From Ignavibacteriota bacterium (GTDB lineage Bacteria; Bacteroidota; Ignavibacteria; Ignavibacteriales; Melioribacteraceae): a stretch of 32,141 bases of DNA. The notes beneath the pieces were generated by a model, which saw nothing but the letters and a program-made list of their open reading frames with translations, was not told the origin of the DNA and did not search any database. The position numbers and the translations under genes are program-made. Positions within the stretch are counted from its first letter, which is position 1, and each line of letters begins with the position of its first letter. Below are positions 1-32,141 of the stretch, in pieces. The stretch spans positions 1 through 32,141 of the forward strand of contig PAAX01000017.1 of NCBI GenBank assembly GCA_002698995.1, written 5' to 3'.

Positions 1-95
1 AGTTTAACCCAAGGATAGATCAAATCTGGGCAGTCCATTTGCCATGGTCAGTTTCATCCGGCGAAGGTGGGTCAGTTTACCCGGCTTATCCAGTC
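1..95. mobile_element. Probable IS21-family element end (partial, left window edge)
   Basis: The motif GGTCAGTTT occurs twice as a direct repeat at 46-54 and 70-78, separated by CCGG-containing sequence. Repeated GGTCAGTTT-like blocks with CCGG are what I recall at the ends of IS21-family elements in Bacteroidota (recalled knowledge, not searched). No transposase is inside the window, so only the edge of an element would be present. The stop codon of the neighbouring minus-strand gene lies inside the second repeat copy. It could instead be ordinary intergenic repeat DNA. Confidence 0.38.
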
Positions 96-1133
96 ATACA
101 CGCTATCGTCTTTCCCGTTCGACCCAATGCCTATTCCTATGACCGTATTAATAGAGGGATTTAGGTACCGAGCAACTATGCATCTTAACTCTAATTCATC
201 TTCCTTTAAGTCCCAATTTTTTTGAGTTAGAGACATCAAAACGTACATATGTTTGGCATCTTTCTGTGGAAGTAACATTCTTCCTTTTGACTTCCTATTG
301 ATAGCATCGTCAAGAGCTAAACCTAACTCGGCTCTATGTACTCTATCTTCTTGGTTTATTATCCGTATTGCATTTTCTAAATCTTGAAGTTCTTGACTGT
401 CTGTTTCGTCTTTAATATGATACGTATGTAATTGCGTTATCATATAATCCCAGATAAAACTTGGTACAATACGTTTTTTCCAATCGCCATAACCTTCGGA
501 CTCAATATAACTTTCCCACAATCCACCATCACTAGCTATTGTGTCAACTGGAAAGTCAAATTCAAGACCAGTTTGAATATAAAGCGCAAAAAAATCGGTT
601 TCTTCTGGAAGCAACAGATGGTTTGACACAAGAAAGTTTTCTTTTGCTATTAAATATCTTGTGAAATCAGTTATAGTATCAAGTTCACTAATAATTGTTG
701 CAGTCGATTTTTCATCGAATACGTGAACAAAGCCTCTTTTATTCATTCCCATTGGTAATGGAAAATCATAATCACTTCCAAATGCGATTGCGATTCTATA
801 AATAGTCCGTTTTTTTCTATCTGGTAGAGTAATTTTTGTAACACGGTTTTTTAATTTTACTTGGTCAACATTTTTTAAAAATCTTTCTGCTCCATAAAGT
901 TGTTTAATTGAGTCTTCCACAGCCTTTTTGACCCATCTTGTATATTGAATTGTCTTGTCTTTGTGATTTGAGACTTTGATGTCATTTACAGAAATTAAAA
1001 TGATTGTTTTACCACAAACAACAAGTACATCACATAATTCCTTGTCTTTTTTGCCCAAAGGATTTGGGAAGCTCCAAAATGGTAAAAAAGATTTCTTACA
1101 TAAATTGGCTACATATTTTTCTGATGGTGTCAT
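72..1133 (-). CDS. Hypothetical protein, possibly nuclease-like, with an IS-derived C-terminus
   Basis: A 353-residue soluble protein with no signal peptide or membrane segment. Near the N-terminus E32-L-C-D35 is followed by a hydrophobic strand (VLVVCGKTIILIS) and then N50-D-I-K53. This order of acidic residue, beta strand and lysine recalls the core of PD-(D/E)XK nuclease-like folds, but the match is weak and I do not assign an activity. The rest is mixed alpha/beta without a motif I recognise. The last codons (DWISRVN, stop at 72-74) overlap the GGTCAGTTT repeat of the putative IS21-like end, so the native C-terminus has probably been replaced. It lies 25 bp downstream of the AbiE pair on the same strand and may be transcribed with it. 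Confidence 0.6.
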   Translation of the reverse strand: MTPSEKYVANLCKKSFLPFWSFPNPLGKKDKELCDVLVVCGKTIILISVNDIKVSNHKDKTIQYTRWVKKAVEDSIKQLYGAERFLKNVDQVKLKNRVTKITLPDRKKRTIYRIAIAFGSDYDFPLPMGMNKRGFVHVFDEKSTATIISELDTITDFTRYLIAKENFLVSNHLLLPEETDFFALYIQTGLEFDFPVDTIASDGGLWESYIESEGYGDWKKRIVPSFIWDYMITQLHTYHIKDETDSQELQDLENAIRIINQEDRVHRAELGLALDDAINRKSKGRMLLPQKDAKHMYVLMSLTQKNWDLKEDELELRCIVARYLNPSINTVIGIGIGSNGKDDSVYDWISRVN

Positions 1134-1158
1134 TAAATCTTAATTAATTCATTTTATC

Positions 1159-2263
1159 TCATAATAGCTCCACAGCCTTAAACCAATAATAAAATATAGA
1201 TTTATCTGGTTGTCGTTTCATTTTGTTTAGGAACGTCCAATCTGCTTTTTCAATAGGGAGCTTGCTTAGGTCTTGTCCTTCGTAATATTCGATTTCTATT
1301 ATCTCATCTTGTAACAATATAGCATTCAAATAAGCTACTCTGGCGGAAGCAGCGAGTGCTTCTTCTATTCTGAAATTTCCTGTCATTAAAAATGCACTAC
1401 CGAAACTGCGTATGCCCAAATTCAAATCGGCAAACTTCGTTTTTGTTTTATCAGTTAAGTTTCGTTCCCGTCTTGCGAGAATCGCACAGGTATTTATGGC
1501 ATCCCAAAGCACATCTGTTTCTGTTAGATTTCTTTTATTGAAATTTTTGTCAGAACTGCGATAGGATAGTTCCGCTTTCGCGAAAGCGGAAAAGCTTGCC
1601 TTAACAATTGTCATATCTGTAATATTCTCAAACAACTTGCCTAAATCGAATAATTGCTTACAAATTTCCATTGTAAATAACCCGTCGCCCTTGTAATATG
1701 GAATACCAACTGTTTCTGGCGCAAATGCAGTAAGCTTGTCGCCACAGATTGCGTTTATGGAAGGTGTGGTAACTGAAGTTATAGGTTCAGCAATCGATAT
1801 CCAAGAAATGTCAACTGCGGATTCTATAAGCTCTGGATAGTGTGCGCTGTCAAAAAGAATATCCAGAAGAATCGTTCCTGGAACGTTCGGGTTATAAACC
1901 GAATCAAATTCAAAAGTGTAATGTGCCTTTGGAACGCCTTCTTTGTAACTTCGACGCTCGTTTAAAGTGTGGCTTTTAAAATGTGAATTGGCAACAACTG
2001 CATCAAGAATCGTTTCCAATGGTTCACGCTTTACACTCGAAATAATATCGATATCTATTGAAAACCGATTGCCCTCTTTTAAGTAAAAGTACAAGGGATG
2101 TTCCGCCTTTAAAGACAAAATCGAGTCCTGCTAACTTTAGATGTTCTAACAAGGAAAGCGCGTGAACCATTTTTTCCAGAATGGTCACGTTAATATTTCT
2201 ATGCTCTTTTTTTGTTTTGAAAGAATCTAGCCATTCTTTTGTAAAACTTGTATTTTCAATCAT
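1159..2263 (-). pseudogene. AbiEii-type nucleotidyltransferase toxin, frameshifted
   Basis: Two overlapping frames together encode one AbiEii/AbiGii-type nucleotidyltransferase, the toxin of type IV toxin-antitoxin/abortive-infection systems. The first frame (from 2263) ends in the motif FVFKGGTSLVLLLK. The second continues with EGNRFSIDIDII and later DKLTAFAPETVG. GG(T/S)SL followed by RxSxDID is the catalytic signature of the family, so both halves of the active site are present. The total length of 1105 nt is one base more than 368 codons. Removing one A from the AAAA run at 2077-2080 (read on the minus strand) joins the frames into a 367-residue protein. Either the toxin is inactivated or this is a sequencing indel; programmed +1 shifting is less likely. 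The gene overlaps the end of the AbiEi-like gene by 8 bp. Confidence 0.82.
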
Positions 2264-3023
2264 TGATTATATCCTCTAAAATATATGGTAAGTGGTTATT
2301 CATAAATTGCTTTATTTCTTGCTCTTTTTTGCGCCTTTTCGCATAACTAAAGAGTTTTGTGAAATTAATACTGTATCGTTCTAGAATCTTTTCGTATATA
2401 TTGACAAGTTCTGAACCTTGGTAAAAATGAAATAGGTTTTCATCTGCAAACAAGTCCACCATTATCTTTTCAAGTGTAGCAACAGGAACTGTGTTTTTTT
2501 TGTCTCTCAGTTTACTTATTGGTGCTCTTGTAACAAGACGTTTTATGACTACCGGAACAGTACTTTCAGAAATATAAAACTCAATTTCCTTTTCATCTGG
2601 ATTCAGGAAAAAATCCATACGCAAAGAATCATTGAGATAATAATAAAGTGATTCGGTAAATTCTTTTTCCACTTCCACAATAATCATTTGATTGGATGTC
2701 TGGTGCTGCGTAAATTCATTGAGCCATTGGTTTTCCCATACACAATATATGATATCCTCATATCTGTCATTTGTTTTTCGGATTATTTTGAGGATGCTTT
2801 CTGTTAGATTGGGCTTGTATTTTGGTTTATATGAAATCACATAAAGCCCACGCCCAATAGTCTTAATAATGTCCTTTTTCTTCAGGTCATATATTCGCCA
2901 ACTAAAGGTGCTTTCCTTCAAGTCTGGCTCGAAGTCTGAATAGAATTGAAATAGCTCGTCCCTATCAAACGAACTACGTCCTTTAAATGCTTCTATAAGT
3001 CTATTTTCTATAACTTTTGGCAT
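2256..3023 (-). CDS. AbiEi-like antitoxin/transcriptional regulator
   Basis: A 255-residue protein starting MPKVIENRL at 3023. A longer in-frame start at 3092 is possible, but it would put the promoter and operator repeats inside the gene, so I prefer 3023. The N-terminal ~60 residues look like a winged helix (DRDELFQFY, WRIYDLKKKDII, GRGLYVIS), as in AbiEi-type antitoxins that bind DNA and repress their own promoter. The C-terminal part resembles the domain common in AbiEi-like partners and includes VATLEKIMVDLFAD, typical of proteins encoded beside AbiEii toxins. It ends in a Lys/Arg-rich helix (YAKRRKKEQEIKQF). The overlap with the toxin gene supports translational coupling and a type IV toxin-antitoxin role. 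The antitoxin frame is intact while the toxin frame is broken. Confidence 0.72.
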   Translation of the reverse strand: MPKVIENRLIEAFKGRSSFDRDELFQFYSDFEPDLKESTFSWRIYDLKKKDIIKTIGRGLYVISYKPKYKPNLTESILKIIRKTNDRYEDIIYCVWENQWLNEFTQHQTSNQMIIVEVEKEFTESLYYYLNDSLRMDFFLNPDEKEIEFYISESTVPVVIKRLVTRAPISKLRDKKNTVPVATLEKIMVDLFADENLFHFYQGSELVNIYEKILERYSINFTKLFSYAKRRKKEQEIKQFMNNHLPYILEDIIND

Positions 3024-3045
3024 AATTGTCGTATCAAAACTTTGC

Positions 3046-3120
3046 CAAATATACAAAAAAGTGGTAAATATTTGAAATCTAATTATTGCCACTATATCTA
3101 CAAAGTGGTAAATATTTGAA
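3046..3120 (-). promoter_or_regulatory. Promoter and direct-repeat operator of the AbiE pair
   Basis: On the minus strand TATATTTG (3046-3053) matches the Bacteroidota -7 element TAnnTTTG and lies 23 nt upstream of the ATG at 3023. A 19-bp direct repeat (AAAGTGGTAAATATTTGAA read on the plus strand) is present at 3058-3076 and 3102-3120, with starts 44 bp apart. Each copy contains the palindrome AAATATTT. The inner copy lies where the -33 region should be, so binding there would block transcription. Autorepression by the AbiEi-like protein is inference from the known family behaviour. Confidence 0.55.
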
Positions 3121-3361
3121 TTGAGTAGTATCTAGGAAACCTTACAATATGAGTAGTTACTGGTAGGATTGACATTATAGAAATCGTAAGCTTTTAGAGT
3201 TCTGTCAAAGATTTTTCTAAATAAACTCTTTTTCTAAAATGTAGTTTTATGGGAAATGCAGGGGAATTTACTGAGTGGGTTTAAATTGTTGATTTAACTT
3301 ATTTGAAGAAGTTTTTCTAATTGGTCAATCTTTTCATTTACTTTTACGAGTAACTACTATC
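3121..3361. other. Intergenic stretch, nothing recognised
   Basis: AT-rich sequence between the AbiE operator and the stop of the thioesterase gene. Only very short open frames are seen (for example a 15-20 residue coiled-coil-like fragment on the minus strand near 3300-3350), too little to call a gene. Confidence 0.4.
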
Positions 3362-3787
3362 TTATTTATCTATTCGTATAAAATTATAGACGCCTTTTCC
3401 TTCTGCTATTAACTCATCGTTTTGGAAGGCTTTCATTTTTGTTACAAGTATTCTATTACCTAATCTAACGATTTTACCTTCCACAATTATGGGTAGTGCT
3501 TCTGCTCCTTTTAGATAATCTATTCTTAAATCAATAGTTGCTAGTTTATCTTCAAAAGATGTAAAATGAGTGCCGCCTGCCATTCCCCCTACAGAGTCCA
3601 TTATTGTGGCAATAATACCACCGTGCCATCTGTTTTTTCTAATATCTCCTACGACTTCATCCCTAAAAGGAACACTTACTTTTACAAAACCTTTTTCAAG
3701 AATCAATAATTTTAATCCTAAAAATTTGTGGATTGGGATACCATCTTCAATTGTCTTTTTTAAAAAATTTATGTTTTTTTCAATCAT
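3362..3787 (-). CDS. PaaI-family hotdog thioesterase
   Basis: A 141-residue protein, the usual length for a single hotdog-fold acyl-CoA thioesterase. The core motif W54-H55-G-G57-I-I-A-T-I-M-D63-S matches the HGG...(A)xxD signature of PaaI/YbgC-type enzymes, where the Gly-rich turn and the Asp on the central helix shape the thioester site. The central part (LATIDLRIDYLKGA) and the late strand (EGKIVRLGNRILVTKMKAF) follow the family pattern. It would hydrolyse acyl- or aryl-CoA esters in the cytoplasm; the actual substrate is unknown. It is monocistronic here. PaaI-type enzymes often accompany aromatic degradation, which fits the catabolic genes to its right, but no physical operon links them. 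Confidence 0.85.
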   Translation of the reverse strand: MIEKNINFLKKTIEDGIPIHKFLGLKLLILEKGFVKVSVPFRDEVVGDIRKNRWHGGIIATIMDSVGGMAGGTHFTSFEDKLATIDLRIDYLKGAEALPIIVEGKIVRLGNRILVTKMKAFQNDELIAEGKGVYNFIRIDK

Positions 3788-4056
3788 TTATTTTGTCATT
3801 ATATTTAAGTTTTTCTAATATGGCGATTTTTTAAATCACTTATTTTGGTTACATATCAATTCTTTTAGTCAACTTATTAGTGGATGAAACCCTCTTTTCC
3901 AGTCGATACAAAAACGATCCCCTATTCCAAATTGAAACGCTACGTCTTTTGCTTGTGCAGCCCTAAATTGTTACTTGTTTTTTCATCTGTAATGTTTTTA
4001 CGCAGGTTATAGAAAATTAAATAAACCAATTAACAATAATATGACCAGAACTCTTA

Positions 4057-4431
4057 CTACACACGAATTGAATTATCTTTTTCAGACGTATCTCCAAAGA
4101 TTTCCTTTCTATGATTGATACCCCAATTTTGCAATTCTAAAATAACTTTTTTCAGCGTTTTGGAATGTTCTGTAGGGGTATATTGTGTTCGGACAGGGAA
4201 GCCATTTAAAACAGTTCTAATAATCAACTGATTTTCTTCCATATCTTTCAATTCCTTTGACAAAACTTTGGTACTTAACTTTGGAATACTCCGTTCTATC
4301 TCTCTAAAGTGCTTGTTTCCTTCCCAAATCGAAATTAGAATTAAAAGTTTCCATTTCCCACCTATTATATCTAAAGTGTCCCTTACCGGTAACAAAGCGG
4401 ACATACACTCTTTGTGTTCTTTTTTTTTCAT
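4057..4431 (-). CDS. HxlR-family (DUF24) transcriptional regulator
   Basis: A 124-residue winged-helix protein starting MKKKEHKEC at 4431. A longer frame to 4491 would run through the operator array, so the shorter start is chosen. Family signatures are IIGGKWKLLIL, HFREIERSIPKLSTKVLSKELKDMEENQLI (recognition region) and YTPTEHSKTLKKVILELQNWG. C9 is the only cysteine and sits just before the helix that packs on the wing. In DUF24/HxlR proteins such as YodB and HypR, an N-terminal cysteine in this place senses quinones, diamide or hypochlorite. The gene is divergent from a DoxX gene and shares an intergenic region holding six alternating half-sites, so it probably represses itself and DoxX. 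The activating signal is inferred, not seen. Confidence 0.88.
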   Translation of the reverse strand: MKKKEHKECMSALLPVRDTLDIIGGKWKLLILISIWEGNKHFREIERSIPKLSTKVLSKELKDMEENQLIIRTVLNGFPVRTQYTPTEHSKTLKKVILELQNWGINHRKEIFGDTSEKDNSIRV

Positions 4432-4448
4432 CTCATTTAATTTAATGA

Positions 4449-4497
4449 TTACCTTAAGGTAACTGGTTACTAAAAGGTAACTGATTACCAACGGTAA
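4449..4497. promoter_or_regulatory. Array of alternating GGTAA/TTACC half-sites (HxlR operator)
   Basis: Half-sites alternate in orientation at near 9-bp steps: TTACC 4449, GGTAA 4458, TTACT 4467, GGTAA 4476, TTACC 4485, GGTAA 4493. The best palindrome is GGTAACTGATTACC at 4476-4489; a copy with one changed arm base is at 4458-4471, exactly 18 bp away. The array lies between the regulator start (4431) and the DoxX promoter. A further perfect TTACCGGTAA lies inside the regulator gene at 4383-4392. The regular spacing suggests several dimers binding side by side. Confidence 0.7.
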
Positions 4498-4508
4498 TCA
4501 AAAATAGT

Positions 4509-4516
4509 TAAATTTG
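4509..4516 (+). promoter_or_regulatory. Promoter -7 element for the DoxX gene
   Basis: TAAATTTG matches TAnnTTTG exactly. It lies 12 bp after the half-site array and 29 bp before the DoxX ATG at 4546. Repressor bound to the array would cover the -33 region. Confidence 0.5.
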
Positions 4517-4545
4517 ATGTACTATTAACCAAAAACCATCTAAAA

Positions 4546-4947
4546 ATGAAAAACAAGATTCTTACAGTATTATGTATCCTATTCGGGTTAATGATGATTA
4601 ATTCAGGGTTAAATAAATTCTTCAACTATATGCCTATGCCTGAAATGTCTGAAGAAATGATGCAAATTATAGGAGCATTTATGACAATAAAATGGATTTT
4701 TCCGCTTGTGGCAATTATTGAAATCATTGGAGGTGCTTTAATAGCGATCCCGAAAACAAGAGCACTGGGAGCCTTAGTTCTTCTTCCTGTTATGGTTGGG
4801 ATAATTGTCCATCATTTAGTACACGACCTAGCTGGTATTGGAATCGCATTAATATTATTCGCAATTAATATTTGGGTTATTGTTGCCAACTGGAATAAAT
4901 ATCAACCAATCATAAAAAGTGAAAAAAAGGAAAGCCTAAACAAATAA
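4546..4947 (+). CDS. DoxX-family membrane protein
   Basis: A 133-residue inner-membrane protein with four predicted helices: about residues 3-25, 48-68 (IKWIFPLVAIIEIIGGALIA), 74-93 and 98-118. The phrase MMINSGLNKFFNY in helix 1 and the glycine-rich helix 2 are typical of DoxX/DoxD-like proteins. Family members are linked to thiol, quinone or disulphide redox chemistry, often with HxlR or MarR regulators, and the molecular reaction is mostly unproven. It is divergent from the HxlR gene and shares its operator, so induction by electrophiles is the likely use. The tail is short and lysine-rich. A second, unrelated-looking DoxX is at 13439. Confidence 0.85.
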   Translation: MKNKILTVLCILFGLMMINSGLNKFFNYMPMPEMSEEMMQIIGAFMTIKWIFPLVAIIEIIGGALIAIPKTRALGALVLLPVMVGIIVHHLVHDLAGIGIALILFAINIWVIVANWNKYQPIIKSEKKESLNK

Positions 4948-4951
4948 ATAT

Positions 4952-5204
4952 GTGAACATAAAAGTGGAGACACCCAAGAGAAAAAACCAAAAGGACTAGA
5001 AACCACAATTCTATCCCCTCAAAAAATATAGAAAAAGGATCGAAACGTTGTTTTCCCAACTTTGTGGCCAGTTTTATGATAGGGCGCAATTACGCCAAAA
5101 CTTTTCAAGGGTTTAAAACGAGGGTTTTGGTCAAGATCACAACCCTTACAACCATACGATATTTGAACAAATCTATTTTCAAAGAAACATATATTTGTGT
5201 CTGA
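4952..5204 (+). pseudogene. IS982-family transposase C-terminal relic
   Basis: No intact frame exists here, but two frames together read as the C-terminus of an IS982-type transposase. The first gives KVETPKRKNQKD, an in-frame TAG, then KPQFYPLKKYRKRIETLFSQL. After a shift near 5072 the second gives FMIGRNYAKTFQGFKTRV, then LVKITTLTTIRYLNKSIFK and a stop at 5202. The block RKRIETLFSQLC...RNYAK is the well-known IS982 C-terminal motif around the last catalytic glutamate. There is at least one in-frame stop and one frameshift, and the N-terminal two thirds are absent, so this is a decayed fragment. No element ends were recognised. Confidence 0.75.
5190..5197 (+). promoter_or_regulatory. Possible promoter for the LLM oxidoreductase run
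   Basis: TATATTTG matches TAnnTTTG, 111 bp upstream of the ATG at 5309. A TTTG lies 24 bp further upstream (5162-5165), somewhat farther than the usual -33 spacing. The site is inside the transposase relic. Weak call based on motif match only. Confidence 0.3.
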
Positions 5205-5308
5205 ATAAGAGGTACGGTAACCTGTCTAAACTGTCAGATGATGAAATAGTTAATAATCACAAATGTTATGGAACCAATTAACGTATATTATATTGATTAA
5301 ATAATAAG

Positions 5309-6319
5309 ATGGGGGAAATCAAATTAAGCATACTCGATCAATCGGTCATTAAGCCTGATGGCAACGCCAAAGAAGCCATCAATGAAACAGTTGCAACGGT
5401 TAAACTGGCCGAAAATTTAGGCTATAGCCGCTTTTGGGTATCTGAACACCATAACTCTGCACTCATTGCCGGTTCTACACCCGAAGTGCTGATGGTGAAG
5501 CTGGCCGGTGAAACCAGCTCCATCCGTATTGGATCAGGAGGCATTATGCTGCCTAACCACAGTGCTTTGAAGGTTGTTGAAAATTTCAGAATGCTCGAAG
5601 TTCTTTTCCCTAATCGCATTGATTTAGGCATTGGACGGGCTCCGGGCACCGATAGGGTTACCTCTTCAATTCTTAACCCTTCCAATGATTTTAGCGAAGC
5701 AAGTTATTTGCAACAGTTGGAATATATGCAGCATTTTTTTCGTGATACCGCAGCCACAAGACAAGGTTCCTTACTTGCAACGCCACAATCAACAACAATC
5801 CCGTCACAATGGATATTGAGTTCAAGCGGGGGAAGCAGTTTAATTGCCGCTAAATTTGGGATGGGTCTAAGCATTGCCAAATTTATAAACGGTTTTGTCA
5901 GTCCCGAAGTGGCAGAAACATACCGGAAAAACTTTAAACCATCAATCGAAAATACTGAACCTCAGGTAATGGTCGCCATTCAGATGGTTTGTGCCGAAAC
6001 CGAAGAAAAAGCAAACGAAATGCGGAAGTTTATTGATTTTGTTTTTTTGCAATTTGAAAAGGGCAATTTCAATAATTTTAAAGATGCAAACCATATCAAG
6101 AATTATCGTTTCTCCTCCCTGGAGCAACAAATAATAGACAGAAACAAAGGGCGCATCATTTCGGGAACGACCGATGATGTGAAAGAACAGCTCATTAAAT
6201 TATCAAACGATTTTGGAACCGATGAAATTATGGTTACCTCCATGTCTGTTGATTATGGAGCGCGCAGGAAATCATTTGAATTATTGGCAAACGCATTTGA
6301 GTTAAAGCCTGCTATATAA
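5309..6319 (+). CDS. LLM-class flavin-dependent oxidoreductase
   Basis: A 336-residue bacterial-luciferase-like (beta/alpha)8 protein, full length for the YhbW/alkanal-monooxygenase-like branch. Diagnostic stretches are LSILDQSVI at the first strand, LGYSRFWVSEHHN (residues ~38-50), IRIGSGGIMLPNHS (~70-85) and RIDLGIGRAPGTD (~103-115). These form the FMN-binding barrel, and the GRAPGTD loop is strongly conserved in this subgroup. It would use reduced FMN and oxygen to oxidise, or a flavin to reduce, a small organic substrate in the cytoplasm; the substrate cannot be read from sequence. It is the first gene of a co-directional run, 42 bp before an aldo/keto reductase, which fits a redox-detoxification or catabolic operon. 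Confidence 0.9.
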   Translation: MGEIKLSILDQSVIKPDGNAKEAINETVATVKLAENLGYSRFWVSEHHNSALIAGSTPEVLMVKLAGETSSIRIGSGGIMLPNHSALKVVENFRMLEVLFPNRIDLGIGRAPGTDRVTSSILNPSNDFSEASYLQQLEYMQHFFRDTAATRQGSLLATPQSTTIPSQWILSSSGGSSLIAAKFGMGLSIAKFINGFVSPEVAETYRKNFKPSIENTEPQVMVAIQMVCAETEEKANEMRKFIDFVFLQFEKGNFNNFKDANHIKNYRFSSLEQQIIDRNKGRIISGTTDDVKEQLIKLSNDFGTDEIMVTSMSVDYGARRKSFELLANAFELKPAI

Positions 6320-6361
6320 ATCTACTCATTTTAAACAATTAACACTAAAAAACAAAAAAAC

Positions 6362-7396
6362 ATGAAGTACAGACAATTAGGAAAATCAGGTTTGATGGTA
6401 TCGGAACTTTGCTTGGGAGCCATGAGTTTTGGCGGCGAGGGCTACTGGAAAGTAGTCGGTAATCTGGATTACCCAGCCAGCAAAAAAATTGTGGATATGG
6501 CTCTTGATGCCGGCATTAACTTTTTCGACACGGCAGATGTATATTCCCACGGTCAATCTGAAGAAATTCTGGGCAAGGCACTAAAAGAGAAACGCAACGA
6601 AGTAGTGCTTGCCACCAAAGTAAGGGGACGGATGAGCAAGGACATCAACGATGTGGGCCTGTCTCGCAAACACATTATTGAGAGCTGTAATAATAGCCTG
6701 AAGAGATTAGGCACAGACTACATCGACCTTTATGTGATGCACAGTTTTGATCCTATTACCCCGCTTGAGGAAACTTTGGGCGCTCTATCGGATTTGGTGC
6801 ACCAGGGAAAAGTGAGGTACATTGGCGCCAGTAATTTCACGGCATGGCAGTTAATGAAAGCTTTGGCAGTATCGAAAGAAAATCATTTTGAAAAATTTGT
6901 ATCACTTCAAGCTATCTATTCGTTGATTTCCAGGGATGTGGAATATGAATTGACTCCGCTGCTCGAAGATCAAGGTTTGGGATTGACTCCATGGTCGCCG
7001 CTGGGAGGTGGTTTCCTAACAGGAAAATATAGGAAAGACAAACCCATGCCCGAAGATTCCAGAAGAACCAAAGAAGAAGAACAAAATTTTATCCCGATAG
7101 ATATGGAAAAAGGTTATGTTATTGTAGATGCCCTGGAAGAAATTGCCAACAATCACAACGCGAGCATTGCGCAGGCAGCATTAAATTACCTGCTCAGAAA
7201 ACCTGTGGTTTCCTCTGTCCTGGTAGGTGCCACCAAACCCCACCAACTGGAAGATAACCTTAAAGCAACCGAATGGGAAATGAGTGCCAAGGAAGTAAGC
7301 CAACTGGATGAATTAAGTAAATTAGACCCAATTTATCCACATTGGATGTTGCAATTCACTTATATGGACAGAACCAGTACGGAAAATTTCTTTTAA
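6362..7396 (+). CDS. Aldo/keto reductase
   Basis: A 344-residue NADPH-dependent AKR of TIM-barrel fold. The catalytic tetrad is visible: D56, Y61, K86 and H127, in FFDTADVYSHG, VLATKV and LYVMHSFD. The C-terminal cofactor loop VVSSVLVGATKPHQLEDNL is typical of AKR families that bind NADP through its phosphate. The N-terminus MKYRQLGKSGLMVSELCLGAMSFG is the standard family start. It reduces aldehydes, ketones or quinone-derived carbonyls; the subgroup with GxxSNF (GASNFTAWQL) is often found in xenobiotic-responsive clusters. It lies 42 bp after the LLM gene, so co-transcription is likely. Confidence 0.92.
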   Translation: MKYRQLGKSGLMVSELCLGAMSFGGEGYWKVVGNLDYPASKKIVDMALDAGINFFDTADVYSHGQSEEILGKALKEKRNEVVLATKVRGRMSKDINDVGLSRKHIIESCNNSLKRLGTDYIDLYVMHSFDPITPLEETLGALSDLVHQGKVRYIGASNFTAWQLMKALAVSKENHFEKFVSLQAIYSLISRDVEYELTPLLEDQGLGLTPWSPLGGGFLTGKYRKDKPMPEDSRRTKEEEQNFIPIDMEKGYVIVDALEEIANNHNASIAQAALNYLLRKPVVSSVLVGATKPHQLEDNLKATEWEMSAKEVSQLDELSKLDPIYPHWMLQFTYMDRTSTENFF

Positions 7397-7476
7397 TTGT
7401 AATTGTTTGGCTAACCGAATCCCCCCGAGTCCTTGCCTTGGGGTATTCATTAATTGAAACAAATCACTGGCGTAAA

Positions 7477-7707
7477 ATGAATAACAGGAATATTCAAGAT
7501 GAATTTCAAAATTTAAAACCTTATGACATGAGCTTGTACTTGGATTCATCTGTTTTAGGCAAGCAACAGAATTACATAGATGTACAATATTATTTTGATA
7601 AAATCTTCAGCGGTTTTAAACCTGCTGCAATGAACGAAAACAATTTAAAAACGATGCTCGACCCGCTAATTAGCTGGGGAACCGCACTGAAAGCGATAAG
7701 AAAATAA
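7477..7707 (+). CDS. Small hypothetical protein
   Basis: A 76-residue frame starting MNNRNIQDEF at 7477. The frame can be extended upstream into the aldo/keto reductase gene, but the start at 7477 lies after that gene's stop and is more reasonable. It has no signal peptide, membrane helix or recognised motif; aromatic residues are frequent (YDMSLYLDSSV, YYFDKIFSGF). It ends 10 bp before the DODA-type dioxygenase and keeps the operon strand. It could be a genuine small protein or a remnant of a larger decayed gene; I cannot assign a role. Confidence 0.45.
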   Translation: MNNRNIQDEFQNLKPYDMSLYLDSSVLGKQQNYIDVQYYFDKIFSGFKPAAMNENNLKTMLDPLISWGTALKAIRK

Positions 7708-7717
7708 GCGAAACAGA

Positions 7718-8527
7718 ATGGGAAAGTTACCCGTATATTTTATACCTCATGGTGGAGGTCCGTGGCATGTAATAAAAAATGCCATGGGTGACCCTATTGG
7801 CTATGGTCAATTAAGGGAATACCTTAAAAATTTTGGTGAGCAATACAGTCAAAAGATAAACGCGATACTTGTTGTTTCAGGACATTGGGAAGAGGATTTG
7901 CCAACGCTGCAATTCGGTTCAAATCCACCTTTGCTGTATGATTATTATGGTTTTCCTGAATCCACATATCATTTAAAATGGCCAGCTCCAGGTAATCCCG
8001 AATTGGCTGAACGGATTGAAAATCTGTTTAAAGCAAGCAGTTTTAAAACAAAAAGAGACTATAAAAGAGGCTTTGACCATGGAACGTTTGTGCCTTTGAT
8101 GATTGCTTTCCCTGAAGCCAATATTCCGGTGGTTCAGCTTTCGCTAATCAATTCCCTTGACCCTGAAACGCATATAAGTCTTGGAAAAGCGCTTGAACCT
8201 TTACGAAATGAAGGTGTATTGATTATCGGTTCGGGAATGAGCTACCACAATATGCGCGGGTTTATGTCGGAAAGTTCTTCGGCAGCAGGTAGTTCAACAC
8301 AATTCGATGACTGGCTTACCCAGACAGTTGAGATAAATGATACTAAAAAACGAAATGAAATGCTCATTAACTGGAAGAATGCACCAAAAGCAAGAGAAAG
8401 CCATCCAAGAAGTGAACATCTGGCTCCGTTGTTTGTAGTTGCCGGTGCTGCTGGCAGTGATAAGGGCTCCCGTGATTATTCGGGATTGCTCATGGGAATT
8501 AAAGTTTCCGGATATAAGTTTGGCTGA
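7718..8527 (+). CDS. DODA-type extradiol ring-opening dioxygenase
   Basis: A 269-residue LigB-superfamily enzyme of the 4,5-DOPA dioxygenase class, full length for the bacterial YgiD type. Metal-ligand candidates are H11 (FIPHGGGPW), H56 (VVSGHWEED) and H234 (PRSEHLAPL). H177 (GMSYHN) and H121 (FDHGTFVPL) sit at the positions of conserved active-site histidines, and YDYYGFPE is the usual substrate-side motif. It would open a catechol ring between or next to the hydroxyls using a single Zn or Fe ion and oxygen; physiological substrates of bacterial members are often unknown. With the meta-cleavage-product-like hydrolase at 15550, this gives the run an aromatic-degradation character. Confidence 0.9.
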   Translation: MGKLPVYFIPHGGGPWHVIKNAMGDPIGYGQLREYLKNFGEQYSQKINAILVVSGHWEEDLPTLQFGSNPPLLYDYYGFPESTYHLKWPAPGNPELAERIENLFKASSFKTKRDYKRGFDHGTFVPLMIAFPEANIPVVQLSLINSLDPETHISLGKALEPLRNEGVLIIGSGMSYHNMRGFMSESSSAAGSSTQFDDWLTQTVEINDTKKRNEMLINWKNAPKARESHPRSEHLAPLFVVAGAAGSDKGSRDYSGLLMGIKVSGYKFG

Positions 8528-8547
8528 TTGATAAAAATTAAAATAAA

Positions 8548-9201
8548 ATGGAAGAGATAAAAACAGAAGAAAACATCCCCGTGACCATAGAGTTTTTCCA
8601 TGATGTGCTTTGTGCATGGTGTTATGCCTTTTCTCCCCGATTAGAAAAATTGGCGCAGCAATTTCCCGAACATGTTTCAATTGTACATCGGGCATTTGCT
8701 TTAGCTCCATCAACAGACGGAATAGAACGAATATTTGGGTCAAAAGAACAGGGAAAGAAAGAGATATTAGAACATTGGCGTCAAGCCAACCTCAATGATG
8801 ATGAACATAGAATGAACCCTGATCTTATGGCGTCCAGGGATTTCGATTATCCTTCTTCTACTCCCGGTTTGACCGCATGCAAAGCTGCCGAACTTCAAGG
8901 TGGAAACCTTGTGCATGGCAGAATGTTCGACCGCGTTCAAAAAGCACATCTTACCGACTGCCTTAACATTGCCGATTTTGATACACTGAAAATGTGTGCC
9001 AAAGAAATTGGGCTTGATGTGGAACAATGGGAAAAGGATTATGGCAGCGAGAAGGTAAAGCAATCGCTAAACGAAGATTTTCAGCAGGCACGTATGTATG
9101 GAGTAAATGCAGTGCCCACTATTGTGGCCAATGGTAAACATAAACTGAGTGGGGCGCAACCCTATGCCGTTATAGACGAATGGATTAGAAAATTAATCTA
9201 A
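8548..9201 (+). CDS. DsbA/FrnE-family thiol oxidoreductase
   Basis: A 217-residue cytoplasmic thioredoxin-fold protein with an inserted helical domain, matching the FrnE/2-hydroxychromene-carboxylate-isomerase-like DsbA family. The active site C22-A-W-C25 follows the strand VTIEFFHDVL, and the cis-proline motif is GVNAVPTIVANG near residue 192. There is no signal peptide, so it is not the periplasmic DsbA. FrnE-like proteins act as disulphide isomerases or in polyketide/aromatic metabolism and stress resistance. It lies 20 bp after the dioxygenase and 15 bp before the dehydrogenase, so it belongs to the same transcript. A role in thiol repair under electrophile stress is inferred. Confidence 0.88.
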   Translation: MEEIKTEENIPVTIEFFHDVLCAWCYAFSPRLEKLAQQFPEHVSIVHRAFALAPSTDGIERIFGSKEQGKKEILEHWRQANLNDDEHRMNPDLMASRDFDYPSSTPGLTACKAAELQGGNLVHGRMFDRVQKAHLTDCLNIADFDTLKMCAKEIGLDVEQWEKDYGSEKVKQSLNEDFQQARMYGVNAVPTIVANGKHKLSGAQPYAVIDEWIRKLI

Positions 9202-9216
9202 TGCTTCCAAAGAAAA

Positions 9217-10185
9217 ATGCTTATGAAAATAGTAATAACATTTAAAACATTTCCTGAACAAAAGAAATTAATGAAACAATTTTCAGGAAACGGTTTGGAA
9301 ACCGTCTTCCTGGAAGATAGTCCAAAGGAAATGATTGCGGATATTGTTTCAACTGCCGATATATTGTTATCCTGGAATCCGGAGAAAGAAGGATTGTACA
9401 ATCATGCGGTTTCCTGCAAAAATGTAAAATTTATGCAACTTCTTTCCGCCGGATACGACCATGTTAATCTGGAACGTTTCCCGGATTCCATGAAAATAGC
9501 TGCAAACCAGGGTGCCTATGCCGAACCCATGGCGGAACATGCCCTGGCAATGATACTTGCCCTGAGCAAAAGATTGTCAATCTATCACAATCACCTGTCT
9601 GATGGAATATTTAATCAACTAAAAAGCACGACCAAATCAATGAGGGGTTCCGTCCTGGGAATAATTGGTTTTGGTTCCATCGGGAAAGCTACGGCAAACT
9701 TGATGAAACCGCTCGGGGTGAAGGTATTTGCCATCAATACCACAGGCAAGACCAATGAAAAAGTTGAGTTTATCGGCACCCTTAACGATTTGGATTTTGT
9801 ACTTAAAAATGCCGATTCCCTACTTATTTCCTGCCCGCTTAATGAGCAGACAAATAATTTAATCAACAAACAAAAACTGGATTTAATGAAACCAAACGCC
9901 GTTTTGGTAAATGTGGCAAGGGGACAAATAATTAATGAGAAGGAATTATATGATCACCTGAAAACCCATCCCGACTTTTACGCCGGTATAGATGCCTGGT
10001 GGGTGGAGCCCTTTAAATACGGTAAGTTTGAACTTCATTTTCCTTTCTTTGAACTGCCCAATATTCTGGGCTCGCCACATAATTCGGCCATGGTAGAGGA
10101 TGCCATGATAATAGGGACAGAAAAGGCTATCGATAATGTTAAACTTTTTATCCGGGGAGAAAAAGTCAGCGGACTGATCCATTAA
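9217..10185 (+). CDS. D-isomer-specific 2-hydroxyacid dehydrogenase
   Basis: A 322-residue NAD(P)-dependent dehydrogenase of the D-2-hydroxyacid family. The Rossmann motif GFGSIG lies at residues 151-156 after RGSVLGIIG. The catalytic set is R235 (NVARGQIIN), E264 (DAWWVEPF) and H288 (GSPHNS). The usual DVFxxEP is changed to DAWWVEP. The start is ATG 9217 or ATG 9223, two codons later; the sequence does not decide. It would interconvert a 2-keto acid and a D-2-hydroxy acid, with substrate unknown. It lies within the redox/catabolic run and ends 14 bp before the exported hydrolase. Confidence 0.9.
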   Translation: MLMKIVITFKTFPEQKKLMKQFSGNGLETVFLEDSPKEMIADIVSTADILLSWNPEKEGLYNHAVSCKNVKFMQLLSAGYDHVNLERFPDSMKIAANQGAYAEPMAEHALAMILALSKRLSIYHNHLSDGIFNQLKSTTKSMRGSVLGIIGFGSIGKATANLMKPLGVKVFAINTTGKTNEKVEFIGTLNDLDFVLKNADSLLISCPLNEQTNNLINKQKLDLMKPNAVLVNVARGQIINEKELYDHLKTHPDFYAGIDAWWVEPFKYGKFELHFPFFELPNILGSPHNSAMVEDAMIIGTEKAIDNVKLFIRGEKVSGLIH

Positions 10186-10199
10186 TAAAATCAAGCTAT

Positions 10200-11210
10200 A
10201 TGACAATAGATAACATAAAAATAAAATTAACCATTGCACTATTAGGTTTTACGCTTGTTTCCTTTTCTCAGAAAAGTGATTTAAAGTGGCTGGATGTAAT
10301 GCTTGCTAACTACGAATACCCATACAAGGTGGATTACATTAACCTGAACATCCAACAGCAGGATTTAAAAATGGCTTACATGGATGTTAAACCGGCAAAC
10401 TATAACGGGAAAAATATAGTTTTGCTGCATGGTAAAAATTTTAATGGCGCATATTGGAAAACCACTATTGAAAGATTGACACAAGAGGGTTTCCGGGTGA
10501 TTGTGCCCGACCAGATAGGCTTTGGCAAGTCGTCGAAACCCGAAAATTTCAACTATACATTTCAGCAATTGGCTCTCAACACAAAACTTCTATTAGACCA
10601 TCTTGGCATCATAAGAACCAGTGTATTGGGACATTCCATGGGAGGGATGCTGGCTACCCGTTTTGTGTTAATGTATCCTGAAGCAACGGAAAAATTAATT
10701 TTGGAAAACCCAATCGGGTTAGAAGACTGGAAAAAGACAGTTCCCTATAAACCGGTGGACTGGTGGTATCAGGTTGAGCTGGATCAGACGTATGAAAAAA
10801 TTAAAAGTTACCAGTTAGAAAACTATTACGATGGTAAATGGAACCCCTTGTATGACCAATGGGTTGATCTTTTGGCCGGATGGACACTGAATTCTGATTA
10901 TCCAAAAATTGCGTGGAACGCGGCCCTCACCTTCGATATGATTTTTACGCAACCGGTTCTCTACGAGTTTGGAAATATCAAACCTCCTACTTTGTTGATT
11001 ATAGGCACAAGGGATAGGACAGCATTGGGCAAGCCATTGGTGAGCGAAGAGGTGGGAAAAACGATGGGACTATACAACCAACTTGGAAAAAGTACGAGAG
11101 ACAAAATTCCAAACGCGAAATTGGTTGAACTTGACAATGTGGGTCATTTGCCTCACATTGAACAATTTGACAGGTTTATTTCGCCATTGATACAATTTAT
11201 TAATAAATAA
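10200..11210 (+). CDS. Exported alpha/beta-hydrolase
   Basis: A 336-residue hydrolase with a probable Sec signal at residues 1-23 (hydrophobic TIALLGFTLVSFS), so it should act in the periplasm. The triad is S146 in GHSMGGM, D272 in GTRDRTALG and H316 in NVGHLPHIE. The oxyanion HG motif is LLHGKNFNG (~76-84), and the DQIGFGKSSKP loop follows strand 4. This resembles epoxide-hydrolase/meta-cleavage-hydrolase-like members, and the exact substrate class cannot be read. The stop lies 5 bp before the next gene, implying co-translation. An exported hydrolase amid cytoplasmic redox enzymes suggests a substrate met first outside the inner membrane. Confidence 0.88.
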   Translation: MTIDNIKIKLTIALLGFTLVSFSQKSDLKWLDVMLANYEYPYKVDYINLNIQQQDLKMAYMDVKPANYNGKNIVLLHGKNFNGAYWKTTIERLTQEGFRVIVPDQIGFGKSSKPENFNYTFQQLALNTKLLLDHLGIIRTSVLGHSMGGMLATRFVLMYPEATEKLILENPIGLEDWKKTVPYKPVDWWYQVELDQTYEKIKSYQLENYYDGKWNPLYDQWVDLLAGWTLNSDYPKIAWNAALTFDMIFTQPVLYEFGNIKPPTLLIIGTRDRTALGKPLVSEEVGKTMGLYNQLGKSTRDKIPNAKLVELDNVGHLPHIEQFDRFISPLIQFINK

Positions 11211-11215
11211 AAATT

Positions 11216-12295
11216 ATGAAAGCAGCACGTTTATTTGAATTAGGAAAACCTCTTCGGGTTGAAGAGGTTGCAATCCCAGAATTGAGGGACGAAGATGTTT
11301 TGGTGGAAGTAAAAGCCACTTTTATCGCACCTTCCATGAAAGATATTACGCAACCTGGCGGATCGTTTGTCCGCCCTACTTTGCCAGCCATTTTAGGTTC
11401 GGATGCAGTAGGCAACATCTCAAAACTTGGCAAACATGTGAAAGGGTTGAAAGAAGGTCAAAAAGTTTGGGTTAATTCCCTCTTGTATTACCCGACCGAT
11501 GAGTTTGCCTTGAAAGGACGGGAAGGATTGAGCGAGTCCATGGCTTTTCAGGGAATGTTTACATTTAACCCAAACAATGTGCATTTGATGGACGAATACC
11601 AGGGCGGATTTGCAGAATATATCAAGGCGCCTTCATATAACATCATTCCCTTGCCGGAAAATTTTCCGGTTGAACATGCGGTACGTCTCGGCTATTTGGG
11701 AACGGCGTTTCATGCCTTAAAAAGAGCTCATGTTCATTACGGGTCAACCGTTTTGATTAATGGCGCCACAGGAACTGTAGGAACAAGTGCCGTTCTGCTT
11801 GCTCTGGCGATGGGAGCTTCAAAAATAATTGCCATTGCCAATAAAAAAGACAGGCTTGAAAAAATCAAGCAAATCGAGCCGGCCATTATTGAGACACTTT
11901 CACTTCAGGATGGCGAAGTGACGGGTAAAATAAAGGAACTTACCAACGGGCAGGGCGCTGAATCGTTTGTGGATTGTTTATCTTATGTAGATACTTCTTC
12001 CACACACCAGTGTTTGTTCGCTGTAAAAAAAGGTGGCACAGCCGTTTGCATTGGCGGTGCAACAGGAAATATAACCGTCCCTTATTCATTTTTGCTGGGA
12101 ACCGAAATTAATATTACCGGGTCGCTTTATCTACATTCATATGAAGCGAATGAAATGATCAGCATGGTTAATTCCGGAAGGTTAAATCTTGATTTCTTAG
12201 ACACAAAGGCTTTTGCACTTGAAGAAATTAACGAGGCAATTGAGTTGGCAGGTTCAAGGATCGGTGGGTTAAACACGGTATTGGTTAAAATGTAA
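11216..12295 (+). CDS. Medium-chain (MDR) oxidoreductase, zinc-free type
   Basis: A 359-residue alcohol-dehydrogenase-like MDR protein. The GroES-like N-domain begins MKAARLFELGKPLRVEEVAIP, and the Rossmann region has TVLINGATGTVGTSAVLLA (~177-196) followed by NKKDRLEKI. The catalytic zinc site normally has Cys near residue 40 (GVCHTD); here the segment reads ATFIAPSMKDI with no Cys, and the four-Cys structural lobe is absent. It is therefore more like a quinone oxidoreductase/enoyl reductase than a zinc alcohol dehydrogenase. Reduction of quinones or enones with NADPH would fit the cluster. It starts 5 bp after the exported hydrolase and is followed by a possible terminator. Confidence 0.87.
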   Translation: MKAARLFELGKPLRVEEVAIPELRDEDVLVEVKATFIAPSMKDITQPGGSFVRPTLPAILGSDAVGNISKLGKHVKGLKEGQKVWVNSLLYYPTDEFALKGREGLSESMAFQGMFTFNPNNVHLMDEYQGGFAEYIKAPSYNIIPLPENFPVEHAVRLGYLGTAFHALKRAHVHYGSTVLINGATGTVGTSAVLLALAMGASKIIAIANKKDRLEKIKQIEPAIIETLSLQDGEVTGKIKELTNGQGAESFVDCLSYVDTSSTHQCLFAVKKGGTAVCIGGATGNITVPYSFLLGTEINITGSLYLHSYEANEMISMVNSGRLNLDFLDTKAFALEEINEAIELAGSRIGGLNTVLVKM

Positions 12296-12356
12296 AAACA
12301 GATGAGATTAGTTTGATTTAAAAGATTTTCTACAAAACTAACGGGTTCTGTTTTTT
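12295..12356 (+). terminator. Possible rho-independent terminator
   Basis: The outer arms AAAACAGA (12295-12302) and TCTGTTTT (12347-12354) enclose a second near-inverted pair, TTAGTTTG and CAAAACTAA, and the right arm runs into six Ts. The stem is AT-rich and the loop long, so efficiency is doubtful. It would separate the first operon from the lipoprotein hydrolase. Confidence 0.4.
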
Positions 12357-12444
12357 AGAAAACTCAAATAAAACAATTTTTAGGACCCACCATTAATTAA
12401 CAATGAAAACAAAAAAAATCATTAAAATGAAAACAGTTAAAAAC

Positions 12445-13299
12445 ATGAAAAAAAGTCTTTTGCTATTAGTATTAATTGGAAGTTCCGCCATCATTACAAG
12501 TTGTGGCGGCAATCAATCCAAAAAGAATACGGAAGAAAAAACAAAGGTTGTGGCCACTGCTGAACCAAAGATAGTTAACGAGAGAGTGACCTATACTTCG
12601 GGCAACGATACATTAATTGGTTATCTTTATTATGACCAGAACAGTAATGAAAAGAAACCGGGTATTATTGTCGTGCATGAGTGGTGGGGAAACGATTCTT
12701 ATGCGCAAGCACGTGCAAAAATGTTGGCTGAACTTGGATATACCGCATTAGCCGCAGATATGTATGGACAAGGCAAGATACTGGACAATCCTAAAGATGC
12801 ACAGGAAAACGCAGGTGTTATTTATACGAATTCTGATTTATTAAAAGCACGTATGACTGCGGCATACCAAGCCTTAATAAACAGCAATCGGGCAGCCAAC
12901 GACCATATTGCAGCTATTGGTTACTGTTTTGGTGGAACAGTAGTTTTAAATGCTGCCGCCATGGGAGTGCCTCTCGAAACAGTCGTCAGTTTCCATGGAG
13001 GGTTAGCTGGCTTTAAGGCTTCCCCGGCCATAAAAAACACACAGGTACTTATCTGTAATGGAGGCGCCGACAAGTTTGTTTCGGAAGATGATATTAAAAA
13101 TTTCAAAAACGAAATGAACCAGGAGAACGCACCATTCGTATTTAAAGAATACGAAGGTGCGACCCATGCGTTTACTAACCCCGAATCGACAGAAGCCGGA
13201 GAAAAATTCAATATGCCGATTGCCTATAACGAAACCGCCGATAAAGCTTCGTGGCAAGATATGAAAGATTTTTTTAAAGAACATTTTCCGGTAAAATAG
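12445..13299 (+). CDS. Dienelactone-hydrolase-family lipoprotein
   Basis: A 284-residue protein from ATG 12445; in-frame ATGs at 12403 and 12427 would only lengthen a Lys-rich leader. MKKSLLLLVLIGSSAIITSC is a lipoprotein signal with lipid-attachment C20, followed by a Ser/Lys/Glu linker, so it is membrane-anchored in the envelope. The dienelactone hydrolase domain has E79 (VVHEWWGND), nucleophile C161 in GYCFGG, D209 in CNGGADKFV and H241 in EGATHAFTNP. This is the Cys-Asp-His triad of clcD-type hydrolases that open lactones after chlorocatechol or catechol ring cleavage. Envelope-anchored members with a CFGG nucleophile are common in Bacteroidota and their substrates are uncertain. It sits between the catabolic run and a DoxX gene. 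Confidence 0.9.
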   Translation: MKKSLLLLVLIGSSAIITSCGGNQSKKNTEEKTKVVATAEPKIVNERVTYTSGNDTLIGYLYYDQNSNEKKPGIIVVHEWWGNDSYAQARAKMLAELGYTALAADMYGQGKILDNPKDAQENAGVIYTNSDLLKARMTAAYQALINSNRAANDHIAAIGYCFGGTVVLNAAAMGVPLETVVSFHGGLAGFKASPAIKNTQVLICNGGADKFVSEDDIKNFKNEMNQENAPFVFKEYEGATHAFTNPESTEAGEKFNMPIAYNETADKASWQDMKDFFKEHFPVK

Positions 13300-13438
13300 G
13301 TAGCTATCAAAGGAAAAACAAAATGAAAATCTTTCAACATAAATAAAAGGAGCTGTTTGCCCAGTGGGAAATGCAGATATTTTTAAAATTTCCTATCAGA
13401 AACTTTCAAAAAATAGTTATAAACAATTAAATTTTAAA

Positions 13439-13801
13439 ATGATGAGTACTACAGAAACTTCAAAAACGAGAAAAATTGTTACCTGGATAATAGCAGGCTT
13501 ATTAACCGCATTTTATTTATATAGTGCAAGCGGGAAATTGTTTCTCCACCCCGAACAAATGGAACAAATGAATTTAGGCGATTGGCGCATTATTATAGCG
13601 TTAGGCGAAATAGGATCGGCTTTGCTGTTTCTGTTTCCAAAAACCACCCGTTTTGGTACTTTGTTATTAAGTTCTTATATGGGCGGAGCAATCATTATGC
13701 ACATGACAGGCAGCATGAGCATTATGATGCCAAGTGTGGTGCTTATTTTAGTTTGGGTAGTTTTTTATTTAAGAACACCTGATTTTTTCAAGATGAAATA
13801 A
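13439..13801 (+). CDS. DoxX-like membrane protein
   Basis: A 120-residue four-helix membrane protein starting at one of two adjacent ATGs (13439 or 13442); the upstream extension of the frame to 13364 has no membrane or signal character and is rejected. Helix 1 holds GLLTAFYLYSASGKL, helix 2 IIIALGEIGSALLFLF, helix 3 GTLLLSSYMGGAIIMHM and helix 4 PSVVLILVWVVFYL. The SASGK(L/F) and GE(I)G motifs are typical of the DoxX-like group that accompanies MarR or AraC regulators. It ends 1 bp before the MarR gene, so DoxX, MarR and AraC probably form one transcript. Its reaction is unproven; redox or quinone-linked roles are assumed for the family. Confidence 0.82.
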   Translation: MMSTTETSKTRKIVTWIIAGLLTAFYLYSASGKLFLHPEQMEQMNLGDWRIIIALGEIGSALLFLFPKTTRFGTLLLSSYMGGAIIMHMTGSMSIMMPSVVLILVWVVFYLRTPDFFKMK

Positions 13802-13802
13802 A

Positions 13803-14204
13803 ATGAAGATTGAAGATGAAATAAAAGGAAGGTTTCGGAATGAATATCATAAGGGTTTGGTAAACCTGACATACACTAGCAAACAGTTGAGTTTTAAGTT
13901 TTATCAATCGCTAAGAAAACACGGACTTGCCGAACCGCAATACAATGTTTTGAGGATACTGCGAGGTTTTCGTTCCGAAGCCCCTCTTTCCATTTGTTTT
14001 ATTAAAGAACGCATGCTTGACAAAGACTCGGATGTAAGTCGTATAGTTGACAGATTGGTTCAAAAACGGTTAGTTAATCGGGTAGAAAATCCCGAAGACA
14101 GACGCCAAAAATCTGTTAATATTACTGAACCGGGCTTGGCATTGCTTGAGAAAAATACATTGCCCACCCTATCCACTCGGAGGAATAAAAGGAATAGATC
14201 ATGA
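13803..14204 (+). CDS. MarR-family regulator with an abnormal C-terminus
   Basis: A 133-residue winged-helix regulator. The core is intact: QYNVLRILRG (helix 2), RMLDKDSDVSRIVDRLVQKRLVNRVENPEDRRQKSVNIT (recognition helix and wing). After LLEK the sequence becomes TLPTLSTRRNKRNRS, unlike the helical dimerisation tail of the family. Removing one A from the A5 run at 14151-14155 instead gives a tail ending LGGIKGIDHDEKQQ, which looks like a normal MarR C-terminal helix start, so a one-base insertion is possible. As it stands the stop overlaps the AraC start by the four bases ATGA. MarR proteins of this type sense phenolics or quinones and repress neighbouring efflux or catabolic genes. Confidence 0.8.
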   Translation: MKIEDEIKGRFRNEYHKGLVNLTYTSKQLSFKFYQSLRKHGLAEPQYNVLRILRGFRSEAPLSICFIKERMLDKDSDVSRIVDRLVQKRLVNRVENPEDRRQKSVNITEPGLALLEKNTLPTLSTRRNKRNRS

Positions 14205-15145
14205 TGAAAAGCAACAATGACTTTATCAGGCATGCAATTGATGTAAAGGGAAATTTACAATCTGTCCCTAACTATATCGAATATGGTGAGAAATCTCTTG
14301 ACCACCTAACAAACTATTTTTCAATAAAGACCATTCAAACCATCAAGTCAGCCAATAAGGTTCTAGAGCCTCATTGCCATACACTTCTTTACCAACTTGT
14401 TTGGGTTACAGATGGCAGTTATAGTGTAACCATAGATGATAAAATTCACCATCTACAAAAAAACTGTTTTTTATTGCTTTATCCAAATACCGTCCATGCC
14501 ACAAGCTTTGAAGATAACCCAAAAGGGTATTCGGTACATTTTAGTATTGATTTTTTTGAAGTCCATGAGAAAGGCACCTATTTGTCAAATGTTATAAAGC
14601 GTAGCACTCCAAAAAGATTTTTAATAGTGAAAATAGATGAAACCACATCTTATGAAATCAATGTAATATTTAACGGAATGGAAAAAGTTAATTCGGGAGG
14701 GTCGTTTCTCAGTGATGAACTCATTAGAACCTATCTCAACCTTTCGCTGTTGAAAATGTACGAGTTTTATGGACTTTTGGACAAAAACACCTTATTCACT
14801 TCTTCTCAAACAATAGTAAACAGATTTATACAAGCTGTGGATGCAAATTTCATAAACAAACGAAGTGTTTCGGAATATGCAAAAATTCTTAATCTATCAG
14901 AAGGCCATCTCAACAATATTATCAAAAAAGAGACGGGAAAACCAGCTGGATACCACATACGGGAGCGTATTTTGCACGAAGCACAACGACTACTGATCTA
15001 TACTGATAGCAGCATATCTGAAATTTCATACACATTGAACTTCTCGAACCCCTCCTATTTCTTCAGGTTATTTAAGTCGCTTACCGGAACCACTCCAAAG
15101 AAATTTAGGAAAAATCATTTGAAAGAAAAAACAATTAGTACTTGA
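14201..15145 (+). CDS. AraC-family transcriptional regulator
   Basis: A 314-residue regulator. The N-terminal cupin-like sensing domain (~40-150) includes EPHCHTLLYQLVWVTDGSY and LLLYPNTVHATSFEDNPKGY. The C-terminal double helix-turn-helix (~205-305) includes VSEYAKILNLSEGHLNNIIKK and the signature DSSISEISYTLNFSNPSYFFRLFKSLTG, matching AraC/XylS consensus. The start ATG at 14201 overlaps the MarR stop (ATGA), with a second ATG three bases later. It probably activates one of the adjacent catabolic transcripts, in particular the hydrolase at 15550, in response to an unknown ligand. The pairing of MarR repressor and AraC activator in one transcript is notable. Confidence 0.9.
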   Translation: MMKSNNDFIRHAIDVKGNLQSVPNYIEYGEKSLDHLTNYFSIKTIQTIKSANKVLEPHCHTLLYQLVWVTDGSYSVTIDDKIHHLQKNCFLLLYPNTVHATSFEDNPKGYSVHFSIDFFEVHEKGTYLSNVIKRSTPKRFLIVKIDETTSYEINVIFNGMEKVNSGGSFLSDELIRTYLNLSLLKMYEFYGLLDKNTLFTSSQTIVNRFIQAVDANFINKRSVSEYAKILNLSEGHLNNIIKKETGKPAGYHIRERILHEAQRLLIYTDSSISEISYTLNFSNPSYFFRLFKSLTGTTPKKFRKNHLKEKTIST

Positions 15146-15549
15146 TTGGTTTGACAGAGGTTAAGGTCAAATAACCATTGGGAAGAGGCCATAAATAAGT
15201 TATTCTCTTTTTTGTTTTTAATGATTAAACGCTATTGCGGCAGTACTTTAATCTTTGACTTTTTCTTCTCCCTTTAGGGCAGGGGTAAAAAGAAAAGGTA
15301 GAAAATTCAATTATTTTTCCCGGCCCCCTAAAGGGTGTAATTGAATTTTCTGCAATTAAAACATCTACTGGAGCAATTGCGGCGAATCAAATTGTTTTTT
15401 TATAAAAACACCTCAAATATGTGTAAAGTGTACTAAAAAAATCTTTTTGTGTATATGATGATATTGAATAATTATCGAATTTTACCATAATTATTTATGT
15501 AATTAACAATTTTAAGCGCAAATATTTCACAACCTAATAATTTTATTAC
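15146..15549. repeat. Intergenic region with two interleaved inverted repeats
   Basis: No gene is seen. Inverted pair A is CCCTTTAGGG at 15270-15279 with CCCTAAAGGG at 15326-15335. Inverted pair B is AGAAAATTCAATTA at 15300-15313 (14 bases) with its perfect complement at 15338-15351. The order A-B-A'-B' means both stems can form together only as a pseudoknot, or they are alternative hairpins. Near the middle is a short tract rich in C and G (CCCGGCCCCC) that stands out from the AT-rich surroundings. It may be a leader or regulatory RNA for the hydrolase at 15550, a terminator for the AraC gene, or the relic of a small element. Confidence 0.5.
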
Positions 15550-16401
15550 ATGGCAGAAGTTAGTAATCGTATAATAAAAAATGTAAATAGTACATATCTT
15601 AACGAGAGTGGTAAGAATAATAAAGACGCAATTTTATTCCTCCATGGGTCTGGTCCAGGAGCAAGTGCATGGTCTAACTGGCAATATATAATGCCTGAAT
15701 TTGGAGAAAAATTCTATTGCCTTGCACCAGACTTGGTTGGTTTTGGAAAAAGCCATCATCCAGAAGATCCACCTAAGGGTATGCGAAATTGGATGAGGCT
15801 ATGGATGGATCAACTCATCTCTCTATTGGACGAACTTAATCTTGAAAAGGTACATATTGTGGGAAATTCTATGGGTGGAGCAATAGCTCTCCAACTTTTA
15901 ATGGATTTTCCGGATAGGTTTAATAGAGTCGTACTAATGGGGCCAGCTGGTGCACCAACGAAAATTACGCCAGAATTGGATAGAACATGGGGCTACTATG
16001 ATGACCCATCTCCAGAGCTTATGGCCAATATGATCTCTTGGTTTTCATACGATCAAAGCATAATCGGTGATCAATTGAAAGACATTTCGAAGATGCGCCA
16101 TAAAGCCACGTTAGATACAAATATTCGTCGATCTTTCGAAGCTATGTTTCCGGCACCAAGGCAACAGCACCTTGACGAATTGGTAATTCCAGATGGTTCT
16201 TTACGAGGTATGGACCATCCTATTCTAATTATACACGGGCAAGAAGATCTTCTTGTAAATGTAGAAACCAGTTATTACTTGATCAAACATCTTCCAAATG
16301 TCCAAATGCATATTTTCAGTCATTGCAGCCATTGGACGCAAATAGAATATAAAGAGTCCTTCCATTATTTATTGAAAGGATTTTTTGAGGAAAATTATTA
16401 A
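15550..16401 (+). CDS. Meta-cleavage-product-type alpha/beta-hydrolase
   Basis: A 283-residue cytoplasmic hydrolase closely following the BphD/MhpC/XylF pattern, enzymes that cleave C-C bonds in 2-hydroxy-6-oxo-dienoates after meta ring fission. The oxyanion motif is FLHGSGPGASAWSNW (30-44). The triad is S107 in GNSMGG, D233 in HGQEDLLV and H261 in SHCSHWTQIE. R193/R194 and W262 sit where BphD has its substrate-binding Arg and Trp. No signal peptide. It is preceded by 404 bp holding interleaved hairpins and is cut off on the right by an IS4 element 17 bp after the stop, so any downstream partners are lost or displaced. The nearest ring-opening enzyme in the window is the DODA-type dioxygenase at 7718. 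Confidence 0.9.
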   Translation: MAEVSNRIIKNVNSTYLNESGKNNKDAILFLHGSGPGASAWSNWQYIMPEFGEKFYCLAPDLVGFGKSHHPEDPPKGMRNWMRLWMDQLISLLDELNLEKVHIVGNSMGGAIALQLLMDFPDRFNRVVLMGPAGAPTKITPELDRTWGYYDDPSPELMANMISWFSYDQSIIGDQLKDISKMRHKATLDTNIRRSFEAMFPAPRQQHLDELVIPDGSLRGMDHPILIIHGQEDLLVNVETSYYLIKHLPNVQMHIFSHCSHWTQIEYKESFHYLLKGFFEENY

Positions 16402-16418
16402 TATTAAATTAACACTAG

Positions 16419-17720
16419 TGTCCCATAAAAATTGGGACGGATTAAAAATTAAATAAATTTTGCCCATTAAGACTATTTCGTTCTTTGTCATATTGAAATT
16501 TAGTTTTTGTAAAAAGGTCGCGAAGATTCGTTTTGTCGGTCAGTGAAATACTCAAAATCTGAAGAATTTCATAGGTGCTTCTATCGAGTTTCATATCGTT
16601 CTGAACCATGGCAACCAGACAGTATGTTGATACGGCTGCGTAGATCTGTATACGGACAGCATTCTCTGAGGTACCCCAGAATTTCTTAATCTTAAGATGC
16701 TGCTTTAGCCATTTGAAAAAGAGTTCTACCTGCCAACGATTTTTATAAAGTTCAGCAACCTGCAATGCCGATATCTGGGTGGCATTGGTCAAGAATGTGA
16801 ACTCACGGTCCTGTTCTTCATCCCAATATCGGACTAGCCGTAACGGTTCTGGATAGTATTGTTTTGGATAGAATCCGACCAGTTTTATTGTTACATCTGA
16901 TCGCACATCTTTGGGTAATCTACGTTTCCACTTGATGGCTTTGTACTTCAGGTTTTTCTTACTTCTGATAACAAAAAATGCTTCTATCTGATGGATCTTA
17001 TATAGCATCTTGAAGTTGTTGTATGCCCGGTCAAATATGTAGTAGGAGTCTGGCTCATAAGGGATTTCTTTCATCGCTTTCGAATCGTGGACAGCCGCTT
17101 CGGTGATATGAAAGAATGTAGGGATCTGGGTTTCCAGATCATACAGCGTATGTACTTTTATACCTCCTTTTCGCTTGCGGAACTTTGCCCACCAGAATAC
17201 GGAAAGACATAGGTCTATCGTTGTGGAATCAAATGCGTAGACGCTGCCTTCAAGATTGAAAATCCCGGTCATACGTTTTTCTCGCGCCTGGGAAATCAAA
17301 TAGTAAGCATACTCCTCGAAGATCAGATAAGATCTATCCTGATTGGCCCTTGCCAAAGTTGATCTGGATACATTCTTACCCATCCCCAAGTGGTAACACT
17401 TGGAATGATGAGCTTCGAGAGCTATCACCAGATCTCTTAAACTTTCACGATTGGAAAGCTGACCGAATATCAATGCAAGCAACTGGTTCCAACAAGTGAA
17501 GTGCTTCACGTATTTGTCGCCTTGGTTTTTTCGGACTATGTAATTGAACTTATTTCTATCTAAGAATGAAACAAGTTGAGCGAAAACGTATTTATCTCGA
17601 TGCATTGCAATTCTTTGTGGAATTGCAAAAGTTAAAATTGAAATCCGTTTAACCGAAATACCTCTGTAACTAACTATATTTCAAATATTTCAAAGAACTT
17701 TTTTAAACTTTAATGGGACA
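16419..17720 (-). mobile_element. IS4-family insertion sequence
   Basis: The transposase gene is bounded by short inverted ends: TGTCCCAT at 16419-16426 and ATGGGACA at 17713-17720, with AT-rich extensions that partly match. The left end also forms a local hairpin, GTCCCA (16420-16425) with TGGGAC (16433-16438). No target-site duplication is evident in the flanks, so the element may be old, its ends slightly misplaced, or one flank deleted. Confidence 0.7.
16442..17605 (-). CDS. IS4-family transposase
   Basis: A 387-residue DDE transposase. The N-terminal part (~1-75: MHRDKYVFAQLVSFLDRNKF, CWNQLLALIFGQLSNRESLRDLV) is the domain usual in this IS4 group. The catalytic residues lie in YAFDSTTIDL (first Asp, D126), YIFDRAYNNF (second Asp) and YKNRWQVELFFKWLKQ (YREK-type motif with the catalytic Glu). 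Length and all three blocks are intact, so the enzyme could be active. It is inserted between the meta-cleavage hydrolase and the second regulatory island. Confidence 0.9.
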   Translation of the reverse strand: MHRDKYVFAQLVSFLDRNKFNYIVRKNQGDKYVKHFTCWNQLLALIFGQLSNRESLRDLVIALEAHHSKCYHLGMGKNVSRSTLARANQDRSYLIFEEYAYYLISQAREKRMTGIFNLEGSVYAFDSTTIDLCLSVFWWAKFRKRKGGIKVHTLYDLETQIPTFFHITEAAVHDSKAMKEIPYEPDSYYIFDRAYNNFKMLYKIHQIEAFFVIRSKKNLKYKAIKWKRRLPKDVRSDVTIKLVGFYPKQYYPEPLRLVRYWDEEQDREFTFLTNATQISALQVAELYKNRWQVELFFKWLKQHLKIKKFWGTSENAVRIQIYAAVSTYCLVAMVQNDMKLDRSTYEILQILSISLTDKTNLRDLFTKTKFQYDKERNSLNGQNLFNF

Positions 17721-18521
17721 GCAATGATATATTTTATGAAAAACTGTAAACTTAAACCTCTTTTCACCCCAGATCAAACTTCTTCCTGACAAGAAGGTGG
17801 GGCTTTCATTGGAGAAAACCCGTACAGCAACTTGATGTAAATGACAATAAGGGATTCCCTTTTGCATTTCACAAATTAACATACGCTAATAGTTTGACCA
17901 TTTAGCACCCTTCACTATAGATCCCAGAAACCATGTCATAGTCCATTTCCATTCCAGTGACCTGTTATATTCGATTGCAACAAAGCGATAAAGGTAGAAC
18001 GGGTGAACATCACAAAAAAAAAATGATGGACCGACATAAAAAATAACTTCATATCCACTTTTGTTATTTGTTTTATAACCAATCTGAACTTTGCAAACCA
18101 CGGGGTATCCCACTGTACCAAATCCACAAATCCCAGCCTAAAACCCAACATTGTATATGAGGTCCTGATTTCTCTTCCTTATTATTTTCCAATTCCTGAT
18201 TAAATAAAGAAAGTATCATCCTAGTGCTAGGCAGAGTTGATTTCCTTTCTATGCACTATAATAGTAATGACAGATTAAAAAATTCTCAATATGTAACTAC
18301 AAACCAATATGTTACGTTATTTTTCAAAAAAAGGTAACCGAATAGGTAACTTTTAACCGTTTCAATATGCTTTCGCTATGCGAAATAATAAATTTTAGTA
18401 ACATTTTTGATTAATTGAGTTCAAACCACTGGTTAATTTAACTTTCATGTTATTGATTTTTAAATATGCAAGTAAGTGAACCATACTATCTTTTTTAATG
18501 AATGGATATGGATTTCAAATA
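17721..18521. other. 800-bp stretch without a convincing gene
   Basis: Two minus-strand frames overlap at 17886-18151. One (75 residues, ending KGAKWSNY) contains GYKTNNKSGYEVIFYVG and alternating hydrophobic-aromatic stretches that could be beta-barrel strands. The other covers the upstream part, and an A-rich run (A9 near 18016-18024) lies between them, so they may be pieces of one decayed outer-membrane protein. A further open minus-strand frame of about 59 codons runs from ~17881 into the IS4 end. None matches a family I recognise. The right part (18150-18521) is very AT-rich and seems empty. Confidence 0.35.
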
Positions 18522-18869
18522 CTATTTCCCAACTATTTTTTGTCTATGTAACAATCCCCAGTCCCGCATGGCATCAAGTAACTTTTCTAAAGTTGCCGCA
18601 TGTTCAGTAAGTTCATATTCCACCTTAGGGGGAAAAGTATCAAGAACGGTTCGTTTTACAAGCTGATTCATTTCCAGTTCTTTCAATTCTTTTGAAAGCA
18701 TCTTATCACTAATGCCTTCTACCTCTCGGGAAATTTGTTTAAATCGTTTTGTGCCTTCGTAAAGAGAAGTCAAAATAGGAAGTTTCCAGTTTCCACTCAA
18801 AACATCCATAGCATCCTTTACAGCTCGAATGCCGCTCGCATGACACTTAACAATATTCCGCTTTTCCAT
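18522..18869 (-). CDS. HxlR-family (DUF24) transcriptional regulator
   Basis: A 115-residue winged-helix regulator with DVLSGNWKLPIL, KQISREVEGISDKMLSKELKELEMNQL and VEYELTEHAATLEKLLDAMRDWG. Its only cysteine is C9 (MEKRNIVKC), the same position as in the HxlR protein at 4057, and close to the redox-sensing Cys of YodB-type repressors. It is divergent from three NAD(P)-dependent Rossmann proteins, and the shared intergenic region has a 13-bp-arm palindrome. This layout mirrors HxlR/QorR-type regulators that control quinone reductases. Thiol oxidation or alkylation as the inducing signal is inferred from the family. Confidence 0.9.
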   Translation of the reverse strand: MEKRNIVKCHASGIRAVKDAMDVLSGNWKLPILTSLYEGTKRFKQISREVEGISDKMLSKELKELEMNQLVKRTVLDTFPPKVEYELTEHAATLEKLLDAMRDWGLLHRQKIVGK

Positions 18870-18901
18870 AATTCAAATCTATACTAACCATGAAGATAGT
18901 G

Positions 18902-18934
18902 CTAACCAATAGTATAGTAATTACTATTGGTTAG
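18902..18934. promoter_or_regulatory. Palindromic operator between HxlR and the oxidoreductase genes
   Basis: Perfect 13-bp arms CTAACCAATAGTA (18902-18914) and TACTATTGGTTAG (18922-18934) with a 7-bp spacer. Extra half-site-like pieces lie on both sides: ACTAACC just upstream of the left arm and TACTATTG at 18945-18952. The site is 32 bp from the HxlR ATG and 53 bp from the oxidoreductase ATG. TAAATTTA at 18935-18942, directly next to the right arm, is one mismatch from TAnnTTTG and could be the promoter of the rightward genes. Confidence 0.75.
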
Positions 18935-18986
18935 TAAATTTACATACTATTGTAATACAAACAATACCTCATTAATTAGAAGGTGA

Positions 18987-19865
18987 ATGAGTAAAATTCT
19001 AATAACAGGTGCAACAGGTCTCCTTGGTGGTTTGGTCATTGATTTTCTATTGCAAAAAGGAATTGAAGCCAACGAGATTTCGGCATTGGCACGAAGTGAA
19101 GAAAAGGCAAAAACCTTAAAAAATGTAAATATCAATATAAAGGTGGGAGATTATAATGATTATGATTCACTGGTAGCAGCATTCAAAGGCACGGAAAAAT
19201 TACTATTTATTTCGGGAGAAGACCTAACTGCACGATTGTCACAGCACGAAAATGTAGTGAAAGCTTCAAAAGAATCAGGTGTAAAACACGTGGTCTATAC
19301 CAGTTTTCAGCGCAGAAACGAAACTGAAACTTCTCCATTGGGGTTCCTAGCCCAATCGCATTTATTAACGGAAAAATGGCTAAAAGAAAGTGGCCTTAAC
19401 CATACCATTCTTAAAAACAACCTGTACATGGACTACATTCCATCCTTTATTGGTGATAGAGTATTGGAAACCGGAACCATTTATCTGCCTGCTGGGAAGA
19501 GAAAGATAAGTGCAGGTTTGCGTACTGAATATGCTGAAGCCACAGCTAATATCCTTATCTCAGAAGGACACGAAAATAAAGTCTATGACTTTACCAATAT
19601 AGAAGCATATAGCTATGGAGACATGGCAAAATCAATTTCCGAAATCACGGGTAAAACCATTCAATACATTTCGCCAAGTATAAACGAATTTACACAAGCT
19701 CTTACGCATGCAGGTGTTCCAACGGAAAGCATCGGCGTACTATCCGGGTTTTCCGTAGCACAAGAACAAGGGGATTTGGATGTTACAAGTACCGATTTGA
19801 AAAATCTGTTGGGCAGAAATCCAACTACCCTGAAAACTTTTTTAAAAACGGTCTATTCATCTTAA
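18987..19865 (+). CDS. NmrA/QorB-like NAD(P)-binding oxidoreductase
   Basis: A 292-residue atypical SDR. The dinucleotide motif GATGLLGG lies right at the N-terminus (MSKILITGATGLLGG), and the family blocks SALARSEEKAKTL, GVKHVVYTSF and LNHTILKNNLYMDYIP match the QorB/NmrA-like group that reduces quinones with NADPH or senses NADP. The classical YxxxK is replaced by the group's own pattern. It is the first gene after the HxlR operator and probably the main target of that repressor. The next gene starts 29 bp after its stop. Confidence 0.88.
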   Translation: MSKILITGATGLLGGLVIDFLLQKGIEANEISALARSEEKAKTLKNVNINIKVGDYNDYDSLVAAFKGTEKLLFISGEDLTARLSQHENVVKASKESGVKHVVYTSFQRRNETETSPLGFLAQSHLLTEKWLKESGLNHTILKNNLYMDYIPSFIGDRVLETGTIYLPAGKRKISAGLRTEYAEATANILISEGHENKVYDFTNIEAYSYGDMAKSISEITGKTIQYISPSINEFTQALTHAGVPTESIGVLSGFSVAQEQGDLDVTSTDLKNLLGRNPTTLKTFLKTVYSS

Positions 19866-19894
19866 AAATGATATTAACAGAGAAAAAATAAAAA

Positions 19895-20524
19895 ATGAAC
19901 ATATCCATAATAGGGGCATCCGCTGGTATTGGCCTAGAAACAGTTAAAAGAGCATTGGCACGAAAACACACGGTAACCGCCCTTTCCCGTTCAAAAATTG
20001 AAGTAGGCAACGATGCGTTGACATCCGTAAAGGGCAGTGCTACCAACAAAACTGACCTGTTAAGGTCAGTCGAAAATGCAGATGCGGTGCTTGTAACCTT
20101 GGGAACGGGGACAAGTATGGCGGCAACGACCTTGTTTTCGGATTCTGCCAAGTTACTGATTGAAATTCAAACCGAAAACAAGCTTGATGCCCCTTTCATT
20201 TTTGTTACAGGTTTTGGTGCTGGGGACAGTATAGATTACACCTCAAAAGCTGTCAAAGAATTCATAGAAACCGCACTTAAAGATGTTTATGCAGATAAAA
20301 CAAAAATGGAAGGAATGATTACCAATTCAAACCTAAATTGGATAATTGTGCGACCAGGTGCATTACTGGATGGTCCGATAACGGAAAAATATCGAATTGA
20401 AACCCAATTGTACCAAGGTTTCGATATAGGTTCCATAAACAGGGCTGATGTAGCGGACTTTTTGGTTAGACAAGCAGAAAATCCCACGGAACTCAAAAAA
20501 TATGTAGCCATTTCCGCAAACTGA
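19895..20524 (+). CDS. NAD(P)H-binding Rossmann protein (SDR-a type)
   Basis: A 209-residue protein of the NAD(P)H-binding/NmrA-like family without the full SDR catalytic set. MNISIIGASAGIGLETVKRAL holds the GxxxGxG dinucleotide motif; ADAVLVTLGTG, APFIFVTGFGAGDS and LNWIIVRPGALLDGP are the conserved strands around the active pocket. It may act as a flavin/biliverdin-reductase-like or epimerase-like reductase; the substrate cannot be told. Second gene of the HxlR-controlled run, 63 bp before the third. Confidence 0.85.
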   Translation: MNISIIGASAGIGLETVKRALARKHTVTALSRSKIEVGNDALTSVKGSATNKTDLLRSVENADAVLVTLGTGTSMAATTLFSDSAKLLIEIQTENKLDAPFIFVTGFGAGDSIDYTSKAVKEFIETALKDVYADKTKMEGMITNSNLNWIIVRPGALLDGPITEKYRIETQLYQGFDIGSINRADVADFLVRQAENPTELKKYVAISAN

Positions 20525-20587
20525 CCACCAAATACAGCAATATTGAGAGGAGCATATAATTTAGAATAAATATAATAAAAAGAAAAT

Positions 20588-21325
20588 ATGAAAACAAAAG
20601 GAACTGCGGTAATCACAGGCGCAGCAAATGGATTGGGACAGGCTCATGCAGTCAGATTGGCAAAAGATGGATTTGACATAGCAGTGGCGGACATAGTTGA
20701 ACCTAATGAAACAAGAAAATTAGTCGAGGCTGAAGGAAAAAAATTCTTTTCTTCAATAGTTGATGTGACTTCTGAAGAAGCAACCAAAGATTTTGCGATA
20801 CAGGTTAAAGAGGAAATGGGTATTGTTACGGCATTAATAAATAATGCGGGAATTTATCCTCATGCGCTGTTCTCAGAGTTGGATTTCAAATTATGGAAAA
20901 AGATACTGGATATAAACTTAGATGGCACGTTTCTCATGAGTAAGGCCTTTGTCCCGCAAATGATTGAAAACAACTACGGCCGCATTGTAAATGTAGCAAG
21001 TACAACTTTTTTTATGAACGTAACCCATGGGTCTGCCTATCTAGCAAGTAAAGGTGGTATTATTGGTTTAAGCCGTGGACTGGCAAGTGAGGTTGGAGCA
21101 AATGGTATTACAGTCAATGTTATTGCCCCAGGACTTACAGATACAAAAATGAATAGAAAATTGGCGGGTGATGAAGCGTTTGAAAGTTTTCTACAACTGC
21201 AAGCCATTCCAAAAAACCTTCAACCTGAAGATATGTCCGCAACGGTTTCATTCCTTGTTTCAGAAGACTCTGCTATGATAACAGGGCAAACCATTATTGT
21301 AGATGGTGGGCAAATTAGAATATGA
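20588..21325 (+). CDS. Classical SDR-family oxidoreductase
   Basis: A 245-residue classical short-chain dehydrogenase with all motifs: G11-A-A-N-G-L-G17 for cofactor, NNAG at 85-88, N110 (ILDINLDG), S138 (NVASTT), Y151 and K155 (AYLASKGG), then PGLTDTKM. The C-terminal MITGQTIIVDGG is typical of FabG-like enzymes. An Asp after strand 2 (IAVADIVE) suggests NAD rather than NADP preference. Third gene of the run of reductases under the HxlR operator; the substrate is probably a ketone or alcohol. After it the strand has no gene for over 400 bp. Confidence 0.92.
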   Translation: MKTKGTAVITGAANGLGQAHAVRLAKDGFDIAVADIVEPNETRKLVEAEGKKFFSSIVDVTSEEATKDFAIQVKEEMGIVTALINNAGIYPHALFSELDFKLWKKILDINLDGTFLMSKAFVPQMIENNYGRIVNVASTTFFMNVTHGSAYLASKGGIIGLSRGLASEVGANGITVNVIAPGLTDTKMNRKLAGDEAFESFLQLQAIPKNLQPEDMSATVSFLVSEDSAMITGQTIIVDGGQIRI

Positions 21326-21760
21326 TGAAAGCTTATCGTACACATTGCGGTAGAACTTAAATATTTTGATGTGACTATGCTTTTTTATTTATGGTCAACA
21401 GGCTCATATCCCAATATCCGGTCCAATGTAGTAAGTCCATAGCACCAATTGAGACAATTTGGATTATTGGAAAAAGTTTATTGCCAAACAAAGATGTCCA
21501 TGAGAGCTATTGAAATAAAAGAGATAAGACCAAAACTGACATGTACATCTTCAATCAAAGGTGTGCTGAACTTCCAAATTTTCTAAGATTGGCCGTAACG
21601 GCAGCATTTATTATACAGAATTTTTATCAATTTGTCAAATTGCACATAAAGTATTTAAGTGGTCTTCAAAAATGAGATTGCTTCTACTATTGCTCGTAGT
21701 CCCTGCTCAGAGAATTAGAAGATTTACTTAAATTTATTGAACATAAATAAGACCAAACCA
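21326..21760. other. Intergenic stretch, no gene seen
   Basis: AT-rich on the left, somewhat more mixed toward 21550-21620. Short open frames exist on both strands but none is longer than about 45 codons or recognisable. TAAATTTA at about 21729-21736, one mismatch from TAnnTTTG, could serve as promoter for the lipoprotein gene at 21761. Confidence 0.35.
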
Positions 21761-22873
21761 ATGAAAAACAACCTTTCTATTTTGACTCTATCAGTATTGA
21801 CGTTCTGCTTACATTCTTGCGATAATGGTGGAGAAGGCGAAAACGGTAATAATGATGACAACGGATTTGACTCGGAGATCGTGGGAGAATCCGGTATTTT
21901 GGAAAATTTGAACACTACAAACCTTGATACATCCGGTTTTCCTTGGTTTTATCAGGACGATGTCAACCAAACAGGGTGTGGACTTTCCGAGTTGACCAAT
22001 GGAAAACTGAAAAGATGGGATATAGAAAATGAGGGTCTGATACCCGTAAAAATCGGTACTGTGGCTTTTGCAACTGAAGCCTTGGACGCCATCGAGGATA
22101 AATTGGGAATGACCTTGTTCGATAGGACAAGCATAGGCAACACTCCCAATGAAAATGTTTCTAAGGGACTGATCTTTAGTGATGGGACCGCTTCCGGGCC
22201 CAATCCATCCACTGATTGTGGACATGTTTCTTCGGGTGTTGGGACGTTCAGTTACCCGTATGAGGGAGAGGACTCGGAATACTCTTCTGAAAACATATAT
22301 TTTGAGTATGACAATGAGGGAAACATCGTAGGCCATGACAATCAGATGGTGGGACTAGCCTATGACGAGGCCGGTAATGCTGTGGGCAACATCTTGGAGG
22401 ACACACCCTTTATTTTCGACGACAATGGAGCCGTGATCGGTATGAAGGCAGATGAAGATGAGTTGATCAAAGATATCAACGGGAATGCCATTTGTACCAT
22501 ACTGTACAATAAGACCCTGTTTGATTCAAATGGAATGGCCATAGGTGCAAATGCATGGATCGGTGGGAGCCATGAAGATCGGGATGCCTACCTGATCAAA
22601 TACCGTGTGGTCGAAGATCCCTTCTATGATGCAACGGGCCGTATTAATACAGTTCTGTATGTTCATATTGGCTCTTCGGCCTGTGAAAGTGAAATCGATC
22701 TGGACTTGGTCGTGCACGAGACAGGGCATGCCCTTGGACTTGGAGCACATTTTGAGGGATTTGGCTATGGCCCTGCAGTGGATGGCAATTTCTGGAACGT
22801 CCTCAATACCCTTTACCACAATCCCATAGGAAGCGACGAAAGTTCCCTGAACATCCACCAAATCGAGTTTTAG
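21761..22873 (+). CDS. Lipoprotein with metzincin-like zinc-protease motif and internal repeats
   Basis: A 370-residue protein starting at ATG 21761. The lipoprotein signal ends FCLHSC, followed by a Gly/Asn/Asp/Glu-rich linker, so it is anchored and exposed in the envelope. Near the C-terminus VVHETGHALGLGAHFEGFG carries H319, E320, H323 and a third His at 330. This is HExxHxxGxxxH, one residue longer than the metzincin consensus HExxHxxGxxH. Where a Met-turn is expected it reads NVLNTLYHNP, with Leu in place of Met. Between residues ~183 and 262, [FY]D-x-x-G-x-x-[IV]-G units recur about five times (YDNEGNIVG, YDEAGNAVG, FDDNGAVIG, FDSNGMAIG and a weaker one). Codon use is visibly GC-richer than in neighbours. 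It is likely a surface zinc peptidase; target unknown. Confidence 0.78.
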   Translation: MKNNLSILTLSVLTFCLHSCDNGGEGENGNNDDNGFDSEIVGESGILENLNTTNLDTSGFPWFYQDDVNQTGCGLSELTNGKLKRWDIENEGLIPVKIGTVAFATEALDAIEDKLGMTLFDRTSIGNTPNENVSKGLIFSDGTASGPNPSTDCGHVSSGVGTFSYPYEGEDSEYSSENIYFEYDNEGNIVGHDNQMVGLAYDEAGNAVGNILEDTPFIFDDNGAVIGMKADEDELIKDINGNAICTILYNKTLFDSNGMAIGANAWIGGSHEDRDAYLIKYRVVEDPFYDATGRINTVLYVHIGSSACESEIDLDLVVHETGHALGLGAHFEGFGYGPAVDGNFWNVLNTLYHNPIGSDESSLNIHQIEF

Positions 22874-22907
22874 GCCCAAAGGAAAAAAATATGGAATCCC
22901 AACTGGT

Positions 22908-23516
22908 CTATTTGTCCCCCTGTTGGGTTTGTTTCAAGGTCCTGACGAACTGTTTCAGGTTCTCATGGGAATGGCTCAACCGGCCGTTCACCATAATTAC
23001 GGGGGTGCCCACTTGGTTGCCGATGACCCCTTGTTCCCTGAGCTTGTCCCACATATAGGCACCGTATTCGGGATGTTGGGTGAAATTGAGCAAGGTAAAG
23101 TCCACTTTGTTCTGCACCAGGTAATCCGTCGCATAGGCACATCTCGTACAACCATCCCTGCTGAAGACCACGATCCCCTTTTCAAACTTTTTGTAATCCT
23201 CTGGGTCGTAGAGCCTGTCCGGCATAAGGACCTGGTTGTAACCGTAGACATAGCCTATAGGTCCCCCGATTTTTTTGAGTTCGGCCACCAATAAGATCTT
23301 TTGCGGCTCCACGAGCTTTACAATGGGTTGCCCATCATGTTCCAATCCAGTGACCTCACTGAGTTCAAAGGTAATTTCCACAGGTTCATCCAAAGTATTC
23401 CTTGCCTTGAACACCATATGGTTAGCTGTTTCCTCTTCAAGGATTTCTACAGCAACCTGTGAGAAGGAAAAAAGACCTGATAAAAGAAAGACAAAATGGA
23501 CAAAAAATGTTTTCAT
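22908..23516 (-). CDS. Exported glutaredoxin-like thiol-disulphide protein
   Basis: A 202-residue protein with a Sec signal (~1-19, ending SGLFSFSQ), so it is periplasmic. After a beta-rich N-terminal region (~20-110) comes a glutaredoxin-fold domain: KGIVVFSRDGCTRC gives the active site C123-T-R-C126, FTLLNFTQHPE follows, and GTPVIMVNG supplies the cis-proline P172. The CxxC with FSRDGC resembles glutaredoxin/NrdH-like proteins, which are unusual outside the cytoplasm. It converges with the metalloprotease-like lipoprotein with only 34 bp between the stops, and both are GC-richer than the rest, suggesting that they arrived together. It may maintain or rearrange disulphides of an exported partner. 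Confidence 0.82.
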   Translation of the reverse strand: MKTFFVHFVFLLSGLFSFSQVAVEILEEETANHMVFKARNTLDEPVEITFELSEVTGLEHDGQPIVKLVEPQKILLVAELKKIGGPIGYVYGYNQVLMPDRLYDPEDYKKFEKGIVVFSRDGCTRCAYATDYLVQNKVDFTLLNFTQHPEYGAYMWDKLREQGVIGNQVGTPVIMVNGRLSHSHENLKQFVRTLKQTQQGDK

Positions 23517-23936
23517 GGAAAAATTAGATTTAATTTAGTAAAAAGAAAAAAGGTCTTGTTAAAGAAAATACCGTTGTAAAATACTAAAAGTACGAATCCA
23601 AAAATTACCACAACGTCAAGATATAAAAATAGTTGATTTTTATGCTGTCCGAAAACGGGGGAGCCTTCAAAAAGGGTAAGGCTACACTTTAACGATGGTG
23701 CAGTTATCAGACGTGTTCTAGGTTTTGTGAACCGCGGCATCGGTCGTCGATAAGGCCAAATAGTGGCCGTATATGTTGATTTTTAATGTGTTGCGAATAA
23801 AACTTGTTGCCAGATCACATAGAGCATCCGGATATGTCGAGTAGGTAAGCCGTAGCGGCGGTCTTTGCAAAATGTCCCTTATCCTACGGCCAAATGTAAT
23901 CCGGCATTGTTGACTACTGACTTTATTATTTTCATT
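23517..23936. other. Intergenic stretch holding an IS3-end-like remnant
   Basis: No gene is seen. GGGTAAGGCTACA at 23674-23686 matches exactly the outer 13 bases of the left end of the IS3 element at 25066 (read on its other strand), preceded by a matching A-run. Upstream a GCTGTCC at 23644-23650 recalls the inner part of the right end. This points to an old excision or insertion scar of a related element. The right part (23700-23930) is mixed in base content and unassigned. Confidence 0.45.
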
Positions 23937-24356
23937 TTAAATACCCAATGTTATTTGGTCTTTTACATTATGGTACCTTAAAGATGCTTTTATGCATCCC
24001 TTTAATTCTGTTTCAGGGATTTTTTGGTTGAGTTTGAAAACGATTGCCCGTTTTCCCTCAAATTGAAATTTGTGGCCGAAGACCAATCTGAAAGTGTCGA
24101 CTAATCTACTTGTACATTGAAAGTACATAGCATATTGGTCAGGTGTTCTTTCTTTCCAATCCATTCGCAAAGTACTGCCGTTTTTAGTTACAAAACTGGG
24201 TTCTCCCCATTTTAAGGTTTCTTCCAAAACGGCTATATCCTGCATTTCTTCTGCCGTTTCAATTACCAATTCCCGCAAATATTGCATCTTATCCCTAACA
24301 AAATCAGGATAATTCTCAAATTTCTCAATTACTTTCGGATTGGTTTTTAGTTCCAT
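23937..24356 (-). CDS. DUF1801-domain protein
   Basis: A 139-residue cytoplasmic protein of the DUF1801 (YdhG-like) family. The conserved start of the fold is PDFVRDKMQYLRELVIETAEE, followed by ETLKWGEPSFVTKNGSTLRMDWKE, the most conserved block, and YAMYFQCTSRLVDTF. The fold is small alpha/beta with no known catalytic residues and the function is unproven. It lies 3 bp downstream of the GyrI-like gene, so they are co-translated. DUF1801, GyrI-like and WYL-regulator genes commonly occur side by side in Bacteroidota. Confidence 0.85.
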   Translation of the reverse strand: MELKTNPKVIEKFENYPDFVRDKMQYLRELVIETAEEMQDIAVLEETLKWGEPSFVTKNGSTLRMDWKERTPDQYAMYFQCTSRLVDTFRLVFGHKFQFEGKRAIVFKLNQKIPETELKGCIKASLRYHNVKDQITLGI

Positions 24357-24359
24357 TAT

Positions 24360-24821
24360 TTATTCTTTAACCGCGACAAATATATCCACTTCCGCATTTT
24401 CTCGGTTTTGCGATTTCTCTCCGTAAACCTCAAAATCTGCCGAGTAAGTTCTGTTTATCCCTGATTTCCAAATTCCTTCCCAAGTTTTATAAACAATTCC
24501 TTCATTCAAACTACCTTTAGAAACAAATTTCAAGTAATTTCCGCCTTCAAATTCTTGTCCAACCATTCCTTCGGGTATTTTTCGCAATGAACTTACCTTG
24601 CAACCTAAAATAGTTTCGTATGGTTGTGTGAAGTCTCCCTGATAATTTGTGTAAATCGAGAAAATTGAATTCTCAACTTTATTGGGGATTTTTTCAGCGA
24701 TTTTTTCAGTTAAAAATTTTGCCCATAATTCTCCAATGTCTTTTGCTGATTGACCGTTTTCATTTGTTGTCCTTGCCTTAATTCCAATAACGTTAAAAGG
24801 CTCAATTTTTACCGTTTGCAT
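24360..24821 (-). CDS. GyrI-like/AraC effector-binding-domain protein
   Basis: A 153-residue stand-alone effector-binding domain from MQTVKIEPF at 24821; the upstream extension to 24848 is unlikely. Features are FNVIGIKARTTNENGQSAKDIGELWAKF, IFSIYTNYQGDFTQPYETILGCKV and the late Trp/Tyr-rich WEGIWKSGINRTYSADFEVYG, which ends in the acidic pair typical of the ligand pocket. Family members bind hydrophobic cations or other small compounds, or hydrolyse cyclopropanoid electrophiles. Together with the truncated WYL regulator just upstream (24862) and DUF1801 downstream it formed a three-gene unit, now cut by the IS3 element. Confidence 0.85.
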   Translation of the reverse strand: MQTVKIEPFNVIGIKARTTNENGQSAKDIGELWAKFLTEKIAEKIPNKVENSIFSIYTNYQGDFTQPYETILGCKVSSLRKIPEGMVGQEFEGGNYLKFVSKGSLNEGIVYKTWEGIWKSGINRTYSADFEVYGEKSQNRENAEVDIFVAVKE

Positions 24822-24861
24822 AGTTTTAAATTTTATTGTTCGATGCAAAGTTAGATTGACC

Positions 24862-25065
24862 TTATGTCAAAGGTGTGTCAGGGGTTGAAAGACAATTTTT
24901 TCTGCATTCCTCAAAATATTCTTCCAAGGTTATTTTATGTGGATTGAATTTTTTATCGGTTACTACTAGGTTTTGAATGCGGTCGAGCCTAAACGCCCGA
25001 AAGGCATTTCTCATTTGGCAATAAGCTATTAAAATCCAATTATCTTGCGTGGTGTATAGTGCAAA
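24862..25065 (-). pseudogene. WYL-domain (YafY-type) regulator, 5' part removed by IS3 insertion
   Basis: Reading the minus strand from the IS3 edge gives FALYTTQDNWILIAYCQMR, NAFRAFRLDRIQNLVVTDKKF and a C-terminal helix ending CRKNCLSTPDTPLT, then TAA at 24862-24864. LYTTQDNWILIAYC...FRAFRLDRI is the WYL-domain signature of YafY-type transcriptional regulators, whose Arg-rich LDRI block binds ligand or nucleic acid. Only the last ~67 codons remain. The frame is interrupted exactly at the IS3 inverted repeat (25066), and the N-terminal helix-turn-helix part is not found on the other side of the element, so flanking DNA was also lost. Confidence 0.8.
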
Positions 25066-25081
25066 TGTAGCCTTACCCCTT

Positions 25082-25966
25082 TTAGGACATCGCTAAATTC
25101 ATAAAATTATCATTAATGTTGTCTGTTTCGGGGAAGAATTCTTCCCCGAAACGGTTCTTGTATTCCCTGGGCGGCATATCCCCGATGGATGAATGGGGAT
25201 GCCTTGTATTGTAATCCTCCATCCATTTTTGGGTCAGTGTCCTTACTTGGTGCAGGTCGTTGAACCAATAGGCATCGAGCACATCCTCCCTGTAAAACCT
25301 GTTCAGTCGTTCCATATATCCGTTCTGCATGGGCTTGCCGGGCTGGATGAACTGCAGCTCCACCCGTCTGCTCTTGCACCATTGCGATAGTGCCTTGGAT
25401 ATGAACTCAGGGCCGTTGTCGCAGCGTATGGTCTTTGGCAGGCCTATTTCTTCCCCCAATTGTGATAAGGTCTCCACCACCCTTATAGCTGGATAGTTAA
25501 GCCCCACGTCCATGGCCAGGGCCTCCCGGTTGCAGTCGTCCATCACATTGAACACCCTTATCTTCCTCCCATCTGACAGTACATCGGCCATAAAGTCCAT
25601 GCTCCAGACCTCGTTGAGCTCCATCGGGGCCTCCAATGGGTTCTTGGTCCTTGCGGGAAGCCTCTTCTTGTGCTTCCTCCTGAGTTTTAGGTTCATGGAC
25701 CTGTAGACCCTCAGCACCCGTTTTCTGTTCCAGTTGTGGCCTTCGCGACGCAAACGCTTGTAATATACCTCGAATCCCCTTGTCGGCAGCTCTTCGGCCA
25801 GCTTGGAAAGGGCGTCGATCACCTCGGTGTCGTCCCTTCTGCTATGGTAGTACCACATTGACCGCGCAAGGTCCAGCACCCCGCAGGAACGCGATATGCA
25901 TACCGAATACGTCTCCTGGAGATATTTGGCGCGCTGCTTCTTGTCGGAAGGCCCTAGAACTTTTTT
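25082..25966 (-). CDS. IS3-family transposase OrfB (integrase domain)
   Basis: The rve-type DDE integrase half of the OrfAB fusion. In the -1 frame it begins VLGPSDKKQRAKYL at 25960 without a good start of its own. Catalytic residues lie in NEVWSMDFMADVL (Asp), IRCDNGPEFIS (Asp) and MQNGYMERLNRFYRE (Glu), and the HTH_21-like region GFEVYYKRLRREGHNWNRKRVLRVYRSMNL precedes them. The tail HPHSSIGDMPPREYKNRFGE is typical. All motifs are intact, so the element may be active. Confidence 0.92.
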   Translation of the reverse strand, partial: KKVLGPSDKKQRAKYLQETYSVCISRSCGVLDLARSMWYYHSRRDDTEVIDALSKLAEELPTRGFEVYYKRLRREGHNWNRKRVLRVYRSMNLKLRRKHKKRLPARTKNPLEAPMELNEVWSMDFMADVLSDGRKIRVFNVMDDCNREALAMDVGLNYPAIRVVETLSQLGEEIGLPKTIRCDNGPEFISKALSQWCKSRRVELQFIQPGKPMQNGYMERLNRFYREDVLDAYWFNDLHQVRTLTQKWMEDYNTRHPHSSIGDMPPREYKNRFGEEFFPETDNINDNFMNLAMS

Positions 25967-26220
25967 GACAGTACGTCCTTGAGCATACGGATGTCCAAAC
26001 TGGCATCGGCGTACATCTGCATGAGCCTGCGGTTCTCCTCCTCAAGCTCCTTCAAGCGCTTCATATGGGCAACTTCCATGCCCCCGTACTTCTTGCGCCA
26101 ATAGTAGAAAGTGCTCTTGTCGATCCCCAACTCCCGGGATATCTCCCCGACGCTCCGACCTTGTTCGTTCTCTTTCAGTGCCTTGATGATCTGGCTCTCG
26201 GTAAACTTGCTTTTTTTCAT
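25954..26220 (-). CDS. IS3-family transposase OrfA (HTH_8-type)
   Basis: An 88-residue protein with the Tnp_1 helix-turn-helix (MKKSKFTESQIIKALKENEQ, VGEISRELGIDKSTFYYWRKK) and a leucine-zipper-like coiled coil (LKELEEENRRLMQMYADASL). The phrase MYADxSLDxRxLKD is characteristic of the IS407 group. It ends at a TAG just after the slippery A-run and normally serves both as regulator and as the N-terminal part of OrfAB. Confidence 0.9.
   Translation of the reverse strand: MKKSKFTESQIIKALKENEQGRSVGEISRELGIDKSTFYYWRKKYGGMEVAHMKRLKELEEENRRLMQMYADASLDIRMLKDVLSKKF
25960..25966 (-). other. Programmed -1 frameshift signal (A_AAA_AAG)
   Basis: At the end of orfA the minus strand reads TCA AAA AAG TTC TAG. 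The heptamer A_AAA_AAG is in the correct phase for -1 slippage, after which reading continues GTT CTA GGG into orfB. This is the standard way in which IS3 elements make the OrfAB transposase. Confidence 0.8.
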
Positions 26221-26270
26221 GTGACAGTTAAAATTTAAAGTTAGAAAATTCTAATTTTAAGCTGTCCTAT

Positions 26271-26338
26271 TTTTAGGGAAGGCTACAATGTCCCGATAAA
26301 CCGTTTTAGGGAAGGCTACATTTTTAGGGAAGGCTACA
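26271..26338. repeat. Three tandem copies of the IS3 right end
   Basis: TTTTAGGGAAGGCTACA occurs at 26271-26287 (the true element end), 26304-26320 and 26322-26338, all in the same orientation, with spacings of 33 and 18 bp. The copies suggest repeated insertion beside, or imprecise loss of, elements with the same end, or end-to-end targeting. They stand immediately between the IS3 element and the peptide-biosynthesis-like operon. Confidence 0.8.
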
Positions 26339-26381
26339 CTAGAATCAGGCTAAAGATTCGAAGTGTGCGAAAGCATCCGAA

Positions 26382-27209
26382 TCAAAAAGGTTGGCGTCGG
26401 TTTTCTGATATAAATATTTTGCTTTTCTTCTTAATAAGCTCTAATATTCCCAAGTGGTCTTCGGCTTCTATGAGATCAACAAAATTGGAATCAGCGAGAC
26501 AATAAACGAAAAATTGTTCTTTTTTTGAAAAGGGGATTTTTAATTCCTGCAATCGAAGGGAATCGTTGAACAAATACTCAAACTCCTCTAATTTAATAGT
26601 TTGTTCATTTTGTTCTACCAATTTTTTTAGCTTTTTGGTTCTCCCCGATGCTCTATTTAGAATTTTATGCAGATTGATGCTAATTCCCAATCCAAAGTAG
26701 TGTCCATACAAATTAACAAACTTTCCATTATCAGCTTCAAACAGTTTTCGTTCATATTGGGAAAGGACCCTCACATCGGCATTGGGAAGCCCCAAAGAAG
26801 AAGCATCAACATTTTTTGATAACCTTAATGCTGAAATGTCCTTGTCCAAGATTCCAGTCAGATTATATGGTCTTACAACCACTTCTTCCAATTCGTTGAT
26901 AAGCTCCTCTAAATCTATCCTCAAATGGTTGGAGGATAAAATATCCTCTGTTACAACCAGATATTTATGCTTTAGTTGAACAGATGAAAATAATAGTGTA
27001 TCCTTTGATATGACACCTATAGAAAAACGTCCATACGAATCGGTTATGGTCCCTCTCTTGCTAGTAAGGTTTAGAATGTGTACGCCTTCAACCTCAGTGT
27101 TAAGGCTTTTGACCGTGCCATTTAACATAAGTCGAGTCTCTTGACCAAATCCGAAAGAGATTGTGAAGAGTAAAGCAAAAAAAATTATATGTTTACTATA
27201 GGTTTTCAT
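26382..27209 (-). CDS. Exported carboxypeptidase-regulatory-like protein (operon gene 5)
   Basis: A 275-residue protein with a Sec signal (~1-22, ending FGFGQ). Residues ~25-115 form a CarboxypepD_reg-like beta-sandwich: LNGTVKSLNTEVEGVHILNL, TSKRGTITDSYGRFSIGVISKDTLLFSS and the strand INELEEVVVRPYNLTG that normally leads into a TonB plug; no barrel follows. The remainder is charged helical, with LKKLKKLVEQNEQTIKLEEFEYLF. Family members in Bacteroidota are common envelope accessories of unknown function. It starts inside the end of the M50 gene (ATGA overlap at 27206-27209), so translation is coupled. Its own stop lies 44 bp from the IS3-end repeats. It may take part in release or export of the operon's product. 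Confidence 0.8.
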   Translation of the reverse strand: MKTYSKHIIFFALLFTISFGFGQETRLMLNGTVKSLNTEVEGVHILNLTSKRGTITDSYGRFSIGVISKDTLLFSSVQLKHKYLVVTEDILSSNHLRIDLEELINELEEVVVRPYNLTGILDKDISALRLSKNVDASSLGLPNADVRVLSQYERKLFEADNGKFVNLYGHYFGLGISINLHKILNRASGRTKKLKKLVEQNEQTIKLEEFEYLFNDSLRLQELKIPFSKKEQFFVYCLADSNFVDLIEAEDHLGILELIKKKSKIFISENRRQPF

Positions 27210-28394
27210 TTTTTTTGTCGCTCCTTTATATATGAAAATAGAAAACTGAATACAGTAACATAAAAAATGATGGGTAATATAAACCTATACAAATCCGAGA
27301 ATTTTGGTCTTGAGCGTCCTGAAAATACCTCTGATAAATAAGTAAAAACATTTTCCGGGAATTTTATTATACCATTCGAATCATAAAGCAATATTCCGCC
27401 TAGTACAATTAATATAAATATTTGACTCGTCAGTGCATAAAATACCAAAAAAAAAATCTTTGCCTCTCAAGTGACGAATAGATGTTTCATTTTGAAAAAC
27501 CTTTTTTAAAATTTTATTTGATGCCATTCTTAGGTTTGGAACCCCAATCATATCCGATAATACCCAATATCCATCATAACGAAGGAAAGGGTTCAAATTA
27601 GCCAGCAATGACAATGATATGGCCGAGCTGTATACTAAATAATTGTTTGTCCGAGTTATAAAAAAAAATAAAACCAATATGGAGGCAATCAGTAATTCGA
27701 TATAGATTCCAGATAGATTCACGATGATTCTTTTATTCGGTTTTAATTTCCATATATCTGAAACATCGGCAAACATCACTGGTGAAAGTAGGTAAAAACC
27801 GAATCCAATATCCCCAAATTTAGCACCAAATCGATGACAGGCGGCAGCATGTCCCATTTCATGGAAAAACAACACTGTACCTGCAAATAAAATATATAAT
27901 GCCCATTGACCAAAGTTGAGATTTTCAAGACCTATTTTGATGGAGTTAAAATGAGCGATTAATGTTCCAAAAACGACCAAAGAAAAAATAGCCAGTAAAA
28001 AGTAAAATAATTTATCTGAGAACAATGGGGACATAAGCCTCACTATTGGCAATATGGTCTTATTCTTTAGCAATGTGAAACTTAGCTTTAAATAAGAGGG
28101 CTTTCCTATTTTCTTAATTTCAACATTTGCTGATTCTATAATCCCGTAAGTGGCCAAGGTACCAAATAATAAATTGTCAAGCAGATTGGCAGACACACCT
28201 TTGTGTATACCATAAAGTTCATTTATCTTTTGAAGATTCCGTTTACCGTCCACTAATTTAATTATATCCAAAGTATCCTTATTGACATTTATGCGATGTC
28301 CATATTCAGTTTGTTTTATGATAAACTCGTTCTTATCAAAAGGAAGGATTTCAATGTTTGGTGATAAAACAGGTATTTTGCTTTTAACGTCCAT
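27206..28394 (-). CDS. PqqD-like domain fused to M50 (site-2) protease, one-base frameshift
   Basis: The N-terminal ~90 residues are PqqD-like (FIIKQTEYGHRINVNKDTLDIIKLVDGKRNL), the fold that binds RiPP leader peptides. A multi-spanning M50 protease follows with H178-E-M-G-H182 (FFHEMGHAAACHRFG) and the second metal motif N268-P-F-L-R-Y-D274-G-Y-W. PqqD-M50 fusions of this kind occur in RiPP clusters such as those with YydH-like proteases. The frame breaks after LRGKDFFF at a T10 run (A10 at 27447-27456 on the plus strand); one T fewer would continue LVFYALTSQIF to the stop at 27206, giving 395 residues whose end overlaps the next gene by ATGA. The 1189-nt length is one over a multiple of three. 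The start overlaps the preceding gene by 11 bp. Confidence 0.85.
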
Positions 28395-30339
28395 TTAGGC
28401 TCGACTTATAGTTTTCCAATGCAACAAAAGAGACAACAGAAGTGAACACCCCATTAAAGTCTTGCAAGACAATGTTTGTTCCTTTATTATCCTTTTTCCA
28501 TCCATAGATTTGTTTTTCAGGATCTAATATATCCGGTGAGGGTATTCTCATAGAATAGTTTCCCCTCCATGAGCCATTTTCTAATTGGGCATTTAACAAA
28601 ATTTCCGACAAAAGTTTATCAGGCAGATTATCATAATTAAAAATATGCTTGGACTTGATTCTGCTCAAAAGGCACAAGGCAACATAAAATATATTATGAG
28701 CCCCATCCTTGACAGGATTGGATTTTTTATTTAATTCATTGCAACAAAGGTTGAATATTTTTTTATTCATATTGATACAACATGCTAACACCAAGAAAGA
28801 AATTGCATAATCCCTGCTTGTCCACCAGTATGGTACTTCATCTAAATCTTCGATTTTATCAATTAGAAATGACTCCAATTTTCGTTTTTTATCATTATTA
28901 ATGCCTAGCTGACAAAAAACTAAATATGCAACAGCGCTAACACAGAAATGTGAATTTAACCAACCTTCAACGTTATTAACTTCCTTGGTGTTTAGTGAAG
29001 CCAATAGCTCTTTTTCATTTCTATAGGTACAAAAACCTCCATCTTCATTTTGAAAACTGAACCATTCTTCAAGTTCGTCTTCACAGAAATCAGTTCCCAG
29101 ACTATGTAAGGCAAGTATTGTGAAGGACGTAGAGTCTGCGTCTGGTATCCAGTTTGAATTATATCCCCATAAATTCTTTTCTTCATAGCGATTGGAAAGT
29201 AAAAACTCCTTTGATTTACTCAAATCAAAATGGGACTTGTACCAGTGAGATAAAAAATAGCATACAAAGGAAGTAGTCCAAACATTACTGTTCCCTGCAT
29301 CATTAAAATAATCTGTCCAACTACCATCTTCTTCTTGAATTTCAAATAAATAATGTAAGACTTCGGAATTTTCTATTTTGCCCGAACCATTACTCGATCT
29401 ATCAATATGTTTTGATTTCAAGTATTTATTAAATCTTATATATCCATTTATATTCAGGTTGTTTATTGTGATTGTATTTTGCATCCGCTGCAATTCATCC
29501 TTCCATCTGGGCGCTTTATAATCTCTCACAAATTCAAAGGCCCTTATAATATGTTCATAAGCCTTTAAGTATAGTTCTTCGGCCACACCTTCCAGATAAA
29601 GAAGCTTTTTTTGATCACCTAAACTATATGATTCAATGTCATCGACTCTCTTTTCTAAGTGGTTTTTTGAAATATTGAACTGCTGATTAATATAGTCTTC
29701 CTCATAATCTGAAACATCATCCAATATTTGAAAAGCAACATAAAAATCCTTGTGCGATTTAAGAACGTTTTGGTATTCATTTCGATAATGTTTCCCTGTA
29801 AGTACAAATAGAGCGTCTATCGCTATTTTTCCAAAAGAAGACTTGTAATCGCATAAAACCTCATATTCCGCAAACGAAGATATATTGTGGCTTTGCTTGT
29901 CCAATTTATAAGCCTTAACATATTCAAATTTTCTTTTGCCCCATATCTCCCAAAATTCAGAATCAGTTTCAAAGAAAGTCGATAATATCTTGACAGTTTC
30001 CTCTTGGCAGATATTAATTGTTAGAAAGACGTTGAAATTCGATGTTTCTTTTTTGTTGTCAAAAATATCGTCCATCAAAATAATGGACCGATAGTAAAGA
30101 AATCCAGCGATTGACAACATATCCAACACCTCTTTATCAGAAAAATCGAAAGCTGAATTGAAAAGATATGGGTAATATAAATAGTAATCAGGGTTGTTCC
30201 GGATAAACTTTTGGTAGCAAATATTATCGATTACTTCCTTGGGATAGCCAAGCCCATTCAAGTATATCTGTACATTTTCAATCGCTTCTTTGAAAAGATT
30301 GTCATCTCTGTAATCAAAAAAATATTTTGTACTTATCAA
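28384..30339 (-). CDS. Fusion of class I terpene/prenyl-transferase-like and terpenoid-cyclase-like domains
   Basis: A 651-residue protein. Residues ~1-300 are all-helical with two Asp-rich motifs, D90-D-I-F-D94 (SIILMDDIFDNKKE) and D207-D-V-S-D211 (FQILDDVSDYEED), matching DDxxD motifs of class I isoprenyl diphosphate synthases and cyclases; the GGKR and RR motifs of chain-elongating enzymes are missing. Residues ~325-645 form an alpha-toroid of the squalene-cyclase/protein-prenyltransferase type, with QW-like blocks (QEEDGSW, QNEDGGF, QLENGSW) and PDADSTSFTILALHSLG near 399-415. That block resembles the class II acid motif DxDD, with D400 and D402 kept and the last Asp a Ser. The domain order differs from plant bifunctional cyclases (class II first). 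The start is TTG at 30339; no in-frame ATG is upstream. It follows gene 2 by 31 bp. Confidence 0.8.
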   Translation of the reverse strand: MISTKYFFDYRDDNLFKEAIENVQIYLNGLGYPKEVIDNICYQKFIRNNPDYYLYYPYLFNSAFDFSDKEVLDMLSIAGFLYYRSIILMDDIFDNKKETSNFNVFLTINICQEETVKILSTFFETDSEFWEIWGKRKFEYVKAYKLDKQSHNISSFAEYEVLCDYKSSFGKIAIDALFVLTGKHYRNEYQNVLKSHKDFYVAFQILDDVSDYEEDYINQQFNISKNHLEKRVDDIESYSLGDQKKLLYLEGVAEELYLKAYEHIIRAFEFVRDYKAPRWKDELQRMQNTITINNLNINGYIRFNKYLKSKHIDRSSNGSGKIENSEVLHYLFEIQEEDGSWTDYFNDAGNSNVWTTSFVCYFLSHWYKSHFDLSKSKEFLLSNRYEEKNLWGYNSNWIPDADSTSFTILALHSLGTDFCEDELEEWFSFQNEDGGFCTYRNEKELLASLNTKEVNNVEGWLNSHFCVSAVAYLVFCQLGINNDKKRKLESFLIDKIEDLDEVPYWWTSRDYAISFLVLACCINMNKKIFNLCCNELNKKSNPVKDGAHNIFYVALCLLSRIKSKHIFNYDNLPDKLLSEILLNAQLENGSWRGNYSMRIPSPDILDPEKQIYGWKKDNKGTNIVLQDFNGVFTSVVSFVALENYKSSLNGR

Positions 30340-30370
30340 CCAATCACTGTTTATATAATTTTCTTAAAAA

Positions 30371-31543
30371 TCAATTACGTAAATCCCTTATGTCCTTTAA
30401 TATCTTTCTTTCCTCTTCACTAAAGAACATTGTATTGTTCTCATTCCAGCCTTCCAACTTTGGTATTGCAATAACTTGTTTGTTAAATCCTTCTTCAACA
30501 TCGTAGTTAGTAGACAACTTTTTTGGTGATATGTGTTCTACAAGCGTCAATATATATTTGGCGTTTGAACTGTACCTGTAGCTTTCTTGGCCTAAAATGC
30601 CGTTCCTAACGTTGTCCACTTCAACAAAAGAAAGGAAGTATTTATCATGGACTTTACGATATTTTATCGTTGCTTTTGCCTCTATTAATATAAATACAGG
30701 CTTTTTTGATTTTTTCCCCTCAAGGGATGATGCCACAATCGCTTTAATTTTTTCTGGATCTTTTTGCGTTTCTATCTGAACAATTGCCATGGTTTCTCTT
30801 TCAATATAAATTTTACCCATATTGTTGTTATAGATATTGTCGTTTGATGGTGAGAACCCGATAATGAGAATAGGGTTTTCCCTAGATTCGATTTCTCCAA
30901 CATATTTGAAAGTATAGTCTGAAAGATTGTCAATATCGAACATTCTGCTTTTTGAACGTACCATATCGGCGTTCCGAACAATCGTGGCTATGCCCCCAAC
31001 GGCATCTAAATTTAGCTTTGTGTGGTTTTCTGTTCGACGACCCTGAATGATTTCTGCTTGATAGCCTTGGGGATTATTGTCTCCTTCATTATAAGTCATA
31101 AAGGAAACTTCGGTTAACATAGCGCCTTTTCCATCTTCCTGTACACTTTCACGATAAAAGCCATAAAGATTAAATGGATTCGATATTATATTCTGTGGGA
31201 TGCTTTTAATAGCTTTTATTATAATATCCTTTGCGGTTTCTCCCCTAACAAAGACCTCCTCCAAACTGATAATATAAGGACTCAACCAAATTGTATCCTT
31301 TTTACTTAAGTTATTTTTTTTGATATTTTTTTTTCGATAAGCTAAATGAGAGAATTCTATATTATTGGATTCGACAAAATAATCAATTGAAAATTTCCCA
31401 ACTTCGTTTGTGGTTGTTCCCTGACCTTTTTCATCAGTGATGTGGGCAAACTGTATTGGCTCCCTGGTCATCGAATCCAAAACTATTTGAGAATGTAGAT
31501 GAATACTCCCAAGAAAAAAGACAATAAAGTATATCTTTTTCAT
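30371..31543 (-). CDS. Exported carboxypeptidase-regulatory-like protein (operon gene 2)
   Basis: A 390-residue protein with a Sec signal (MKKIYFIVFFLGSIHLHSQ). The CarboxypepD_reg-like sandwich (~19-100) contains REPIQFAHITDEKGQGTTTNEVGKF and ends SLEEVFVRGETAKDII, the strand normally before a TonB plug. Instead of a barrel, ~290 residues of beta-rich sequence follow (FYRESVQEDGKGAMLTEVSF, ITIERETMAIVQ-like strands, YFLSFVEVDNVRNG). This architecture is known in Bacteroidota as a stand-alone carboxypeptidase-like protein of unknown function. It is the first gene after the precursor and its terminator, and pairs with the smaller, related exported protein at the other end of the operon. A role at the envelope in export, processing or immunity is inferred. 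Confidence 0.8.
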   Translation of the reverse strand: MKKIYFIVFFLGSIHLHSQIVLDSMTREPIQFAHITDEKGQGTTTNEVGKFSIDYFVESNNIEFSHLAYRKKNIKKNNLSKKDTIWLSPYIISLEEVFVRGETAKDIIIKAIKSIPQNIISNPFNLYGFYRESVQEDGKGAMLTEVSFMTYNEGDNNPQGYQAEIIQGRRTENHTKLNLDAVGGIATIVRNADMVRSKSRMFDIDNLSDYTFKYVGEIESRENPILIIGFSPSNDNIYNNNMGKIYIERETMAIVQIETQKDPEKIKAIVASSLEGKKSKKPVFILIEAKATIKYRKVHDKYFLSFVEVDNVRNGILGQESYRYSSNAKYILTLVEHISPKKLSTNYDVEEGFNKQVIAIPKLEGWNENNTMFFSEEERKILKDIRDLRN

Positions 31544-31657
31544 AAATCAGGCATCTTTTGGTAAATATTAAGACTAATTCGTTTAGAACAATATACATCT
31601 ATTTGAATTATTTAGCTGAATTGCAACGAATTAATAAAGAAATTATATAGGATATTA

Positions 31658-31697
31658 GGGCAAAAGAAATCCGGATTCATTTATCATGAATCCGGAT
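31658..31697 (-). terminator. Terminator/attenuator after the precursor gene
   Basis: A perfect 12-bp-arm hairpin, ATCCGGATTCAT (31669-31680) and ATGAATCCGGAT (31686-31697) with a 5-base loop, followed on the minus strand by TTTCTTTTG. It stands 18 bp after the stop of the 47-residue gene and 125 bp before the next start. A strong hairpin here would make the peptide transcript far more abundant than the enzyme transcript, as is usual in RiPP operons. Confidence 0.8.
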
Positions 31698-31715
31698 GAC
31701 AAAAGTTTGATAGGT

Positions 31716-31859
31716 TTAGAAAGTGTAACTAGCTCCAATATAGCCTCTACAATCACCACTTGTACAAGCATAATTACTCTCGTTTTTCCACTTTGCCATC
31801 TCTAATCTTTGCTCTAGTTCTTCGACTTTGAAGTTTTTTAAATCTTCACTTTTGTTCAT
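31716..31859 (-). CDS. 47-residue putative RiPP precursor peptide (operon gene 1)
   Basis: ATG at 31859, TAA at 31716-31718; the frame is only 48 codons. The N-terminal ~27 residues are charged and helical (MNKSEDLKNFKVEELEQRL, EMAKWK), like leader peptides recognised by PqqD-type domains. The C-terminal tail NYACTSGDCRGYIGASYTF is different in character: uncharged apart from D36 and R38, rich in Gly, Ser, Thr and Tyr, with cysteines C32 and C37. There is no double-glycine signal or Sec signal. The gene has about 148 bp of upstream non-coding DNA, a terminator after it, and PqqD/M50 and terpenoid-enzyme genes downstream. Precursor identity and the leader/core border (probably near residues 26-30) are inferred. 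Confidence 0.72.
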   Translation of the reverse strand: MNKSEDLKNFKVEELEQRLEMAKWKNESNYACTSGDCRGYIGASYTF

Positions 31860-32007
31860 AATTATAGTTTTAGGTTAATGCAATAAAATGCCTTTCTATT
31901 TGTAGTATTAAACTTATGAATATTTTTTTAAATTGACACTATCTGGGTTCAGATTATTCAAAATTTTTCTTAAAATGAAATCCACTACAATTATTACAAT
32001 ACTGTTT

Positions 32008-32045
32008 TGTAGCCTTCCTTAAAAATGTAGGATATCGTTAAATTC
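32008..32045. mobile_element. Second IS3-like element end
   Basis: TGTAGCCTTCC at 32008 followed further in by GGATATCGTTAAATTCA matches the left end of the element at 25066 (TGTAGCCTTACC ... GGACATCGCTAAATTCA). The DNA to the right differs from that element, so this is a related but different copy continuing beyond the window. Confidence 0.65.
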
Positions 32046-32141
32046 AGTGACCTCCTTTGTATTTCTAATATTAAATGATTTAGCGATAATAGTTTCGATA
32101 TCCTCCTTCAAAAAGTTTGAACTCTGTCCCGTTGAGGTCAC
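32019..32141 (-). CDS. C-terminal end of an unidentified gene (partial, right edge)
   Basis: An open minus-strand frame of 40 codons enters from the window edge and stops with TAA at 32019-32021. It reads TGQSSNFLKEDIETIIAK and ends EVTEFNDILHF. The stop lies 11 bp inside the IS3-like end, as a transposase C-terminus would, but I do not recognise transposase sequence in the visible part. It may be the tail of a related element's gene or an unrelated gene fused to an element end. Confidence 0.45.
   Translation of the reverse strand: MTSTGQSSNFLKEDIETIIAKSFNIRNTKEVTEFNDILHF

Follow-up and report, generated by a model that had tools for sequence, protein, structure and literature searches.

A predicted precursor peptide gene beside a putative prenyltransferase-terpene cyclase fusion gene, and its relatives with changing tails

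Described systems and the fusion enzyme

The ChrPC prenyltransferase-cyclase RiPP was reportedly described by Hubrich et al. in 2024 (Chem 10:3224), and the kind of system considered here is in that sense already known. A 2026 review (PMC13290415) names two prenyltransferase-cyclase fusions: ChrPC, for which it describes a P-C layout, an internal Trp acceptor and C10-C20 donors followed by cyclisation, and NctPC, whose cyclase domain it likens to MstE. The same review describes the characterised trans-IDS-like enzymes as acting on Trp and ties a Gln before the SARM to Trp recognition. In its account ComQ-ComX and PalQ-PalX likewise pair a trans-IDS-like prenyltransferase with the Trp of a ribosomal peptide; unlike the enzyme studied here, both lack a cyclase domain. 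PalX is described as having an NHLP leader and a kinase gene, PalP (PMC10853753), neither of which was seen in the cluster reported below.

The window analysed here is a stretch of 32,141 nucleotides (contig PAAX01000017.1, positions 1 to 32,141), and its cluster features all lie on the minus strand. The gene at 28384-30339, with a TTG start, encodes a 651-aa protein that is, as predicted from motifs, profiles and a structure model, a trans-isoprenyl-synthase-like prenyltransferase joined to an MstE-like class II terpene cyclase. In the model (mean pLDDT 74.8; pTM 0.50, so that the arrangement of the domains is uncertain), residues 7-291 (P domain, 29467-30321) take a polyprenyl-synthase fold, polyprenyl synthases aligning at Z about 23 (4lob, Z 23.3 over 273 residues). 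Residues 320-648 (C domain, 28396-29382) take a class II cyclase fold for which MstE and 6ij1 are tied as the closest structures (Z 28.9 and 28.2), the match to MstE 6sbc covering 310 residues at 3.0 A. The P domain carries DxxxD (D90, D94), with a DDxxD-like FARM (DDIFD), and QxxDDxxDxxxD (Q204-D215, with Q204, D207, D208, D211 and D215 all present), and the C domain carries DADST (D400, D402), whose DxD is presumably the acid motif. MstE, the merosterolic acid cyclase (PDB 6sbb-6sbg), resembles the C domain in fold and DxD motif; it differs in that it is stand-alone and was solved with geranylgeranyl dihydroxybenzoate and no peptide, the geranylgeranyl chain sitting on an aromatic ring.

We traced the kinship of the window enzyme from its relatives, from a family profile run against PDB sequences and from the structure model (Foldseek and structural alignment). 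The enzyme had no Pfam match at E 0.01, and its sole NCBIfam match was a squalene cyclase family at E 3e-4, below the cut-off. Its relatives match squalene-hopene cyclase C-terminal domains, and the family profile matched the myxobacterial cyclases 8paj (E 5e-44) and 8pak (E 1e-42), MstE (E 2e-31) and, weakly, GGPP synthase (E 0.014). DxxxD, QxxDDxxDxxxD and the DxD with Ser/Thr/Asp are kept in the aligned fusions wherever the columns are present, with the exception of L048, in which Cys replaces the Gln before the SARM. A ComQ-only reading was given up because the window enzyme has a cyclase domain; with the cyclase fused, and with neither a kinase nor a response regulator turning up in the scan of 10 proteins, the layout is not that of a stand-alone ComQ with ComP/ComA. 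The traits by which we recognise a ChrPC-type system were found: a P domain and a class II cyclase in one protein, a FARM, a SARM with Gln upstream and a DxD, and a Trp-bearing precursor (Trp24, below) beside the enzyme gene. The cluster therefore resembles ChrPC in its fused trans-IDS-like P and terpene cyclase C domains and its putative Trp acceptor, a likeness drawn by analogy through the description of ChrPC in the review.

The 651-aa enzyme or the family profile matched 12 of 391 genomes sampled from the class, 11 of 395 from the phylum and 4 of 79 from the family, and 4 of 92, 3 of 98 and 14 of 246 in three further samples; these samples overlap, and some matches are below full length. 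A plasmid search with the window enzyme gave no match. Among the 28 fused-enzyme loci considered below are near copies, and at four of the 28 (L020, L044, L082 and L084) the gene is split or damaged; L017 was dropped because its contig starts inside the gene. A profile of a stand-alone form of the prenyltransferase matched 14 of 173 genomes of one genus. The window cluster itself occurs at 99.7-99.9% DNA identity in Allomuricauda abyssi, aurea and sediminis, at 99.5% over its first 2.8 kb only in okinawensis, and at 81% in Flagellimonas oceanensis.

The precursor gene and the hairpin behind it

A preliminary description of this DNA had proposed an overlooked short precursor-like gene followed by an attenuator hairpin. 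The ORF at 31716-31859 is real and encodes 47 residues plus a stop, the product being MNKSEDLKNFKVEELEQRLEMAKWKNESNYACTSGDCRGYIGASYTF. Since 20 frames of at least 20 codons overlap the stretch 31000-32141 in the ORF listing, a short frame by itself is no proof, and the proof comes from comparison. Between the window and F. oceanensis (L018), 15 of the 48 codons, stop counted, have changed, 14 of them synonymously; third positions take 13 of the 15 base changes, and the sole residue change is Ala22 to Gly. Furthermore, a leave-out profile built from five distant precursors, with the window and L018 excluded, ranked this ORF first among the 457 window ORFs (E 9.8e-9; runner-up E 1.5). The synonymous changes and the rank in the distant-relative profile, together with homologues in related clusters, make the ORF almost certainly a precursor peptide gene. 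Zero Pfam families matched the window precursor, and zero NCBIfam families matched six precursors, the window member being searched at E up to 1 or 10; an NHLP- or Nif11-type leader, as in PalQ RiPPs, was accordingly not found in it.

We aligned related clusters, as the preliminary description had proposed, and found a conserved leader and a variable tail, as it had expected. Its division into leader and core halves is present, but its boundary lay some residues too late: the variable part begins from or next to Trp24, before the NYACTSGDC... tail. The predicted leader, whose boundary is set at the end of conservation, comprises residues 1-23 (31791-31859), NFKVEELEQRLE, and resembles FKVEELEQRLE in relatives. 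Alignment and tail comparison place the predicted core at residues 24-47 (31719-31790), WKNESNYACTSGDCRGYIGASYTF. Trp24 (codon 31788-31790), the single Trp of the window precursor, is invariant in the alignment of relatives and is the predicted prenyl acceptor. We put at about 0.82 the probability that this gene encodes the precursor of a RiPP that would receive a cyclised isoprenoid, with Trp24 prenylated and the chain cyclised.

Short genes that share this leader and change in their tails were found at 25 of the 28 fused loci, or at 17 distinct loci without near copies; in the stretches examined at the other three (L075, L080 and L084) there was no precursor. The profile that picked up the precursors of L044-L048 and L074-L083 had been built without them, and some precursors beside stand-alone enzymes gave E 0.05-1e-5 with the first profile and became clear only with a profile including their kind. 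At the cyclase-only loci L024 and L049 and the short-prenyltransferase loci L028-L031 the precursor profile had no match below E 1; our precursor counts exclude these loci as well as G594 (L042) and L089. Six tandem precursors, every tail different, lie beside one enzyme at L046:6319-7364, and six others, five of them nearly identical, at L118:6615-7872. A separate observation concerns L030:7909-9528, where a 310-aa isoprenyl-synthase-like protein is accompanied, in a PalQ-like layout, by two precursors that NCBIfam scores as NHLP-like, below cut-off, and that have a Trp close to the C terminus.

The claimed hairpin lies at 31669-31697, 18 nt past the precursor stop. When the RNA of 31655-31715 was folded, it formed a perfect 12-bp single stem with a 5-nt loop at -18.4 kcal/mol (z -5.5), and 0 of 200 shuffles were equally stable. 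The stem was as first described, but the tail, UUUCUUUU, is no pure U run; the stable stem is followed, as in an intrinsic terminator or attenuator, by a U tract, here interrupted by one C. In F. oceanensis the stem is kept, with one G-U pair, and the loop is rewritten. Terminator-like hairpins (stem of at least 8 bp, at least 5 T in the next nine bases, within 100 nt of the precursor) lie behind 9 of 21 family precursors, the window counted, where dinucleotide shuffles predict 0.2; no such hairpin was seen behind the other 12. Each locus contributes a single precursor to this set; five come from loci with stand-alone enzymes and none from L114-L123, and the window and L018 in it are non-independent. 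Because the hairpins recur, attenuation or termination after the precursor is favoured as a trait that is recurrent rather than universal, and for the candidate attenuator of the window we hold attenuation to be somewhat the better bet. It would lower transcription into the downstream genes and so leave the peptide in excess over the enzyme.

The protease, its neighbours and the state of the window copy

The enzyme genes had been said to follow the hairpin. The next gene (30371-31543), which starts 172 nt downstream of the precursor, instead encodes a CarboxypepD_reg_2 protein (Pfam PF13715, E 8e-9) with an N terminus that looks like a signal peptide by eye, no obvious enzyme; the prenyltransferase-cyclase and protease genes come after it. 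A second CarboxypepD_reg_2 protein (26382-27209) matches the N-terminal part of BamP alone, below the cut-off.

Compared with L015 and L016, a T run near 27456 is one T longer and splits the protease gene over two frames; the 5' part of the gene occupies 27381-28394 and the remainder, in another frame, 27206-27448. The gene is intact in L015, L016, L018 and L019, and no M50 gene was found in the stretches examined at L044, L075 and L084. A model of the L015 orthologue (pLDDT 80.4) aligned over residues 1-90 with the RRE domains of TigE (Z 10.5), TbiB1 (Z 10.0) and PqqD (Z 9.1), and further on with the site-2 proteases RseP (Z 10.2), SpoIVFB (Z 9.9) and 3b4r (Z 9.4), middling values for a helical region; Foldseek returned nothing below E 0.001, with RRE chains leading at E 0.005. 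The PqqD-like domain proposed in the preliminary description is thus present by fold in the intact orthologue, with a weak sequence match (Pfam PqqD, 2 of 11 protease members, best E 0.16). With the threshold relaxed to E 10, Pfam M50 matched all 11 members, the best value of 9.5e-6 still falling short of the cut-off, and HExxH and an N-P...D-G-Y-W motif are invariant among the 11 aligned. NCBIfam daptide (daptide_HExxH) and epipeptide protease families matched at E 2e-40 and 5e-21, both below their curated cut-offs. We accordingly model the protein as an N-terminal, PqqD-like RRE followed by an M50 body.

Such peptidases are known from other peptides: MpaP of the daptides is described as an RRE-dependent intramembrane peptidase for leader removal (PMC10036551), and TmcP of TMcin as a site-2-type leader peptidase too (PMC13252029). 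The window cluster resembles the daptides (MpaP) and the epipeptides (YydH/LiaK) in its RRE-fused M50 intramembrane peptidase, recognised by fold and by the profile match below cut-off, and differs in the leader and C terminus of its precursor. Among the 10 window proteins scanned there was no daptide aminotransferase, methyltransferase or oxidative decarboxylase, and the C-terminal residue of the precursor is Phe, not Thr. The radical SAM epimerase of epipeptides (Yyd) was not found either, as judged from a radical SAM profile of the relatives only. That profile had no match at E 0.001 in the window or in L015-L020, and the radical SAM protein of L023 had none in the window's own assembly, where an empty answer is weak. 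Seven of 17 distinct fusion clusters have a radical SAM enzyme; the gene lies ahead of the precursor in L022, L023, L026, L027, L045 and L047, L123 has a more distant one and L021 a stump. Other clusters would thus modify their cores further, and the window product, where the profile found no match, may be a simpler, terpene-only form.

With its protease gene frameshifted, the window copy may not mature its peptide. We think it rather unlikely that this copy is merely what is left of such a cluster, decaying or without function. The frameshift relative to L015 and L016, the cut enzyme gene of okinawensis (L020) and the IS3 genes directly downstream of the window cluster speak for decay, but sequencing or assembly errors can account for a single added T in such a run, neither the precursor nor the fusion enzyme is damaged, and the protease is complete in L016, which is 99.9% identical. 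A relic in the window would in any case fit with the reading preferred for the family, a RiPP precursor for a cyclised isoprenoid.

Several observations concern the surroundings of the cluster. Its left end, which is also the contig end (32126-32141), has the same 16 bases, GTGACCTCAACGGGAC, as the junction at position 6199 of L015, L016, L019 and L020, four Allomuricauda species with differing flanks; in 5 of 6 pairs compared, identity is 99.4-100% over the cluster's first 2.8 kb, and the flank either has no match or stands at 73.7%. The cluster looks like a mobile cassette. In okinawensis (L020:8942-8965) the fusion gene breaks off near residue 321 and the remainder of the cluster is absent, the sequence joined there being that of L019 from 15336. 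The window contig has a GC content of 37.5%, against 30.6-32.1% in four stretches sampled from other contigs of its assembly, and over positions 17727-19000 and 20386-32141 it matches Allomuricauda aurea at 99.9-100% identity; a search of the window's assembly for a 6-kb A. aurea flank came back empty, which is weak evidence. The contig looks foreign to that assembly, whether by contamination, by mis-binning or by very recent transfer. A stretch of roughly 92 bases at the start of the window (1-92) recurs at 75-100% identity several times per genome in three Allomuricauda genomes, often near contig starts, and is probably an insertion-sequence end.

The acceptor residue and the proposed maturation

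We compared 17 distinct fused loci (26 precursors) with 14 loci encoding a stand-alone P domain (L025, L085-L088 and L114-L122; 24 precursors), after dropping the near copies L015, L016, L019, L020, L078, L079, L081 and L082. All 26 precursors adjoining fused enzymes have a Trp in the tail, and 22 have exactly one. In 24 of the 26 the first Trp or Tyr within 8 residues of the last Glu of the leader is Trp; L048 and L076 have none beside the leader and their only Trp near the C terminus. The stand-alone prenyltransferases keep DxxxD and QxxDDxxDxxxD intact (14 of 14) and have no cyclase domain, and their precursors have Tyr at the usual Trp position in 24 of 24 cases and Trp there in 0 of 24. 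A first formulation, that stand-alone enzymes go with wholly Trp-free precursors, was too strong, as 6 of the 24 carry Trp elsewhere; the rule for the leader-adjacent residue held. Four of these six end in GGGW (L119:4243-4422, L120:7759-7938, L121:8744-8929 and L122:7754-7933), and a C-terminal GW/GGW motif is described as favourable for PalQ (PMC13290415), which suggests, by analogy, a second prenylation site. Since 13 of the 14 stand-alone loci come from one genus, with L025 from another class, few independent events lie behind the Tyr pattern. In a P-domain tree with five stand-alone rows, which are non-independent, these enzymes fall in two places with weak support.

The split by enzyme type supports Trp24 as the acceptor; for the stand-alone enzymes it suggests Tyr. 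We think it improbable that the Trp instead belongs to the leader, as a recognition or cleavage signal, with the isoprenoid placed elsewhere, for example on Cys32, Cys37 or a core Tyr. The distance from Trp to leader is near-fixed, many cores are Cys-rich, and L089 retains Trp precursors beside a cyclase fragment with no P-domain match, but L048 and L076 carry their Trp far from the leader, precursors with the same leader beside stand-alone enzymes have Tyr instead in 24 of 24, and the review describes Trp as the residue used by characterised trans-IDS-like enzymes (PMC13290415). L089 is probably a broken cluster, resembling a broken form of that at L123. A 400-aa ORF that looks like a transposase lies inside the L089 protease region. 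It is very improbable that the 651-aa enzyme makes a free terpene and that the peptide is a small protein unrelated to it or an upstream ORF with a regulatory role: known class II cyclases mostly take free substrates, but residue-level conservation goes with a hypervariable tail, the six tandem copies of L046 differ in their tails, most clusters hold an RRE-M50 protease, and the aromatic residue swaps with the enzyme type.

For the preferred reading, a RiPP whose Trp24 receives the isoprenoid, we infer reactions, their order, a cleavage site, attenuation and any product activity from the genes, their conservation and association, the modelled folds, the motifs and the hairpin. Recruitment of the peptide by its leader would go through the protease's RRE domain, and possibly also through the prenyltransferase-cyclase directly. 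The P domain would prenylate Trp24, with a chain of C10-C20 if ChrPC is a guide, and the MstE-like C domain would protonate and then cyclise the Trp24-bound chain. The RRE-fused site-2-type metalloprotease would cut the leader off at the membrane, near Trp24.

Extending this to both enzyme kinds, we tentatively propose, as a possibility somewhat short of even odds, that one leader family and one RRE-M50 protease serve them both, with the aromatic residue 3-7 positions after the last Glu as acceptor: Trp for the fused enzymes, giving a polycyclic terpenyl-Trp, and Tyr for the stand-alone ones. In the open-access literature searched we found no description of such a Trp-to-Tyr acceptor switch.

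As a class, peptides that carry cyclised terpenes are very new, and few of their enzymes have been characterised. The present analysis adds a precursor family missed by NCBIfam (six members) and by Pfam (the window member), a motif with which more can be found, and about thirty distinct enzyme-precursor loci, including the six-core array of L046 beside its one enzyme. If the proposal holds, the stand-alone group would be the first trans-IDS-like enzymes to prenylate Tyr, or the Cys that is often beside Tyr, and the Trp-to-Tyr exchange would make the acceptor choice of these prenyltransferases a direct swap question.
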